Part shown: positions 1-64,000 of the stretch, piece by piece
Position numbering within the stretch: position 1 is the stretch's first letter
How the letters are laid out: each line of letters begins with the position of its first letter
Source of the DNA: Paenibacillaceae bacterium
GTDB taxonomy: Bacteria > Bacillota > Bacilli > Paenibacillales > CANHGK01
Direction: 5' to 3'
Assembly (NCBI GenBank): GCA_947460235.1
Contig: CANHGK010000005.1
Location: 62,001-126,000, forward strand
DNA: 64,000 nt
The notes under the pieces: model-generated
What the model saw: only the letters and a program-made list of their open reading frames with translations
Database searches by the model: none
Told to the model about the DNA's origin: nothing
Program-made: the position numbers and the translations under genes

Positions 1-44
1 CTGTGGGTCGGCTGTTTCGCATGCCAGTGTTGGCAGCGTGTGAT

Positions 45-293
45 TTAGAATACTTGCATAACTTCGCGAACGCCATCGATTTCTTCAAACAATGCGCGTT
101 CGATGCCGGCTTTTAACGTAATTGTCGAGCTCGGGCAACTTCCACAAGCACCCACAAGACGCAATTTGACGATACCATCTTCGACATCAACCAATTCTAC
201 GTCGCCGCCATCGCGTTGCAAATAAGGACGAAGTTTATCTAGTACTTCAAGTACTTCGTCATATAAGTTGTTGGATTGTGTTACTTCACTCAT
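45..293 (-). CDS. NifU C-terminal-domain Fe-S scaffold/carrier
   Basis: An 82-residue protein made only of the NifU C-terminal (Nfu) domain. The CGSC motif at residues 50-53 supplies the pair of cysteines that, in a homodimer, holds a [4Fe-4S] cluster for transfer to target enzymes. The N-terminal helix with [15 protein letters not shown] is typical of the family. I start at the ATG at 293 because GGAAGGAG lies about 8 bases upstream; the longer frame has no ribosome site. It is divergent from the DUF1450 gene with only 55 bases between them. Family assignment is firm; the client enzymes are unknown. Confidence 0.93.
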
Positions 294-348
294 GCGATTC
301 AACTCCTTCCAGATGTTCACTTCTATTATAATGCAAGGAGGATATAAA

Positions 349-615
349 ATGCGAGTTATGATTGAATTTTGTAATGGAAATCGGCACCACGGCACAGAAT
401 CGTTAATTTTAGAACTCGAAAATCGTGAAGATTGCGACGCAATCGTATATGGCTGTCTCGGTAATTGCGGTGAATGTTTTGCAATGCCGTTTGCGATGGT
501 CGAAGGACAAATCAAAGCAGCGGAATCCGTTGAATTATTGCGCGAACACATCCTCACAACGTTAGAAGAAGATGAAACGAAAGACCCATTTGCTGATTTG
601 CCGTATTTAGATTAA
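349..615 (+). CDS. DUF1450 (YuzB-like) small Cys-rich protein
   Basis: An 88-residue protein with Cys at 8, 29, 36, 40 and 43 in a CxxxCxxC arrangement followed by a MVEG segment, the pattern of the DUF1450/YuzB family common in Bacillales. The function of the family is not established; the cysteines suggest metal or Fe-S binding, which is inference. The ATG at 349 is preceded by AAGGAGG with a 7-base gap, so the longer open frame is not the protein. It is divergent from the Nfu gene, as yuzB-type genes often are near nfu genes in Bacilli. Confidence 0.85.
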
Positions 616-764
616 AAATGTGCGAATTTCCAATTGTATTTTCAGGTTGAAATCATTTATAATAATTATTGTGATCAGTGTAATAATCTGAAAACTCCAA
701 ATTTTAAAAAATAATACGCAATTTAAAAATGAGAAAATTGTAACAACTAGGGGTGAATGAAGGT

Positions 765-1655
765 ATGAGAGATCGGGTCCACTCCGATCAAGACCTTTAT
801 CTGATTTTGCATGAATTTGCAACTGCGATGAATGTGCAAGGGAACTCTAATGATTTGAGTTTATTCCGACATTGGCTTGATCAACAGCGTACTGATGCAC
901 CAGACAAACGGATACCGGCGTATTCCACATTTTCCATTCGTTTTGGAAGTTGGCATGCTACGCTTGAGCACGCGGGATTGCCATATCCCCAGCATCCGAT
1001 AACAAAACGGACCAATGGAATGAATGATTACTCTGTTGTTCGTTCACATTTTTTGACATGCATCGAACGCGGAACAGGAATGTTTACTCCGCGAAAATAT
1101 CAATTGTACGCTCGAGAGCATAAAGATGCACCGCGGTTCCGTCAATTGATATTTCAATATCAGAGCTGGGATCAATTACTGAGTGAGTTAAACGAACAAT
1201 TTCCACAAGATAACTGGTTACAATATTCGTTAATCAAAACCGAACCGAAGCAAATAAATACAAAAGATAAAAAACCGATGAATTGGAACGATTGGACGAT
1301 TGAAAAACAAAAAGAATATACTTGTGAGATGATTTGGAAGGTATCGCAAATGCATCATGGGGATATTTCACCGAAAATATATACGCGTGCCCAGGTGTAT
1401 CCGAACTTATCAACGGTCATTCGCAGATTTGGAACATGGGAAAAGGCTGTAAAATCGACGCTTGAGCGACTCATACAATGGCAACGTGATACAAAATGTG
1501 CACTTATTGAAATTCGAAAGAATGGAAATGAACAATCGACGATTCAATTGGATGGATTTCAATTTAGCGTATCAAATACGTTCGATCGTGAATTGGCGGA
1601 GCGTTACCTCGAAGAAGAGGCAATTTTTCCAATTGAAGATAGCATTCGTCAATAA
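765..1655 (+). CDS. Uncharacterised protein with repeats resembling homing-endonuclease-associated (HNH_repeat) modules
   Basis: 296 residues, hydrophilic, with no signal peptide or membrane segment. It carries three degenerate modules of about 40-50 residues, each a helix, then a stretch ending in F-G-S/T-W or Y-Q-S-W and a further helix: FGSWHATLEHAG near residue 65, YQSWDQLLSELN near 135 and FGTWEKAVKSTL near 230. This resembles the DNA-binding repeat linked to HNH homing endonucleases, but no HNH or other nuclease motif is present. A DNA-binding role is inference. I prefer the ATG at 765 (AGGGGTG upstream) to the GTG at 753. Confidence 0.7.
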   Translation: MRDRVHSDQDLYLILHEFATAMNVQGNSNDLSLFRHWLDQQRTDAPDKRIPAYSTFSIRFGSWHATLEHAGLPYPQHPITKRTNGMNDYSVVRSHFLTCIERGTGMFTPRKYQLYAREHKDAPRFRQLIFQYQSWDQLLSELNEQFPQDNWLQYSLIKTEPKQINTKDKKPMNWNDWTIEKQKEYTCEMIWKVSQMHHGDISPKIYTRAQVYPNLSTVIRRFGTWEKAVKSTLERLIQWQRDTKCALIEIRKNGNEQSTIQLDGFQFSVSNTFDRELAERYLEEEAIFPIEDSIRQ

Positions 1656-1677
1656 ATAATGAAATGTAAATTCACGG

Positions 1678-1708
1678 CTCCTGTCATCCGGCAGGAGTTT
1701 TTATTTTG
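1678..1708 (+). terminator. Rho-independent terminator of the HNH-repeat-like gene
   Basis: CTCCTG and CAGGAG form a 6-bp stem around an 8-base loop, followed at once by TTTTTATTTT. It sits 23 bases after the stop codon. Confidence 0.8.
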
Positions 1709-1724
1709 TTTATTCTGTATATGT

Positions 1725-1775
1725 TGTGAACTTTTTCATACATGGTTCTTTACAATATGAATTAAGATTGGGTAA
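1725..1775 (+). promoter_or_regulatory. Candidate Fnr/Crp-type operator and activated promoter
   Basis: TGTGA-N6-TCATA at 1725-1740 differs from the Crp/Fnr palindrome TGTGA-N6-TCACA by one base. A -10-like TAAGAT lies at 1763-1768, which puts the predicted start near 1775 and the palindrome centre at about -41.5, the position used by Fnr as a class II activator. It lies just upstream of the fnr-like gene, so autoregulation is the simplest reading. Nothing here has been measured. Confidence 0.55.
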
Positions 1776-1780
1776 GTGGT

Positions 1781-1807
1781 TTGACAACATAGGGAGTGCG
1801 TTAAAAT
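1781..1807 (+). promoter_or_regulatory. Alternative sigma-A promoter for the fnr-like gene
   Basis: TTGACA at 1781-1786 and TAAAAT at 1802-1807 are separated by only 15 bases, shorter than ideal. If used, the transcript would start about 35 bases before the ATG at 1848. It competes with the Fnr-dependent promoter just upstream. Confidence 0.4.
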
Positions 1808-1847
1808 TAAAAATACATTTTGTTTCTCAGAACGTTCAATAAATACG

Positions 1848-2492
1848 ATGAAAGAACAGATGCAATTCAAATCCGTTAAGCGGGGGGAATTACTTTATCA
1901 AGAGGGCGAGCCTACGGATTGGTTATATTATGTAATTAGTGGATCGATTATCATTCGAAAAATATCGAAAATTGGAAAGCGAATCATTGAAAATTGGTTT
2001 CTCGCCGATGACCTTTTTGGGCATATTGAAGATGTTCAAGATCATTTTCATGCGGATCAAGCGACGGCACACGAAAATTCGGTCCTGGGAATCATTGCGA
2101 AAAAAGATCTTCAAAATTTCATGATTCAGGACACGATATTTCGAATGGAATGGTTGAAATGGGCAGGCCACATGCATCAACTCGCTCTGATGAAAATTAG
2201 AGATACGATGCTGTATGGGAAAACAGGGGCTTTAAGTGCTGTATTACTTCGACTAAAAAATTCATTTGGTGAACCGCATGAAGCAGGGATATTGCTAAAT
2301 AAACGAATTACGAATCAATTGATCAGTGAAATGATTTGTGTTAGTCGTGAACGAGTCAATCGGATGATTTCTGAACTGAAGAAAAACAATGTCATTGAAT
2401 TTGATAGCGGCTACATCATCATAAAGGATGAAGCTTATTTGAGAAATGAAGTCAAATGTGAAATGTGTACAAATGAAATTTGCCGAGTTTGA
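1848..2492 (+). CDS. fnr: Fnr-type anaerobic regulator (Crp/Fnr family) with C-terminal Cys cluster
   Basis: A 214-residue Crp/Fnr protein with an N-terminal cyclic-nucleotide-type beta roll (about 5-110), a dimer helix, and a C-terminal winged helix with the recognition segment VSRERVNRMISEL near 165-177. The tail is CEMCTNEIC (Cys 204, 207, 212), a C-x2-C-x4-C spacing that matches the C-terminal cluster by which Bacillus subtilis Fnr holds its oxygen-sensitive [4Fe-4S] centre. Predicted role: switch to anaerobic or nitrate respiration. The ATG at 1848 has a poor ribosome site; AGGGAG at 1791-1796 would suit an ATT at 1806 in the same open frame, so the true start is uncertain. Confidence 0.85.
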   Translation: MKEQMQFKSVKRGELLYQEGEPTDWLYYVISGSIIIRKISKIGKRIIENWFLADDLFGHIEDVQDHFHADQATAHENSVLGIIAKKDLQNFMIQDTIFRMEWLKWAGHMHQLALMKIRDTMLYGKTGALSAVLLRLKNSFGEPHEAGILLNKRITNQLISEMICVSRERVNRMISELKKNNVIEFDSGYIIIKDEAYLRNEVKCEMCTNEICRV

Positions 2493-2523
2493 TCATTTTA
2501 TCATCAGTTTGGAGGGTGCTCAC

Positions 2524-2670
2524 ATGATTTTGCTATTATATTTGTTGTTCTTTTGCATGATCGGGACAAGTATTTACCCTCCAGATGGTGAACGAGTAAT
2601 GCGTTATCTTTTTACCTATGCACTGATGCTTTTATTGATTGAATTTGGATATTTGTTAGTGGGTAGTTGA
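2524..2670 (+). CDS. Small two-helix membrane protein
   Basis: 48 residues: a hydrophobic segment at 2-16, a short polar turn containing PPDGER, and a second hydrophobic segment at 28-46, so a helical hairpin in the membrane. GGAGGG lies 7 bases before the ATG at 2524. It begins 31 bases after fnr with no terminator between, so it is probably cotranscribed. I do not recognise the family and assign no function. Confidence 0.6.
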   Translation: MILLLYLLFFCMIGTSIYPPDGERVMRYLFTYALMLLLIEFGYLLVGS

Positions 2671-2689
2671 CGAACATTTTTTATGTTTG

Positions 2690-2722
2690 TTGACAATCTT
2701 TAAAAACACTTGAAAATATAAT
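2690..2722 (+). promoter_or_regulatory. Weak candidate promoter for the MORN-like gene
   Basis: TTGACA at 2690-2695 and a perfect TATAAT at 2717-2722 are 21 bases apart, which is too wide for a standard sigma-A promoter. GAAAAT at 2712-2717 would give 16 bases. One of these probably serves the gene at 2814. Confidence 0.35.
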
Positions 2723-2813
2723 AAGAAATATGTACAATAACCCCGTAGAGCAAAATTGTTGTCGTCGCTACCGTCATCGTTGCCCATCATGAATTTCAAA
2801 GGAGCGAATCACT

Positions 2814-3767
2814 ATGAATAAAATTATCGCAATATTGGCACTTGCTATCATTTTCACATCATTTACATCAACATCAGAAGCGGCATCATCGAAAATGAAG
2901 TTTAAACCGAAAGCAAACGTCAAATTGGCAAAGGTAATTCCTGCAGAATTTTTACGAGTGGAACATAAAGACTACGCAGGAGGGAGTTATACCGGATTGT
3001 GGTCGAAAAGCAAGCCAAATGGTGCAGGAACACTGGAGTATCCTGACATGTTTTTGCAGGGGGTATTTAAGGATGGTGAACTAGAAGGTGCTTCTACATT
3101 AACGAAAATGTATGACACTGGTGAAAAAATCATTAGTAAGGGTGTTTTTCATCACGGGATATTATCGGGGAAAGTCGTGGCGACGTATTATTCGAATAAT
3201 GTAAAAACGAATGTTTTTATTGGTGAGTTAGATCATTCCGGGAAGGTCAATGGCGGTATCGTAATGACTGCAGATCATCACCCGTTATATCAAATCAGTA
3301 CGAATACAGACAATTTTAGCGGTGCTGTGAAATCGGATGGGTATGTGATCGAGGCGTTGGATGAAGGGATCAAGGCAGATGGGTTTTATTTCGCTACATT
3401 ATTTACGGATGGTACTGCAGGTATTGAATATGGAAGCATGGACAATTCCGATCCTGGAGAATTGCAATCTTACGAAGGAATGACGACCATTGATATTCAA
3501 GATCTTGTGGATCTTAATCCATTATTATTTCAAGTACCTGAATTCATGACGCCCGAAGGGGAAGGGATGATGTATTGGTGCGATGGTTCAACATTTGAAA
3601 GCGATGAGATGTTGTGGGGAACCGATATGGATGGCACCTATATGGATCGAGATGGAACGGTGTTTGAACATACCATTTATAACATGGAAACTGGTGAGAT
3701 AAAAACGGATCATGAGGATGTGCTAGAAAATAATGATTTAACATCCGATGAATTGACAATGCAATAA
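2814..3767 (+). CDS. Secreted MORN-like repeat protein
   Basis: 317 residues beginning with a Sec signal peptide: Lys at position 3, hydrophobic core at about 4-18, and cleavage after SEA near 23. From about residue 54 there are MORN-like units of the form Y-x-G-x-W/F-x3-x-P-x-G-x-G-x-L-x-Y, for example GGSYTGLWSKSKPNGAGTLEY and MFLQGVFKDGELEG. The C-terminal 100 residues are acidic and rich in Asp, Gly and Met. AAGGAG precedes the ATG. MORN repeats bind lipids or proteins in other systems; the role here is unknown. It is followed by a bidirectional terminator. Confidence 0.75.
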   Translation: MNKIIAILALAIIFTSFTSTSEAASSKMKFKPKANVKLAKVIPAEFLRVEHKDYAGGSYTGLWSKSKPNGAGTLEYPDMFLQGVFKDGELEGASTLTKMYDTGEKIISKGVFHHGILSGKVVATYYSNNVKTNVFIGELDHSGKVNGGIVMTADHHPLYQISTNTDNFSGAVKSDGYVIEALDEGIKADGFYFATLFTDGTAGIEYGSMDNSDPGELQSYEGMTTIDIQDLVDLNPLLFQVPEFMTPEGEGMMYWCDGSTFESDEMLWGTDMDGTYMDRDGTVFEHTIYNMETGEIKTDHEDVLENNDLTSDELTMQ

Positions 3768-3778
3768 GAAATAAGCAC

Positions 3779-3820
3779 AAAAAACTCCGGATTCGCTTAT
3801 TGCGAAAAACCGGAGTTTTT
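3779..3820. terminator. Bidirectional terminator
   Basis: AAAAAACTCCGG at 3779-3790 pairs with CCGGAGTTTTT at 3810-3820. It has a T run on each strand, so it can end both the MORN-like gene and the convergent gene at 3797. The last codons of the convergent gene lie inside the hairpin. Confidence 0.85.
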
Positions 3821-4114
3821 ACTATGATTAGGTTCATTGCTCGGCATAAAGCCTGTGATATGTGTGATCAATAATTTATAAAAATGAAATCGATTTTGTG
3901 CGCGCAACCACTCGTTCGCTTTAAAATAAGCGGAATGAAATACAACAGCCTCCGAAGAACCATAAATACACGCATGAACGAAGACGTGCCAACACATCTT
4001 TTGTTGTTGTTCAATTCGGTTTAATTCGATCGACACCTGTGTGTCTTTGAGGCCGTGAGGAGTCATTAACAGTACTTGATGGGTATGTTTTTCTGAGGAA
4101 GGTAAGTATTTCAT
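3797..4114 (-). CDS. Hypothetical protein, 105 aa
   Basis: A soluble-looking protein of 105 residues with a central HVFVHACIYG segment and a Trp/Tyr/His-rich C-terminal half. I do not recognise the family. The start at 4114 is chosen because GGAGG lies 9 bases upstream; the frame also extends 16 codons further upstream without a ribosome site. Its stop codon overlaps the shared terminator. It is convergent with the MORN-like gene and divergent from the gene at 4249. Confidence 0.55.
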   Translation of the reverse strand: MKYLPSSEKHTHQVLLMTPHGLKDTQVSIELNRIEQQQKMCWHVFVHACIYGSSEAVVFHSAYFKANEWLRAQNRFHFYKLLITHITGFMPSNEPNHSKNSGFSQ

Positions 4115-4248
4115 GATGTAATTCCTCCAGATCCACGGATCGCGTCGCTTAGAATGTACCATTATCCTTATTTATTGTCAATGAAGAATGAATGTTCAGA
4201 AAATATATAATTAAGTGCTTTACGCGGTACAAAAAGGGGGGGGAACCG

Positions 4249-5226
4249 ATGTATCGAAATCCAAAATATCTTGAAGCACAGGAACTGCTTTCGTTTACTG
4301 ATGTCAAAAAGGTCAATCGCTTGAGATTAAAACAATTATTACTCATGTCCATCGATGAACTTCAAGGGTTACATCCAAATGAATTCCAATGGTTTTCATC
4401 TGACGACTGGTTTGAGTTGACGGAGCGGTTGGCTGATTTCAGTGTGCAGCAAATGAACGCAATGTTTACACCGCAAAAACTGAAACAAATTCCATTGGAG
4501 CGATTGATCGGACTGAAAGCTGAATTGGAACTGCGGGAAGATGAACTCATGCAATATGCACGTATGACAATCGTTCGACCTGTCACGCGATTGGGTACAT
4601 TGGTCTGGGCTGAAATTGAAGTGAACATCCTAGAGTTATTAGATGAGGCAATGGAATGTTCGAAAAAATGGTATGCCCAAAAATCGCAAAAAGAGCAATT
4701 GGCATTGGCAAACATTATGGCAGATGAGTACCATTTGTTTGTGGATGGGTTAATGGCAAGATGGAAATTAGATCGCAAAACGGTCGACAAATATTTTCAA
4801 GTGAAACGTCTGTTGGGTTACAACGTCATTGCTTTATCTGAAGTTGTATCTTTTGCACGTAACAATTTACGTGCACAAACTGAACCGACAGCAATTACAA
4901 GGGAAGCTCTGTTTTTTGAACGGGAAGAAAATCAGGACAATGGCATTGAAACGATTGGAAATACATTGATCGAGACGTTATTCGATACGCAATCAATCAT
5001 TGATGAAATCGCACAAGATGATCAATTAAGCCAACTTTGTAAGGAATTAAAATATTTTTCAATGGATATGGATAAACGATCTTTTGAGCGTCATCTCAAA
5101 ATGGGGTACTGGGAGCACTATCGGATCGGAGTGCAATTTCGGATTTCTAAACGACAAGTACTTGAATCGGCAATTAACGTGCTAAACCATGCATTACATC
5201 AAAGTTCAACTCGAATCATTACATGA
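4249..5226 (+). CDS. Hypothetical mostly helical protein, 325 aa
   Basis: A 325-residue protein predicted to be helical throughout, rich in Leu, Glu and Gln, with no signal peptide or membrane span. Short repeated phrases such as MSIDELQGL and PLERLIGLKAEL suggest repeating helical hairpins. I recognise no known domain. The start at 4249 follows a run of eight G that forms the ribosome site; slippage in this run would change its length but not the reading frame, because it lies before the start codon. It is a single-gene unit followed by the inverted repeat at 5252. Confidence 0.6.
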   Translation: MYRNPKYLEAQELLSFTDVKKVNRLRLKQLLLMSIDELQGLHPNEFQWFSSDDWFELTERLADFSVQQMNAMFTPQKLKQIPLERLIGLKAELELREDELMQYARMTIVRPVTRLGTLVWAEIEVNILELLDEAMECSKKWYAQKSQKEQLALANIMADEYHLFVDGLMARWKLDRKTVDKYFQVKRLLGYNVIALSEVVSFARNNLRAQTEPTAITREALFFEREENQDNGIETIGNTLIETLFDTQSIIDEIAQDDQLSQLCKELKYFSMDMDKRSFERHLKMGYWEHYRIGVQFRISKRQVLESAINVLNHALHQSSTRIIT

Positions 5227-5251
5227 GGATTTGTAATTAAAAAACACAAAA

Positions 5252-5336
5252 ATAAGGCACTAATTCACTTCTATTTCGTCGATGATTGCGATTGATGTCG
5301 CGCGTTCGAACGAATATTGGTGAACTAGGGCCTTAT
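5252..5336 (-). terminator. Long imperfect inverted repeat serving as the mqnE terminator
   Basis: The left arm (5252-5279, starting ATAAGGCACTA) and right arm (5309-5336, ending TAGGGCCTTAT) are complementary over roughly 28 bases with a few mismatches, around a 30-base loop. On the minus strand the hairpin is followed by TTTTTGTGTTTTTT, so it can stop mqnE transcription. The arms are longer than in an ordinary terminator. Confidence 0.65.
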
Positions 5337-5343
5337 GAAGTAT

Positions 5344-6447
5344 TTAACTATAAATTTGTACCGGATTATAGAATGTATCGCGCTCGACTGGAATGCGGTC
5401 AGCACCTTTAATCAGCCAAATGAGTTCGTCACGCGTTAATCCTTCTTGTGTTAATGCACCAGCGGAATGGCTAATGCGTTCTTTCACGATCGTTCCGTGG
5501 ACGTCGTCAGCACCGAAGGTTAATGCGAGTTGCGTTAATTGAGTTCCGATATTGATGAAATACGCTTTAATATGCTGAAAGTTATCGAGCATTAAGCGGC
5601 TAATCGCAATTGTCTTAATATCTTCAAAGGCTGCGGTGCGGCGTTTGATTCCAGCTGTTTGTTGTAATGGTTGCATCGCCAATGGAATAAAAACTTGGAA
5701 GCCGTTCGTCTCGTCCTGAAGTTCACGAAGTTGCATAAAATGTTCTACGCGTTCTTCCAACGTCTCAATCGAACCATATAACATCGTAGCGTGGGTGCGA
5801 AGACCAAGTTGATGTGCTGTTTTGTGCACATCAAGCCATTGCTGTGGTGATGCCTTGTCGACCGCCATTTTTTGGCGGTAGCGTTCGGATAAGATTTCTG
5901 CGCCGCCGCCTGTTAATGTACCAAGGCCAGCATCCATTAATTCACGAAGAACGGCTTCGTAGGATTGATTGCTAATTCGAGCAAAAAACTCAATTTCGGC
6001 AGCCGTATATGATTTCATGGTCACATGTGGATATTTTGCTTTTAATGCGCGGATCGATTCCACATAATAGCTAAAAGGCACTTCGGCATTGTGACCGCCG
6101 ACAATGTGAAATTCGCGGATGCCCGGATGATAATGCTGTTCAATAAAATTGATCATTTCATCAGGGGATAATGTGTAAGCGCCAGGTTCACCTGGATCGC
6201 GGCGGAATCCGCAAAAACGGCAATGCGCTTCGCATACATTGGTGAAGTACAAACTCATATTTTCGATGAAATAAACGTTCTTGCCATTCTTCGCAAGGTT
6301 CACTTCGTTGGCAAGTTGACCTATCGTTAATAAATCGGATGATTGATATAAGTATAGTCCGTCCGCTTTGGAAAGTCTTTCCGAGCGTTCTACTTTACGA
6401 ATAATGTCGCGCATTTGTGCATCCATCGTGCTCAGCATAATTCCCAT
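5344..6447 (-). CDS. mqnE: Aminofutalosine synthase (radical SAM), menaquinone biosynthesis
   Basis: 367 residues. The radical-SAM motif C-E-A-H-C-R-F-C-G-F is at about 72-81 and places the [4Fe-4S] cluster. FHIVGG, YTAAEI, GGGAEI and HATMLYGSIET are the conserved blocks of MqnE rather than MqnC. The enzyme joins the enolpyruvyl product of MqnA to SAM to give aminofutalosine, an early step of the futalosine menaquinone pathway. AAGGAGG lies 9 bases before the ATG at 6447. No other mqn gene is in the window. The futalosine route instead of MenFDHCBEA is a useful clue to the lineage. Confidence 0.92.
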   Translation of the reverse strand: MGIMLSTMDAQMRDIIRKVERSERLSKADGLYLYQSSDLLTIGQLANEVNLAKNGKNVYFIENMSLYFTNVCEAHCRFCGFRRDPGEPGAYTLSPDEMINFIEQHYHPGIREFHIVGGHNAEVPFSYYVESIRALKAKYPHVTMKSYTAAEIEFFARISNQSYEAVLRELMDAGLGTLTGGGAEILSERYRQKMAVDKASPQQWLDVHKTAHQLGLRTHATMLYGSIETLEERVEHFMQLRELQDETNGFQVFIPLAMQPLQQTAGIKRRTAAFEDIKTIAISRLMLDNFQHIKAYFINIGTQLTQLALTFGADDVHGTIVKERISHSAGALTQEGLTRDELIWLIKGADRIPVERDTFYNPVQIYS

Positions 6448-6625
6448 TCGGGTGCGCCTCCTTAAAATTTAAAGCATTCAACCTATTATAAACGCTCAAA
6501 ACAACAAGAGCAACGACAAGGACCGACAACGTCCGTCAAAACAAGGGAACTGTTCGACATTTGAAATAATTATGAGTTATAATAAAGAAGAATTACGAAT
6601 ACTGTTTTAGACTGGAGGGGTCACC

Positions 6626-6979
6626 ATGATCGATGTTACACAATCAGCAGTAGTTAAAATCCGTGAAATGTTAGCAAGCGAAGAAGTGCCGAATTTGTTT
6701 TTGCGAGTCGGTGTTAGATCGGGTGGTTGCAGCGGGTTCTCATATGGCATGGGATTTGACGACGATTATGCAGAGAGCGATACACGTTTCAACATGAACG
6801 GGTTTGACATTGTCGTAGATCAAGATAGTGCGAAATATTTGAACGGACTACAAATTGATTATAAAGAAGCGGAAATGGGCGGCGGATTTACAATTTTTAA
6901 TCCGAATGCGACGGCAACATGCGGTTGCGGCAGCAGTTTCCGTACGAAAGAAGAAGCTGGCGTACCAAGCGAGTGTTAA
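6626..6979 (+). CDS. erpA: HesB/IscA-family iron-sulfur cluster insertion protein
   Basis: 117 residues with the family's three cluster-binding cysteines: Cys35 in SGGCSGF and Cys99 and Cys101 in CGCGSSF. The length and the GGGFTIFNPNA block fit A-type carriers (ErpA/YutM). These pass Fe-S clusters from the scaffold to apo-enzymes, and MqnE next door is one possible client, which is only inference. A further Cys ends the protein. GGAGGGG lies 6 bases before the ATG. A strong terminator follows, so this is a single-gene unit. Confidence 0.92.
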   Translation: MIDVTQSAVVKIREMLASEEVPNLFLRVGVRSGGCSGFSYGMGFDDDYAESDTRFNMNGFDIVVDQDSAKYLNGLQIDYKEAEMGGGFTIFNPNATATCGCGSSFRTKEEAGVPSEC

Positions 6980-6999
6980 TTGGTTTCGTTGCGAACAGG

Positions 7000-7047
7000 A
7001 GCAGTCGAGATGGGAAATCACATTTCCGTCGGCTGCTTTTTTTTATT
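7000..7047 (+). terminator. Terminator of the IscA-like gene
   Basis: AGCAG at 7000-7004, through ATGGGAAAT, pairs with ATTTCC and GCTGC at 7032-7036, and is followed by more than eight T. Confidence 0.85.
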
Positions 7048-7114
7048 TTGCAGGACAATACGATAAATGAAAGAATGTTAATAAGTAGAAACTGTATTCG
7101 GAAGGGATGATCGA

Positions 7115-8899
7115 TTGGACCGTAAACAGATGTTTATTTGGAAAAAAGAACATGCGTATACGATCATTCCGGCACTCCTTTTCCTCGGAATGTTGATATA
7201 TATGTTTGCAGATTTCTCCTCTCAAGCGCAAAAAGAGCAAGTGGCAGTAGGGCAAGTTGAAGCGCATGTAGAACAATCGCAAGTTGCAATGGACCAATGG
7301 TTGGGACGATATGAGATGGCCATCAATCATGTTGCAGAAACATCGTTGAATGGTCCGGACGCTGGTTCTATTCGTAATCTGTTACAGCAAATAAAAAAAG
7401 AAGTACCAGAAGTGATCAGTGTGAAATTGATTTCGGTTCATGCCGGCACCGGACGCTGGGAAGCAGGGAAAAGTCAGCTTTATACGTCGCCGGAAATGCA
7501 ATTGGAGTCGCTTCAAATGACGGAGCTTGCGCAACAACGATTGGAACAAGTTGTGCGCGTAGATGGCATTCCATTATGGTTTCGAAATGCTCAAGGATGG
7601 TTCGGAGAAAGACAGCCACTCACATTTACCGTTGCAAAGAAAATCAACAAGGAGTCCAATAACGAACTCGATTGGATTCTGTGTGCGGACATTGCTGAAA
7701 ATACGTGGCAGCAAGATATGAATGCTTTTTTGCATGATCCAACGGTGAACATCGAGATGTATAACAGCTACGGTGAGTCACTTAATGTAAATCAGAATGG
7801 TGAAACAATAGCACATTCCATGTTCTTTTTGAATGAGCATGGTGAGCACTCGTCATGGGTCCAAACCGTGAACGGGATAAATAGTGTGGTCGTTACGCGA
7901 ACAATGATACATGCACCATGGACCATTGTTGGTTACAAAGCGCTAGCGGTCGTTGGTGGTGAAAATCAAGGGACGCTGATTGTGTATATCATATTTGTCG
8001 CTTGTATCCTTGGTGCGATCATACAGACAAGGACGATGTTACGCAACAAACGTAAATTAGAATTTGTAACGATGGAAATGGATCAGATGATGGAAGAGGT
8101 TAAGCGATTAAAACTCGAACTGACGAATCATGCCGACCGTGAAGGTGAAAATCGTTCAGAAGCAATGCAAATGTTAATGCAACGTGATACATGGTTCCGA
8201 CAAGTGAAAGTGATGGAAAAACAAATTCAATCAATGCAACAACAACAACAAATTGGATTGCAACTTTGGAAACATGCGATTTCGCGAAGTCGTTCGTTGT
8301 TGTATGAAGTACTGGACGTACTTCAAGATTTGAATGCAAAACGGTCGGACCGCTGGTCGACGAACGAAGCGCTGCATTTGCTCGATCAAATTGAATTATA
8401 TTTGACCCTAACGAACAATCAAACATTGCTCATCCCAAAACCGCTGAATTTACGTGATTTAGTTAATGAATCATGGGATGATTCTGCGCTGAAGCATGGT
8501 GGGAATACGGTTGGGTTGCGCAACGAAGTTAGCTCTGTGCTGCCGGAAGTTGCTGGTGATGAAGTGCGTTTAAAATATTTATTCTCTTATTTATTTTCTC
8601 AAATTATGCTTGTCAGCAAACGAGGTCAGCTTATTGTTGAAGCGGAATTGTCCGGGGGCTGGTTGACGGTGATGATCAAAGAACCCGGATTTAGCGTGGA
8701 TCTAGGCCAATGGGAAGCATTGTTTGGCGGCAAAGAGATGAATCGATCATTGGGGTCTGCGATTGCAAATCAGATCATTTTATTACATGGAGGCACTGCA
8801 CGAGTGGAAACGAATGATCGACTTGGCTGTGCGTTTGTATTCACGTTGCCGCTTGCAAGTGGGAAAAATGCAGAAGAATTTATGAAGTTGCATACGTAA
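7115..8899 (+). CDS. Degenerate membrane histidine kinase (probable pseudokinase)
   Basis: 594 residues. A membrane helix at about 18-35, an extracytoplasmic sensor of about 250 residues, a second helix near 287-305, a Gln/Met-rich coiled coil to about 390, and a C-terminal region laid out like a kinase. The GHKL domain is damaged: where the N box should read N-x3-N, this protein has SYLFSQIMLVSKRG with no Asn, and no DxGxG box is visible. Only SLGSAIANQIILLHGG recalls the last G box. His in KHAISRSRS is a poor phospho-acceptor match. ATP binding is therefore doubtful. TTG start with GAAGGGATGA upstream. No response regulator is adjacent. Confidence 0.75.
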   Translation: MDRKQMFIWKKEHAYTIIPALLFLGMLIYMFADFSSQAQKEQVAVGQVEAHVEQSQVAMDQWLGRYEMAINHVAETSLNGPDAGSIRNLLQQIKKEVPEVISVKLISVHAGTGRWEAGKSQLYTSPEMQLESLQMTELAQQRLEQVVRVDGIPLWFRNAQGWFGERQPLTFTVAKKINKESNNELDWILCADIAENTWQQDMNAFLHDPTVNIEMYNSYGESLNVNQNGETIAHSMFFLNEHGEHSSWVQTVNGINSVVVTRTMIHAPWTIVGYKALAVVGGENQGTLIVYIIFVACILGAIIQTRTMLRNKRKLEFVTMEMDQMMEEVKRLKLELTNHADREGENRSEAMQMLMQRDTWFRQVKVMEKQIQSMQQQQQIGLQLWKHAISRSRSLLYEVLDVLQDLNAKRSDRWSTNEALHLLDQIELYLTLTNNQTLLIPKPLNLRDLVNESWDDSALKHGGNTVGLRNEVSSVLPEVAGDEVRLKYLFSYLFSQIMLVSKRGQLIVEAELSGGWLTVMIKEPGFSVDLGQWEALFGGKEMNRSLGSAIANQIILLHGGTARVETNDRLGCAFVFTLPLASGKNAEEFMKLHT

Positions 8900-8930
8900 C
8901 GGCGCTGAAATCATGCGCCGTTATTTTTAT
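8898..8930 (+). terminator. Terminator of the degenerate kinase gene
   Basis: AACGGCGC and GCGCCGTT form a perfect 8-bp stem around a 9-base loop, followed by ATTTTTAT. Confidence 0.85.
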
Positions 8931-8948
8931 GTCAACCGATACCATGGA

Positions 8949-8978
8949 TTGTTTTAAACTTGACCAAAAGTGTATAAT
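8949..8978 (+). promoter_or_regulatory. Candidate promoter of the first pseudo-HD-GYP gene
   Basis: TTGTTT at 8949-8954 and a perfect TATAAT at 8973-8978 are 18 bases apart, leaving an untranslated leader of about 75 bases. Confidence 0.5.
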
Positions 8979-9061
8979 TCTAAATAGAAACTAAAACTTG
9001 CTAGGTGAAGCAGTATGTATTCAAAGATAGAGCGAGTTAGTGAAATTTGGAGTGTGCAGTA

Positions 9062-10183
9062 ATGATCGACATGAAAACAAGCAGTTTATTACCTGGTTTA
9101 ATTGTTGGTAAAAACGTAATCGGTGCATCCGGACAAGTACTAGTTGGCCGCGGTGTAAAATTAAATCAAAGATATATTCTGCAACTCAAAGAACACGGGA
9201 TTGTCGAAGTCCCAATTATGCAATCGATTGACTTATTAGATCCACTTTCTCCAGATCGCCTGAGACGACGAGAAGTAATCTATGAAAAGAAAGTCGATAT
9301 CAATGAAACGTATCAAACGATCGTTAACCAACTGATCGCAAATGAATTGAAACAAAACGTTAATTTTCACCTCGATACGTATTTTATACATTTAGTTAAT
9401 CTTGAGGAATTAAAACGGCGAATTGAAAAAATTCTTGTCGATACGTGTGCGGATTTGCACGTTATTTCGTTTTTATCGATGATGAAATGTATGGATTATA
9501 AAAGCATCAAGCGTTATTCTCGAGTATGTACAATTGGACTGCTCATCGGAATTGATATGGGGATTGAATACGAGAAGTTGATTTCATTGGCAAAGGCATG
9601 TTTGTTTTATAATATGGGGCATTTTGTATTGATGAAAAATTTCAAGGTGGACAAATTGTCTGCTTGGAAACAAGAAGATAAACTTTACACGAGTCATGGG
9701 ACCATTGGTTCAAAATATTTAAATGATTTTTTTGATGAAGACGTTTCTCGTGCAGCATTGGAACATCATGAGCGTGTTTCTGGTAGTGGATTTCCGAATA
9801 ATTTGAGTGGAAGTGAAATTTCGTTAGTTTCAAAAATCGTAAGCGTCGCTGGCCGATTCGTTAGTCTAAAACATAAGAATGGGATTCATACGCGGTATCA
9901 TCGCGATTTAGCGATCGATTATATTTTTAATCAAGAAGGCTTTCAGTTTGATTCGAATGTGGTCAATTCATTTCGCAAACAGATCACACCGTATCCAATC
10001 AATTCGGTCATTGAGTTGAGTGAGGGTTCGCGGGGAATTGTGATCAAAAACGGAATGGGTCCGGACTACTTCCCGATTATTAAGATTCAATTTTCTAAGT
10101 CAACGATGTTTGAAAATGGTGATATCGTAAATACGCAAGAACTTGAAGCAGTTTATATTACGCGAGATCTGATGGTTTATTAA
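9062..10183 (+). CDS. Pseudo-HD-GYP domain protein, paralogue A
   Basis: 373 residues. The N-terminal 75 residues (MKTSSLLPGLIVGKNVIGASG) resemble the segment that often precedes HD-GYP domains. The second half follows an HD-GYP fold: AALEHHERVSGSGFPNN retains the HHE and GxGFP features, but the metal-binding HD dyad (HDIGK) reads YNMGH, the leading HS reads YS, and the later VAD reads VAG. HD-GYP enzymes break down c-di-GMP; this one should be inactive and may act as a sensor or binding protein. It matches the 15266-16387 protein throughout. ATG at 9062 with GGAG 9 bases before. Confidence 0.8.
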   Translation: MIDMKTSSLLPGLIVGKNVIGASGQVLVGRGVKLNQRYILQLKEHGIVEVPIMQSIDLLDPLSPDRLRRREVIYEKKVDINETYQTIVNQLIANELKQNVNFHLDTYFIHLVNLEELKRRIEKILVDTCADLHVISFLSMMKCMDYKSIKRYSRVCTIGLLIGIDMGIEYEKLISLAKACLFYNMGHFVLMKNFKVDKLSAWKQEDKLYTSHGTIGSKYLNDFFDEDVSRAALEHHERVSGSGFPNNLSGSEISLVSKIVSVAGRFVSLKHKNGIHTRYHRDLAIDYIFNQEGFQFDSNVVNSFRKQITPYPINSVIELSEGSRGIVIKNGMGPDYFPIIKIQFSKSTMFENGDIVNTQELEAVYITRDLMVY

Positions 10184-10185
10184 CG

Positions 10186-10240
10186 AAAAACAACACCACG
10201 AGTACCTTCCGAGGAGGGCAAACGCGGTGTCGTTTTTATT
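10186..10240 (+). terminator. Terminator between convergent genes
   Basis: AAAAACAACACC-A-CG at 10186-10200 pairs with CGCGGTGTCGTTTTT at 10223-10237. It ends pseudo-HD-GYP A, and the A run upstream lets it serve the opposing operon too. Confidence 0.75.
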
Positions 10241-10828
10241 TTAAAAAGATTTTCTTGGGCTGCGTACATGCTGAGCGTCGTTTTCGCTGGTCGGTTTTTG
10301 ACGGAACCAAGCGAGTACAATGAATAATACCGAGATTCCTAAGTAGATTCCGACCACAACCCATTTATGGCGATCCGTACCGATAATAAGTGCATGTGCG
10401 AGCATTAATAGAAACGCAGGAAATGCAGATTGATGAATGAATTTCCATGTGCGCGGAAATTTGCTGCGAATGAAATCAGATGAAATAATGATTCCTGCAA
10501 AGCAAAACATCGCTAGGGAGCCAAGGCCATTCGCAAACCAGTGTTCGGTGCTACGAAATGGAATGAGGATGTCCAATAACGTGTAATGAACGTACTGATC
10601 TAATATCAGTGCAACGAGGTGCAAAATTAACATCAACCAAGCGAACCAGCCTGTCCATTGATGGGTAATATTCCATTTGGCACGCATCTGTGGACTTATG
10701 ATTTTCCAGTGACTGATCATCCCTGCGATGGCAGAAAGTCCGAACCCGATAAAGGCCGTAATCCCCGCGGAGCGAGCAACCGCCCATGTTCCAAGCATCG
10801 ATAGCATTTGATCGATATATTGATTCAT
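10241..10828 (-). CDS. Ferric-reductase-like transmembrane haem b protein
   Basis: 195 residues with about six membrane helices. Two His pairs sit in separate helices, one in HQWTGWFAWLMLILH and one in HQSAFPAFLLMLAH, spaced as in the ferric reductase/YedZ fold where they hold two b haems across the membrane. It probably moves electrons between quinol or flavin and an extracytoplasmic partner. It starts 4 bases after apbE with GAGG upstream, last in a three-gene operon. The substrate is not evident. Confidence 0.8.
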   Translation of the reverse strand: MNQYIDQMLSMLGTWAVARSAGITAFIGFGLSAIAGMISHWKIISPQMRAKWNITHQWTGWFAWLMLILHLVALILDQYVHYTLLDILIPFRSTEHWFANGLGSLAMFCFAGIIISSDFIRSKFPRTWKFIHQSAFPAFLLMLAHALIIGTDRHKWVVVGIYLGISVLFIVLAWFRQKPTSENDAQHVRSPRKSF

Positions 10829-10832
10829 TACG

Positions 10833-11831
10833 TTACCTCGCCTTCGTAGTGCTCCATGTTTGCAAATTTCCATCTTCAGTGACGATCCAAGCGGCAAAAG
10901 CACCTTTTTGTTTTGAGATCCATTCGAATGCATCCTCTGGAGGCAACATACACAAACATTTCGCCCAAACATCTGCGAGCATTGCACATTCTGCATGTAC
11001 AGTCGCTTGAACGGTTGGACTCGTGCTCGGTAGACCTGTATGCGGATCGAGTAAATGGTGCATCCAAGAACCGTCCGCGTTTTGCCATTTGCGGTACACG
11101 CGATTTGACGTCGCAAGTGCACCTGCAACGAGTGTCGTATCCGCAATGACTTTGTCTTCGTCCCATGGATCTTGTATATCAATGATAAAAGGTTGAGATT
11201 CGCTGATTCCCCAAACGGTCAAGTCACCGCCGGCGTCCACAAGACCGCACGGAACGTTCCACACCGTACGAAGTTGTTTCGCGATTCTGTCAGCCATCCA
11301 GCCTTTGCCGATGCCGCCGAAATCAAGATCGACCTCTGCGTTTTTTTGCCACTTCGGTGGATTTGCGGACACGAATGACAACGGTTCTTGCGAACAGGAA
11401 TCCGATTGTGAGATCGTCGGCATTTGAAAGGAACGATTAATCGCGCGGGTTGCAGGGTCTGCAGCTTTCACTTGTTCAATGGATTGCGTGTAGCCGACTC
11501 GTTTTATTTGTTTGCCTAGAAATGGGCTGAACCACCCATCTGTTTGTTGATTCATTAACAAACTATCTACGAGAATCGCGTGGAATAGTTCGCTGACAAC
11601 CATTTGGCAACCTAATTGAAGTTCGTTCATTTTACTAACTTCGCTAGTGGAACGAAAGCGAGAAAGTGAGTGTTCAAAGCGCTCTACCTGATGGTGAATG
11701 ATGTCTTGCCACGCGGGTTTGCCTGTTTCGATCTCGGTGGAACTCCAAGGTGCATAAATCGTCCATGTCGTATTCATCGCTTTCCATTTGATGCCCTGTA
11801 AGGTTAGCGGGGAGTGATGTTTATTACTCAT
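10833..11831 (-). CDS. apbE: FAD:protein FMN transferase (ApbE family)
   Basis: 332 residues with the family signatures: DLDFGGIGKGWMADRI (Mg/FAD site), VDAGGDLTVWG, and HHLLDPHTGLPS. ApbE attaches FMN covalently to Thr or Ser of extracytoplasmic electron-transfer proteins. There is no clear signal peptide or lipobox at the N terminus, which is unusual since many homologues are exported. The start overlaps the upstream gene's stop by 4 bases, so expression is coupled. With the haem b protein downstream it suggests a flavin-based electron-transfer module. Confidence 0.9.
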   Translation of the reverse strand: MSNKHHSPLTLQGIKWKAMNTTWTIYAPWSSTEIETGKPAWQDIIHHQVERFEHSLSRFRSTSEVSKMNELQLGCQMVVSELFHAILVDSLLMNQQTDGWFSPFLGKQIKRVGYTQSIEQVKAADPATRAINRSFQMPTISQSDSCSQEPLSFVSANPPKWQKNAEVDLDFGGIGKGWMADRIAKQLRTVWNVPCGLVDAGGDLTVWGISESQPFIIDIQDPWDEDKVIADTTLVAGALATSNRVYRKWQNADGSWMHHLLDPHTGLPSTSPTVQATVHAECAMLADVWAKCLCMLPPEDAFEWISKQKGAFAAWIVTEDGNLQTWSTTKAR

Positions 11832-12493
11832 GAGCGAGCAGTACGTACACGGCGACGTGGTTGCACAATTTGAACGTCTTGTTGTGTGTTATTATTTTGA
11901 CTTAAATCAGGCAAAGGTTCTGGAGTTGCGGTTGGATCCGGTTGTACGAACACGGAATCATTTGTTGATTGTTGGTCCGTTGTTGCCGGATCAGCAAGCA
12001 GTGCATTTAATTCATCCCACGATATTTCAGTATCTGCACTAATCAAATCAGCATCAACCGGTGTCGCTGTTGGACGAGGTTTCACTTTTTTAATGGTTGT
12101 CTTTTTTGATTGTAGGTTAGATGCAACTTTTTTCTCTGTTTTTTTCACTTCATTGGTTTGGGTGGATAACGTTGGTTCTTCGGTCACCTGTGGTGTAATT
12201 TCTGATGCTTGAGTATTATCTAATTGACCTTCTTGTTGTTCAAGTGGGGATAGACGCAATTGCTCTTTCTGTTCTAATTGATAGTCTTCAACGCGTTGTA
12301 CTTGACGGCTAGAAGGCGCATTCGGATCTTCTATTGCTGAGGCCTGTGCCGTTTGGGGATCCCAACCTGTCGTGTTCGGATCTTCTATATATTGCGAATC
12401 GTCTTGTTTCTCAGGTTGTGTAAAATTCAAATATAATCCAAATGTAGCAATAGCGCTGAGGCCGGTCATCCATTTAATCCAAACAGGTTTCAT
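11828..12493 (-). CDS. N-terminally anchored low-complexity extracytoplasmic protein
   Basis: 221 residues. A short Lys-containing N terminus and one hydrophobic helix at about 5-22, then some 200 residues of polar sequence rich in Gln, Thr, Asp and Pro with a Lys-rich middle and an Arg-rich end. I see no folded domain and no clear FMN-binding domain. First gene of the operon with apbE and the haem b protein, so it may be a tether or partner of that system; a convincing flavinylation motif is absent. GGAGG lies 7 bases before the ATG at 12493. Confidence 0.65.
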   Translation of the reverse strand: MKPVWIKWMTGLSAIATFGLYLNFTQPEKQDDSQYIEDPNTTGWDPQTAQASAIEDPNAPSSRQVQRVEDYQLEQKEQLRLSPLEQQEGQLDNTQASEITPQVTEEPTLSTQTNEVKKTEKKVASNLQSKKTTIKKVKPRPTATPVDADLISADTEISWDELNALLADPATTDQQSTNDSVFVQPDPTATPEPLPDLSQNNNTQQDVQIVQPRRRVRTARS

Positions 12494-12600
12494 AAAAATT
12501 CCTCCAATTGAGTTTGCGAGCATTTATTATAGTTACATCATATCATTCGTTATTGAAATGAAACTGAAATAGGGTCAGAATAAAAAAAGAGGTGAAATAT

Positions 12601-13281
12601 ATGAAAATTTTAATTGCTGAAGACGATCCGCGTCTTGGTGAAGCCATGGCGCATTTTTTACGCGCACAACAGATGCAGGTGGAATGGGTACGAAATGGCT
12701 CCGATGCGTTTGAGTTATGTATGCAGGCGGGTTACGATGTCGTGTTGCTCGATTGGATGATGCCGGACATGACAGGAATTGAAGTCATCCGTAAACTACG
12801 CTCGAACGGTTATCAACGGGCAATTATACTTGTTACCGCGCGGGATGCACTTGAAGATCGGGTTCAAGGATTGTCGGGCGGGGCGGATGACTATATCGTT
12901 AAACCATTTGCAATGCAAGAATTGGTGGCTCGCATCCATGCATTATCACGACGGAATTTTGCTTCGTTTGAATCGAATGAACTTGTAATCGGTGATCTTG
13001 GATTGGACCGATTACGAAATACGGTACGCCGCGGTGAAGAAGAAGTGTTGTTGTCACAACGTGAATTTGCAATGTTGGAATGGCTTGCAAGGCACCCCAC
13101 GCGTTTTTTTAGTAAACAAGCATTACTCGAACGAATATGGGGCATGGACTCTGACGTGACATTAAATGCGGTGGAAGCATGTATTAAATTGCTTCGCAAA
13201 AAGCTCGAAAAAATTGGTGCGAGTCAATCGATCGAAACGATTCGCGGGGTGGGGTATCGATTTGCAACGAATCGTGATTAA
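12601..13281 (+). CDS. OmpR-family response regulator
   Basis: 226 residues. A receiver domain (1-115) with acidic pair EDD near the N terminus, phospho-acceptor Asp in VVLLDWMMPDMTG, Thr in LVTARD and Lys in VKPF. A winged-helix DNA-binding domain (about 125-225) ends in ETIRGVGYRF. ATG at 12601 is preceded by AGAGGTGA; the GTG at 12592 is inside that site. It overlaps the kinase gene downstream and is divergent from the ApbE operon, its most likely target. Confidence 0.93.
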   Translation: MKILIAEDDPRLGEAMAHFLRAQQMQVEWVRNGSDAFELCMQAGYDVVLLDWMMPDMTGIEVIRKLRSNGYQRAIILVTARDALEDRVQGLSGGADDYIVKPFAMQELVARIHALSRRNFASFESNELVIGDLGLDRLRNTVRRGEEEVLLSQREFAMLEWLARHPTRFFSKQALLERIWGMDSDVTLNAVEACIKLLRKKLEKIGASQSIETIRGVGYRFATNRD

Positions 13282-14611
13282 AAAAACCGGACGCCGGATT
13301 GCAGTTCGCGTCGTATTCATGTATTGTACGTTTTTATTGTTATTTAGTTCAATTGCAATCTTTATTTTGTGGAAAACAGTCCAACTTCAAAATGAGCGTT
13401 CGCTGTATGAATTGCTTGATCAAGAAATTATGTCGATGAATCAAGAAGCGAAAAATCGAGCGCAGATGATCGAGCACGAACAAGATGAGGAAGACCACCA
13501 AAATGTTCCGAAATTTTCTGGGCGTGAGTTTGGTCGAAGCGGACTGTGGTTCCGACTTCTTCGGGACGAGCGAGGGAAATGGGCTCTACCTTTTGAGCGA
13601 GTTAATAATCTTTCGGTTCAAGTTGAGAAACAATTGAATGGGTTTAAACCGCAAAAACGTCAGACGATGAAATTATCGGTATCGATAAACGTCGAAAATA
13701 GCATGAAATCACTTTCGTTTTTAGTTGCTGCAGAACACACATCACAAGGTTGGCTTTATGTTGGTAACGAGTTGAGCGCATCGGACAAGTTGTGGTGGAC
13801 GACGATTTGGTGGTTGCTCGGCGTGATCGGGATTTTTGCGGTAATTGGAAGTTTACTTGCTTGGTTGGTAACGGGTCGTTCGCTTAGACCAGTCGCAGAT
13901 GCAATGAAGCGCCAAGCACAATTTGTGACGAATGCTTCGCATGAATTTCGCACGCCGCTCAGTATCATCCGAACGTCGCTGGATTGTTTGGGTGTGGAAG
14001 AAGAAGTATCAAGATCATCAATTGCACAGTACTGGATGAAGAACGTATATGATGAAGTGGATCGCATGAGTGGAATCATTGATCGTTTATTATCCATGGC
14101 GAGAATGGAAAGTGGTGCTAAACCAATCGTTGAACGGATGGATGCGGCGCAGCGGGTTGCCCAGGTCATTCAGCGTATGAAGCTACAAGCAGATTCAAGA
14201 CAATTAACCATTGAACAATTTGGTGAAGGATCATTTCTTTGGGACGGAGACCCCGTTCTTTTTGAACAGTTACTATCTATTTTTCTTGAAAATGCAATTA
14301 AATATGCACCTGATCGTGGAACCATATCTGTGACATTGCTTCGAAAACCATTACTTAGGAATCGTTCGATTTTGCGGATGGAAATAATGAATGATGGAGA
14401 TGGTGTGGCAAAAGAACATTTACCGTATTTATTTGAACGGTTTTATGTTGCAGATGAGTCACGCACAAATCGCAAGGGGCTCGGGATCGGCTTGTCAATC
14501 GCCCAGGCGATCGTGCAAGCGCACGACGGGTTAATCGGTGTTTCGAGTGAGCAAGGCAAAGGCGCGATGTTTTGGGTGGAATTGCCAGTGCTTACCCGAC
14601 AAAGTAAATAG
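13262..14611 (+). CDS. Sensor histidine kinase, partner of the adjacent regulator
   Basis: 449 residues from a TTG start at 13262, with GGGGTGGGG about 7 bases upstream; it overlaps the regulator by 20 bases. Membrane helices near 15-37 and 180-205 enclose a sensor of about 140 residues. The HisKA box reads ASHEFRTPLSI, the N box LENAIKY, with later boxes NDGDGV and GLGIGLSIAQ, so the kinase looks intact. HAMP is short or absent. Sensed signal unknown. The gene ends at the edge of a terminator that also ends the minus-strand RNA coming the other way. Confidence 0.92.
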   Translation: MQRIVIKKTGRRIAVRVVFMYCTFLLLFSSIAIFILWKTVQLQNERSLYELLDQEIMSMNQEAKNRAQMIEHEQDEEDHQNVPKFSGREFGRSGLWFRLLRDERGKWALPFERVNNLSVQVEKQLNGFKPQKRQTMKLSVSINVENSMKSLSFLVAAEHTSQGWLYVGNELSASDKLWWTTIWWLLGVIGIFAVIGSLLAWLVTGRSLRPVADAMKRQAQFVTNASHEFRTPLSIIRTSLDCLGVEEEVSRSSIAQYWMKNVYDEVDRMSGIIDRLLSMARMESGAKPIVERMDAAQRVAQVIQRMKLQADSRQLTIEQFGEGSFLWDGDPVLFEQLLSIFLENAIKYAPDRGTISVTLLRKPLLRNRSILRMEIMNDGDGVAKEHLPYLFERFYVADESRTNRKGLGIGLSIAQAIVQAHDGLIGVSSEQGKGAMFWVELPVLTRQSK

Positions 14612-14620
14612 ATACAAAAA

Positions 14621-14680
14621 AGACTTGTTTACTTACAGAGTTCTCTTTCGAAAGAGGGAACTTTGTAAATTAACAAGTCT
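14621..14680. terminator. 60-base bidirectional terminator
   Basis: AGACTTGTT at 14621-14629 pairs with AACAAGTCT at 14672-14680, and pairing continues almost without break to a central CTTTCGAAAG. The minus strand leaves the hairpin into TTTTTTGTAT, a good terminator for the c-di-GMP-aptamer RNA. The plus side, for the kinase gene, has only a short TCTTT. Confidence 0.85.
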
Positions 14681-14708
14681 TCTTTGGTACACCGATAATA
14701 GACCTTCA

Positions 14709-14815
14709 CAATTCGGCAGCTGGCAAACATTCGACATTTATTCAACCTCTGACAGTATCCCAAACATCCGTTAGTCCCTATAGCTTTGCGTCACCACTTT
14801 TCAATGGCTTTGCTT
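14709..14815 (-). promoter_or_regulatory. c-di-GMP-I riboswitch aptamer-like module 2
   Basis: The 5' half (14771-14815) reads GCAAAGCC, a GAAA-capped hairpin, GACGCAAAGCTATAGGG and ACTAA. The 3' half (14709-14728) reads GTTTGCCAGCTGCCGAATTG. About 42 bases lie between them, near the usual size. Flanks TTTCCAC and GTGAAGG can form the closing stem with one mismatch. Confidence 0.8.
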
Positions 14816-14850
14816 TTTCGGTGGAAATCACCTATCATCCTTCTCGTTCA

Positions 14851-15192
14851 CGGTAGCTGGCTGACATCTTATTTTCCAATCCACTCAACATCTGTCCCAA
14901 AACCTCTTTACAGTCCTGTCACCACATGCTGATCTTACCGTTTAGCATTTTTCCTTTGCATACCCTCCACATAACCCTTACTTGCTTCCATGTCGACGAT
15001 CTGGATTCACCAAGCCATAACCCTAATCAATCCAATTGATTCACCGCATATTCACAACCAAGTTTCATGCCGCCGTCACTTCGCCTCCACTCGAAATCAC
15101 ACGGTATACAATATCCCAATGTTCCACTTCGTGAATCTTCCAACACCTTAGTCCCTCTAGCTTTGCGCCATTGCCTTTCAGCAACTTTGCCC
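14851..15192 (-). promoter_or_regulatory. c-di-GMP-I aptamer-like module 1 with a ~280-nt internal insertion
   Basis: The 5' half (15148-15192) reads GGGCAAAGTTGC, a TGAAA loop, GGCGCAAAGCTAGAGGGACTAA. The only matching 3' half, ATGTCAGCCAGCTACCG, lies at 14851-14867, some 280 bases further on rather than the usual 20-50. The insert has many local complementarities (GATTCAC with GTGAATC, ATGCT with AGCAT, TTTCG with CGAAG) and so looks structured. Confidence 0.7.
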
Positions 15193-15208
15193 TTATCGGT
15201 GTGAATTA

Positions 15209-15237
15209 AATATAACTGATTTATCTGACAATTTCAA
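15209..15237 (-). promoter_or_regulatory. Promoter of the c-di-GMP-aptamer RNA
   Basis: On the minus strand TTGAAA (15232-15237) and TATATT (15209-15214) are exactly 17 bases apart. The predicted start near 15202 falls at the first base of the ACACCGATAA element. It lies between the end of pseudo-HD-GYP B and the first aptamer, so the RNA need not be a 3' UTR. Confidence 0.65.
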
Positions 15238-15265
15238 TATGGTTGAGTGATAAAAAAAATATTTT

Positions 15266-16387
15266 TTATTGAATCATTAATTCGCGTCTAATATAAATAT
15301 CTTCGAGATCTTTTGTATTGATAAAATCACCATTATTAAAAATAGTAGATTTTGCAATGACGATTTTGATCATCGGTTCATAATCCGGTCCGATACCGTT
15401 TTTAATCACAATCCCGCGAGAACCGTCACTTAATTCGAGTACCGTCCCAATCGGATAGGGTGTAATGTGTTTGCGGAATGAGTTGACAACATTGGTGTCA
15501 AACATGGTTCCTTCCACGTTAAATATATAATCCATGGCCAAGTCCCGCTTGCATTTTACACGTAAACTATTGTTATATTTCATACTAACAAATCGACCAG
15601 CAACAGAAACAATTTTTGAAATTAAGGCAATCTCGCTGCCACTTTTGTTATTTGGAGTTCCGCCACCAGCGAAGCGTTCGTGATGTTCAAGTGCGGCACG
15701 AGCGACATCCTCATCGAAAAAATCGCTAAGATACGTTGACCCAATTAACGAATGGCTCTGATAAATTTGTTCGGTCTGCTTCCATTTGGATAAATTGGTA
15801 ATTTTGAAATTTTTCATCAAAATAAAATGACCAATATTGTAGAATAGGCATGCTTTTCCTAACGAAATTAATTTTTCGTGTTCGATGCCCATATCAATAC
15901 CTATCATTAATCCGATGGCCGTAACACGGGAGTATCGTAAAATGCTTTTGTGGTCTAAGCATTTCATCATCGACAAGATGGAAATAACGTGCAAGTCCTT
16001 GCAAATTTGATCAATTAAATTTCGAATTTTCATTTCAATCGCATCAAACTCATTGAGATGACTATAGAACGATCTTAAATGCACTAAAACGGTGTGTAAT
16101 AATTCATCACTAATAATTTTATTCGCTAACAATTGATAGTTTTCTTGTGCATCTGATTTCTTATCATAAAAAATTTGTTTTCTGGACAATCGATTTGGCG
16201 AAAGTGGGTCTAACAGATCAATCGATTGCAAGATCGGAACTTCAAGGATGCCATGTTCTTTTAATTGCTGAATAATTCGTTGATTTAACTTGTATCCTTT
16301 TCCTACAAGTACTTGTCCTGAAATGCCAATAATATTTTTGCCAACGATTAGGCCAGGCATTACTGCGGATGTTTTCATGTTGATCAA
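15266..16387 (-). CDS. Pseudo-HD-GYP domain protein, paralogue B
   Basis: 373 residues, the same length as the 9062-10183 protein and alignable from end to end without gaps of note. The same active-site losses are present: HS to YS, HDIGK to YNIGH, VAD to VAG, with AALEHHERFAGGGTPNN retained. Parallel loss in both copies means the change predates the duplication and both are kept without c-di-GMP hydrolysis. The start is a TTG at 16387, 7 bases after GGAGG. The minus-strand c-di-GMP-aptamer RNA begins about 65 bases after its stop codon, which suggests a shared c-di-GMP connection. Confidence 0.8.
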   Translation of the reverse strand: MINMKTSAVMPGLIVGKNIIGISGQVLVGKGYKLNQRIIQQLKEHGILEVPILQSIDLLDPLSPNRLSRKQIFYDKKSDAQENYQLLANKIISDELLHTVLVHLRSFYSHLNEFDAIEMKIRNLIDQICKDLHVISILSMMKCLDHKSILRYSRVTAIGLMIGIDMGIEHEKLISLGKACLFYNIGHFILMKNFKITNLSKWKQTEQIYQSHSLIGSTYLSDFFDEDVARAALEHHERFAGGGTPNNKSGSEIALISKIVSVAGRFVSMKYNNSLRVKCKRDLAMDYIFNVEGTMFDTNVVNSFRKHITPYPIGTVLELSDGSRGIVIKNGIGPDYEPMIKIVIAKSTIFNNGDFINTKDLEDIYIRRELMIQ

Positions 16388-16537
16388 AACAATTCCTCCA
16401 AATACTTAAACGAGTACATTGATGAATAAATCCCTGATGGAATATAGAATTAAAATATTCCACATAGATGAAAGTTGCTGTATAATATTAACATCGTTTT
16501 TCGATAAAAATACATTATGATTTCGATTGGGGGAAGT

Positions 16538-16684
16538 ATGCTGAGTCTAAGTGAGCAAAACCAATTAGATCTAAATTATAACATAAAAGATCATAATCGA
16601 AACGAATCCGAAATTGCAAACTTTCGTTTGGATATTATTTACTTTTCTTTTTGTGTAAAAAATGTAACAAAAACATGTGATTAA
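16538..16684 (+). CDS. Possible 48-aa peptide
   Basis: An open frame of 48 codons starting with ATG after GGGGGAAG. TATAAT at about 16481-16486 could drive it. The peptide is Asn- and Asp-rich at the N terminus and hydrophobic near 31-41. It precedes the cheA remnant and may be a relic of the same locus. No family recognised; it may not be a gene. Confidence 0.3.
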   Translation: MLSLSEQNQLDLNYNIKDHNRNESEIANFRLDIIYFSFCVKNVTKTCD

Positions 16685-16725
16685 GTTAATTCAAGATATA
16701 CTTGGTTAGTTTATCCATATAGGAT

Positions 16726-17027
16726 TTGCTGCAGTTGAACATTATGAAGCGATGGGTAACGATGAACGGGGATTGGATGAATGGCTTGAAGAATTTGGTG
16801 ATTAGTGGCAAGGCTGGGGTTTCAACGCCATCAATACCTGATGAACAAAAATCTACTAAGGAATATCAATCATTAGAATCGAAAACGATTCATCATCAAC
16901 ACGAAAAACTTGATAAAGTACAAAATATGATCGGTGAGTTATTAATTGCGAAAAATGCATATCATTGCTCGGGAACGGTCATGTCGTGTTGATTGTAAAT
17001 CCAAGCGAACTAATGGATTTGGTTTGA
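16726..17027 (+). pseudogene. Remnant of a cheA-like chemotaxis kinase gene
   Basis: The frame from 16726 contains EKLDKVQNMIGELLIAKNAY, the signature of the CheA dimerisation domain (usually KLDxLMNLVGELVIxRN). Right after it, in another frame, comes LLGNGHVVLIVNPSELMDLV and a stop at 17027, which resembles the C-terminal end of a CheW-like domain. The kinase domain and most of CheW are missing, so a large internal deletion and a frame change have fused the two ends. Upstream, a third frame reads EHYEAMGNDERGLDEWLEEFG before a stop, perhaps more debris. No intact chemotaxis gene is in the window. Confidence 0.7.
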
Positions 17028-17124
17028 AATAATGTGGAAGCATTGTTTTCGTGGTACAATTCGAAAAGTGGTTTCGCATGAAAAGCGGAACCGTTGAATT
17101 GATCACAAAGGGGTATTACGAGGA

Positions 17125-17913
17125 ATGGATAAGGAACTTGTTTCATTTATTCAGCGCCGGATTTGGGCGTTTATGATCGACCACATGTTGTGGATGTTGA
17201 TTGCTGTGTTTGTGTACTGGATGTTGTTTGATGTGTATTGGATGAATGAAGTCGGGAATAAGTATCAAATTGCATTTTTAGTTGCGTTCTCGGTGTATGC
17301 GATCGGAATGTTATTGCGTGATTGGAAAGATGGCCGCAGTTTTGGGAAGCGGCGACTTGGTTTAGTCGTTCGTGGGGCGAATGATCCGCTCGATCGCCCA
17401 GGACAAGTTCGGTTGTTGATTCGGAATTTGTTGTTGGTTATGCTGCCGCTGGAATTTTTGATGCTATGGATTCGCAGTGGCAAGCGTATTGGTGATGAAT
17501 GGTCGAATACCCAAGTGATGTTTTATTTTCCGGATGGTGCACCGGGTTCGGTATATCAAAAGAAAACGCCTGGCATTGACGCGTCATATGTGACGCAATC
17601 GCAACAGGCGGGAAATTCATATCGTCCATTTAATGGTTTTTTCGATCATCTGCAATTTGTACCTTTTGTGAAGAAAGTGAGCTTTTTCTCCGGGGTTGCA
17701 GGTGGTGGTGTTGGGTTATTTGTCTTTATTTTGCAAATCGCACACAATGCGGGTGATTCCGATTTAATTGGTTTACTCGTGCAAAATGGATTGTTTTGTT
17801 TGTTGATTTTACCGGTCGGAATGATTGTTTTCGGTGCGCTCATGGCGATGTTGTATTATTTCCCGGTAAAGTTATTCTTGAAAGTGATGGCCAGACGGGA
17901 TGGCGGGCGCTAA
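17125..17913 (+). CDS. RDD-family membrane protein
   Basis: 262 residues. The N-terminal half has the RDD pattern: RR-x-W-A-F-M-I-D in helix 1 (Arg and Asp), a second helix, then DGRSFGKRRLGL and a further helix. The C-terminal third has two more hydrophobic segments (about 190-210 and 220-250). RDD proteins are thought to move ions or small solutes; the substrate is unknown. The last 42 bases overlap the convergent ureD gene, which is unusual but both stops are clear. Confidence 0.75.
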   Translation: MDKELVSFIQRRIWAFMIDHMLWMLIAVFVYWMLFDVYWMNEVGNKYQIAFLVAFSVYAIGMLLRDWKDGRSFGKRRLGLVVRGANDPLDRPGQVRLLIRNLLLVMLPLEFLMLWIRSGKRIGDEWSNTQVMFYFPDGAPGSVYQKKTPGIDASYVTQSQQAGNSYRPFNGFFDHLQFVPFVKKVSFFSGVAGGGVGLFVFILQIAHNAGDSDLIGLLVQNGLFCLLILPVGMIVFGALMAMLYYFPVKLFLKVMARRDGGR

Positions 17914-18813
17914 TTCGGGGAGTTGTTCGCCCGGTGCAGTCCATACGTCTTCGTGCTGATTCCATAATTGAATTCTTGCGATTTGCCAAATGCGGATGAT
18001 TTGTTGTTGTAATAGATCCGCGCGATTCGCTGCAATCCGGACGGATAATCCGGGTCCTTCTAAGCGGGATACTGCCGTGCGCAGTGTTTCGCTTGTTTGT
18101 GTATTTAGTGCGCGAATCAATTCAATTAGTTTTGTGATGACATGCGGTTCAGCTGTTCCGTCGATGATCCATATCGAACCAATGTGTGAATACTGTTCCC
18201 ACGCGCCAAGTGATTCCGGCGATGCTTCAGAAGGAGAAAAGGCGAACGGATCCCAGACGAGTAACTGCTCGTTATAGGTGATTTCAGTAGTAGCAGTTAA
18301 AGAGTCGTATAGGAATCGTTCATTTTTGTGCGTACGACCTGGCGCCCATGATTCTGCGAGAAACAATTGAGCGTGTTTGGTCATGGTGATGGTTGTGTAG
18401 GTTGTTAATTTGGCATCCTTAAAAGGAATGACAGGTTCCGGGCAATAACATAACCTTGCGTCATCCAAGCGAATTGAAGTGTTGATGACTGCGCCGCTTC
18501 CATCTGGAGTGCTAGGATGCACTTTGCCAAATGTTGTCGTGCGGAGGGTTAGTTTGCTTGCCGGTAAAAGATCTAGGGTGATTTCATAGTTGTCGCCGTC
18601 CATCCAACCTGGCGATACGTCTTGTAAATATACATTTAGCGTTCCATCTACGTCCGTAAAGCCGCGACTCCACTTGAGCGGAGCGTTGGCGTATCGGTCC
18701 ATCATTACGGTTCGTTGATTACGGCATTCCACCCGAGCGGTTGCGCGGGTGTGAATGCCTTTTTGGACTTGGTGCGGGTTAGTGAGCATGCTGATGCGTG
18801 TGTTTGTGCTCAT
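17872..18813 (-). CDS. ureD: Urease accessory protein UreD (UreH)
   Basis: 313 residues, the usual UreD size is 270-310. Features include the [24 protein letters not shown] region and [20 protein letters not shown], which match the UreD beta-rich scaffold that recruits UreF and UreG to apo-urease. Last gene of the urease operon. It overlaps ureG by 35 bases and its tail runs 42 bases into the convergent RDD gene. The start at 18813 has no good ribosome site, so translation is probably coupled to ureG; 18789 is an alternative. Confidence 0.9.
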
Positions 18814-19504
18814 GTGATTGTTCGTGAGTATGAACGCCGTTAGTTACGTCGCCGCGAATTTGATGTTCAAGCCAATGTACGATGCCGGCAAGTCCGTCCC
18901 CAGAACGTAAGTTGGTGAATGAATACGGGCGATGTCCACGCATTTTCTCGGTGTCTGCTTTCATCACGTCTAAGTTTGCGCCAACGTGCGGAGCAAGATC
19001 GGTTTTGTTAATTAGAAGTAAATCTGAGCGCATGATGCCGGGCCCGCCTTTGCGCGGGATTTTTTCCCCTTGTGCCACATCAATAATATAAATAAAACGA
19101 TCGACGAGTTCTGGGCTAAATGCAGCTGCTAAGTTGTCGCCGCCGCTTTCGATCAGGATGAGCTCGAGATCGCTAAAACGTTGCTCCAATTCATGAACAG
19201 CCTCTAAGTTCATGGACGCATCTTCACGAATCGCAGTGTGCGGGCAACCGCCAGTTTCGACGCCGATGATACGCTCTTCGGGTAATGCATCTGCGCGAAG
19301 GAGGATGAGGGCATCTTCTTTTGTATAAATATCGTTAGTAATTACGGCCATGCTGTATTTATCGCGCATTGCTTTGGATAAAGCTTCTACGAGTGCTGTT
19401 TTGCCGGATCCGACTGGCCCGCCGATACCGATGCGGATTGGCCGTCCGAGTGGTAGGGTTGGCGTACTCCACTGATCGTGGGAATGATCTGCGCCTTGAC
19501 ACAT
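18779..19504 (-). CDS. ureG: Urease accessory GTPase UreG with His-rich tail
   Basis: 241 residues. P loop GPVGSGKT near 30-37, the metal-binding CPH motif in [13 protein letters not shown], and NKTD for guanine recognition. UreG hydrolyses GTP to drive nickel delivery into urease. Unusually, the C terminus ends [17 protein letters not shown] (eight His), and the N terminus has HSH. Since no ureE is present, this tail may take over nickel binding. AAAGGTGG precedes the ATG. Confidence 0.95.
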
Positions 19505-19540
19505 ATGAAAAAACCACCTTTACGATTAATTTGATTGCAG

Positions 19541-20230
19541 TTAAGACATAAACAAACGAGAATATAACTCTTCGTGCGCCATTGCGTCAGCGTCTTGCAT
19601 CCAAGCGTATGAACGTGGCTGAGGACATGTTGTTGGTTGGCAGACGGAAAGAACAGTTTCGGCAATTGCGGGTTGGAGGTTATAGAGCATCGTCTGCCCT
19701 TCCATTTGGCCCATCGAAATTAAACGAATGCCCGCTTGGATTGACATGGAAGCCGCGTTGTATAGAAATCCGTGTAATGCTTCGTTAAGCGAGATATTCC
19801 AATGATGGGTAATCCACGCATAAATCGTCGAGAGCATGCCTGGTGATTTGGCTGTAACGAGTTCATGCAAAAGTCGATCCATCTCTAGCTTGGCATCCCA
19901 ACGATTGGCGAGTTGAAGCAGTTGCCGGCCCATTTTGCGCTGCCCATTCCGTGTTTCTTGCGCGATTCGCTGCGCGTGAATCCGCTGATCCTATAAAAGA
20001 AATCGGGCGATTTCGTTCGCTGCTAACGCTTCACGTTGTTGGCGAATCGAAGCCGCATCGAGCGGGCCCCAGCTATGGCGAAATTGTGCGCGGATGTATT
20101 GCTCTAAGTCTGCGGGTCGGTCGACCGTACCTCGCTGAACTGCTGTTTCAAGACCGAACGAATGGGCAAAACCGCCGATCGGTAGCGCGGAGTCCAATAA
20201 TTGAATCCAGCCGAAATGGGCGTACGTCAT
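19541..20230 (-). pseudogene. ureF: Urease accessory protein UreF interrupted by an in-frame amber codon
   Basis: One reading frame of 229 codons, the normal UreF length, that contains a TAG at 19991-19993 (codon 80) in NEIARFLL-stop-DQRIHAQRIAQ. Both sides are clean UreF sequence: LDSALPIGGFAHSFGLE before, ETRNGQRKMGRQLL and the C-terminal helices after. The frame does not shift, so only one base separates this from an intact gene. It may be a recent nonsense mutation, a read error, or read-through. UreF is needed for nickel insertion, so the answer decides whether urease works. ATG at 20230 has AAAGGATG upstream. Confidence 0.85.
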
Positions 20231-20251
20231 GATGCCACATCCTTTCAAAAC

Positions 20252-21985
20252 TTAGAATAAGAAATATCGCTGCGCCATCGGCAATGTTTTTGCGGGTTCA
20301 CAAACGGCAGGAACTCCGTCAACGAGCACTTCGTATGTTTCGGGATTGACCGTAATGGTCGGTGTTGCGTCATTATGAATCATATCCGCCTTACATACCG
20401 AGCGACAACCTTGGACGGCTTCGATTCGCTTCATTAAACCAAGTTGTTCTGGAACTCCGCCGTGAATGGCTGCTTGTGATACGAAGGTAATGCACGTTTC
20501 ACTCACCGCCCGCCCGAACGCACCGAACATTAGACGGCCCCAAACGGGTTGTGGCGTAGGAATCGATGCATTTGGATCGCCCATTTGGGCGTAAGCAATC
20601 ATGCCGCCTTTTAAGATGAGATCTGGTTTTACACCAAAAAATTTAGGGTCCCAAACGACAAGGTCGGCCCATTTATTTTCTTCGAGTGAACCTACGATGT
20701 GCGCAATACCATGTGTGCGTGCAGGGTTGATTGTGTACTTCGCAATGTATCGTTTAATGCGGTAATTATCGCTTTCGCCAAATGTAGCACTGTCGATTTC
20801 GTCTTCATTCAATAAACCACGTTGCTGTTTCATTTTATCTGCGGTTTGCCATGTGCGGGTGATGACTTCGCCGACGCGTCCCATTGCTTGAGAATCGGAA
20901 CTGATCATGCTGAACACACCGAGGTCATGCATAATATCTTCCGCAGCAATTGTTTCTGGACGAATTCGGGAATCGGCAAATGCAACATCTTCAGGAATAT
21001 CTGGATCAAGGTGATGACAAACCATAAGCATGTCTAAATGTTCTTCGATCGTATTTACTGTGTAAGGACGGGTTGGGTTTGTGGAACTTGGTAAAACATA
21101 ATGCTCGGATGCGATGCGGATAATGTCTGGTGCATGACCTCCGCCTGCGCCTTCCGTGTGATAGGTGTGAATCGTGCGTCCGCCGATTGCGCGAATCGTA
21201 TCTTCAACGAACCCTGTTTCATTCAATGTGTCGGTGTGGATGGCAACTTGGACATCGTATTGGTCGGCAACAGTTAAGCATGTATCGATTGCTTTTGGTG
21301 TTGTGCCCCAGTCTTCGTGTAACTTTAACCCGATGACACCCGCCTCGATTTGTTCAATCAATGGGGCAGTTGTTGCGCAGTTGCCTTTACCGGTAAATCC
21401 AAGATTCATCGGAAAAGCTTCGGCTGCTTGCAACATGCGGTAAATATTCCATGCGCCTGGCGTACATGTGGTTGCGTTCGTACCTGTTGCCGGTCCCGTT
21501 CCGCCGCCGATCATTGTCGTTACGCCGGATGCGAGTGCAGTTTCAATTTGCTGAGGACAGATATAATGAATGTGTGTATCGAGGCCGCCAGCAGTAACGA
21601 TTTTGCCTTCACATGAAATGATTTCGGTGCCAGCACCGATCACCAAGCGAGGATCGACGCCTTCCATTGTATCTGGGTTTCCAGATTTGCCGATGGCAAT
21701 AATTCTCCCGTCACGAATTCCGATGTCTGCTTTTACAATGCCCCAGTGGTCAATGACGATTGCATTCGTTAATACAACGTCTGGTGTGCCTGATTCACGG
21801 GTCGCTGTGGATGATTGGCCTTGACCGTCCCGGATAACTTTACCTCCGCCAAACTTCGCTTCATCCCCGTAAACGGTAAAATCTTTCTCGATTCTTGCCC
21901 ACAAATTCGTATCTGCAAGCCTGACTGCATCACCGGTTGTCGGCCCGAACATGGCAGCGTACGAAGCCCTGCTGATTTTACTCAT
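20252..21985 (-). CDS. ureC: Urease alpha subunit (catalytic)
   Basis: 577 residues. The Ni ligands are visible: HIH in [11 protein letters not shown] near 138, the carbamylated Lys in GLKLHEDWG near 219, His in [11 protein letters not shown] and the [13 protein letters not shown] loop, and the flap CHHLDP near 321. It hydrolyses urea to ammonia and carbamate in a complex with UreA and UreB. All catalytic positions I could check are intact, so the enzyme itself is not decayed despite the ureF lesion. GGAGGG precedes the ATG at 21985; the start overlaps the end of ureB by 8 bases. Confidence 0.97.
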
Positions 21986-22370
21986 GATCGCTACCCTCCT
22001 TTGTGTTGCCAAGTGAAAGCCAATCTTTTAAGCGATTGTCGCGAGCGGGGAAGGAAGTTACATCATCCACAGGTCCTTCAGCGAGCCCGTTTCCACCATG
22101 CAAAATTCGCTTCCCACCAAGTTCTACTAATGATATGAGTTTTTGTTCACCGGGTTCGAATCGTACTGCAGTTCCGGCTGGAATGTCGAGCCGCATTCCC
22201 CATGCCTGTGGTCGATCGAATTGCAATGCGCGGTTAACTTCATAAAAGTGCATGTGCGAACCAACCTGAACGGGGCGGTCGCCGGTATGTCTAATGTCGA
22301 TCGTGATTCGTTTGCGATTGGGGACGAGTTCAATATTTCCAGCTGCAATTCGGTATTCTCCTGGAATCAT
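21978..22370 (-). CDS. ureB: Urease beta subunit
   Basis: 130 residues with [22 protein letters not shown] and [18 protein letters not shown], all typical of UreB. Ends eight bases inside ureC. The C terminus is extended by about 20 residues compared with minimal UreB. ATG at 22370 preceded by GGAGG and 9 bases. Confidence 0.95.
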
Positions 22371-22397
22371 CAATGTGTTCCTCCTATATAAAGATAA

Positions 22398-22700
22398 TTA
22401 ACGGATTGGTTCGTGAATGGTGACGAGTTTCGTGCCATCTGGGAAGGTAGCCTCAACTTGTACTTCGTGGATCATGTCAGCAATCCCGTCCATTACATCT
22501 TCGCGTCTCAAAATGGTTCCGCCAACTCGCATTAACTCCGCGACACTCATTCCATCACGCGCGTGTTCCATGACATCAGCGATCAGAATTGCCATTGCTT
22601 CCGGATAATTTAGTTTGAGTCCGCGTGCTTTTCGTCTGCGCGCAACGTCAGCAGCAACGACAATAAGTAATTTCTCTTTTTCACGTTCTGTTAAATGCAA
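22398..22700 (-). CDS. ureA: Urease gamma subunit
   Basis: 100 residues, the standard UreA length, with [35 protein letters not shown] and the [22 protein letters not shown]-like C-terminal strand (here [17 protein letters not shown]). I start at the TTG at 22700 because AGGAG lies 8 bases upstream and the product then matches the family; GTG codons at 22706 and 22709 are alternatives. First gene of ureABCFGD; no ureE anywhere in the operon. Confidence 0.93.
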
Positions 22701-22909
22701 TGCCACCACTCCTAAATCGTTTGAATTTGTTTGTTAACCCTTATAGAGAGAAATTGTAGCATACAAAAGTGAATTCGTCCTGACCATCATCCTCTATTTT
22801 CCGAATATTAGATATTTTCTTCGGAGGGAATAACATTTTTTATTTGTTAGATAATTTACACTTTTTTTTACGAAGTTATTATTTATTTTCGTGTTTTTCG
22901 TTCTTATTA

Positions 22910-22926
22910 TGTCATATTACATTACA
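22910..22926. promoter_or_regulatory. TnrA/GlnR-type box 1
   Basis: TGTCA-N7-TTACA fits the nitrogen-regulator consensus TGTNA-N7-TNACA at every fixed position. It sits about 150 bases from the ureA -10 and 120 from the urtA start, so it may serve either side. Confidence 0.7.
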
Positions 22927-22993
22927 CAAATCAATAAAATCAGAGGGCTTAACATGTTGTTTTGTGTGATTTTCTAGTTTTTTGTATTTTTTA

Positions 22994-23010
22994 TGTTAGA
23001 TCATTTGACA
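22994..23010. promoter_or_regulatory. TnrA/GlnR-type box 2
   Basis: TGTTA-N7-TGACA is a second perfect match to TGTNA-N7-TNACA. It overlaps the -35 element of the urtA promoter, so binding there would be expected to block or remodel that promoter. Confidence 0.7.
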
Positions 23011-23033
23011 TCGATAATTTTTGTTGATAATAT
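23005..23033 (+). promoter_or_regulatory. urtA promoter
   Basis: TTGACA at 23005-23010 and TAATAT at 23028-23033 are 17 bases apart. The leader to the urtA ATG would be about 75 bases. Confidence 0.6.
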
Positions 23034-23115
23034 AAAAATCGAACGAAGCGGTTGTGAAATCGCACAATGTTCGGATTTACAACAAAAAACAAAAAAAGTT
23101 AGGGAGTGGAGTATT

Positions 23116-24327
23116 ATGAACAAATTGTGGAAACGAATTGCGATTGGTGTGAGTGCGTTGGCGTTAGTATTCGCGGCGGGGTGTTCTTCAGAAACGGGCG
23201 TATCGGGTGACACGGTGAAAGTTGGTATTTTGCACTCTTTGAGCGGAACGATGGCGATCAGTGAAGTATCCGTTAAAGATTCTGAAATGATGGCAATCGA
23301 CGAGATCAATGCTGCGGGCGGAGTTCTCGGTAAGAAAATCGAACCGGTTGTAGAAGACGGCGCATCTGACTGGCCGACGTTTACTGAGAAAGCGAAGAAA
23401 TTGATTTCCCAAGATAAAGTTGCAACGGTATTTGGATGCTGGACATCATCTTCACGTAAAGCGGTATTGCCAGTATTCGAATCATTAAAAGGATTGCTTT
23501 GGTACCCAGTACAATATGAAGGTTTGGAATCATCGCCTAACATTTTCTACACAGGTGCAACAACGAACCAACAAATCATTCCTGCAGTTGACTTCTTGTT
23601 AGAGAAAAAATTAACGAAATTCTACTTATTAGGTTCTGACTATGTATTCCCACGTACAGCAAACAAAATCATCAAAGAACAATTGAAAAATGCTGGCGCA
23701 ACAACAGTAGCAGAAGAATATATCCCACTTGGTAACACAGATTTCAATACAATTATTGCGAAAATTAAAGAAACAAAACCAGACGTTGTATTCAACACAT
23801 TGAACGGTGATTCCAACGTAGCATTCTTCAAACAATTAAAAGATGCTGGTATCGGTCCAGATACATTGAAAACAATGTCCGTATCCGTTGCGGAAGAAGA
23901 AGTTCGTGGTATCGGCCCAGCGTACTTGACTGGTCACTATGTATCATGGAATTACTACCAAACAACTGATACACCAGAAAACACGAAATTCGTTGCGGCA
24001 TACAAAGCAAAATATGGTGCTGAGCGCGTAACATCCGATCCAGTTGAAGCGGGTTACGATGCAGTTTACTTATGGAAAGCAGCAGTAGAAAAAGCAGGTT
24101 CTTTCGAAGTGGATAAAGTTCGCGAGGCAGCAAAAGGGATCGAATTCAAAGCTCCAGAAGGTACTGTTAAAATTGATGGCGACAATCAACACATCTACAA
24201 AAAAGTTCGTATCGGTGAAATTCAAGCAGACGGTATGATTAAAGAAGTTTGGTCAACACCAGATGTTGTGAAACCAGATCCATATTTGAAATCATACTCA
24301 TGGGCAGCTTCCTTAAGTAGTAATTAA
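23116..24327 (+). CDS. urtA: Urea ABC transporter, substrate-binding lipoprotein
   Basis: 403 residues. Lipoprotein signal with the lipobox FAAGC near 19-23, then a periplasmic-binding-protein type 1 fold: [46 protein letters not shown] and [12 protein letters not shown] are near-invariant in UrtA (FmdD) proteins. It captures urea outside the cell and hands it to UrtBC. AGGGAGTGGAG precedes the ATG. First gene of urtABCDE, divergent from urease, with TnrA/GlnR boxes upstream. It is separated from urtB by a terminator-like hairpin, which would make the binding protein more abundant than the rest. Confidence 0.95.
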
Positions 24328-24344
24328 TTAACATTAAAATGGGA

Positions 24345-24380
24345 CGGGTCGGACGTACTAACGTCCGGCCCGACTTTTTC
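24345..24380 (+). terminator. Attenuating terminator between urtA and urtB
   Basis: CGGGTCGGACGT and ACGTCCGGCCCG form a 12-bp stem with one G-T pair and a 4-base loop, followed by ACTTTTTC. It lies inside the operon and urtB starts 20 bases later. Confidence 0.75.
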
Positions 24381-24400
24381 GAGAAGGGAGATCTGTTGCC

Positions 24401-25309
24401 GTGGAAGTGTACTTGTTGCATTTGTTTAATAGTTTAAGTTTGGGCTCTATTTTACTGATGATCGGATTAGGATTAGCGATCACATTCGGATTAATGGGCG
24501 TTATCAATATGGCTCACGGTGAATTTATTATGGTCGGGGCTTACTCGACATATGTTGTGCAAAAGACGTTTATGGATTATTTGCCGAAATCATGGTTTGA
24601 TTCTTATTTTATCGTTTCTTTGCCAATTGCATTTGTGATGGCTGCTTTATTCGGATATTTACTGGAACGTGTATTAATTCGTCATTTGTACAATCGACCA
24701 CTTGATAGTTTACTCGCGACATGGGGCGTTGGGTTAATGCTTCAACAATTGGCGCGAACCATTTTTGGTGCACCGAATGTTGCAGTCACGAGTCCAGCTT
24801 GGTTAGATGGTGGGTTAACCGTGATGGAAGGTTTGGTAATGCCGTATAAGCGCTTGTTTATTATCGCGATGGTCATCATTACGTTGACCTCCATGTGGTA
24901 TTACATTTATCGTTCAGCGGCTGGTCGTAGAATGCGTGCCGTCATGCAAAATCGGAATATGGCATCTTGTATGGGAATATCAACGCGGCGCGTTGATGCG
25001 ATGACGTTCGCAATCGGTTCTGGAGTTGCTGGACTGGCGGGTAGCGCGCTCACGTTGATTGGACCGATCGGGCCATCAATTGGAACCTATTATATTGTAG
25101 ATTCGTTTATGGTTGTTGTACTCGGCGGTGTTGGAAAGTTGATCGGGACGATTTTTGGGGCATTCGGAATTGGATTTGCAAATACGGTATTTGAAGCGTG
25201 GTCAACTGCATCAATCGGTAAAGTGCTCGTGTTCTTATGTATTGTTGCATTCTTGCAATGGCGTCCAACGGGGTTCGTCAAAATGCGTTCGCGTTCCCTA
25301 GATTCGTAA
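24401..25309 (+). CDS. urtB: Urea ABC transporter permease UrtB
   Basis: 302 residues with about eight membrane helices. LGLAITFGLMGVINMAHGEFIMVGAYSTYV is the signature of the LivH-like permease of urea transporters, and GVGKLIGTIFGAFGIG lies in the C-terminal loop region. Works as a heterodimer with UrtC. GTG start with AGAAGGGAG 9-10 bases upstream. Confidence 0.95.
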   Translation: MEVYLLHLFNSLSLGSILLMIGLGLAITFGLMGVINMAHGEFIMVGAYSTYVVQKTFMDYLPKSWFDSYFIVSLPIAFVMAALFGYLLERVLIRHLYNRPLDSLLATWGVGLMLQQLARTIFGAPNVAVTSPAWLDGGLTVMEGLVMPYKRLFIIAMVIITLTSMWYYIYRSAAGRRMRAVMQNRNMASCMGISTRRVDAMTFAIGSGVAGLAGSALTLIGPIGPSIGTYYIVDSFMVVVLGGVGKLIGTIFGAFGIGFANTVFEAWSTASIGKVLVFLCIVAFLQWRPTGFVKMRSRSLDS

Positions 25310-25336
25310 TCTGATCCGTATAAAGGAGGCTCTTCG

Positions 25337-26455
25337 ATGGAAGTAATATTGGATAAAAAACGCTCGAAGCAGCGCATGATCTTTTACGGATTTGCGTTGC
25401 TGTTTCTGGTTGTGATGCCGTTTGTATTGTCGGAATTTCGATTGGACTTGCTTACGAAATTTTTGGCATACGCACTTGTTGCCATTGGTGTTGATTTGAT
25501 TTGGGGATATACCGGGATTTTGAGTTTGGGGCAAGGTGTGTTTTTTGGCTTGGGTGCATATTGTTTTGCAATGTATTTGAAGCTTGAATCAACAGGTGGA
25601 AAGTTACCTGACTTCATGGAGTGGAGCGGTGTTACGTCGCTACCATGGTGGTGGAAAATGTTTGGTTATGCGCCGATTGCGATCATTCTAGCGATTTTGA
25701 TTCCAGTGTTGCTCGCGTGGTTTCTTGGCGCGGTTACCTTCAGAAATCGGATCAAAGGTGCATACTTCTCGATTTTGACGCAAGCGCTTGTCATTATTGT
25801 GTACACATTGTTTATTGGACAGCAAGGGTATACTGGCGGTACGAATGGGATTACGAATTTCTTCACTGTTTTCGGGTTTTCGTTGATGGATCCTGATGTG
25901 AAATTGGTGATTTACTTCATTACGGTTGCATTCGTTGTGTTGGCTTATGTGCTGTGCCGCCGATTGGTGAATAGCCGATTCGGTAATGTGCTACAAGCTG
26001 TACGAGATGGAGAAAATAGATTGCGTTTCTTTGGTTATAATCCAGCGACGTATCAAACGTTCGTGTTCTGTGTGTCCGCGGCGTTGTCGGCCATTGGTGG
26101 TATGTTGTTTGTATTAAACGTAGGGATTATTTCTCCTTCGATGATGTATATTGTTCCCTCGATCGAAATGGTACTTTGGGTTGCGATTGGCGGACGGGGA
26201 ACGTTAATTGGTGCGATCGTCGGTGCGGTACTCATTAATAGCGCGAAAAGTTTATTTTCGGAAGCGTATCCGGATCAATGGTCGTATTTCCTTGGTTTGT
26301 TGTTCGTTGTTGTGGTTGTGTTTTTACCGCAAGGTTTATACGGTTGGCTGAAACAGCGTAGCGCATCGTGGAAATGGATGAACCGTTCGGTGAAAAAGGA
26401 GGTTGCCCTAGATGAATCAGTTATTGGTGCTCCAAGCGGAGCAAGTGACCGTTGA
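25337..26455 (+). CDS. urtC: Urea ABC transporter permease UrtC
   Basis: 372 residues with about nine helices. GYTGILSLGQGVFFGLGAYCFAMYL and GRGTLIGAIVGAVLINSAKSLFSE are typical of LivM-like UrtC. AAAGGAGG precedes the ATG. The last 44 bases overlap urtD, so translation of the permease and the ATPase is coupled. Confidence 0.95.
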   Translation: MEVILDKKRSKQRMIFYGFALLFLVVMPFVLSEFRLDLLTKFLAYALVAIGVDLIWGYTGILSLGQGVFFGLGAYCFAMYLKLESTGGKLPDFMEWSGVTSLPWWWKMFGYAPIAIILAILIPVLLAWFLGAVTFRNRIKGAYFSILTQALVIIVYTLFIGQQGYTGGTNGITNFFTVFGFSLMDPDVKLVIYFITVAFVVLAYVLCRRLVNSRFGNVLQAVRDGENRLRFFGYNPATYQTFVFCVSAALSAIGGMLFVLNVGIISPSMMYIVPSIEMVLWVAIGGRGTLIGAIVGAVLINSAKSLFSEAYPDQWSYFLGLLFVVVVVFLPQGLYGWLKQRSASWKWMNRSVKKEVALDESVIGAPSGASDR

Positions 26456-27200
26456 TTTTGATGGATTCGTTGCGGTGAATCAAATGTCGCTGAGTCTTGA
26501 AGAGGGTGAACTTCGATTTTTGATCGGACCGAACGGTGCTGGAAAAACGACGATGCTCGATATGATGTGCGGCAAAACAAAACCGACTGGTGGGAAAATT
26601 ATTTATCGTGATCTAGTCGGTGTGGAACATGATGTGACGCGGATGAAAGAACATGCGATCGCTGAACTTGGAATTGGTCGTAAATTTCAAGCGCCGTCGA
26701 TTTTTGGTAGTCTAACTGTCTATGAAAACATGGAACTTGCCATGCGCCAGTCGCATAGTATTTGGACACAACTTCGTGCGAAACGCACGATTGAAGAACA
26801 AACGAAGATTATGAGCAAATTGGATCTCGTTGGACTGGCTGGTCAAGCGAATGTTCGGGCTGGTGGATTATCGCACGGGCAAAAACAATGGCTTGAAATT
26901 GGGATGATTTTAATTGAAGAACCGCGATTATTGCTATTTGATGAACCGGTGGCTGGAATGACGGATGCAGAAACAGAAAAGACAGGACATTTGCTAAAAG
27001 AAATTGCAAAAACGGCTTCGGTTGTCGTCGTGGAACACGATATGGATTTTGTGCGTGCGTTCGCAAATAAAGTAACGGTTATGCATGAAGGGAAGTTTTT
27101 GTTCGAAGGTACAATGGATGAAGTGTCCAAAGACGCGCGTGTTCGCGAAGTTTACCTTGGAAAGGGGAAAGAGCGCGATGCCGTTGGAAGTGGGAAGTGA
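26412..27200 (+). CDS. urtD: Urea ABC transporter ATPase UrtD
   Basis: 262 residues with Walker A GPNGAGKTT, signature LSHGQKQWLEIGM and Walker B LLLFDEPVAGM, followed by the conserved EHDM switch. The LSHGQ form of the signature (His in place of Gly) is common in UrtD. AAAAGGAGG precedes the ATG inside urtC. Confidence 0.95.
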   Translation: MNQLLVLQAEQVTVDFDGFVAVNQMSLSLEEGELRFLIGPNGAGKTTMLDMMCGKTKPTGGKIIYRDLVGVEHDVTRMKEHAIAELGIGRKFQAPSIFGSLTVYENMELAMRQSHSIWTQLRAKRTIEEQTKIMSKLDLVGLAGQANVRAGGLSHGQKQWLEIGMILIEEPRLLLFDEPVAGMTDAETEKTGHLLKEIAKTASVVVVEHDMDFVRAFANKVTVMHEGKFLFEGTMDEVSKDARVREVYLGKGKERDAVGSGK

Positions 27201-27204
27201 GGCA

Positions 27205-27900
27205 ATGTTACAAATTCAAGGGTTAGAAGTTGGATATGGTGAGAGTATCATTTTAAGGGATATTTCATTAAAGGTTTCAAAAGGCCAAGTCGTTTGTTTG
27301 ATGGGGCGTAACGGTGTTGGGAAAACGACATTGATTCGTGCGATCATGGGCGTATTGCCTGCAAAAAAAGGGACGATATCATATGGTAAAACAGATATTA
27401 CGAAAAAATCGCCGGATCAGCGCGCGCGCATGGGAATCGGCTATGTGCCGCAAGGTCGGGAAATTTTTTCGCAATTGACAGTTGAGGAAAATATTCAAAT
27501 TGGGCTTGAAGCGAATCGTTTTGGACGAAAAGCGGTGCCTGCTGAGGCAACGGTGGAATTTCCGGTGCTGAAACAAATGGCGAAACGCCGCGGTGGAGAT
27601 TTGAGTGGTGGGCAGCAACAACAGCTTGCTTTTGCGCGTGCACTCACGTCTGAACCAGAAGTATTACTCCTTGATGAACCGACCGAAGGAATTCAACCGT
27701 CGATCGTGCAGGATATTCAAAATGTCATCCACAAGTTAAAAAAACGGGGCGATTTGGCGATTTTGTTGGTGGAGCAAAGCGTTGAATTCGTGCTCGAAGT
27801 TGGCGATTACTTCTATGTGCTTGATAAGGGTGCGATTGTTGCAGAAGGACCAATGGCGATGTTTGATGAGTCACTATTGATGCATCATTTAAGTGTTTGA
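27205..27900 (+). CDS. urtE: Urea ABC transporter ATPase UrtE
   Basis: 231 residues from the ATG at 27205, which gives the family's usual start MLQIQGLEVGYGES. Walker A GRNGVGKTT, signature LSGGQQQQLAFARAL, Walker B LLLDEPTEG, and the switch VEQSV. GGAAGTGAGG precedes it, 4 bases after the urtD stop. An upstream ATG at 27178 is possible but adds nine residues not usual in the family. Last gene of the operon. Confidence 0.94.
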   Translation: MLQIQGLEVGYGESIILRDISLKVSKGQVVCLMGRNGVGKTTLIRAIMGVLPAKKGTISYGKTDITKKSPDQRARMGIGYVPQGREIFSQLTVEENIQIGLEANRFGRKAVPAEATVEFPVLKQMAKRRGGDLSGGQQQQLAFARALTSEPEVLLLDEPTEGIQPSIVQDIQNVIHKLKKRGDLAILLVEQSVEFVLEVGDYFYVLDKGAIVAEGPMAMFDESLLMHHLSV

Positions 27901-28104
27901 TCGATGGTTACGTAGTGTGAATTGCGATGAAGCTTTGCGGAGGGGCTTGAGGCGTGTTCGTGTCGAAACATGATGCGGATACGCTATTTTTTTGTTTAAA
28001 AATATGTTAAATTTTGTTTTTTTAAATGTAAACAGGGAAATTCAGGGGGGATGCAGAAATTTAATTTGGATGAAGATTACACGAATGTTATGGAGGTGAA
28101 CGGA

Positions 28105-30765
28105 TTGTTTCGTAAAATCAGGTGGCAAATTATTGTGCCGATTGTGAGTAGCATGACCGTTTTGTTCGGGTTAATTTTTGTGTCTGGACAGTGGGTATGG
28201 CGAACCAATTTAACGGATGATGCAAAGCTGATTATGCAACAAGACGTTCAACTTATGTCCGCGAAAATTAATGAACTTTTGATATCGAAAGTGAGTAGAT
28301 TGGAGGCGGCATCTCAAGCACTTCGCGTGTTTTACAAGTCAAATGATCCCTATGTGGATGTCGCGCAATTTTTGCAATCATTTATTGAACAAAATCATGA
28401 TCAATTGAATTCGGTTTGGTTTTTAGGAACCTCCAAATATAAGGGATATCATTATTTTCAGCCCTGGTACCGATTTGCGGATGGACACGCCGTTCCGATT
28501 GGTTCAGATGAACGGGATATCACAATTGGGGGAGAATTTGCGTTAAATCCTGATTTTGATTATTACTATGGTCCTGTTCGGACGGGCGAAACCTATTTTA
28601 CTGATCCATATAAAGACGAAGATCTAAAACAGCCGATGATTTCGATTGGGACACCTGTTTATGATGCAGTACACACATTAATTGGCGTTGTTGGCCTTGA
28701 TATGCAGTTGTCGAGTGTTCAATCGATCGGGGATGCGTTTCGTAAAAATGATCAATCGACGCTGATGTTGTTATCTAATGATGGAACGGTATTGTACCAT
28801 TCAAATCACGAGAACATGTTCAAAGAAAATGTTTTGAAACGTTTCGAGATTGCAATGCGAAAACAATATGAACAAGCCATGCGAATCGAAAAAAATATCG
28901 CAACGACTACGGTAGACGGTGTGGAGTATTTTATGATTTCGGATCATATTGCTTCAACTGGGTGGACGGTAGTGATGCAACGTCCGGTACAAGACGTGCT
29001 CGGACAGTTGGATCGAATGTCAGTCTATTCTGGGATTGTTGTTTTTCTCGTAATGGTTTTGCTTGCATTGTTGTCCATTCGAAATGTGTATCGCACCATT
29101 CAAAAACCAATCGATCGATTGATGGTTGGCGTCGAACGTGTTGGTTCGGGTGACTTTAATTATGAATTAAAAGTTGATGAAAATGCGGAAATGCAGTTTT
29201 TGGCTCAAAAGTTCAATCAAATGACAAGACAATTGAACGATTCGCGAGAAGAATTGCAAACCATGAACGAGGAGTTGGAAATGACCGTCCGAGAACGGAC
29301 ACGTTCAATTCATTTGCTTTTGAATCATGCGGGGCAAGGATTTATGTCATTCAATCAAAAACTAATCGTCGATCATCAATATAGCCAAGAATGTGAAGTG
29401 ATTTTTGGTAAACCTGTTGGAGGTTTGAAGATTACAGAACTCATTTATGGATCGGATCGAAATCAAATTGATTTTTTTGAATCGATTGTAGACTATTTGT
29501 GGTGTGAAAAAGAACGGGGTCAGCTATCGGTGATTATGTCACTTTTCCCAGAAGAAATTTCGGTGAATCAACGTCCGATCGAGGTCATCTATAAACCGAT
29601 TAAAAATGAACAGGGAGAATTGATACAAGTAATGATCATTTTAACGGATATTTATGAACGGAAATTATTACAACAAAAGATGATCGAAGAAGAACGAGTC
29701 ATACGAATGGTGGTAAAAAGTGTGACTCAGAAACAAGACCTGCTCGAATCGATGAATGATTTTAGAAATTTTATTGAGAAGCGTGTTGTTGAATTGATTG
29801 ATGAAATGGTACCGATAGAAGAAATTGTTTTGGAAATCAAACGGCATGTGCACACGTTGAAAGGAAATATTGGTCGATTCGGAATGGTAATCACACAAAA
29901 AAATATACACGAATTAGAAGATCGATTGTCCGAAATACATGATTATCAGCGAGCTCCATTTCAAAAATTAATGAAGGAAATGAATTGGTACAGTGTCTGG
30001 GGAGAAGATGTACAGACATTGCAGGAAGTGTTGGGGGCTTCTTTTTTTGATGAGGATGATGGAATACCAGTCAATCGGACATTGCTTTTGGAGTTTGAGC
30101 ATTATGTAAGTCAACATTTTCAGCGAGACGAAGCAGAATATCTACGTTCGTTGATTAAAAACTTATATTTCCGATCGTTGAAAGAAATGTTAGGGAAATA
30201 TGCCTCATATTCAATGATTTTGGCTGGACGAATGGAAAAATTAATTCATCCATTTGAATTGATCGGTGATGATGTATTGGTTGATCCGGAATACTTCAAA
30301 GCATTTGCAAATTCACTGATTCATTTGTTTCGAAATATGATTGATCATGGAATTGAATCGATTGATCATCGACTAGAAAAAGGGAAAGATGAGTTTGGTC
30401 GAATTCGTTTTGAAATGAAAGTTATTGGAGATCAGGTAGAAATTGTTGTTGCAGACGATGGGCAAGGTGTTCCGCTCGAAAAAGTTCGCCGAAAAGCGGC
30501 GACTTTGGCGATTGCGAGTGAGTCGGAAATTTATGCAATGTCGGATGAACAGGTAGTGTATTTGATTTTACATGATGAATTAACGACGAAAAATGAAGTG
30601 ACTGACTTGTCAGGGCGAGGCATGGGGATGGGGGCACTAAAAGAAGAAATCGCATCACTCCATGGGGGGTTAGAAGTTCGTACAAAGCGAGGCGAAGGTA
30701 CGCTATTTCGTATCTCGCTTCCGTTAAATGATCACATGTTAATCGGTAAGCAGGAAAATGTGTGA
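28105..30765 (+). CDS. Membrane CheA-like histidine kinase with dCache sensor, HAMP and Hpt domain
   Basis: 886 residues from a TTG at 28105 preceded by a perfect GGAGGTGA; an ATG at 28051 touches its own G run and is less likely. Order: membrane helix (about 8-28), dCache-type sensor (50-290, with DPYKDE and IGTPVYDAVHTLIGVVGLDM), helix 307-327, HAMP, coiled coil, PAS-like region (about 405-525), Hpt with HTLKG near 582, and a CheA-type GHKL domain with FRNMIDHGIES, ADDGQGV and GRGMGMGAL. There is no CheW or receiver domain, so the phosphate acceptor is elsewhere. One base overlaps the PilZ-like gene, its likely functional partner. Confidence 0.85.
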   Translation: MFRKIRWQIIVPIVSSMTVLFGLIFVSGQWVWRTNLTDDAKLIMQQDVQLMSAKINELLISKVSRLEAASQALRVFYKSNDPYVDVAQFLQSFIEQNHDQLNSVWFLGTSKYKGYHYFQPWYRFADGHAVPIGSDERDITIGGEFALNPDFDYYYGPVRTGETYFTDPYKDEDLKQPMISIGTPVYDAVHTLIGVVGLDMQLSSVQSIGDAFRKNDQSTLMLLSNDGTVLYHSNHENMFKENVLKRFEIAMRKQYEQAMRIEKNIATTTVDGVEYFMISDHIASTGWTVVMQRPVQDVLGQLDRMSVYSGIVVFLVMVLLALLSIRNVYRTIQKPIDRLMVGVERVGSGDFNYELKVDENAEMQFLAQKFNQMTRQLNDSREELQTMNEELEMTVRERTRSIHLLLNHAGQGFMSFNQKLIVDHQYSQECEVIFGKPVGGLKITELIYGSDRNQIDFFESIVDYLWCEKERGQLSVIMSLFPEEISVNQRPIEVIYKPIKNEQGELIQVMIILTDIYERKLLQQKMIEEERVIRMVVKSVTQKQDLLESMNDFRNFIEKRVVELIDEMVPIEEIVLEIKRHVHTLKGNIGRFGMVITQKNIHELEDRLSEIHDYQRAPFQKLMKEMNWYSVWGEDVQTLQEVLGASFFDEDDGIPVNRTLLLEFEHYVSQHFQRDEAEYLRSLIKNLYFRSLKEMLGKYASYSMILAGRMEKLIHPFELIGDDVLVDPEYFKAFANSLIHLFRNMIDHGIESIDHRLEKGKDEFGRIRFEMKVIGDQVEIVVADDGQGVPLEKVRRKAATLAIASESEIYAMSDEQVVYLILHDELTTKNEVTDLSGRGMGMGALKEEIASLHGGLEVRTKRGEGTLFRISLPLNDHMLIGKQENV

Positions 30766-31226
30766 TGTGTGCCGAAATTAGTTGTCTACTCATTAACGAT
30801 GATGGATGTGATCCTGTGCACACTCGCGCAAAACGAATTCAGCCTTTACCTGACTGGCTAGCGACGCTTGTTTTTTATAATGAAGATGATTCAGACATGC
30901 ATGATGCAAAAATCGAAGACATTAGTTCATCCGGTTGCAGATTGTCTGAAATTGATTATCGACCGTTCGGCGGACAGTTGGTCTATTTTATTTTTACGAG
31001 TGATGATGGTATTTATACGCTTCGGGCGAAAGTAGTCAAATTATTTGGACCGATGAGCGCAGAAGATCATGGTGTAAAGAGTGATATCGCCATTCATTTT
31101 GAATCTGCCACCGATGAGGTTGGTGAATTTACGCAAAATGATATTGATCAGTTTTTAGAATATATAACACGTTATGCACCAGGTGAAGAAGAATGGATTG
31201 AAACTCAAGATGCTAATCTACATTAA
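30765..31226 (+). CDS. PilZ-like domain protein
   Basis: 153 residues. KIEDISSSGCRLSEI carries the D-x-S-x-x-G motif of PilZ domains, followed by the expected beta strands (LVYFIFTSDDGIYTLRAKVVKL). The N-terminal R-x3-R motif is imperfect: the nearest Arg pair is RAKR, one residue short. PilZ domains bind c-di-GMP through both motifs, so binding is plausible but not assured. It starts at the last base of the kinase gene (TGATG), an unmistakable operon. Confidence 0.7.
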   Translation: MCAEISCLLINDDGCDPVHTRAKRIQPLPDWLATLVFYNEDDSDMHDAKIEDISSSGCRLSEIDYRPFGGQLVYFIFTSDDGIYTLRAKVVKLFGPMSAEDHGVKSDIAIHFESATDEVGEFTQNDIDQFLEYITRYAPGEEEWIETQDANLH

Positions 31227-31265
31227 AAAAGGCGGTTCGGATGATTCTGTCCGAACTGCCTTTTT
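31225..31265. terminator. Bidirectional terminator
   Basis: AAAAAAGGCGGTTCGGA pairs with TCCGAACTGCCTTTTT around an 8-base loop. It ends the kinase-PilZ operon and the convergent reductase-like gene. Confidence 0.9.
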
Positions 31266-31268
31266 CGA

Positions 31269-31805
31269 TTAATAGTTACAATCATACAACGATTGTATCA
31301 ATCCGTTTTTGAAGGTTACTGTTTTTACATGTTTTAAATGAATGTCGCTGTCTAATGAACCAAATAGAGAGATTCCTTCCCCGATGAGTATGGGGATTCT
31401 GGTGATGATCATATGGTCAATTGCGCCTGCACGTAGCGCCGATTGAACAGTTTTTCCGCCATCGACGTACACATGCTGATATCCGCTCGACTTCAATGTT
31501 TGTATTGTTTGTTCCATGCTACCCGAGATTCGTTGTACGTGTTCGGGTAAGTGATTTGGGATTTCGGTTAATGTGTTAGATAACACATAAACGGGTAAAT
31601 CTCCGTATGGCCATTCACCAAATGTGAGGACTTTCTCGAAACTTCGACGGCCCATGAGTAATGCGTCAACGGTGGAAATGAAAGATCCATATCCAAAATC
31701 TTCACCAGGGATGAGGTGCGAGGTAGCGGTTAACCAATCGATGTCCCCATTAGTTCTTGCGATCATACCGTCTAAACTAACAGCGATGAATACAGACATC
31801 CGCAT
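31269..31805 (-). CDS. Dihydrofolate reductase/RibD C-terminal family protein
   Basis: 178 residues of the RibD C-terminal fold: FIAVSLDGMIARTNGDIDWL at the N terminus, LLMGRRSFEKVL, and VYVDGGKTVQSALRAGAID (NADPH-binding GG) later. These small YyaP/YwjB-like proteins look like reductases, but their substrates are unknown and true DHFR activity is doubtful. GGAGG lies 10 bases before the ATG at 31805. Downstream member of a two-gene unit with the DUF2231 gene (27 bases between). Confidence 0.85.
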   Translation of the reverse strand: MRMSVFIAVSLDGMIARTNGDIDWLTATSHLIPGEDFGYGSFISTVDALLMGRRSFEKVLTFGEWPYGDLPVYVLSNTLTEIPNHLPEHVQRISGSMEQTIQTLKSSGYQHVYVDGGKTVQSALRAGAIDHMIITRIPILIGEGISLFGSLDSDIHLKHVKTVTFKNGLIQSLYDCNY

Positions 31806-31832
31806 AATGTTAGTTCCTCCTCGTGATGGGTC

Positions 31833-32300
31833 TTAGTCGTCGTCACCTTCAGCGTTCATTGGTCGAACGGGATCCGTTTGTTTGACGTTATTTGTATCAT
31901 ACACGATTTGTCCCCCGATGTGTCCAGTATATGCGACTAAACCTCCACCAACTAAACTAAGCACAAGTACGACAGGTATGATCCATTTGGCAGGTTTGTA
32001 ACGATTTAATAGTAGTAATCCGATGACGATTGCGAAGACAACTAACGTTTGAAATGCAAGGTCTTCATGGTTGTGGATAATTGTACGCAATCCACTCCCC
32101 CAACGTTCTTGAGCATATTCCTCTGCGGGGTCGCCTGTTAAATATGCGACAAGACCAGAAACCCAGCCGATGCCAAAAAGCAAAAGTGCGGCGTTTTGAA
32201 ATAAGGATTTTTTCCACAGTGCGAGGAATTGAAAAACAACAGCAACGAGCAATAGTGCGATTGGGAAGTGGACGACGAGTGGGTGTAATGGTGTAGACAT
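31833..32300 (-). CDS. DUF2231 membrane protein
   Basis: 155 residues with four membrane helices (about 10-28, 36-56, 82-98, 107-126). HPLVVHFPIAL at the N terminus is the hallmark of DUF2231, and further His residues (HNHED, GHIGG) could ligate haem or metal. Function not established. AAAGGAG precedes the ATG. Confidence 0.85.
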   Translation of the reverse strand: MSTPLHPLVVHFPIALLLVAVVFQFLALWKKSLFQNAALLLFGIGWVSGLVAYLTGDPAEEYAQERWGSGLRTIIHNHEDLAFQTLVVFAIVIGLLLLNRYKPAKWIIPVVLVLSLVGGGLVAYTGHIGGQIVYDTNNVKQTDPVRPMNAEGDDD

Positions 32301-32436
32301 GTTCGATTCTCCTTTGATTTAGGATTGGATTTGTTTCACAACTATCCTATTGTATGCGAATAAACTGAAATAAAGCTGAAATGCAGTTGATTTCACTTCT
32401 TTGAACTGTTGATAAATTTTTTTTATTGTAATCCAT

Positions 32437-32640
32437 TTGACTGCGAAATAAGATTTATAGATAATAGAAAGACGAACGTTTTTTGGGTAATAAAATATAA
32501 ATGTTCGGATGAATGAAATAGTGTCATCATTTGTTTACATTTTATCGTTTGCAGTTTGTATTCAATCGATGATAAAATGAAGCGTGGTATTCTGCAGAGA
32601 AATCTGCGAACGAAAATTTTTTTATGAAAGGTTGCGCAAC
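32437..32640 (+). promoter_or_regulatory. gltB promoter and leader
   Basis: TTGACT (32437-32442) and GATAAT (32460-32465) are 17 bases apart. The leader to the ATG is about 170 bases. Near its end TTC-TGCAGA-GAAA-TCTGC-GAA (about 32590-32611) forms a small hairpin, and a run of seven T follows a few bases later, so attenuation is possible. A second promoter (TTGCAG/GATAAA) may lie at about 32550-32577. No perfect TnrA/GlnR box is present. Confidence 0.5.
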
Positions 32641-35600
32641 ATGAACGGAATCGGATTGCCTGTAAAACAGGGGATGTATGACCCGCAATTTGAAAAAGAT
32701 GCGTGTGGGATTGGATTTGTCGCTAACATTAAGGGCAATAAATCACACCAAATTTTGCGCGATGCGCTGCAAGTATTGATTAATATTGATCACCGCGGTG
32801 GTCAAGGCGAAGAGAATACAGGTGACGGAGCGGGCGTATTGCTCCAAATTCCGCATGCCTTTTTTGAAAAAGAAAGCAAGACATTGGGTCTAAATCTGCC
32901 GCAAGCAGGCGAGTATGGTGTCGGAATGTTGTTCTTACCTACAGATGCTGCTCAACGTGCAGAGATTGAAACTATTTTAAACAATATTGTTGCTGAAGAA
33001 GGACAAACATTGATCGGTTGGCGTACAGTTCCAACCAGCGATCATGGTTTGGGACTTTCAGCGAAAGCTGCTCAACCGTTTGTACGCCAAATTTTTATTG
33101 GTAAGAGTGCAGATGTTGCTGATCAAATGGCTTTTGAACGCAAATTGTACATTATTCGTAAACGTGCGGAGAAAGCGATCCGTTTTAGCGGCCAAGTCGC
33201 AGGCGGAAACGTGTTCTATGTGACTTCATTGTCGAGTAGCACGATCGTATATAAAGGGATGTTGACTCCTGAGCAAGTGAGTACATTCTATGTTGAATTA
33301 CAAAATGAAGAATTGGTAACGGCATTGGCGCTTGTCCACTCCCGTTTCTCAACAAATACATTCCCTACATGGGAACGCGCACATCCATACCGTTTTGTGA
33401 TTCATAACGGGGAGATCAACACGCTTCGCGGTAACGTGAACTGGATGCATGCACGTCAGAATAGTTGTGAATCCGAATTATTTGGCAATGACATTAAGAA
33501 AGCAATTCCAGTCATTGATAACGACGGTTCAGATACAGCGATGTTTGATAACACGATGGAATTCTTATACCTAGGTGGACGTTCGCTTGCACACGCGGCA
33601 ATGATGATGATTCCTGAGCCATGGTCCAATCATGAATCCATGTCCGAAGAGAAAAAGGCATTTTATGAATTCCACAGTTGTTTGATGGAACCATGGGATG
33701 GTCCTGCAGCAGTTTCGTTTACAGATGGGAAACAAATTGGTGCGATTCTTGATCGTAATGGACTTCGTCCTGCGCGTTACTACGTTACGAAAGATGACCG
33801 CATCATCCTTGCTTCCGAGGCTGGTGTATTGCCTGTACCTGCTGAAGATATCTTAATTAAAGAACGTCTTCGTCCAGGTCGTATGTTGCTCGTCGATACG
33901 GTTCAAGGCCGCATTATCCCTGATGAAGAAGTGAAAGCGGAAATCGCGAATGAAAATCCATATGCAGCATGGTTGAAAGATCAACTCGTTACGCTTGAGC
34001 AATTGCCGGAAGCATATCAAGTTCCTGCTGAGGATCATGAAACCGTTGTTCAACGTCAACAAGCATTTGGTTACAAGTTCGAAGAACTTCGTAAGTTGCT
34101 TGAGCCAATGGCAAAATCAGGCGTAGAAGCAATCGGTTCGATGGGTTACGATGCACCGCTTGCAGTGTTGTCGAGCAAATCGCAACGTTTGTATAACTAC
34201 TTCAAACAGTTGTTTGCACAAGTAACGAACCCGCCAATCGATGCATTGCGCGAGGAAATCATTACTTCTGCGACAACAACAATTGGTGGCGAGCGCAACT
34301 TACTTGATCCACAACCAGAAAGCGCGCGTCAAATTTCATTGAAATCACCAATTTTGTCGAATGAAGACTTCGCAAAATTACGCCATATTACACGTCCGGG
34401 CTTCAAATCCGCGACATTGCCAATTTTCTTTAACCCTACAACAGGCGGCGCTGGTCTTGAGAACGCGCTCGAAGAAATTTGTGCAGCAGCAGACCGTCAA
34501 ATTGAGCACGGTACAACGTTGCTAATTTTGTCTGACCGCGGGATGGATGCGGACAACTGTCCAATTCCAGCGTTACTAGCAGTATCTGCAGTACATCATC
34601 ACTTGATTCGTAAAGGTACACGCACAAAAATCAGTTTACTTTTGGAATCAGGCGAACCGCGTGAAGTTCATCACATGGCGTTGCTTATTGGTTTCGGTGC
34701 GAGCGTAGTAAACCCTTATCTTGCGTTTGAAACATTCGATGACATGATCAAACAAGGATTGCTTAAAGATGTTACGCATGAGAAAGCAATCTACAACTAT
34801 ATTAAATCGTGTACGAAAGGCGTTGTGAAAATCCTCTCCAAAATGGGAATTTCCACAATCCAATCTTACCGTGGTGCACAAATTTTTGAAGCGGTCGGCA
34901 TCGCGAAATCGGTTGTTGATAAATACTTCACATGGACACCAACCCGTATTGAAGGTATTGACATTCATCAAATCGCTGAAGAAGCGATACGTGATCACCA
35001 ACGTGCATATTCCAAACAAGATGGCGTTGACCCAACGCTTGATGTTGGCGGAGATTATCAATGGCGGAAAGACGGGGAGCAACATTTGTACAACCCGCTC
35101 ACGATCCACACATTGCAGCAAGCTTGTCGTACGAATGATTTCACATCATTTAAGAAATATACAGGGTTGGTTAACGATCAATCCGAGAAACACATGACGC
35201 TTCGTGGATTGTTGAAGTTCAAAGCATCCACGGGTTCAGTTCCAATCGAAGAGGTTGAAACTGTTGAAGCCATCATGAAACGTTTCAAAACAGGTGCAAT
35301 GTCTTATGGTTCAATCTCCAAAGAAGCACATGAGTCAATGGCGATTGCGATGAACCGCATTGGAGGTAAATCGAATACCGGTGAGGGCGGAGAAGACCCA
35401 GCGCGTTTCACACGCGATGCAAATGGCGATTTGCGCCGTTCGGCAATCAAACAAGTAGCTTCTGGACGCTTTGGCGTAACCAGTAACTATTTGGTAAATG
35501 CAGATGAAATCCAAATTAAGATGGCACAAGGTGCAAAACCAGGCGAAGGCGGACAATTGCCAGGTCGTAAAGTTTACCCTTGGATCGCTGAAGTTCGCGG

Positions 35601-37245
35601 ATCAACAACAGGAGTAGGTTTGATCTCACCACCTCCGCACCATGACATCTACTCGATCGAGGATTTGGCTGAGTTGATTCATGATCTTAAGAATGCGAAC
35701 CCTCGTGCTCGCATCAACGTGAAACTCGTTTCTGAAGTGGGTGTAGGAACGATCGCTGCCGGCGTTGCAAAAGGCCGTGCGGATGTCGTACTCGTTTCTG
35801 GTTACGAAGGCGGTACGGGTGCATCACCGCAAACTTCGATTCGTCATGCAGGTTTGCCGTGGGAACTTGGTCTTGCTGAAACGCATCAAACACTTGTCCT
35901 CAACAATTTGCGTGACCGCATTGTTGTTGAAACAGATGGTAAATTAATGACAGGCCGCGACGTTGTGATTGCGACAATGCTCGGTGCTGAAGAATATGGT
36001 TTCTCCACAGCTCCATTGGTAGTACTTGGTTGCGTAATGATGCGTGTTTGTCACTTGGATACTTGTCCAGTCGGCGTTGCGACTCAAAATCCTGACTTGC
36101 GCAAAAAATTCGGCGGCGATCCTGCACATGTAGTTAATTTCATGCGCTTCATTGCAACTGAAATGCGCGAAATCATGGCTGAACTTGGCTTCCGCACGAT
36201 CAATGAAATGGTTGGTCGCACGGATGCATTGGAAACGAACCAAGCGGTTTCACATTGGAAAGCAAAAGGCGTTGACTTATCACCACTCTTGTATCAACCA
36301 GAAGTTCGCGCAGATTCCACTCGTTTCTGCTGCTTCTCACAAGATCATCGCTTAGATAAATCATTGGATATGCGTGAATTATTGCCGCTTGCACAACCAG
36401 CGATCGAATCCGGCACAAAAGTGGAAGCTGACGTCATTGTGACGAACGTTGACCGCGTTGTTGGTACGATTACAGGTAGCGAAGTGACTCGTAAGTACGG
36501 CGCTGCAGGTTTGCCGGAAGATACCATCACATTCAACTTTAAAGGTTCTGCAGGTCAAAGTTTTGGTGGTTTCGTGCCAAAAGGGATGACGTTGAAACTT
36601 GAAGGCGACTCCAATGACTATTTTGGTAAAGGTTTGTCTGGCGGTAAACTTGTCGTACGTCCATCCGAAAAAGCAGGTTTCAAAGCAGAAGACAACGTCA
36701 TTATCGGTAACGTTGCATTCTACGGTGCGACAAAAGGTGAAGCGTACATTAACGGGATTGCTGGTGAGCGCTTTGCGGTTCGTAACTCTGGTGTAACAAC
36801 GGTAGTTGAAGGCGTTGGCGACCATGGTTGCGAATACATGACAGGCGGACGTGTAGTCATTCTTGGAACAACTGGCCGTAACTTCGCAGCAGGGATGTCC
36901 GGCGGTATCGCTTATGTATACGACGCAACTGGCGACTTTGTGAAACGTTGTAACATCGAGATGGTTGGTCTTGAGAATCTTGCGGAACAAAGTGTTGAAG
37001 AAATTCAAGAATTGAAAACATTGATTGAAAATCATGTTCATTATACAGGTAGTAACCTCGGCAAAACGTTCTTGAACGAATGGAATGATCGAGCGAAAAA
37101 ATTCGTGAAAGTCATTCCGAAAGATTACAAACGAATGATGGATGCGATCGAGCGTGTTAAAAAAGCGGGATTAAGCGGAGAAGATGCGGTTATGGCGGCA
37201 TTCGAAGCGAATATGAAAGATATCTCCCGTGTGAGCGGTAACTAA
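32641..37245 (+). CDS. gltB: Glutamate synthase large subunit
   Basis: 1534 residues, full length for the family (gltA in Bacillus naming). DACGIGF places the catalytic Cys at residue 22; the 21-residue propeptide must be removed to expose it. Then the class II glutaminase domain, the FMN-binding TIM barrel with [15 protein letters not shown] and [10 protein letters not shown], the [3Fe-4S] cysteines in [19 protein letters not shown] near 1130-1147, and the C-terminal beta-helix rich in Gly. It makes glutamate from glutamine and 2-oxoglutarate. The ATG at 32641 has AAAGG upstream. Codon use is highly biased, as expected for an abundant enzyme. Confidence 0.97.
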
Positions 37246-37271
37246 TGTTAGCGTATAAATAGTAGCATGAT

Positions 37272-37319
37272 CACAACGTTCGTTGATCGAATTTCAAACA
37301 TTGATGAACGAGCGTTGTG
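37272..37319 (+). other. Strong hairpin between gltB and gltD
   Basis: CACAACG-T-TCGTT-G-ATC pairs with GAT-G-AACGA-G-CGTTGTG, about 15 bp with three mismatches. No T run follows, so it is unlikely to be a terminator; it may be an mRNA processing or stability element. Confidence 0.6.
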
Positions 37320-37348
37320 GGTTATTTAAGGATTAGGAGGATCGGAAG

Positions 37349-38833
37349 ATGGGTAGACCGACAGGTTTTATCGAATATGAGCGCAAAATTGCTCCGGACC
37401 GTACAGAACTTGAGCGCATCAAGGACTGGAACGAATTCCACCATCATTTAAAAGAAGAAGAGTTGCGCACGCAAGGTGCTCGCTGTATGGATTGCGGGAT
37501 CCCTTTCTGTCACTCCGGTGTTTTAATCAATAATATGGCTTCCGGTTGTCCAATTAACAATTTGATCCCTGAGTGGAATGACTTGGTATATCAAGGACAA
37601 TGGCGCGAGGCACTTGATCGTTTACACAAAACAAATAACTTCCCTGAGTTCACGGGACGCGTTTGTCCAGCGCCATGTGAAGGTGCTTGTACTGTAGGCT
37701 TGAATGGCATACCTGTCGCAATTAAATCAATTGAGCATGCGATTATCGATAAAGGATTCGAAGAAGGTTGGGTCGTCGCTCAACCACCGAAGATCCGTAC
37801 CGGTAAAAAGGTTGCCGTTGTCGGTTCAGGACCATCTGGTCTTGCTGCAGCAGCACAATTGAACAAAGCGGGACATACGGTAACGGTTTACGAACGTGCA
37901 GATCGCGTAGGCGGATTGCTGATGTACGGAATTCCGAATATGAAACTCGAAAAAGAAGTTGTTGATCGCCGTGTGAACTTATTGAAAGAGGAAGGTGTTA
38001 CATTCATTACCGGCGTTGAAATCGGTAAAGACATTACCGCCGACCAAATCAAAAAAGAATTCGATGCAATGGTACTTTGCGGCGGAGCAACAAAACCGCG
38101 CGACTTGCCAATCGAAGGACGTAACTTAAAAGGCGTTCACTTTGCAATGGAATTTTTACATGCAAATACAAAAGCATTACTTGATGATAAACATGCGGGC
38201 GGAAATTACATTACTGCAAAAGGCAAAAATGTAATTGTCATCGGTGGCGGAGACACAGGTACAGACTGCGTTGGAACATCGATTCGTCATGGCTGTAACT
38301 CGGTGACACAATTTGAATTGATGGGCAAACCTCCTGAAGAGCGTACACCGCAAAATCCATGGCCGCAATTTCCACGTGTATATAAGTTGGATTACGGTCA
38401 AGAAGAAGCGAAAGTCCTTTACGGAAATGACCCGAGAACATATTGCATTTCTACCAAACGTTTCCTTGGCGATGCAGAAGGCAACATCACAGGTCTCGTA
38501 ACCGTAGAAATCGAGTGGAAAAAAGACGATAACGGTCGTTTTGGTCCGCAAGAAGTTCCAGGTTCCGAAAAAGAATGGAAAGCAGACCTTGTTTTACTTG
38601 CTATGGGCTTCTTAGGTCCAGAGAATCCAATGCTTGAGCAATTGGGAGTTGACCGAGATGATCGATCAAACGCAAAAGCTGAGCACGAGAAATACAACAC
38701 AAACGTAGAAGGCGTGTTCGCTGCCGGCGATATGCGCCGTGGTCAATCGTTGGTCGTCTGGGCGATCAATGAAGGTCGCGGGGTAGCACGCGAAGTTGAT
38801 CGTTGGTTAATGGGTAGTTCCAACTTGCCATAA
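37349..38833 (+). CDS. gltD: Glutamate synthase small subunit
   Basis: 494 residues. [13 protein letters not shown] and the later CP-x3-NNLIPEWN and [12 protein letters not shown] hold the Fe-S clusters; [17 protein letters not shown] is the FAD site and [15 protein letters not shown] the NADPH site. It feeds electrons from NADPH to the large subunit. AGGAGG precedes the ATG. In Bacillus naming this is gltB. Confidence 0.97.
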
Positions 38834-38852
38834 CACGAGGAACGAAGCACTT

Positions 38853-38897
38853 ACGTCCTTTTTCCGGCCGAACGCCAGGGAAAAGGACGTTTTTTAT
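38853..38897 (+). terminator. Terminator of the glutamate synthase operon
   Basis: ACGTCCTTTTTCC and GGGAAAAGGACGT form a stem of about 12 bp, followed by TTTTTT. Confidence 0.9.
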
Positions 38898-38968
38898 TCG
38901 CACAGTACAATTTGATAAGAATAAGGATAAATTTTGGCCTTATATGTACAAAGGAGATTCTAAAGTCT

Positions 38969-40228
38969 ATGACACCACCGCAAACGCAGGATTGGATAAA
39001 TACTTGGTTGACACGTACGGATTGGAAAGAAGCAACCTTAAGCCAACCGACGAAAGAAAGTGCGGCAGACATCGAAATTCCTACCAAGATTCGCGTTCGC
39101 CCAGTACAACTGAAAAAAGGCGGGTTACACGCGCAGTTCGAATCGATGGTTGGGAAACAAGTGTTTCATGAGAATGTCGTTTGGTCAGACGTGACTGGAA
39201 AAATCTCTGATTGGATGAAAGTATTTCGTCAGGCATTAATTACTTATCATGGTGGTGGCAGTGTGCATGTAACGATTAGTCCGAAAGGCAAAGTTAGTTT
39301 GCATTTGAAAGACGTGACAGCATTTTCCGACGATGGACAAACGGAGCAGAACGCTGTAATCATTCCATCGCATAATCGAGAAAAGAAATATTTACTCCAA
39401 GAAGGAACGCCGATTCCATTCTTGATTGAACTTGGCGTAATGCGCGCGGACGGTACCGTGACTGCTGCAATGTATCACAAGTTTCGTCAATTGAATCGGT
39501 ACTTAGAGTTTGTTCAAGATGTATTGCCGGAACTAACCAATCATCTTGGTGATCAAGAGCCAATTCGGATTGTTGATTTTGGTTGCGGAAAATCATATTT
39601 GACGTTCGCGTTATATCATTATATGAAAATTCAGCTCGGATTAAACATTGAAATCATTGGTTTGGATTTACGCAAAGATGTTATTCAGACTGCGACTGCG
39701 CTTGCAGAAAAACTTGGTTGGTCAGCGTTACATTTTCAAATTGGGGATATCGGTAAGTTTGAATTTCAAGGGAATGTAAATATGGTCGTGTCTCTTCATG
39801 CGTGTGACACAGCGACGGATGCGGCAATTGCTAAGGCAGCCCGTTGGCGTTCAAACGTGATTTTTGCGGTACCGTGTTGCCAGCATGAAGTTGCGCGACA
39901 ACTAGAACACCTAGATTTACAACCGTTGTTGTCTCATGGGTTATTTCGAGAACGTTTTGCATCCTTATGGACGGATGGATTGCGTGCATTAGCGCTTGAA
40001 GCCATTGGTTATAATACACAAATGGTAGAATTTATTGAGACCGAACATACTCCGAAAAATATATTGATTCGTGCGGTGATGCCGAAAAAAGCGCCAACGA
40101 ATTACAAAGAACGAATGGCAATCGCGAAAAGTAAAGTGCATGAAATGTTGAAAGCATATCATGTGAAGCAGCAATTGATTACCTATTTCGATGAAATGAA
40201 CTGGATGAAGGACGTGGAACAGCGATGA
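38969..40228 (+). CDS. Class I SAM-dependent methyltransferase (Methyltransf_32-like)
   Basis: 419 residues. The SAM site is VDFGCGKSYLTFALYHY near 209-225, with an acidic strand end in IIGLDLR and the motifs SLHACDTATD and VPCCQHE, as in the family that includes the GSTCD-type methyltransferases. The N-terminal 190 residues form a separate domain. The substrate is probably RNA or protein but is unknown. AAAGGAG lies 12 bases before the ATG at 38969. Its stop overlaps thiL by 4 bases, so it heads the operon that runs through tsaD. Confidence 0.8.
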   Translation: MTPPQTQDWINTWLTRTDWKEATLSQPTKESAADIEIPTKIRVRPVQLKKGGLHAQFESMVGKQVFHENVVWSDVTGKISDWMKVFRQALITYHGGGSVHVTISPKGKVSLHLKDVTAFSDDGQTEQNAVIIPSHNREKKYLLQEGTPIPFLIELGVMRADGTVTAAMYHKFRQLNRYLEFVQDVLPELTNHLGDQEPIRIVDFGCGKSYLTFALYHYMKIQLGLNIEIIGLDLRKDVIQTATALAEKLGWSALHFQIGDIGKFEFQGNVNMVVSLHACDTATDAAIAKAARWRSNVIFAVPCCQHEVARQLEHLDLQPLLSHGLFRERFASLWTDGLRALALEAIGYNTQMVEFIETEHTPKNILIRAVMPKKAPTNYKERMAIAKSKVHEMLKAYHVKQQLITYFDEMNWMKDVEQR

Positions 40229-41295
40229 GTCAGCGCGATGAATTTGGATTAATACATTGGATCACTGGGCAACGTTCTTCAACTGTGACAGGTGTACAAC
40301 AAGAAGTTGACGTTGTGCGTGTAGGAATTGGTGATGATGCTGCGGTTGTACGGTTTGGTCCGAATGATGAACAACAGCACATGGAGTTGCTTTTGACAGT
40401 TGACACGATGGTGGACGGGATCCATTTTACGGATCGAACGATGTCCAAGGAAGATGTTGGATACAAAGCAATGTCTGCTGCGATCAGCGATATCGCTGCA
40501 ATGGGTGGAATTGCAAAAACGGCACTCGTTTCCGCATCGATTCCAAAAACCATGGATCAACAATTGATGTATGATTTATTTACAGGTTTGGATCAATCTG
40601 CATGTGATCATGGCGTTAAAATTGTCGGAGGAGATACCGTTTCCACAACAGGACCGCTAACATTGACGGTTACGATAACTGGTGAAGTGGAAAAAAACAA
40701 GGCGATTTTGAGAAGTGGTGCTCAAACAGGCGATGTCGTATTTATTACAGGGGAACTTGGTTTATCTGCTGCGGGGCTTGATTGGATGCTTAATCGGGAA
40801 GAGTTACCGATGAAAGATTCCATTCGTAAAGAATTAACTATTTTAAAAACATTTCACCAACGTCCCAAAGCACAATTACAAACAGGCCGATTGCTCTTAG
40901 AATCCGGTGTTGTCACATCACTTAATGACATCAGTGATGGTTTGGTTAGTGAATGCTATGAAATTGCAGAAGCATCCGGAAAAAACATAACATTATTCGA
41001 AGAACTGATTCCGATTGCACCTGAATTGGTGCGATACGGGGTTTTGACCGATCAACCGGGACTATCATGGGTACTTTATGGTGGTGAAGATTATCAACTT
41101 GTTGGCACCGCGCCGGGAATTGAATTGCCACGCATTCAAACAATGTTATATGAATATGGGATTCACATCGTCATGATTGGAATGGTAAATGAATCAAAAC
41201 CAAATCAAGCGTCCGAAGTTGAACTGATGTGGAATAATGAACAACGTGCTTTATTGGAAAAAAAGGGATACAATCATTTTGGCGGTGAAAAATAA
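40225..41295 (+). CDS. thiL: Thiamine-monophosphate kinase
   Basis: 356 residues with GIGDDAAVVRF (Mg/ATP), TVDTMVDGIHF, and AMSAAISDIAAMGG, all hallmarks of ThiL. It phosphorylates TMP to the active cofactor TPP. Overlaps the methyltransferase gene by ATGA. Placement before tsaE matches the Bacillus subtilis ydiA-ydiB order. Confidence 0.95.
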   Translation: MSQRDEFGLIHWITGQRSSTVTGVQQEVDVVRVGIGDDAAVVRFGPNDEQQHMELLLTVDTMVDGIHFTDRTMSKEDVGYKAMSAAISDIAAMGGIAKTALVSASIPKTMDQQLMYDLFTGLDQSACDHGVKIVGGDTVSTTGPLTLTVTITGEVEKNKAILRSGAQTGDVVFITGELGLSAAGLDWMLNREELPMKDSIRKELTILKTFHQRPKAQLQTGRLLLESGVVTSLNDISDGLVSECYEIAEASGKNITLFEELIPIAPELVRYGVLTDQPGLSWVLYGGEDYQLVGTAPGIELPRIQTMLYEYGIHIVMIGMVNESKPNQASEVELMWNNEQRALLEKKGYNHFGGEK

Positions 41296-41784
41296 ATGAT
41301 GGTCGATAGGCCTTCGCAGTTGCGATTGGACACAAAGACACTCGCAGAAACAGACGCATTGGCGGCTTGTGTGGCAAGCATGCTGATACCTGGTTCGATG
41401 ATTACGTTAGACGGTGATTTGGGTGCAGGAAAAACTGCATTTACACAATATTTGGCGAAACATCTAGGTGTCAAAGAGGTAGTTGTTAGTCCAACTTTTA
41501 CAATAATTCGCGAATATGAAGACGGTATTCTGCCGATATATCATATGGACTTATATCGTTTGAAAGAACGTGATATGCAAGCGCTCGGATTAGATGATTA
41601 TTGGTATGGCAATGGGGTTAGTGTGGTCGAGTGGTCTTCACGGGCCGCTGAGTATTTGCCGCCGGAGCGTTTGCAAATCGATGTGTCAGTCGATGATGAA
41701 GGTTTAAGACATTGGACGCTTCAAGCGAGCGGCGAACCATATGAAACATGGCTCAGGGCAATAAAAAAAGAGATGCAAGGATGA
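41296..41784 (+). CDS. tsaE: tRNA t6A synthesis ATPase TsaE
   Basis: 162 residues with Walker A GDLGAGKTAF near 40-49, SPTFTIIREYE and HMDLYRL. TsaE cycles the TsaB-TsaD complex during formation of N6-threonylcarbamoyladenosine at tRNA position 37. Starts directly after thiL and overlaps tsaB. Confidence 0.95.
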   Translation: MMVDRPSQLRLDTKTLAETDALAACVASMLIPGSMITLDGDLGAGKTAFTQYLAKHLGVKEVVVSPTFTIIREYEDGILPIYHMDLYRLKERDMQALGLDDYWYGNGVSVVEWSSRAAEYLPPERLQIDVSVDDEGLRHWTLQASGEPYETWLRAIKKEMQG

Positions 41785-42542
41785 ATCGAATTATGACGCA
41801 TGCAAAACTGCCGATGTTAGTAATGGATACGGCTACAACGGCAATGACGGTTGCATGGTTAGGCGATCACGCTGAAGTGACCGGAAGGGTAACAACAGCA
41901 GTGCGTAACCATTCCATCCAATTGGCCCCTGAAATCAAACAATTATTTCATGATGTACAACAAGATCGGTCAATGATTCGCGGAATTGCATGTGGAATTG
42001 GTCCGGGTTCTTATACAGGTGTGCGAATCGGTGTGACGGTTGCAAAAACAATGGCTTGGGCGCTGAACGTTCCGGTATGGGGGGTTTCTAGTATGCTTAG
42101 CTTAGTATGGAGCGGCTGGGCATCCATTACACATGTAGATAACAAACTTGCATGGCTTGTTCCGCTGACGGATGCAAGGCGCGGACAAGCATTTACCGGA
42201 TGGTACGAATATGACGCAACAAATAACCGAATGATGGAAGTTACGCGAGATCAAGTTGCAAATGCGCTTGAATGGATACAGCATATTTTAACAATGGCAG
42301 AAGCCAAAGATGCTGTGATTTATTTGATCGGGGATCTTGATAAGTTTATTGGATTGCCTTTGGATGAGCGCATTCGATATATACAATGTACGATGAATCC
42401 CGAAGGGATGGCATCTGCTGTTCGTCAAGTCATTCAGAATGAGTTACCCACTCTTGCGCACGATTTGGCTCCAAATTATACGCAACTTGCTGAAGCAGAA
42501 CGCAAGTGGATCGAGGCGCAAAAACCACAACTGGAGGTGTGA
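41781..42542 (+). CDS. tsaB: tRNA t6A synthesis protein TsaB
   Basis: 253 residues from the ATG at 41781 (overlapping the tsaE stop as ATGA). MLVMDTATTAMTVAW and GIGPGSYTGVRIGV are the TsaB motifs of this ASKHA-fold partner of TsaD. A C-terminal tail includes PNYTQLAEAERKW. Confidence 0.93.
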   Translation: MNRIMTHAKLPMLVMDTATTAMTVAWLGDHAEVTGRVTTAVRNHSIQLAPEIKQLFHDVQQDRSMIRGIACGIGPGSYTGVRIGVTVAKTMAWALNVPVWGVSSMLSLVWSGWASITHVDNKLAWLVPLTDARRGQAFTGWYEYDATNNRMMEVTRDQVANALEWIQHILTMAEAKDAVIYLIGDLDKFIGLPLDERIRYIQCTMNPEGMASAVRQVIQNELPTLAHDLAPNYTQLAEAERKWIEAQKPQLEV

Positions 42543-42544
42543 CG

Positions 42545-42994
42545 ATGATTATCCGGGCAATGCAATTGAAAGATGTCGAAGGTGTATTGAACGTAGAACA
42601 TTTGTCATTCGCCATTCCGTGGTCAGAGGCGGCTTTTCAACATGAAGTCACAGGAAATCCATTTTCACGGTATTATGTCCTAACGGATGATGCGGATCGC
42701 GTTTTGGCATATGCAGGGATGTGGATCGTTATTGACGAGGCTCATGTAACGAATATCGCCGTTTTACCTGAACTTCGTGGTCACGGCTGGGGCAAAAAAT
42801 TGATGCAAAAATTAGTCGAAGAAGCGGATGCATGTGGTGTGTTATTCATGACGCTGGAGGTTAGGGTGTCAAATGTTGTGGCGCAAAATCTCTATAGCCA
42901 ATTTGGATTCAAGTACCAAACAATCCGATCTGCCTATTATTCGGATAACCACGAAGATGCGATGGTGCTGACGAAAGAATGGGAGAATCGATGA
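42545..42994 (+). CDS. rimI: Ribosomal-protein-alanine N-acetyltransferase-like GNAT protein
   Basis: 149 residues, GNAT fold. [23 protein letters not shown] contains the acetyl-CoA loop (R-G-x-G-x-G/K), and [18 protein letters not shown] the C-terminal motif. RimI acetylates the N terminus of S18 in Escherichia coli. GGAGGTG precedes the ATG. Position in the tsa operon is conserved. Confidence 0.92.
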
Positions 42995-42998
42995 GACA

Positions 42999-44054
42999 AT
43001 GAATCAATCAAACGTAACGAAAGAACATGCAACAATTTTGGCGATCGAAACAAGTTGTGACGAAACCGCTGTTGCTGTCGTGAGAAATGGATCTGTACTC
43101 GTATCCAATGTCGTTTCTAGTCAAATCGAATCACATCAACGGTTCGGTGGTGTCGTGCCGGAAGTTGCATCTCGTCAGCATGTAGAAACAATTACACAAA
43201 TGATCGAACAAGCGATTACAAAAGCGGAGCTAAACATCGTTGATATTGATGCGATCGCTGTCACACAAGGGCCTGGTTTGGTTGGTTCATTATTAGTTGG
43301 CATTGTAGCCGCAAAAGCACTTTGTATATCGCTCGATATACCGCTCATTGGCGTGCATCACATCGCGGGACATATTTATGCAAATCAACTCGATCAACCG
43401 CTACATTATCCATTGTTGGCAGTTATCGTATCCGGAGGACATACAGAACTGATTCATTGCCCAGAAGAAGGTATGTTTACTACAATTGGACGGACACGCG
43501 ATGATGCCGTTGGCGAAGCATATGATAAGGTCGCAAGGACATTAGGTTTAGCGTATCCGGGCGGCCCTTTGATTGATCGCATGGCCAATGAGGCTGAAAC
43601 AATGGGCATTGCAGAACACCCTTTTCCTCGGGCGTGGTTGGATTCTGGATCATATGATTTTAGTTTTAGCGGCTTGAAATCGGCGGTCGCACTGCTGGTT
43701 CAACAATCCAAGCAACGTGGAATCGAATTGAATCATCATGCAGTAGCTCGAGGCTTCCAAAATTCAGTGACTGATGTGATCACAACAAAAACATTGCGTG
43801 CTGCAAAGGAGTTTGGTGTGAAACAAATCGTACTTGCAGGCGGTGTTGCTGCGAATCAAGGACTTCGTAAATCGCTCGAAGTAGCGTGTGCAGACAACGC
43901 TATCCCGCTAGCCATCCCACCGTTCGAATTTTGTACGGATAACGCAGCAATGATCGGTGCAGCGGCTTTTTGGAAATGGAAACAAGGTAAGATGGCATCG
44001 TTAGAGATGAACGTAGAACCAATGTTTTCGCTAACCCAGTGGAGTCAGCAATAA
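42999..44054 (+). CDS. tsaD: tRNA N6-adenosine threonylcarbamoyltransferase TsaD
   Basis: 351 residues with [16 protein letters not shown], the metal motif [10 protein letters not shown] and [10 protein letters not shown]. It transfers threonylcarbamoyl to A37 of ANN-reading tRNAs. Last gene of the operon, followed by a strong terminator. In Bacillus subtilis gcp (tsaD) is next to ydiF; here two hybrid kinases are inserted between them. Confidence 0.96.
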
Positions 44055-44072
44055 GAAATATAGTGGATAAAC

Positions 44073-44127
44073 AAAAAGGCTATTCTCTTGGACACGATCG
44101 ATCAAATGTCCAGAAGAATAGCCTTTG
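44073..44127. terminator. Bidirectional terminator after tsaD
   Basis: AAAAAGGCTATTCT pairs with AGAATAGCCTTT, with an inner TGGACA/TGTCCA stem. It separates tsaD from the convergent kinase gene. Confidence 0.9.
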
Positions 44128-44129
44128 TA

Positions 44130-46709
44130 TTAGTAGGTTTCGTTTCGGCGATCAAGCAATTGCTCTAAACGCTCCTTCATGACTTTCAAACTGCGATGTT
44201 GCCTTGTTAATTTTAGATGCGTTTGAATGCGTGAAATGAGTTCCTGACGAGCAAATGGTTTCGGTAAATAGTCATTGGCACCAACTTGGAAGCCTTTGAC
44301 GAGGTCTTCCGTTGAGTTTTTTGCGGTCAAAATAATGACGGGTAATTCATTCGCTTGGAATTTCTGGCGAATGCGTTCACACACTTCGTATCCAGACATG
44401 CGCGGCATCATCACGTCAAGCAGTACAAGATCATATTGTTTACCACTATGCAAATAGGCAAGTGCTTCGATCCCGTCGCTTGCAGTCGTGATCCCGTAGT
44501 TAAGCGGCATTAAATGATTGATAATCACTTGCAAGTTAAGGGGTTCATCATCGACGATAAGCACATTATATTCGCCTTCTGTATCTAACTTCGAATGATT
44601 GATTTGGAAATCTGGCAATTGATCAGCAGATATGACCATTCGATTGCCGACTTGGGTACCTTCACGCATGACATTTGATATCTCAGTTTCCAGGTAGAGT
44701 GGAATCTGGAACGTAAATGCTGTGTAATGATGGATTTCGGAATCAACCCAAATTTCTCCTCCTTGTAATTCAACGAGTTGCTTCGTCACCGCTAACCCAA
44801 GACCCGTTCCGCCAAATTCGCGAGCCACACTGCCATCCACTTGTTCAAATGATTCAAAAATATGATTTTGCTTTTCACGTGGAATGCCAATACCAGTATC
44901 TCGAACTGAAATTTCAACATGATCACCAACGCGCTTCCCGCTAATCGCAACTTCTCCAGACGGGGTAAATTTAATCGAATTTGAAACGAGATTATAAAGA
45001 ATTTGATGCATCCGATTTTCATCGGCGTTAATGAGTGGAAAATCAGGTTCCAAGTCATTGCGTAATTCAATCAATTTGCTTCCGACAAGCGGACGACATA
45101 GATCAATGACCATTTGTGCAACGATGTTTACATCCACTTTTCCGATTCGGAGCGTCAGTTGATTATTGCGCATTCTCGAATAGTCCAAAATATCATTTAC
45201 CAAATTTGAGAGACGTCGTCCGCTTGAAACGATCATCCGCAAATTCCGACGCATTTCTGCATTGGGGTCACCTTGTAAATTATCGGTCATCGATTCTGCA
45301 ATTCCGATGATGCCATTAATAGGTGTACGCAATTCGTGAGAAGTATTGGCCAAAATCTGATCTTTAATGTCATTCATTTTTAATAATTCTTCGTTTTTAG
45401 CATTCAGTTCCCTAGTTCGATCTTCGAGAATGGACGAGTAATTTTGTAATTGTAGATGTTGATCATTAAGTAATTGCGTGTGATGTTCCAATTGCGCCGC
45501 ATATTCATCAGAACGCGAATTTGCATCCGCAATGCGTGAAAACAAAATATACATTTGATAGGAAACGAGAATGAACCAACCGAAAAAACCAATATAAAAT
45601 TGATAGGGTAAAACGTTCAACCCAACTAAAACGTCGTGAATTCCAGTCAGCATGAACGCAACAAATCCTACCGTGAAGCGTTTGGTTGCCAATTCTAATT
45701 TATCTTTGCGAAATAAAAGACCAACTAAAATCGTAACCAATGTTACTAAACAAGCTAGCTGTAAAACTTCGAGCGTCTGATGGATTTGGACGGCGCCAAA
45801 ATAAACAGCAAGTGCACAAATTCCTGAAACGATGGATTGAAAAATTAGTGAATACTGGTTCAAATTCCACTTGCCCTTGCCAATTAACGAAATCATATAC
45901 AGATAAAACACAATCGGCACGAGGTGCGCTAAAATGATTTCTAAATATCCGAAGAATAGTGGTTCAGGATAAACAAATTGGATGATTCGCGTGGAGATGC
46001 AAAGGTAAATACCAAGTGTAAATGAAAATAATGCAAATTTGCCAAACAAATCGTACGAACGCATACGAATTGCGAAAACCAATGAAATAAATGACATGAA
46101 AATCGTGGTTAATCCAAAAAAGACTTCTATCCAATACGATTGCATAATTTTTTGCGCGAGTAATGAATACTCGCCGAAATAAATGGGTCCAAGCAATCCA
46201 ATATTATTTTGATCTGATTGAATTCTTAATGTTAATAACACGGAGTGATGATCACCATTTGGTAGTTGTATATTTGGTATGGAATATAAATTAAGAGGTG
46301 CACCTGCATAGACGACAGGAGTACCTTGATGAATCGCACCGATTTTTGTGATTAATCGTTGGTCGGCATATAACTCGAACACTTGATCAATCGATTCGGC
46401 ATATAGTGCGCAGTTCGTGCAATGATCTGTCTGAACAACCGTTCGGATCCACAACACATCTTTTCCGTTTCGATCAATAATATCTGCAGGAGTGGCGATG
46501 GTTTGCCAACCAGGTGAATTCAGCGGCTCCAATAAACGGGTATATTGCCCATTGTTATCCATTTCTGAATCTCCCCATTGATATTGCCAGGGTCCTGTGA
46601 AGCTCTTCGTTTCATCGATAACTGCCGAACCTGCAAATGCCGAACCAGATTGCAATAGATTGAAACAGGTAAAGATAATGAATGTTGTCAAAATAAAGCG
46701 GCGTATCAT
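44130..46709 (-). CDS. Hybrid histidine kinase with 7TMR-DISM-type sensor, copy 1
   Basis: 859 residues. Signal peptide (1-27), extracytoplasmic DISM-like beta domain with GPWQYQWGDSE and a CTNC pair, seven membrane helices (about 190-400), coiled coil, HisKA NTSHELRTPINGIIG near 453, GHKL domain with N box LVSNSIKFTP, RDTGIGI and GTGLGLAVTK, and a C-terminal receiver with Asp in LVLLDVMMPRMSG near 763 and KPF. No DNA-binding domain. AAAGGAGG lies 7 bases before the ATG at 46709. It follows its paralogue after 14 bases, so both are cotranscribed. Confidence 0.92.
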   Translation of the reverse strand: MIRRFILTTFIIFTCFNLLQSGSAFAGSAVIDETKSFTGPWQYQWGDSEMDNNGQYTRLLEPLNSPGWQTIATPADIIDRNGKDVLWIRTVVQTDHCTNCALYAESIDQVFELYADQRLITKIGAIHQGTPVVYAGAPLNLYSIPNIQLPNGDHHSVLLTLRIQSDQNNIGLLGPIYFGEYSLLAQKIMQSYWIEVFFGLTTIFMSFISLVFAIRMRSYDLFGKFALFSFTLGIYLCISTRIIQFVYPEPLFFGYLEIILAHLVPIVFYLYMISLIGKGKWNLNQYSLIFQSIVSGICALAVYFGAVQIHQTLEVLQLACLVTLVTILVGLLFRKDKLELATKRFTVGFVAFMLTGIHDVLVGLNVLPYQFYIGFFGWFILVSYQMYILFSRIADANSRSDEYAAQLEHHTQLLNDQHLQLQNYSSILEDRTRELNAKNEELLKMNDIKDQILANTSHELRTPINGIIGIAESMTDNLQGDPNAEMRRNLRMIVSSGRRLSNLVNDILDYSRMRNNQLTLRIGKVDVNIVAQMVIDLCRPLVGSKLIELRNDLEPDFPLINADENRMHQILYNLVSNSIKFTPSGEVAISGKRVGDHVEISVRDTGIGIPREKQNHIFESFEQVDGSVAREFGGTGLGLAVTKQLVELQGGEIWVDSEIHHYTAFTFQIPLYLETEISNVMREGTQVGNRMVISADQLPDFQINHSKLDTEGEYNVLIVDDEPLNLQVIINHLMPLNYGITTASDGIEALAYLHSGKQYDLVLLDVMMPRMSGYEVCERIRQKFQANELPVIILTAKNSTEDLVKGFQVGANDYLPKPFARQELISRIQTHLKLTRQHRSLKVMKERLEQLLDRRNETY

Positions 46710-46723
46710 CCGGTAACCTCCTT

Positions 46724-49297
46724 TCAATCCGTGGTGCGATTGCTTTTGTTCTTGATCATTCGGTGATGTTCTGCTAATTGTAATTGCATTTGTACACGTG
46801 CAATCAATTCTTGTTTGGCAAAAGGTTTCGTTAAATAATCATTCGCACCAACTTGGAACCCTCGAACCAAATCATCAATCGTATTTTTTGCGGTAAGCAA
46901 CAAAATCGGAAGTTCGTTTGCTGAATATGATTTTCGTACGCGCAGGCATACGTCATATCCCGATAAGCGAGGCATCATCACATCCAATAGAATGAGGTCG
47001 AATTGTCCTTGTTCTTTCAATATTCCCAGTGCTTCAAAACCATCTCTTGCCGTGACCAGTTCATAATTGTAAGTCATAAGTAGATTTTGTAACACTTGTA
47101 AGTTAATTGGCTCATCATCCACAAGCAAAATACGTTTTTGTGATTGGATTTTATCGTCTTGAAGTGTTACATCCTGTAAATCAGGTGCAATTGGTTCTTC
47201 AAGAAAAATAAAATTGGGATCCAAGGACTGATCGATTGGAACATTTGAGGGATTGATTTCTGCCAATGGAAGAGTAAAACTGAATTCAGTAAACTCGTTC
47301 TCAATACTTTCAACATGGAACGTTCCTTGATGCATTTCAATTAATTGTTTCGTGATGGCTAAGCCGAAACCGCTACTTGAAGTTGATGTGCCGGCAATGG
47401 AATTCGTATCTGCTGGAACTGGTTTTAGCAACTCGGTTAATTGATTCGCTGGAATGCCAATTCCACTATCTCGAACATGTACAACTGCCAAATTGTCACG
47501 AATTTCTGCTCGCACGGTAATCGCACCCTTGAGGGTGAATTTGATCGAGTTAGATAGTAAGTTGTTAAAAATTTGAATTAAACGATTTTCATCAGCAACG
47601 ATTAGCGGGAAATGATGATCAATTTGGTTTACTAAATATACGGGTTTATTCGCAAGCATGGGACTGAAAAGAGAGACAACGGATTGAACCGTGTCAAATA
47701 ATCTTATTTTTTTTGTTTGTAATGTTAGCGTTTGGTTTTTGATGCGTGAAAAATCAACAATATCACTGACGAGATTGTTCAAGCGGCGAGCACTTAACAC
47801 AATCATTTGTAAATTCGTGCGTAATGTTGAATTGATTTTACCTGCCGTTTCGTCTAAAAGCGATTCTGTAATTCCAATAATTCCATTTAACGGCGTGCGG
47901 AGTTCATGTGTCGTATTCGCAAGCATTTGATCTTTTTGTTGACTGATGCGATTTGCATCTTTTAATTTCATGTTCAACTCATATGTTTGCCGATCATTTT
48001 CTGCTAAGCGATTTTGGAGCGCAGCCATTTCATCTGTTGATCGTGAGATGAGATCTTCTAACTGCTGCTCATGTTTGTACCCAACGAGTTGATGGTGATA
48101 GATTCGTCTCGAAATCGCAAGGACGTTGAGGATGATAAACATTAGGTATCCGTAATGCAATACGTTTTTAACCGAGCCATGCAATACGATCGTTGAGTAC
48201 GCATCGATCATTCCAGCGACAGTTAAGACGACAAAACCTGCTAATCCTAGCCATGTGTACAATTCGAAACGCTGACGTAACGTGGAAAACACCCATATGA
48301 TGATGGCAAAATTCAAAGCAGCTTGTATTGGCGCGATCATATCCGCCCAAACGTAAAATTGTAATAGGCCTAGCATATTTCCGAAAAAGATCATCAAGTA
48401 CAGTCCGAATGACAGCAGTGAAAACCAATGTAGGATGCGATAGGGGCCATCACCAATGATTGTCATTAAATATCGGGCCATGATTACACCATTTAGTAAA
48501 TATAGATGCAAGACCAACAACGTCAGCATCGGATGGTCAGGAAACATTAAAAAGATCGCTTTTTCACGAATACAAATCATGAATCCAATTCCGATTGTGT
48601 ACAAGGAAAACCAAAAACTCATTTGTTCCTTACGGATCGATAACCAAGCCAATAAGATGAAAAGACCAGTGAAAAAACCACCCCAACCGATGGTATAAGG
48701 AATAGCAGAGGCATTCAAAATGCTTTGATAGATCGCATTTCGATTGCCTACTATCACGTTTTGATTGATGCCAATGAATCGATCGTCAGATTGAATGCGA
48801 AGAGCAAGCCATTTGTCTTTCATGTTGTGCGGAATATCAAATAAATTCGCGCTTTCACCCTCAAATTGTACCGGTTGCCCAGGTTGGATCGTACCAAAAT
48901 GACCAATTTGTTTACCGTCTACGTAAATTTCATAATTCCTCGTAAGTTCAGCAAACCAAATTGAACAGTCTTCACAACGAACATCGGACAATTTAATGCG
49001 CATCCAAAGCATATCTTCGAGCGAACCATCACTTTTATACGGTCGGTATTGCAAGTTGTGCGGGGAATCCGTCAATTCCCAGCCATTTGCGAAGTTACCA
49101 TCAGATGCCCACTTAAATAATCCATCTACATTTCGAGGTGAGTCTCCCCAGCGATATTGCCAACCATCAAGTAAATTCGATTGCTCAGGCGCTTGATCTG
49201 CAGCCCAAACGATATTTGATAAAAGCACAAACATACCAAACACCAGAGTGAGACTTACTCGCAAAATGCTTTTTAGTACTGGCGGAAAGTTCGGCAT
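46724..49297 (-). CDS. Hybrid histidine kinase with 7TMR-DISM-type sensor, copy 2
   Basis: 857 residues with the same architecture as copy 1: signal peptide, GWQYRWGDSPR, CEDC pair, seven helices from about 200, HisKA NTTHELRTPLNGIIG near 461, N box LLSNSIKFTL, RDSGIGI, FGLAITKQL, and a receiver with LILLDVMMPRLSG near 771. The last G box reads SSSGFGLAI instead of GGTGLGL, a milder match than copy 1. The pair is an old tandem duplication with clear divergence. GAGGGG precedes the ATG. The target of phosphotransfer is not evident. Confidence 0.92.
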   Translation of the reverse strand: MPNFPPVLKSILRVSLTLVFGMFVLLSNIVWAADQAPEQSNLLDGWQYRWGDSPRNVDGLFKWASDGNFANGWELTDSPHNLQYRPYKSDGSLEDMLWMRIKLSDVRCEDCSIWFAELTRNYEIYVDGKQIGHFGTIQPGQPVQFEGESANLFDIPHNMKDKWLALRIQSDDRFIGINQNVIVGNRNAIYQSILNASAIPYTIGWGGFFTGLFILLAWLSIRKEQMSFWFSLYTIGIGFMICIREKAIFLMFPDHPMLTLLVLHLYLLNGVIMARYLMTIIGDGPYRILHWFSLLSFGLYLMIFFGNMLGLLQFYVWADMIAPIQAALNFAIIIWVFSTLRQRFELYTWLGLAGFVVLTVAGMIDAYSTIVLHGSVKNVLHYGYLMFIILNVLAISRRIYHHQLVGYKHEQQLEDLISRSTDEMAALQNRLAENDRQTYELNMKLKDANRISQQKDQMLANTTHELRTPLNGIIGITESLLDETAGKINSTLRTNLQMIVLSARRLNNLVSDIVDFSRIKNQTLTLQTKKIRLFDTVQSVVSLFSPMLANKPVYLVNQIDHHFPLIVADENRLIQIFNNLLSNSIKFTLKGAITVRAEIRDNLAVVHVRDSGIGIPANQLTELLKPVPADTNSIAGTSTSSSGFGLAITKQLIEMHQGTFHVESIENEFTEFSFTLPLAEINPSNVPIDQSLDPNFIFLEEPIAPDLQDVTLQDDKIQSQKRILLVDDEPINLQVLQNLLMTYNYELVTARDGFEALGILKEQGQFDLILLDVMMPRLSGYDVCLRVRKSYSANELPILLLTAKNTIDDLVRGFQVGANDYLTKPFAKQELIARVQMQLQLAEHHRMIKNKSNRTTD

Positions 49298-49402
49298 GAA
49301 TTTCCCCTCTTTTCGATAGATACTATTGTTAGTAAGTTTTCAACAAAAACAAAAAAAAATCCTGCACAATTGCACCATGCTTCCAATTCCCAGTCATTTT
49401 CA

Positions 49403-49530
49403 TGTGGATAAAGTTATCCACAACCCTGTGGAATTGTGGATTCGAATCTTGTCGAAACCGTGAAATACTTGTCAAAATGACGTTTTAATCTTTGGCAACC
49501 TGTGGATATGTCTGTGCACAAGGTGGATAA
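49403..49530. other. Cluster of DnaA boxes
   Basis: Within 128 bases: TGTGGATAA (49403-49411) and TTATCCACA (49414-49422), two perfect boxes facing each other; TGTGGAATT (49427), TGTGGATTC (49435), TGTGGATAT (49501), TGTGCACAA (49513) and GGTGGATAA (49522), with one or two mismatches. No dnaA or dnaN is nearby, so this is unlikely to be oriC. It sits in the 250-base gap between the kinase pair and the ABC-F gene. Confidence 0.8.
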
Positions 49531-49547
49531 CATTTTGAAAAACGAAT

Positions 49548-51458
49548 TTACAACGTATCGGAAAGGATAGACCACTCTTCCATTGTTACTAATAATTTGC
49601 TTTGAGTGTCTTTAAGTTCTTGATCTGCTTGTTTCCATTTTGCATAATCTGCAGCTATGGTTTCGTCGGCACAAATTGCCTCAAGTTCAGCGGAGCGCTC
49701 TTCAAGCGCTGCGATTTCATGTTCTAATTGTTCAAGTTTTCGGCGTTGTTGGCGTTGTTCGCGGCTCGTTTCACGATGAATGGTGTTCGATGTTGATTTG
49801 TTTTGTTCTGCTGTTTCTTTTTGCAATCGTTCCAGTTCGCGAACTTTCTTTTGCTCGAATTGGAGTTTTACATCATCATACGTTCCTTCATACGAAGTTA
49901 GGTTTTTCGGGTCCAAGTACAACACACGATCGCCAATTTTGTTTAAAAAATAACGGTCATGCGAAATCATTAACATGGTGCCATCAAATTCGAGTAACGC
50001 ATCTTCGACGGCTTCACGTGTCCATAAATCCAAATGGTTCGTAGGCTCATCAAGTAAAAGTACGTTTGGTTCGGTCAACATAAGCAAACACCAGACAACG
50101 CGTGCTTTCTCACCACCGCTCAGACCGCGGATCGTACGTTTCACATCATCTCCACTAAAATGAAGTCGCCCAAGTGCACCGCGAATGACTTTCTCTTCTA
50201 AATGAGCGAATGCAGACCACACCGTTTCTAACACGGTCAGATCTGGTTGAAGATTACTCAATTCCTGATCATAGTAGCCTGGTTTGACGCCAGAACCCCA
50301 TTTAACGAGCCAATCGGCATGTTCAGGTGAACCGTTATCATAGCAATCACGCAATTTACGAAGCAATGTTGTTTTGCCGACCCCATTCGGGCCAAGAATT
50401 GTTACAGATTCCCCGCGGCAAATATGAAAGCTAACCGTTTGTTCGATCAATTTTAATTGTTGGACGTTTAACACATCTTTACCAGTGCGCTGCGTTGGTG
50501 GAAAACGAAGGGCGACTTTGGTTGGATCAGCCGTAGGTGCTTCAACGCGGTCCATGGCATCCAATTGATTTCGGCGACTTTTGGCGCGTTTGCTTGTAGA
50601 TGCTCTCGCGATGTTTCGTTGAATAAATTCTTCTAATTTGGATATTTGTTCTTGTTGCTTATTGAACGCGTAACCTTGCAGTTCACGCTCGGCCGCTTTG
50701 GATGCGGTGTAGCGTGTATAGTCGCCCTTATATGTGCTGACTTTTCCGTTCTCAATTTCCCATATCATTTTGGAGGAGGCGTCGAGAAAGTAGCGGTCAT
50801 GGGATACGGAAATGATTGCGCCCGGAAACGAACCTAGATAGTTCTCAAGCCATTCCAATGTTTCGAGATCCAAATGATTCGTTGGCTCGTCCAAAAGTAA
50901 CAAATCAGGTTTTTGTAATAATAATTTGGCAAGACCAAGTCTCGTTTTTTGACCGCCACTTAACGTTGCAATTGGCTGCGACCATTGTTCTGGAGGAAAC
51001 TTCATCCCGGTTAAGACGCTGCGCAATTGGGCATCCATCGCATATCCATCAGCTTCAGCAAATTGTTTAGATAACTCATCATATTGTTTGCTGACGCGAT
51101 TCCAAAGGTGTTCATTGGTATGTAGTTCGGGATCAGCCATCTGAGTTTCTAGATCGCGCAATTGTTTTTCCATTTGGCGAAGCGGTTCAAGCACCGTGCG
51201 CATTTCGTGTTCCACACTATGTAAAGCGTCCATATGGACTTGTTGCGGCAAATAGCCAAGTTTAAGACCAGGAATTAGTTGGAGATGACCGCTATCCGGT
51301 TTTTGAATTCCAGCAAGGATTTTAAGTAACGTCGATTTACCGGCGCCGTTCACCCCAACGAGTCCGATGCGATCACGACCGCCAACTTGGACGGATACAT
51401 TTTCAAAAATCGTCCGATCACCATACATGCATCCTAATTGATTTGTTTGTAAGTTCAT
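49548..51458 (-). CDS. ydiF: ABC-F family ATPase (YdiF-like)
   Basis: 636 residues with two ABC domains and no membrane helices. Walker A GVNGAGKST and GPNGVGKTT, signatures LSGGQKTRLGL and LSGGEKARVVW, Walker B LLLLDEPTNHLDL and VLLLDEPTNHLDL. The linker is rich in charged residues (RASTSKRAKSRRNQLDAMDR) and the C terminus is a coiled coil from about 540. ABC-F proteins act on the ribosome, as translation factors or in antibiotic protection. Position before moaC matches Bacillus subtilis ydiF. GGGAGGG precedes the ATG. Confidence 0.93.
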   Translation of the reverse strand: MNLQTNQLGCMYGDRTIFENVSVQVGGRDRIGLVGVNGAGKSTLLKILAGIQKPDSGHLQLIPGLKLGYLPQQVHMDALHSVEHEMRTVLEPLRQMEKQLRDLETQMADPELHTNEHLWNRVSKQYDELSKQFAEADGYAMDAQLRSVLTGMKFPPEQWSQPIATLSGGQKTRLGLAKLLLQKPDLLLLDEPTNHLDLETLEWLENYLGSFPGAIISVSHDRYFLDASSKMIWEIENGKVSTYKGDYTRYTASKAAERELQGYAFNKQQEQISKLEEFIQRNIARASTSKRAKSRRNQLDAMDRVEAPTADPTKVALRFPPTQRTGKDVLNVQQLKLIEQTVSFHICRGESVTILGPNGVGKTTLLRKLRDCYDNGSPEHADWLVKWGSGVKPGYYDQELSNLQPDLTVLETVWSAFAHLEEKVIRGALGRLHFSGDDVKRTIRGLSGGEKARVVWCLLMLTEPNVLLLDEPTNHLDLWTREAVEDALLEFDGTMLMISHDRYFLNKIGDRVLYLDPKNLTSYEGTYDDVKLQFEQKKVRELERLQKETAEQNKSTSNTIHRETSREQRQQRRKLEQLEHEIAALEERSAELEAICADETIAADYAKWKQADQELKDTQSKLLVTMEEWSILSDTL

Positions 51459-51563
51459 CGTAAACCCTCCCTAGTGTAGTGTAACTCAATTTCGCTACTG
51501 CTTCCAATTACATTCCTGTGTTAAAATAAAAGGAACAGTATTTGTCAGAAAGCGGGTGTTTCG

Positions 51564-52205
51564 TTGACTGAACTGAACATAACTTCTGAAAAAAAACAAA
51601 TCCGTAGTCGTGTGTTGTCGATGTTGCGATCGATGCCGCAAGCAGAACGTCGCAAACAAGGACTCCACGTTGCAAAGCGATTAGCAGCACGAATCCATGC
51701 TTGGGGAGCAACTAGAATTTTGGCATATTTGCCGATGAGTCATGAACTACCAATCGATGGACTGCTAGATGACTGGTATGAACAAGGGATCGAAGTTTTT
51801 GTTCCTGGATCGTGCATTGGTGACGAGCAATTAACGTGGTGGAAATGGACGCCTTTTGTAGCACTTCAAAGCGATGATTTTGGAATTCGCGTGCCTAAAG
51901 CAGATAGCAGATTATCATGGTTAGAACCTGATGAAACGTTTGATGTGCTCTTGGTACCTGGTGTGGCATTTGATCGGACTGGCGGTCGACTCGGATACGG
52001 CGGGGGTTATTATGATCGGTTTTTACGCGCATCAAGGGAAAAACAATCTAATAATGTAGATGCGCACGTGAAAACCTATTTCGTGATCGGGGCATGTCTT
52101 GATATACAAGACGTGGAGTCTGTACCGATGCAAGCATTCGATCAACAGATCGAATGGCTGATTACACCAACATTTGATGGGGCTTGTCAAAATAATAGGA
52201 ATTAA
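51564..52205 (+). CDS. 5-formyltetrahydrofolate cyclo-ligase
   Basis: 213 residues with VLLVPGVAFDRTGGRLGYGGGYYDRFL, the signature of the enzyme that converts 5-formyl-THF to 5,10-methenyl-THF using ATP. An N-terminal basic helix (KKQIRSRVLSML) is also usual. TTG start at 51564 with a weak GCGGGTG upstream. Divergent from ydiF. Confidence 0.93.
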   Translation: MTELNITSEKKQIRSRVLSMLRSMPQAERRKQGLHVAKRLAARIHAWGATRILAYLPMSHELPIDGLLDDWYEQGIEVFVPGSCIGDEQLTWWKWTPFVALQSDDFGIRVPKADSRLSWLEPDETFDVLLVPGVAFDRTGGRLGYGGGYYDRFLRASREKQSNNVDAHVKTYFVIGACLDIQDVESVPMQAFDQQIEWLITPTFDGACQNNRN

Positions 52206-52237
52206 ACCAATTGATGAGAAAGGTATTGAATTACATC

Positions 52238-52723
52238 ATGAGTGAACATAGATTTACACATCTAAACGAACAAGGTCTAGCCAAGATGGTTGACGTAAGT
52301 GATAAAGTGGAAACCGCGCGGCTCGCCGTGGCACAGGCGCGTGTTTGCATGAACGAGCAAACATGGGGTGCAGTTCGCGAAGGTCGGATGAAAAAAGGGG
52401 ATGTACTCGCCGTTGCACAAGTAGCAGGGGTTATGGCAGCGAAAAATACAGCACAATGGATTCCCATGTGTCATCCCATTCCAATCAGTGGTGTTGATTT
52501 GCAATTCCATACCGAAACACCTTGCCTTATTATTATAGAAGCAACGGTCAAAACGAAATCGGTAACCGGTGTAGAAATGGAGGCACTTACCGCAGTTTCC
52601 GCAGCCGCACTCACTGTGTATGATATGTGCAAATCGGCGGATAAAGGCATTACGATTGAACAGGTGATGCTCCTTCGGAAACACGGCGGCAAAAGTGGAG
52701 ATTTTGTTCGAGAAAATTCATAA
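52238..52723 (+). CDS. moaC: Cyclic pyranopterin monophosphate synthase MoaC
   Basis: 161 residues with MVDVSDKVETARLAVA, PMCHPIPI and TGVEMEALTAVSAAALTVYDMCK, all invariant in MoaC, which builds precursor Z of the molybdenum cofactor. Start at 52238 fits the family; AAAGG upstream is 13 bases away, and 52214 is an alternative start. Confidence 0.95.
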   Translation: MSEHRFTHLNEQGLAKMVDVSDKVETARLAVAQARVCMNEQTWGAVREGRMKKGDVLAVAQVAGVMAAKNTAQWIPMCHPIPISGVDLQFHTETPCLIIIEATVKTKSVTGVEMEALTAVSAAALTVYDMCKSADKGITIEQVMLLRKHGGKSGDFVRENS

Positions 52724-52803
52724 AACCTTAACCAATAAAGCATTGCACTTGCGTGTAATTGTAAGTAAACATGATAAAATAATTGAGAATTGGAGGAGCG
52801 TTG

Positions 52804-53301
52804 ATGGCTTGGAGGGTAGCGATTTTAACATGCAGTGATAGCAGGTATCAGGGAGTAGCATCTGATACAAGTGCACAAGTGATTCGAGAACTTGTCGAGG
52901 AAGAATTGCATGGTGAAATTATCAATTACAGCATCGTTCCGGATGATATTCAAACGATTCGTAATGCACTGATTGAATTAGCGGATAACGTTCGAGCGGA
53001 TTTGATTTTTACGACCGGCGGAATTGGATTGGCAGAGCGAGATGTAACGCCAGAAGCGACGAGACAAGTGATCGATCAGGTTGTGCCTGGCATTTCTGAA
53101 GTGATTCGTGAAGCCTGTTTGATCAAATCACGAAGTTCGATGTTTGGACGTGGAATCGCAGGACTTCGCAAAACGGTATTAATTATTAATTTGGCCGGCA
53201 CTCCGAAAGTTACATTTGCAGGATTGAATGCGATCATGGATCAATTACCTTACGCATTAGAGAAATTGAAATTACGCCGCGAGAGCGAAGTTTACGAATA
53301 A
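52804..53301 (+). CDS. MogA/MoaB-family molybdopterin protein
   Basis: 165 residues with ILTCSDSRYQG, FTTGGIGLAERDVTPEAT and INLAGTPKVTFAGL. It adenylylates molybdopterin (MogA) or belongs to the related MoaB group; the two cannot be told apart by eye. With MoaC and Tat genes beside it, molybdoenzyme export is a natural link. GGAGGAG precedes the ATG at 52804. Confidence 0.9.
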   Translation: MAWRVAILTCSDSRYQGVASDTSAQVIRELVEEELHGEIINYSIVPDDIQTIRNALIELADNVRADLIFTTGGIGLAERDVTPEATRQVIDQVVPGISEVIREACLIKSRSSMFGRGIAGLRKTVLIINLAGTPKVTFAGLNAIMDQLPYALEKLKLRRESEVYE

Positions 53302-53315
53302 AGGAGGGGAATTAA

Positions 53316-53573
53316 ATGGGTGGAATCGGATTGCCTGGAATATTGCTTTTGATAATTCTTGGTTTGCTTTTATTTGGGCCAAAAAAGTTGCCAGAACTAG
53401 GTCGCGCACTCGGACAAACGTTGCGTGAATTTAAAGAAGGTGCTGCCGGTGTAATGAAATCGACGGAGCAAGAAGTGCCGCAACAACCAACACAAGTTCA
53501 ACAAGCAGCGCCAGATACTACGGTAGAACAAGCAAAGAACGTACAGGAAGTAAATAAAAATCTTCCAGAGTAA
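53316..53573 (+). CDS. tatA: Twin-arginine translocase subunit TatA
   Basis: 85 residues: one membrane helix (5-20), the [11 protein letters not shown] hinge, an amphipathic helix, and a Gln/Ala-rich tail. AAGGAGGGG precedes the ATG. TatA forms the pore for folded proteins. Confidence 0.95.
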
Positions 53574-53582
53574 TCAAACCAT

Positions 53583-53614
53583 GATAGGCGGAATAACCGG
53601 CCTATCTTTTTTTT
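53583..53614 (+). terminator. Internal terminator between tatA and tatC
   Basis: GATAGGC and GCCTATC form a 7-bp stem around a 10-base loop followed by eight T. It lies 10 bases after tatA and 18 before tatC, so it probably lets TatA be made in excess of TatC. Confidence 0.85.
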
Positions 53615-53632
53615 GGGAAGGAGTGACAAGCA

Positions 53633-54394
53633 GTGCAAGAAGTTCAGGAAATGCACTGGACGGAACATTTGGCCGAACTTCGCCGGAGAATTGTTTCTTG
53701 CTTAATCGTTTGGGTCGTAGGACTAAGTGTCGGTTTTTTTTATGCCGGGGATATGATTCAATGGATCAAGCGAAGTGTTCCGAATTCAGGGATGACATGG
53801 AATGCATTTTCACCGTGGGACGGGATCACTTTATATGTTAAGTTTGCGATGATTGCTTCGTTTGCATTACTTGGTCCATTCGCATTGTACCAGCTTTGGT
53901 CGTTCGTAAAACCTGGTTTGCGTCCGGTAGAACGCCGCGGCGCAATTCAATATGTTCCTTTAAGTGCTTTATTATTCATAATCGGGGCGGCATTCGCGTA
54001 TTATGTAGTATTTCCACTGGCGCTTTCTTTTACTTCTTCTGTTACGCGTGCACTTGGCTTACAAGAAACGTATGGCATCGTGCATTATGTGGATTTTCTG
54101 TTTAGTATTGTGTTTCCGGTTTCGTTGATTTTTGAATTACCGGTCATTATTATGTTTTTGACACGGATTCGAATATTGAATCCGCTGCGCTTAAAAAAAA
54201 TGCGTCGGGTGGCGTGGTTCGTACTTATTTTTGTTGGCGTCACGATTACTCCCCCTGATGTGATTTCGGATTTGCTTGTGTCGGTCCCGCTTGTTTTATT
54301 ATATGAAGTGAGCGTATGGTTATCTGGATTTGTTTATCGCAAACAGTTACGGGAACAAGAAGTGGCTGAAGGGGCGGAAGCGGCGCGTGCATAA
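53633..54394 (+). CDS. tatC: Twin-arginine translocase subunit TatC
   Basis: 253 residues, six membrane helices, with HLAELRRRI at the N terminus and VVFPLALSFTSS, ELPVIIMFLTRI typical of TatC, which reads the twin-arginine signal. GTG start with AAGGAGTGA 9 bases before. The ORF-internal ATG at codon 7 is an alternative start. Confidence 0.95.
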   Translation: MQEVQEMHWTEHLAELRRRIVSCLIVWVVGLSVGFFYAGDMIQWIKRSVPNSGMTWNAFSPWDGITLYVKFAMIASFALLGPFALYQLWSFVKPGLRPVERRGAIQYVPLSALLFIIGAAFAYYVVFPLALSFTSSVTRALGLQETYGIVHYVDFLFSIVFPVSLIFELPVIIMFLTRIRILNPLRLKKMRRVAWFVLIFVGVTITPPDVISDLLVSVPLVLLYEVSVWLSGFVYRKQLREQEVAEGAEAARA

Positions 54395-54422
54395 AAAAAT
54401 GCGTGCTCGTAAATTTCCAAAC

Positions 54423-54451
54423 TTGCAAAATCGGTGTTGATTGATTATTAT
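54423..54451 (+). promoter_or_regulatory. groESL promoter
   Basis: TTGCAA (54423-54428) and TATTAT (54446-54451) are 17 bases apart. The predicted start is about 54458, directly before the CIRCE element. Confidence 0.75.
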
Positions 54452-54459
54452 TAAAAACG

Positions 54460-54486
54460 TTAGCACTCAACATTGATAAGTGCTAA
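54460..54486. promoter_or_regulatory. CIRCE operator (HrcA site)
   Basis: TTAGCACTC-N9-AAGTGCTAA differs from the consensus TTAGCACTC-N9-GAGTGCTAA by one base in the right arm. It covers the start of the groESL transcript, so HrcA should repress the operon until heat shock. Confidence 0.95.
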
Positions 54487-54524
54487 TAAATAATGAGGGA
54501 CGAATTTGAAGGAGGAAGTTTGGG

Positions 54525-54806
54525 ATGATTAAACCGTTAGGAGACCGCGTCGTCATTGAACCGATTGCAAAGGAGCAAACGACAGCAAGCGGAATCGTGT
54601 TGCCGGATACGGCGAAAGAAAAACCACAAGAAGGTAAAGTTCTTGCCGTAGGTAGCGGACATCTGAAAGAATCCGGCCGTGTGGCACTTGAAGTTCAAGA
54701 AGGGCAACGTGTGCTCTTCTCTAAATACGCAGGAACAGAAGTGAAATTCGAAGGCCGCGACTTGTTAATTCTTCGCGAAAGCGATGTTTTGGCAATTTTG
54801 GGCTAA
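54525..54806 (+). CDS. groES: Co-chaperonin GroES
   Basis: 93 residues with [12 protein letters not shown], the mobile loop [18 protein letters not shown], and [12 protein letters not shown]. It caps the GroEL ring. GGAGGA precedes the ATG; control through CIRCE upstream. Confidence 0.98.
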
Positions 54807-54820
54807 TCAATACATTTTAA

Positions 54821-56479
<1,659 letters not shown>

Positions 56480-56487
56480 GAAGTGCT

Positions 56488-56517
56488 CAAAAAACCGCAT
56501 GAACACTGGGTTTTTTG
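56488..56517 (+). terminator. groESL terminator
   Basis: CAAAAAACC and GGGTTTTTTG form a stem around a 10-base loop, 8 bases after groEL. Part of the 410-base gene-free stretch 56480-56889, which also holds the two elements that follow and the SDR promoter. Confidence 0.75.
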
Positions 56518-56587
56518 AACGAAAATCGTCTCCGTGACCACATTTTGACCACGCACTTGCGTGATTTGTCGTTCACGATAGGACAGC

Positions 56588-56674
56588 AAAGAGCGAAAAA
56601 AGCGAGATTGATGCACTCCTTCGAGCAGTAAGAATCAACGAAGGAGTGAAGTTCATCCGCTTTTTTCGCTCTTT
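56588..56674. repeat. Nested perfect inverted repeat
   Basis: AAAGAGCGAAAAAAGCG (56588-56604) is a perfect 17-base complement of CGCTTTTTTCGCTCTTT (56658-56674). Inside it, CACTCCTTCG (56614-56623) pairs perfectly with CGAAGGAGTG (56639-56648). A T run follows on the plus strand. It could end transcription, but the design is much larger than a terminator needs. Confidence 0.8.
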
Positions 56675-56721
56675 TTTACATCAGACTGGACATGATGTAA
56701 GAACGTTAGATTTTATTAACT

Positions 56722-56766
56722 AGAGCGTCAGCAGAGGAGAGTTGCTCCAATTGCTGACGCTTTTTT
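56722..56766 (+). repeat. Repeated terminator hairpin, copy 1
   Basis: AGAGCGTCAGCA, an inner GGAG/CTCC stem, then TGCTGACGC and six T. A near-identical copy lies at 60231-60277. Functional as a rho-independent terminator. Confidence 0.85.
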
Positions 56767-56810
56767 GATTACATTATTTAGATAGTCAAATTGAACGAAA
56801 ATCTTTTGAG

Positions 56811-56864
56811 TTGACAACATACTCACTCCTTTATTATTATATGTTTAAACGCTTAAACATATAA
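56811..56864 (+). promoter_or_regulatory. Promoter and palindromic operator of the SDR-ArsR cluster
   Basis: TTGACA (56811-56816) and TATTAT (56835-56840) with 18 bases between. TTATATGTTTAA (56837-56848) and TTAAACATATAA (56853-56864) form a perfect 12-base inverted repeat around ACGC, covering the end of the -10 and the start site. The shape fits an ArsR-family site, and an ArsR gene lies in the cluster. Confidence 0.7.
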
Positions 56865-56889
56865 ACTTAATTCTGATAGGAGGATTTTT

Positions 56890-57717
56890 ATGGCTACACA
56901 AACAAAACAGGTTGTTATTATTACTGGCGCGTCATCCGGTATGGGGAAAGCAACTGCAAAACTTTTATTAAATGAAGGTTTCATCGTTTATGCGGCAGCA
57001 CGTCGCATCGACAAAATGAACGATCTCAAAGCATCTGGTGCAAAAATATTGAAAATGGATGTCACGGATGATCAATCCATGGTTGACGGTATCAATCAAG
57101 TCGTCCGCGAACAAGGGCGGATCGATGTCCTTTTTAATAACGCGGGGTACGGATTATTCGGTGCTGTAGAAAATCTTTCGATCGACGAAGCGAGACGACA
57201 ATTTGAAGTGAATTTGTTCGGGTTAGGACGATTGACGCAATTGGTTTTACCGCATATGCGTAAGCAAAAATCTGGGCTCATTATCAATAACTCCTCGATG
57301 GGCGGGAAAATTTATACGCCACTTGGTGCGTGGTATCATGCGACGAAGCATGCGTTGGAAGGTTTTTCGGATTGCTTGCGTTTGGAAGTGGCGCAGTTTG
57401 GGATAAAGGTTGTGATTGTTGAACCAGGAAACATCGAAACGGAATGGGGAGGAATCATGGTTGATCACGTGAAAAAATCATCCGAGAATTCGTCGTATAG
57501 CGCGTATGCGAATGCGTTCGTGAAATTGATGGGGGGCTTTGAGGGGAAAGGTTCATCTCCAGATGTGATTGCTCGCGTGGTTCTTAAAGCGATTCGCGCC
57601 AAACAACCCAAAACGAGATATGTCGCAGGAGCGATGGCGACTCCATTTTTGCTGATGCGCAAGCTTTTATCGGATCGGATATTTGATGGGATGTTACGTA
57701 GCATGATGAAAAATTAA
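56890..57717 (+). CDS. Short-chain dehydrogenase/reductase, first of pair
   Basis: 275 residues. Cofactor motif TGASSGMG near 11-18, NNAGYG, and the catalytic Ser (NNSSMGG) with YHATK. Classical SDR size and order; the PGNIETEW segment after the active site is usual in oxidoreductases of lipids or retinol-like substrates. Substrate unknown. GGAGG precedes the ATG. Upstream operator suggests inducible expression. Confidence 0.9.
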   Translation: MATQTKQVVIITGASSGMGKATAKLLLNEGFIVYAAARRIDKMNDLKASGAKILKMDVTDDQSMVDGINQVVREQGRIDVLFNNAGYGLFGAVENLSIDEARRQFEVNLFGLGRLTQLVLPHMRKQKSGLIINNSSMGGKIYTPLGAWYHATKHALEGFSDCLRLEVAQFGIKVVIVEPGNIETEWGGIMVDHVKKSSENSSYSAYANAFVKLMGGFEGKGSSPDVIARVVLKAIRAKQPKTRYVAGAMATPFLLMRKLLSDRIFDGMLRSMMKN

Positions 57718-57733
57718 AAGGAAGGTGGAAGAT

Positions 57734-58549
57734 ATGGCTCCGAAAATTGGACAATCGAAAACCGCCTTGATTACGGGGAGTTCCGGTGGTATTGGTTACG
57801 AATTGGCGTTACAATTTGCGCAGGACGGTTACCAGCTCATTTTGGTTGCGCGAAATCGTGAAAAATTAGAAGTGTTGGCGAAAAAGATCACTGAAACTCA
57901 CCACGTAGAGGTTATGGTGTTTGATACGGACTTAAGTGAACACAGTGCTCCTCTACAGTTGTATGAAGCAATAACCTCGCTAAACATTCAGGTAGATGTG
58001 CTGGTAAATAACGCGGGATTTGGGATGTATGGTCCGTTTCAACATACGGATGCTGTGAGAGAAATAAGTATGATTGATTTGAATGTAAGGACGCTTACGC
58101 AATTGACCAAATTGTTTTTGCCAGAAATGCTTCAACGAAAATCTGGCGGAATCTTGAATGTGGCTTCAACGGCGGCGTTTCAACCGGGACCAATGATGGC
58201 TGTCTATTGTGCAACAAAGGCATATGTACTTTCGTTTACGGAGGCGTTGGCGAATGAAGTTCGAGGAAGTGGCGTGACGGTGTGCGCGTTGTGCCCAGGC
58301 GGAACAAAAACGGATTTTGCGGCTCGAAGTGCAGTTGGTTTTGATCGACCGATTCATTTTGAGCGTGCGGAAAACATGATGATGCAAGCCTCTGAAGTTG
58401 CGATCATTGCGCTGAATGGATTTAAAAAAGGGCAAAGGGTGATCATACCCGGTGGAGTTAATCGAGTACTGTCTCTTCTGCCGCGCATCTTACCACGAGA
58501 TTGGACTACCCATATGATGCGCAAATTTGCTGATGCACTTCTTACTTAA
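57734..58549 (+). CDS. Short-chain dehydrogenase/reductase, second of pair
   Basis: 271 residues with TGSSGGIG, NNAGFG, the catalytic Ser in NVASTAAF and YCATKAY. FxPGPMMAVY and PGGTKTDF resemble the DltE/YqjQ-like SDRs. Starts 16 bases after the first SDR with GGAAGGTGG upstream, so same operon. Substrate unknown. Confidence 0.9.
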   Translation: MAPKIGQSKTALITGSSGGIGYELALQFAQDGYQLILVARNREKLEVLAKKITETHHVEVMVFDTDLSEHSAPLQLYEAITSLNIQVDVLVNNAGFGMYGPFQHTDAVREISMIDLNVRTLTQLTKLFLPEMLQRKSGGILNVASTAAFQPGPMMAVYCATKAYVLSFTEALANEVRGSGVTVCALCPGGTKTDFAARSAVGFDRPIHFERAENMMMQASEVAIIALNGFKKGQRVIIPGGVNRVLSLLPRILPRDWTTHMMRKFADALLT

Positions 58550-58659
58550 GCGATTCAAATGGGATTAGAGATGTCTTATTGCATACGCTGTATTATAATT
58601 GTCCCATGATGAATTGAATTTTGGGACGAAGTGGGGTCCTTGGAAAGCAGGCGAATGAA

Positions 58660-58992
58660 ATGGACGTACAACCTTTAGACGCTTTTCGGAATTGCATCCC
58701 GTTATTTCAAGCGTTGGCAGATCCGGCGAGACAGGATATTATCATCCTTTTATCCGAACAGGAGCGCTTGACGGTCAACGAAATCGCAGACCAATCCAAA
58801 TTATCACGTCCGGCGATCTCGCATCACTTAAAGATTTTGCGAGATACGAAGTTGGTTGCGATTGAACAGAAAGGGACACAACGTTTCTATTCGTTGCAAC
58901 TAAACGATGCGATCGATTTGCTTAAACTGTTTGTGAAGATGGTGGAGGAAACATGCCCATATTACCAATCCTCCGAATCAGATTCGAAATAA
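58660..58992 (+). CDS. ArsR-family transcriptional regulator
   Basis: 110 residues. Winged helix with FQALADPARQDIIILLSEQERLTVNEIA and the recognition helix SRPAISHHLKIL. There is no ELCVC metal motif; a single Cys lies near the C terminus (EETCPYY). It is therefore probably not a classic metal sensor. It likely binds the palindrome at 56837-56864. Start at 58660; the frame is open upstream to a TTG at 58621. Confidence 0.85.
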   Translation: MDVQPLDAFRNCIPLFQALADPARQDIIILLSEQERLTVNEIADQSKLSRPAISHHLKILRDTKLVAIEQKGTQRFYSLQLNDAIDLLKLFVKMVEETCPYYQSSESDSK

Positions 58993-59033
58993 TGTTCAAC
59001 ACCACTTGAATCAAATAACAGGAAGTGTTTGAG

Positions 59034-60149
59034 ATGTCGTTTTTGTATGTGTTGTCAGTGATCACGGTCGTCATCATTCTCTTCATATGGCTGTATCCTC
59101 CGCTTGGCGGTAGACCGTCGGGGAAACAAAGTGCAAGCATGCATCAATCGCCACAGTTTGGCAAGAAACAGTTTCAAAATGGAGTAGCGACTACAATGGA
59201 TATGGGTTTTGGTGAGACGTTGAAGATACTTTGGGATTTTATCGTCGGCGCGCCGAATCGGAAACCGTCTCAGCAAATTCCGATGCAGGTTTGCGATCCG
59301 CATGCGCTTGCCAAATCCGATGGAATTACCATCACGTGGCTTGGTCATTCATCGCTTCTATTGAATTGGCGCGGTAAAGTCATTTTGATCGATCCGATGT
59401 TTGGGAACGCACCGACCCCGTTTCCATGGTTCGCAGGGCAGCGATACAGTCAAGGGTTACCGTTCAAAGTGCATCAATTGCCTACAATTGATGCGGTGTT
59501 TTTTTCACATGATCATTATGATCATTTGGACTATGGAACGATTCGCAAGATCCAGCATAAGGTAAAACAATTTTTCGTTCCGCTTGGCGTATCGGCGCAT
59601 TTGGAGCGTTGGGGAGTGCAACCGGAACGGATTGAAGAACACGATTGGTGGGATGAGTTTTCTTACGAAGGGTTAACGATTGCGTGCACACCGGCGAGAC
59701 ATTTTTCCGGAAGAAGCTTGAATGACCGAAATCGAACGTTGTGGTGTTCATGGGTGATAATTGATACGAACGATGGTACGCGACTCTTTTATAGCGGCGA
59801 TAGTGGGTATGCTAGTCATTTTGCAGACATCGGCGCGAAATATGGTCCGTTTGATTGGGCGTTGATCGAGTGCGGACAATATGATCTGAGATGGAAACAA
59901 ATTCATCTCATGCCGGAAGAATCGGTGCAAGCTGCGATTGATGTGCGAGCTGCACGAATGTTGCCTGTACATTGGGCAGCGTTCACATTAGCGTTGCATC
60001 CGTGGTTTGATCCCGCAGAACGTGTGGTGAATGAAGCTCAGAAACGAAATGTCTCGATTTTGGTACCACAAATTGGTGAAACGGTGGACTTACATGCAAA
60101 GGATTTTGTGGCGAGACGATGGTGGGATAATCTGATATCTGATTCATAA
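59034..60149 (+). CDS. Membrane-anchored metallo-beta-lactamase-fold hydrolase (NAPE-PLD-like)
   Basis: 371 residues. One N-terminal membrane helix (about 2-20), then an MBL fold: TWLGHSSLLLNWRGKVILIDPMF, metal motif HDHYDHLD, CTPARHFSGRSLNDRNRTLWCSWVI and GDSGYASHF, and the late PVHWAAFTLALHPW. This pattern matches the family of N-acylphosphatidylethanolamine phospholipase D and RomA. Lipid substrates are plausible, also given the SDR neighbours, but not shown. GGAAG precedes the ATG at 59034. Confidence 0.88.
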   Translation: MSFLYVLSVITVVIILFIWLYPPLGGRPSGKQSASMHQSPQFGKKQFQNGVATTMDMGFGETLKILWDFIVGAPNRKPSQQIPMQVCDPHALAKSDGITITWLGHSSLLLNWRGKVILIDPMFGNAPTPFPWFAGQRYSQGLPFKVHQLPTIDAVFFSHDHYDHLDYGTIRKIQHKVKQFFVPLGVSAHLERWGVQPERIEEHDWWDEFSYEGLTIACTPARHFSGRSLNDRNRTLWCSWVIIDTNDGTRLFYSGDSGYASHFADIGAKYGPFDWALIECGQYDLRWKQIHLMPEESVQAAIDVRAARMLPVHWAAFTLALHPWFDPAERVVNEAQKRNVSILVPQIGETVDLHAKDFVARRWWDNLISDS

Positions 60150-60230
60150 ATGTAATCCTCAGATGTTCAGACTTTTGGGTGGCGGTTTCTATTTTCGCTT
60201 CATGGGAAAATAGATATGATGTTACAGACA

Positions 60231-60277
60231 AGAGCGTCAGCAGTGGAGAGTTTCTCCAATTGCTGACGCTTTTTTTC
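60231..60277 (+). repeat. Repeated terminator hairpin, copy 2
   Basis: AGAGCGTCAGCAGTGGAGAG, then TTTCTCCAATTGCTGACGC and seven T. It differs from the copy at 56722-56766 by only a few bases. Just upstream, TCTATTTTC and GAAAATAGA (about 60188-60214) form another hairpin. Together these fill the 60150-60357 gap. Confidence 0.85.
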
Positions 60278-60357
60278 GTTTTCTTCACCCCAAAAATACA
60301 ATTGATATGCTACAATTCAGGGCATTGGTAGGTTGGTAATGAGGTGGTGAGCTGCTT

Positions 60358-60794
60358 GTGGGATGTAAATATCATCCCGAAGTTGACGTTGTTTGTTCAT
60401 GTGAAGCGTGTAAATTGTTCGTTTGTGAAGCTTGTGTTGCTAAATTAGAGGATCGTACATACTGCCATCAATGTTATTGGGACGCGTCAAATGTTCGGAT
60501 CGATGCACCGATATCGTGGATCACTCGTTCGCAAATAGAATGGTCGATTGGACTATTTTGCGGAATCGCCATACAAATTGATGTTCTATTGCTCATTGAT
60601 CGACTGGCGGCGCTTTCTACCAATGGCTTTATTTTCTTCCAATGGTATTTGGATTGAAAAAGACGAACTATGCGGGTGTCGCAAAAGGACTACAGGTTGT
60701 CATGTGGAGTTCTTTTGTCATCAACGTGTTGATCTATATGATCATTGCATGGTATGCGTATCAGTTTACATATCACCCGTCAAATCATGTCTAA
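60358..60794 (+). pseudogene. Frameshifted B-box-type zinc-finger membrane protein gene
   Basis: The first frame encodes C-x2-H-P-x6-C-x-C-x2-C-x4-C-x2-C-x10-C-x2-C, a B-box-like zinc finger (residues 3-41), then a hydrophobic stretch, and stops at 60657. Another frame from about 60614 continues naturally with LPMVFGLKKTNYAGVAKGLQ and a clear membrane helix (WSSFVINVLIYMIIAWYAYQ) to a stop at 60794. One small insertion or deletion near 60600-60615 would restore a 145-residue membrane protein. GTG start after GAGGTGG. Function of such proteins is unknown. Confidence 0.7.
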
Positions 60795-60880
60795 TAACTC
60801 AATTCGTGACCATTTGCTTCTCATCAGTGTGGCCTAGTCGGTCTATGTGTATTTTCCCACAATCATAGGAGGCCAAATCC

Positions 60881-61957
60881 ATGCAATCGAACATTCGAAG
60901 ATATGATATCGATACCATACGCGTGATCGCCATCTTTTTGTTAATGATTTACCATTCGTTCTTTTTATTTTTATCCTGGGGCTCTGATATCGGATTTATC
61001 GAGAATCAGGAATCGCTGGATTGGTTAACCATCATCATGGGTTTGATGAATACGTGGCGGATTCCGCTTTTATTCTTTGTATCTGGAATGGGAGTTTATT
61101 TTGCGTTTCGGAAACGAACGGCCATGGAATTGTTTACGGAGCGCGCCAAGCGAATTCTTGTTCCGTTGTTGTTTGGTTCATTGATCATTGTCCCCATTCA
61201 AAGCATTTTGTTTCAAATGTATAATCATTCGAACTATATGTATCTACCAAATCCGAGTCACTTATGGTTTATGTTAAATCTTGTGTATTACGTGGTTCTA
61301 CTCCTGCCAATATTCAACTTTTTGAAAAGACGACCCGATTTCATGCCAAATGTATGGTTCCGTAAGGCGTTGGACAAGTCATCATTAACCATTTATCTCT
61401 TAGCGATTCCATACGTTGCAGAAGCGTTTTTGATTCCGGAAGGTTTTCCATTTGCCATGTTTGCGGGCTCGAATCATGGGTTAGTGATTGGAATTATTGC
61501 ATTTGCGCTCGGGTTTTACATACTGATGCTCGGCGAAAAATTATGGCATGCTTTTGATCAGCTGAAAGTTGTGAATCTCTCCATTGCGCTCGTGATTCAT
61601 GGCGTTGTCTATTTTACGAAATTGGATGAACTGAATGGGATTCAGACGCATCTCTTGATGGCAGCAGAATCTATTTTGATCATATTCTCCGTTTTTGGAT
61701 TTGGATATCGGTATTTGAATCGCCCAATGCCAGTCGTTCAGTATGTAAGTAAGGCAGTATTGCCGATTTATATCGTTCATATGGCGGTGTTGTTTGCCGT
61801 TGGAAGTGTGATTCTTCCGCTCGCGATGCCAGCTTGGATCAAGTTTATCGTTGTGATCGTGCTGACGATTGGGTTATGTTTTGCGATCTATGAATTTGTG
61901 ATTAAGCGAATGAAATGGTTGCATCGTTGGTTTGGGATGGGTAGTGTAAAAGAATAA
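60881..61957 (+). CDS. Acyltransferase-3 family membrane protein, copy 1
   Basis: 358 residues with ten or more membrane helices. RRYDIDTIRVIAIFLLMIYHSF near the N terminus carries the family's R-x10-H pattern, with LLFFVSGMGVYFAFRKR and PSHLWFM following. Acyltransferase-3 proteins move acyl groups onto sugars, peptidoglycan or lipids. AGGAGG precedes the ATG. Its 5' and 3' ends are nearly identical in DNA to the copy at 62752. Confidence 0.88.
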   Translation: MQSNIRRYDIDTIRVIAIFLLMIYHSFFLFLSWGSDIGFIENQESLDWLTIIMGLMNTWRIPLLFFVSGMGVYFAFRKRTAMELFTERAKRILVPLLFGSLIIVPIQSILFQMYNHSNYMYLPNPSHLWFMLNLVYYVVLLLPIFNFLKRRPDFMPNVWFRKALDKSSLTIYLLAIPYVAEAFLIPEGFPFAMFAGSNHGLVIGIIAFALGFYILMLGEKLWHAFDQLKVVNLSIALVIHGVVYFTKLDELNGIQTHLLMAAESILIIFSVFGFGYRYLNRPMPVVQYVSKAVLPIYIVHMAVLFAVGSVILPLAMPAWIKFIVVIVLTIGLCFAIYEFVIKRMKWLHRWFGMGSVKE

Positions 61958-61969
61958 GCTTATCAATAT

Positions 61970-62003
61970 GCCGGATTCTCTGCAGGGAGTCCGGCGTTTT
62001 TAT
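61970..62003 (+). terminator. Terminator of acyltransferase copy 1
   Basis: GCCGGA and TCCGGC form the stem, followed by GTTTTTAT. Confidence 0.8.
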
Positions 62004-62036
62004 ATGTAAAGAAATTTTTTGTGGAACCGGCTGTAC

Positions 62037-62372
62037 TTATCCCTCAAGGATCATGATCAAACGTTCTAAGCATCGGTGTAATGTTTCGCGGTCAATGGTA
62101 CATTCATATTCCGCATTTCGAGCATTCCAGTCGAGTGACTTGACTTGATCGGATAAAATCACGGACTGCTGGCCGCGCAGAAGGATCGGAATTTCGAAGG
62201 GATAGCCTTTGATTTGTGAAGTAATCGGGCAGCAAATCATCAGGCCGGTACGTTGATTGTATTTTTGTGGAGAAAGTACGATCGCAGGTCTGCGCCCGGA
62301 TTGTTCTGAACCGACTTGTGGCTGAAAATTAAGCCATATGATGTCTCCGCGTTCCGGAATGTATTTCACCAA
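62037..62372 (-). CDS. mazF: MazF/PemK-type mRNA interferase toxin
   Basis: 111 residues. RGDIIWLNFQPQVGSEQSG then RRPAIVLSPQKYN, and later KGYPFEIPI and LSDQVKSLDW, match Escherichia coli MazF closely. It cuts mRNA at short sites. Overlaps the antitoxin gene by 7 bases, so translation is coupled. Confidence 0.95.
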   Translation of the reverse strand: MVKYIPERGDIIWLNFQPQVGSEQSGRRPAIVLSPQKYNQRTGLMICCPITSQIKGYPFEIPILLRGQQSVILSDQVKSLDWNARNAEYECTIDRETLHRCLERLIMILEG

Positions 62373-62605
62373 TATTCACGCCCTTCTGGTTCACCTGCAT
62401 TTGTTTCCGAATGCAATTGATCGTTTTGGATCCGATCCAGAAGATCATTTAGAGTAGGTTCGTTTTTACGAATCACCAAATACGTCTCTTTTGCTTCGGC
62501 AACGAGACCCGTTCCATCATGCCAACCGAGTTCATTGGCGATGTTAGCAGGAATTCGGATGCCTAAACTATTGCCCCAACGTTGTAATTTCATTTGTTTT
62601 TCCAT
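62366..62605 (-). CDS. mazE: MazE-type antitoxin
   Basis: 79 residues from the ATG at 62605 after AGAGGTG. LQRWGNSLGIRIPANIANELG is the AbrB/SpoVT-like DNA-binding beta hairpin; the acidic C-terminal half would block MazF. Two earlier ATG codons exist (62611 and one upstream). Represses its own promoter in known systems. Confidence 0.92.
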   Translation of the reverse strand: MEKQMKLQRWGNSLGIRIPANIANELGWHDGTGLVAEAKETYLVIRKNEPTLNDLLDRIQNDQLHSETNAGEPEGREYW

Positions 62606-62624
62606 GATCATCACCTCTAAAATA

Positions 62625-62653
62625 AGTATAAACAATGTATATACATTGTTCAA
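62625..62653 (-). promoter_or_regulatory. mazEF promoter with palindromic operator
   Basis: On the minus strand TTGAAC (62648-62653) and TATACT (62625-62630) are exactly 17 bases apart. The spacer is filled by the perfect 20-base palindrome AACAATGTATATACATTGTT (62631-62650), an ideal site for MazE autorepression. Confidence 0.8.
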
Positions 62654-62751
62654 GATGAAAGTAGCGTATTTTGACAGGATCGATAAAAGAGGAATTTCGA
62701 GTTAAAATGAATGCATCTTTATGATGAATGAATCGATTGGAGGCCAAATCC

Positions 62752-63765
62752 ATGCAATCGAACACTCGAAGATATGATATCGATTCTTTACGCGTGATTG
62801 CCTTATTTTTGTTGATTTTTTATCATGCTGCCGGGTTCATCCTTTATGACGGTCCATTTGCGGGATATTACGAATTGCCCCAATCAATGGATTGGTTAAT
62901 TGCACTGAGGGAATTTCTGCATACATGGCGACTACCGTTATTATTTTTTGTTTCTGGTATGGGCGTGTTTTTTGCATTTCGGAAACGAACGGGCAAGCAA
63001 TTGTTTAGAGATCGAGCAGAGCGAATACTGATCCCGTTGGTGTTCGGTTCTTTTTGTATCGTACCGATTCAAATGCTATTCACACAACACATTGAACATC
63101 GGGCCTACTCCTATTTGCCGGCACCAAGTCACTTATGGTTTCTTCTCGTGATCATGATCTATGTCGTGTTGTTACTACCAGTATTCAGTTTCTTGAAAAA
63201 ACGGCCGGATCTCAAATGGATGATATGGTTTCAAAATACGCTGAGTAAGTCAACGCTGACGATCTATCTCCTCGCGATTCCACATATTGCACTCGGCTTA
63301 CTGAATGGAGTCCTTGGTTTTGCAGATACGCTAGTTATTTATTTTGTTGATTTTTTTCTTGGTTTTTTCATTCTTTTGTTTGGTGAAAAAATATGGCACG
63401 CATTCGACCGGTTAAAAATGGTGAATGTAGTTGTTGCGGTCGTCTTTCAATTCATGGGCGATTATGTGCAGGAGGCCGGTGCCATTTTCATTATCTTTTC
63501 TATTTTTGGGTTTGGTTATCGGTATTTCAATCGTCCAATCCCACTTTTTCTGTATGCAAATAAAGCGGTTTTGCCGATCTATATGATCCATTGGGTTGTC
63601 TTGTATGCCATTGGAATTGTCGTTCTTCCGCTCGCGATGCCAGCTTGGATCAAGTTTATTGTCGTGATTGTGTTGACGATTGGGTTATGTTTTGCGATTT
63701 ATGAATGGGTGATAAAGCGGACGAAATGGTTGCATCGTTGGTTTGGGATGGGTAGTGAAAAATAG
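62752..63765 (+). CDS. Acyltransferase-3 family membrane protein, copy 2
   Basis: 337 residues, same layout as copy 1: RRYDIDSLRVIALFLLIFYHAAG, LLFFVSGMGVFFAFRKR, PSHLWFLL, and an almost identical C terminus (PLAMPAWIKFIVVIVLTIG). The middle is more divergent and about 20 residues shorter. The 26 bases around the start, from the ribosome site onward, are the same in both genes. Confidence 0.88.
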   Translation: MQSNTRRYDIDSLRVIALFLLIFYHAAGFILYDGPFAGYYELPQSMDWLIALREFLHTWRLPLLFFVSGMGVFFAFRKRTGKQLFRDRAERILIPLVFGSFCIVPIQMLFTQHIEHRAYSYLPAPSHLWFLLVIMIYVVLLLPVFSFLKKRPDLKWMIWFQNTLSKSTLTIYLLAIPHIALGLLNGVLGFADTLVIYFVDFFLGFFILLFGEKIWHAFDRLKMVNVVVAVVFQFMGDYVQEAGAIFIIFSIFGFGYRYFNRPIPLFLYANKAVLPIYMIHWVVLYAIGIVVLPLAMPAWIKFIVVIVLTIGLCFAIYEWVIKRTKWLHRWFGMGSEK

Positions 63766-63831
63766 TTGCAACGAAGCGTCAACAATGGTCGCTAGAATGC
63801 GTATTGCCGATTGGACGGGAGGTTTTTTTGA

Positions 63832-64000
63832 TGCGATGGAAGCCGATCGCGGTGGTTTTCGTTGGATTGATAATGGTAGTTCTAAGCGGTCAATTTCATG
63901 GTTTTCATGAGCGTTTGTCTAACGATGAGGGCGTTCCGTTTATTCGTGGTGCGGATATTTCATGGCTTCCGCAAATGGAACAATCAGGATTTCAATTTTA
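63832..64000 (+). CDS. Glycoside hydrolase family 53 (arabinogalactan endo-beta-1,4-galactanase), 5' end
   Basis: The first 56 codons lie in the window. A signal peptide (RWK, hydrophobic core to about residue 20, GQFHG) is followed by RGADISWLPQMEQSGFQF, the start of the GH53 barrel. These enzymes cut pectic galactan outside the cell. GGGAGG is 8 bases before the ATG. The gene runs off the end of the window. Confidence 0.85.

Follow-up and report, generated by a model that had tools for sequence, protein, structure and literature searches.

The window, the whole 64-kb stretch of DNA analyzed here, carries on its minus strand an RNA gene of ~590 nt (~15202-14616), present in two copies in the genome. 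Upstream lies a co-directional gene for a degenerate HD-GYP protein; on the other side, 5 nt separate the terminator of the RNA from the end of a convergent gene for a histidine kinase. Two c-di-GMP-I (GEMM-I, RF01051) aptamers, called here A and B, together with an insert in A occupy nearly the whole RNA. The features of the locus are:

15266-16387, minus strand: degenerate HD-GYP gene, co-directional with the RNA and upstream of it (Pfam HD_5; HD changed to YN and GYP to GTP on alignment with an intact HD-GYP)
15209-15237, minus strand: promoter-like TTGAAA-N17-TATATT, a 10/12 consensus match, also found in the second copy
15193-15202, minus strand: 5′ strand of helix P0, ACACCGAUAA, at the RNA start, pairing with 14698-14689
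15147-15192, minus strand: 5′ half of aptamer A, with G20 at 15191, P2 with a GAAA loop, GCAAAGC core and CUAA receptor strand (RF01051 match)
14869-15146, minus strand: structured insert of 278 nt in P3 of aptamer A (predicted fold, MFE -81.9, z -6.2)
15137-15131/14884-14878, minus strand: basal stem of the insert (predicted helix)
15111-14956, minus strand: long arm of the insert with a side hairpin and a rod, the latter at 15072-14967 (predicted helices)
14932-14885, minus strand: second hairpin of the insert (predicted helix)
14851-14868, minus strand: GATGTCAGCCAGCTACCG, the 3′ half of aptamer A, with all 18 nt shared by the second copy
14820-14832, minus strand: linker hairpin GGUG/CACC (predicted fold; its counterpart in the second copy is AGUG/CACU at L041:1100-1111)
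14712-14824, minus strand: intact GEMM aptamer B, with A at the Vc2 G20 position (14814; RF01051, 60.1 bits)
14689-14698, minus strand: 3′ strand of P0, UUAUCGGUGU, pairing with 15193-15202
14616-14685, minus strand: intrinsic terminator hairpin with a U6 tail (about -27 kcal/mol)
13166-14611, plus strand: histidine kinase gene, convergent with the RNA (Pfam HisKA and HATPase_c)

Past 14616, the minus strand runs antisense to the histidine kinase and response regulator genes, and the next plausible gene on it starts at 12523. The RNA is thus not directly followed on its strand by a gene that it could regulate, in agreement with the initial annotation, which had also correctly recognized the neighboring gene as a pseudo-HD-GYP gene and the terminator, a long hairpin followed by the U6 tail, as strong. 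This hairpin is T-rich on its plus-strand side too, so that it may also serve the convergent kinase gene. As a separate observation, the degenerate HD-GYP protein has a paralog encoded at 9047-10183 on the plus strand (66% identical; HD changed to YN and GYP to GFP/GTP in the pair); the two genes, in opposite orientation, surround apbE and the two-component genes, and the genome encodes further HD_5 proteins.

A putative autonomous unit in two copies

The second copy of the RNA (G000:C5:~681-1275) shows a DNA match to the arrangement of the window copy at G000:C5:678-777 and 1063-1159, and its RF01051 scores are 68.7 and 42 bits. It displays, in this order, TTGAAA-N17-TATAAT, ACACCGATAA, the 23-mer GGCGCAAAGCTAGAGGGACTAAG, and an insert of 291 nt, after which come the 18-mer GATGTCAGCCAGCTACCG and a linker; aptamer B follows, then TTACCGGTGT, and the unit ends with a terminator (~-24 kcal/mol). 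The two copies are homologous from the -35 box onward, through P0, the split aptamer A, aptamer B, and P0′, after which both have a terminator. The neighbors of the second copy, an Hpt gene upstream and a co-directional ORF of 43 codons downstream, are unrelated to those of the window copy. That only the promoter-to-terminator segment is common to the two copies constitutes the best evidence for one self-contained gene, and the autonomy of the RNA as a transcription unit appears well supported by this comparison.

The initial annotation had attributed to the RNA its own promoter. Taken by itself, the promoter-like match does not exceed chance (19 sites versus 16.2 expected in 6 kb), but the box recurs in the second copy with the same spacing and position (L041:681-709, 11/12). 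The putative promoter is thus a consensus match kept in two copies, with a predicted start at ~15203. In neither copy did we find a terminator separating the RNA from the gene upstream of it, which implies that the RNA may also arise as a 3′ UTR; both copies are located at most about 60 nt after a co-directional signaling gene (degenerate HD-GYP and Hpt, respectively). We did not find any downstream target common to both copies. A coding role was considered and rejected: the only reading frame that the copies have in common lies in the conserved half of the aptamer.

An aptamer split by a structured arm

A cmscan search placed both c-di-GMP-I modules proposed in the initial annotation above the RF01051 gathering score (35), the stronger at 14824-14712 (60.1 bits) and the weaker at 15201-15129 (36.4 bits), both on the minus strand. 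Both modules are real, but the first is not the compact 73-nt aptamer that the match suggests. Its split, like the second copy of the RNA, the closing of both ends in one helix, and the A20 of module B, had escaped the initial annotation. The Rfam alignment mispairs its 3′ half, and the true 3′ half, GATGTCAGCCAGCTACCG, is found ~300 nt further downstream. This segment is a proper GEMM 3′ half that pairs with AGCU-AGA-GG-GAC of the 5′ half, so that the intervening 278 nt (15146-14869) are placed at the tip of P3, and the weak score of module A is explained by a single aptamer with its P3 split by this insert. Aptamer A thus spans ~340 nt, compared with about 80-117 nt in 70 aptamers from 14 genomes of the same order. 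The P2 GNRA loop, the GCAAAGC core, the CUAA strand, and a GCC-AGCU-CCG 3′ half pairable in P3 are present in both aptamers, in A only if the insert is allowed. In the 5′ half of aptamer A, the 23 nt of GGCGCAAAGCTAGAGGGACTAAG are identical in the second copy.

The inserts of both copies fold far better than their dinucleotide shuffles (z -6.2 in the window copy and -4.0 in the second copy), and at the sequence level they resemble each other no more than shuffled inserts do (47/300 in global and 282/300 in local alignment). Their predicted shape is common to the two and comprises a basal stem followed by a long arm, which bears a side hairpin and a rod (~90-106 nt), and then a smaller hairpin region. 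The tree distance between them is 141, as against 224±26 for shuffles, with 0/400 shuffles as close (3/400 by mountain rms and 23/400 by mountain correlation), a test that is good but not final because it compares two sequences, both of them long and highly paired hairpins, and partly reflects length and pairing. With this proviso, the arm would be conserved in shape rather than in sequence. That the aptamer sequence is conserved while the insert sequence drifts and its shape would stay constant suggests that the arm works as a body, which may serve in protein binding, spacing, or stability, or, alternatively, that the two copies have different pairing targets; it would speak against one antisense target common to both.

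A predicted common closing helix

In the predicted ensembles P0 is near certain, with 10 bp in the window copy and 9/10 in the second copy (9.7/10 and 8.8/9 expected pairs, respectively, without constraints), and its predicted energy is ~10 kcal/mol better than that of separate P1 helices in both copies, which argues for one closing helix for the two aptamers. A four-segment switch alternating between separate P1s and the common P0 is possible on paper in both copies, with a separate state ~10 kcal/mol worse, and we therefore take P0 as the ground state. A fold in which both aptamers are forced to have canonical P2 and P3 lies ~4 kcal/mol above the MFE.

The initial annotation had envisaged that the RNA might control read-through past its terminator. 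However, the best upstream duplexes with the 5′ arm of the terminator are no better than those of shuffles in either copy (178/200 and 84/200), which makes classical termination switching unlikely, and both terminators are strong.

Aptamer B and the nature of the ligand

By the Rfam columns, Vc2 position 20 is G in module A and A in module B, in both copies. Aptamer B resembles in this respect the cGAMP riboswitches (GEMM-Ib), since a G20A change allows cGAMP binding by this aptamer (PMC7288161; PMC6274999). Against this likeness, A20 also occurs in other GEMMs that we retrieved (L017, L025, L059, and L060), and the selectivity residue of the five GGDEF proteins of the genome is N, N, N, D, and D, with no Ser/Thr. 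Asn is not the known Hypr selectivity residue, but it might still bear on specificity. The Hypr GGDEF enzymes that make cGAMP have Ser/Thr at this position (PMC9140294). A search of the genome for SMODS proteins gave no match and no cGAMP synthase was recognized in it. cGAMP sensing by module B was accordingly not favored: A20 is present, yet the genome has no recognized synthase. Given the GGDEF residues and the lack of a SMODS protein, c-di-GMP is assumed to be the ligand of both aptamers. The G20/A20 difference hints at different affinities or cGAMP tolerance of A and B; we assume from it that aptamer B has a lower affinity or looser specificity than A, and the split aptamer A may, in turn, have an affinity unlike that of the intact A20 aptamer.

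Two observations on related sequences can be added. Three of the five GGDEF proteins (L063, L065, and L067) have GHxxGN in place of GHxxGD, and a Ruminococcaceae contig (L060:3672-4272, minus strand) contains three c-di-GMP-I aptamers in a row, at least two of which have a residue other than G at position 20.

Distribution and other GEMMs of the genome

The genome contains a total of 10 GEMM matches. The other six occur in ordinary leaders: three lie ahead of amylase-like genes, and one each ahead of a PilZ-like gene, a gene for a secreted protein, and a small ORF. This indicates that the organism also uses ordinary cis switches. The three amylase-like genes encode secreted proteins (L045, L046, and L047, at G000:C22, C16, and C37) and each lies behind a c-di-GMP-I or I-GGC riboswitch, an apparent c-di-GMP regulon for starch degradation as judged from gene order.

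The initial annotation had proposed looking for the same arrangement in related genomes, and the following searches did not find it. Outside this genome, a 641-nt DNA query retrieved only aptamer-sized pieces from 61 genomes of the order. GEMM core pairs 355-385 nt apart were sought in 200 genomes and were true only in this one, the rest being coding repeats or chance matches. The split pattern, searched with a gap of 272-302 and thus for inserts of that length, was limited to the two copies described here among 395 genomes of the order; a like search in a set of 84,980 species matched four loci, every one of them with complete GEMMs, which were either ordinary tandems or had matched through an incidental 3′ sequence. 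An exact 21-mer search gave no match, and the weak GEMM matches of 14 relatives were ordinary, none of them split. The relatives compared all belong to other families, and both sequences of the RNA come from one genome. Because aptamers split in the manner of A have scores close to the cut-off and can readily be taken for weak matches of the ordinary kind, more of them may be hidden.

Discussion

Riboswitches are defined as cis elements. The locus described here is best explained, with a probability of about 0.6, as an autonomous, structured noncoding RNA of ~590 nt, present in two copies, that would bind c-di-GMP and act off its own transcript; such action is suggested by the lack of an antiterminator and of a common ORF and by the placement of the other six GEMMs in normal leaders. 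The closest precedent is merRNA of Bdellovibrio bacteriovorus. This stand-alone RNA of 445 nt contains a c-di-GMP riboswitch, lacks an ORF downstream, and is expressed at huge levels; a role as reservoir has been proposed for it (PMC3627812). Our RNA resembles it, as described, in being a stand-alone, lineage-restricted RNA of several hundred nucleotides that combines a putative promoter, a terminator, and a c-di-GMP aptamer with no ORF behind. Unlike merRNA, it has two aptamers, one of them split by a 278-nt arm, an end-to-end helix, two copies, and a Bacillota-like host. With tandem GEMM-I riboswitches it has in common the sequence and fold of the aptamers, their arrangement two in a row, and a terminator behind them, but it differs from them by a common P0 in place of separate P1s, a giant P3 insert, and the lack of both an antiterminator and a regulated gene. 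In the open-access texts searched, merRNA was the only stand-alone c-di-GMP RNA found, and none of them described a helix common to two aptamers or a GEMM whose P3 carries a large structured insert.

In the proposed mechanism, c-di-GMP bound at aptamers A and B would lock a ring formed by P0 and the P2/P3 helices of A and B, the locked ring would determine where the arm lies or how stable it is, and the RNA would act off its own transcript. The likeliest output would be an action in trans through the shape of the arm, such as protein binding, with plain c-di-GMP buffering nearly as likely. We tentatively envisage a free-standing, ligand-gated device in which G20 and A20 aptamers of different specificity or affinity, held in a closed ring, would position the ~280-nt shape-conserved arm and act in trans, with a protein as one conceivable target; control would be by c-di-GMP or by a mixture of c-di-GMP and cGAMP. 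It is also possible, by analogy with the reservoir role proposed for merRNA (PMC3627812), that the RNA serves as a c-di-GMP sink, abundant and stable, with two aptamers per molecule and two genes, the arm merely adding stability. The near-consensus promoters of both copies and the conservation of the aptamers and end helix, but not of the insert sequence, would fit such a sink, which would nonetheless leave unexplained why the arm shape and the G20/A20 difference between A and B are conserved.

Other explanations tie the RNA to its neighbors. It could be a structured 3′ UTR through which c-di-GMP tunes the mRNA stability of the upstream signaling gene, as the missing terminator between gene and RNA and their close spacing in both copies would allow; however, the genes upstream of the two copies have no relation to each other, both copies keep the promoter box, with homology beginning there and not in the upstream gene, and no other degenerate HD-GYP locus adjoins any of the ten GEMM matches of the genome, so that we regard this as unlikely. 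c-di-GMP might instead gate read-through into an RNA antisense to the histidine kinase and regulator genes. The window copy, and only this one, does lie within the 500 nt from the 3′ end of a convergent gene that define antisense-riboswitch placement, being 5 nt from the stop of the kinase gene, and, among riboswitches, those for c-di-GMP tend most to antisense placement, with histidine kinases among the targets of these computationally described elements (PMC9943018). Listeria also has riboswitch-controlled small RNAs (PMC8079631), and AspocR, Rli55, and SreA resemble our RNA in that the riboswitch belongs to a noncoding transcript, which in our case converges with a kinase gene (PMC8079631; PMC9943018). 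These act by ligand-controlled termination or by trans pairing of the terminated product, whereas no switchable terminator is visible here; together with the absence of a predicted antiterminator better than shuffles in either copy, the -27 kcal/mol terminator, and the co-directional ORF after the second copy, this makes antisense gating decidedly unlikely. Finally, ordinary tandem GEMMs in related genomes and the lack of a downstream target for the window copy would agree with a decayed duplicate of a tandem riboswitch that has lost its gene, a highly improbable origin given that both copies keep their aptamer cores, P0, promoter, terminator, and a like-shaped insert despite strong divergence elsewhere, which is not expected of decay.

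If the RNA does act off its own transcript, it would represent a second, differently built stand-alone case in another lineage, implying that c-di-GMP can act through dedicated RNAs, and its two copies offer a two-gene system for comparing sink and trans-action models.

Elsewhere in the window, the Rfam family 5_ureB_sRNA matches positions 21538-21827 of the plus strand with 72 bits, the urease alpha-subunit gene being encoded on the other strand; this match probably reflects conserved urease coding sequence rather than a small RNA.

Follow-up and report, generated by a model that had tools for sequence, protein, structure and literature searches.

The non-coding spacer in front of a ydiF-type gene contains a genuine cluster of DnaA boxes, at positions 49403-49530 of the window (the whole 64-kb stretch of DNA that was analysed). 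The boxes are in excess over chance, they occupy an orthologous position, their spacing and helical phase are conserved, and they are better preserved than the DNA that separates them. With a probability of about 0.78, the cluster acts as an orthologous site at which DnaA binds cooperatively and is thereby withheld from oriC.

The cluster and its genomic setting

Within the span, five boxes are found at no more than one mismatch from TTATNCACA (Table 1). Two of these, 49403(-) and 49414(+), are perfect and stand face to face, just as the original prediction had said, with a 2-bp gap between them. It had also counted seven sites in 128 bases. The dense cluster is real, but only five sites reach the one-mismatch level; the other two are weaker, with two and three mismatches. 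Another two-mismatch site, at 49512(+), overlaps the box at 49513(-).

Table 1. Features of the tsaD-ydiF region, in window coordinates
Feature	Position	Strand	Remarks
tsaD (gcp), ancestral cluster neighbour besides ydiF	42999..44054	+	Pfam TsaD, E 6e-92
Hybrid histidine kinase 2	44130..46727	-	same domain set as kinase 1; 4-bp overlap with kinase 1
Hybrid histidine kinase 1	46724..49297	-	7TM region (below cut-off), HisKA, HATPase, receiver
Non-coding spacer bearing the cluster	49298..49547		GC 0.36 versus 0.43 for the window
Boxes at one mismatch or less	49403(-), 49414(+), 49501(-), 49513(-), 49522(-)		
Face-to-face perfect TTATCCACA pair	49403..49422		TGTGGATAA-AG-TTATCCACA, 2-bp gap
Two weak DnaA-box-like sites	49427..49443	-	count of seven reached only with these
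Weak site AATTCCACA	49427-49435		three mismatches
Weak site GAATCCACA	49435-49443		two mismatches
Triad of direct boxes ATATCCACA, TTGTGCACA, TTATCCACC	49501..49530	-	starts 12 and 9 bp apart
ydiF-type ABC-F ATPase gene, 3' end toward the cluster	49548..51458	-	Pfam ABC_tran x2, ABC_tran_Xtn, ABC_tran_CTD

The best 150 bp of the entire window coincide with the cluster span and score 7, versus 3 for the next independent place, and this score was equalled in one of 300 dinucleotide shuffles of the whole window. When the spacer alone was shuffled 5000 times, at most four boxes were obtained, as against the five observed. Window-wide, boxes with up to one mismatch are no more frequent than expected (74 versus 79). 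The cluster is at the weak end of its kind: of its five boxes, three have a mismatch, and 65 of the 92 tsaD-ydiF intervals of relatives score 8 or more. No ORF of at least 60 aa in the ORF list of the window runs over it, and the spacer DNA matched nothing when searched against plasmids.

The gene order is tsaD(+), kinase 2(-), kinase 1(-), cluster, ydiF(-). The predicted location between the tsaD side and the ABC-F gene agrees with the gene borders, kinase 1 starting at 49297, ydiF ending at 49548 and tsaD ending at 44054. So does the predicted lack of an oriC context, the bipartite oriC of this genome being situated around dnaA on another contig. Between the convergent tsaD and kinase 2 genes, at 44075-44127, there is a strong hairpin with a U-rich end (fold z-score -4.06), likely a two-way terminator. 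Upstream of tsaD, a partial match to the TsaD family at 41895-42272 is probably tsaB, a name that is inferred.

The DnaA of the organism is of the ordinary type, and its bipartite oriC carries the same boxes as the cluster. Exact TTATNCACA occurs 122 times in the 2.72-Mb genome, versus 66 times for the control, the same pattern reversed. Perfect TTATCCACA sites number 29 in the genome, with dense groups at oriC, in the window cluster, and on two other contigs at C10:21.5 kb and C14:11.4 kb. The former of these (C10:21525-21641) scores 9, more than the window cluster, and has two cold-shock-type genes nearby; it is absent from the B. subtilis cluster loci given in the available part of PMC4447404. 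The latter (C14:11341-11457) scores 8 and is flanked by a tRNA-adenosine-deaminase-type (tadA-like) gene and a PilZ-domain gene. A three-box group with score 5 near a contig end (C31:23939-24015) is possibly a piece of a larger cluster.

The two kinases are 35% identical to each other, and kinase 2 has its closest homologues among the paralogues on other contigs of this genome. Seven further paralogues bring the number of hybrid kinases of this relationship, the pair itself counted, to at least nine in these 2.7 Mb (nine candidates scored), a lineage expansion. Among the stretches from 119 relatives, no close homologues of either kinase were found beside the cluster. There are only weak matches to the kinase core, at 21-28% identity and at 42% in one short receiver-domain piece, in seven of 120 stretches (L165, L169, L191, L195, L197, L200, L201). 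Four of these (L169, L191, L200, L201) have a significant cluster by tsaD, and their kinase matches are on the ydiF side; these insertions are therefore different from that of the window. An insertion shared with relatives is thus rejected. The idea that the cluster was kept although two kinase genes had been inserted beside it fits these observations.

Conservation within and beyond Bacilli

The sample covered 119 genomes from the order and the class, each represented by its sequence downstream of ydiF. It goes back to a manual choice of 120 regions, made for genus spread among the genomes in which YdiF had a match (95 at the order level, 233 at the class level); L149 came from a genome already represented by another piece and was removed. 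In the searched set, the family consists of this genome only and the order of 99 genomes. A cluster was considered significant if its best 150-bp box score was above those of all 60 shuffles. A YdiF search of the genome contigs gave one distant ABC protein locus only.

In 92 of the 119 stretches tsaD is present, each time tail to tail with ydiF. A significant cluster occurs in 84 of these, without exception within the tsaD-ydiF interval, and the interval scores range from 6 to 13, versus a maximum of 3 in control stretches beyond tsaD (n=85). Sixteen of the 27 stretches without tsaD also contain a cluster. For the remaining 11, tsaD was found separately, and in three of them (G131, G172 and G210, scored from the box listing without shuffling) it is the tsaD end that carries the cluster. 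Conversely, ten genomes have the cluster with ydiF and a distant tsaD that could be examined, and there the tsaD end has none. Since the cluster stays with ydiF or with tsaD after the genes have parted, the conserved item is the cluster itself, which may lose either neighbour.

In total, 103 of the 119 genomes and 31 of the 38 sampled families (29 plus f38 and f49) have the cluster. The comparison of the spacer across Bacilli that the original prediction had proposed thus reveals boxes in the large majority of relatives instead of their absence in all of them. The cluster is missing in 16 genomes (G002, G018, G081, G199, G227, G321, G197, G114, G170, G266, G317, G104 with a tie at score 4, G200, G101, G220 and G142), which include every sampled member of families f3, f14, f26, f27, f36, f46 and f57.

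Sixty genomes represent other classes of the phylum, the first 20 taken from the upper TsaD match list (G362 from lower) and 40 from farther down. Downstream of tsaD, 50 have a box peak above all 100 shuffles, and in 41 of the 60 the peak scores at least 6 and lies no more than 600 bp from the tsaD end; ten have no significant peak there. In L250, L254 and L261, the cluster is 0.85-2.6 kb off the tsaD end, perhaps due to gene insertions like that of the window. In the tsaD region of E. coli K-12, the only control from outside the phylum, boxes occur singly at three scattered places and form no cluster. Given the lack of a significant cluster in 16 of 119 Bacilli genomes and in 10 of the 60 from other classes, the element is not indispensable.

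Where dnaA and ydiF share a contig (35 genomes), the distance between the locus and dnaA is 0.057-0.282 of the chromosome (median 0.116). The proximity to the origin is known from relatives, the draft genome of this organism having its oriC on a separate contig. It is no proof of selection on distance, because it follows the gene order and is common to two cluster-less genomes, G317 and G170. A selected distance from oriC was thus discarded as an explanation, conserved gene order accounting for it.

The element type as such is already known. The wide conservation of the cluster and of its spacing is apparently unreported, with uncertain priority: the literature searched, Okumura 2012 and Ishikawa 2007 set aside, contains no report of either across Bacilli and beyond.

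Box geometry and proposed role

Read from ydiF, the commonest same-strand spacings are 9, 12 and 21 bp, present in 79, 68 and 53 of 101 cluster loci (window included), and 24 of these 101 loci have a minus-plus pair 11 bp apart. The same three spacings occur in 40, 35 and 34 of 46 other-class loci; 14 of the 60 loci, which have no cluster near the tsaD end, were omitted, and L250, with its cluster 2.2 kb away, was retained. The window, represented here by its five strong sites only, fits this pattern with triad starts 9 and 12 bp apart and a face-to-face pair 11 bp apart. According to the accessible text of one study, E. coli DnaA in vivo favours box pairs 2-3 bp apart (PMC11317965), and the window pairs agree with this preference, the 12-bp direct pair having a 3-bp gap and the 11-bp inverted pair a 2-bp gap. 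The boxes are mostly directed toward tsaD, in 183 of 258 cases in 29 Bacilli family representatives and in 254 of 279 in the 46 other-class loci.

Same-strand distances of 9-110 bp in the 29 representatives follow a period of about 10.7 bp, with a resultant of 0.471 for 471 pairs versus a maximum of 0.177 in 500 runs of a jitter null, figures that overstate independence, as the genomes share ancestry. The other-class loci reach a resultant of 0.36 at 10.7 bp, versus a null maximum of 0.176, and their best period tried is about 11 bp. Among 22 loci of one family, the agreement per column is 0.88 in boxes versus 0.55 in inter-box DNA, which means that selection kept the boxes while the DNA between them drifted. 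Such a conserved arrangement points to an oligomer of ordered build more than to storage on scattered boxes, and it exceeds what passive titration by a plain sink would need.

The gcp-ydiF cluster of B. subtilis presumably belongs to the set of six from Okumura 2012. The cluster by gcp (tsaD) and ydiF that the original prediction had named for this species corresponds to peak 4 of a genome-wide in vitro map of B. subtilis DnaA, a region of 10 sites that is assigned there 'downstream of gcp; downstream of ydiF' (PMC4447404). In the available portion of that paper, the region is among the strongest DnaA regions in vitro, with an apparent Kd of 0.15 uM for ATP-DnaA and 0.33 uM for ADP-DnaA, and at 55 nM its recovery is 16-fold greater with ATP- than with ADP-DnaA (PMC4447404). 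Deletion of six clusters outside oriC leads to early initiation, as summarized in sections of two reviews; the advance is strong only upon loss of all six, and one cluster put back gives partial relief (PMC5295017; PMC13220808). A section of one of them nevertheless denies such clusters any significant role when B. subtilis initiates replication (PMC5295017), and a part of the other states that an approximately 10-fold overproduction of DnaA does not cause over-initiation (PMC13220808).

From these parallels we infer that DnaA binds the cluster in this organism, with a preference for the ATP form, and that the site has a titrating function. DnaA, preferably with ATP, would occupy both perfect face-to-face boxes as well as the phased triad, assembling cooperatively along one face of the helix. 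DnaA bound in this way would be kept away from oriC. The origin-proximal cluster would be copied early, doubling the sink soon after initiation, and the doubled sink would delay and steady initiation. The kinase pair would have been inserted later between tsaD and the cluster, leaving the latter intact.

Chance, or a terminator formed by the inverted pair, is a very improbable origin of the cluster. One shuffle of the window in 300 does reach the same score and the region is able to fold, but a chance cluster is refuted by the genome comparison, in which 103 of 119 Bacilli and 50 of 60 other-class genomes keep the boxes. A terminator or another RNA element was rejected on RNA fold z-scores of only -1.84 and 0.53, and no terminator-like site was found in 49150-49700. 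It is harder to dismiss, though still unlikely, that the cluster forms a geometry-dependent complex that alters DnaA, as a functional analogue of E. coli datA or DARS. Storage would not require spacing, orientation and helical phase to be so well conserved, and the B. subtilis locus prefers ATP-DnaA in the accessible part of PMC4447404. However, cooperative binding alone could require the same geometry, and passages of two reviews describe B. subtilis as devoid of IHF, Hda, datA and DARS and as having no known factor that converts DnaA-ATP to DnaA-ADP (PMC5295017; PMC13220808).

Control of the kinases by DnaA is possible, as a candidate only. The cluster is situated 106-233 bp upstream of the kinase 1 ATG, in a 250-bp spacer with nothing else between, and DnaA is an established transcription factor, as the available text of PMC8203912 has it. 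It could be imagined that the cluster is now mainly an operator, at which DnaA bound at -106 to -233 represses or activates the kinase operon and couples it to the replication status. This is doubtful, given that a consensus scan of the spacer detected no sigma-A-like promoter on the minus strand and that no relative has the same kinase insertion; moreover, the clusters of most relatives lie between gene ends without such kinases, so that this was not the ancestral role. A broader proposal, somewhat less doubtful but still tentative, combines a phylum-old, geometry-constrained ATP-DnaA assembly site on the downstream side of tsaD, setting the timing of initiation across most of the phylum, with a DnaA-responsive switch before the kinase operon in this lineage. 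Instead of serving as a passive sink, the directed boxes in helical phase would then give rise to a DnaA oligomer of defined structure.

Judged by its distribution, the cluster seems to be an old control element for DNA replication. The B. subtilis clusters individually seem dispensable, which leaves their importance in doubt; the shared neighbours, box direction and helical spacing in most sampled Bacilli and other classes argue for lasting selection. More than 100 natural versions of one element are now at hand for in vitro comparison.

Comparison with known systems

The datA, DARS1 and DARS2 loci of E. coli are likewise non-coding DnaA-box clusters that act on initiation from outside oriC. 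They differ in their gene neighbours and in their helpers IHF and Fis, and their genomic place is not matched, the E. coli tsaD region having its three scattered boxes instead of a cluster. A 2025 study describes, in its available part, an enrichment of boxes near the origin that is conserved among E. coli strains and Salmonella (PMC12371093), at a different scale and in a different phylum from the tsaD-side cluster. The sda promoter of B. subtilis also has a DnaA cluster by a gene tied to histidine kinase signalling; sda, however, is a kinase inhibitor gene, whereas the genes adjacent to the window cluster encode the kinases themselves.

The B. subtilis gcp-ydiF cluster shares with that of the window its flanking genes, its intergenic location, its many boxes and its place outside oriC. 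The window cluster is cut off from tsaD by the kinase genes and is thereby upstream of a gene start, whereas its B. subtilis counterpart lies between two gene ends, and strong boxes are fewer (five at up to one mismatch, versus the 10 sites reported for B. subtilis). The window cluster has the following features of the B. subtilis type: dense non-coding boxes outside oriC, a position between tsaD and ydiF, and the 9/12/21 triad with the 11-bp inverted pair common to relatives, the B. subtilis letters not being among those compared. The best reading makes it orthologous to the DnaA-box cluster between gcp and ydiF in B. subtilis.
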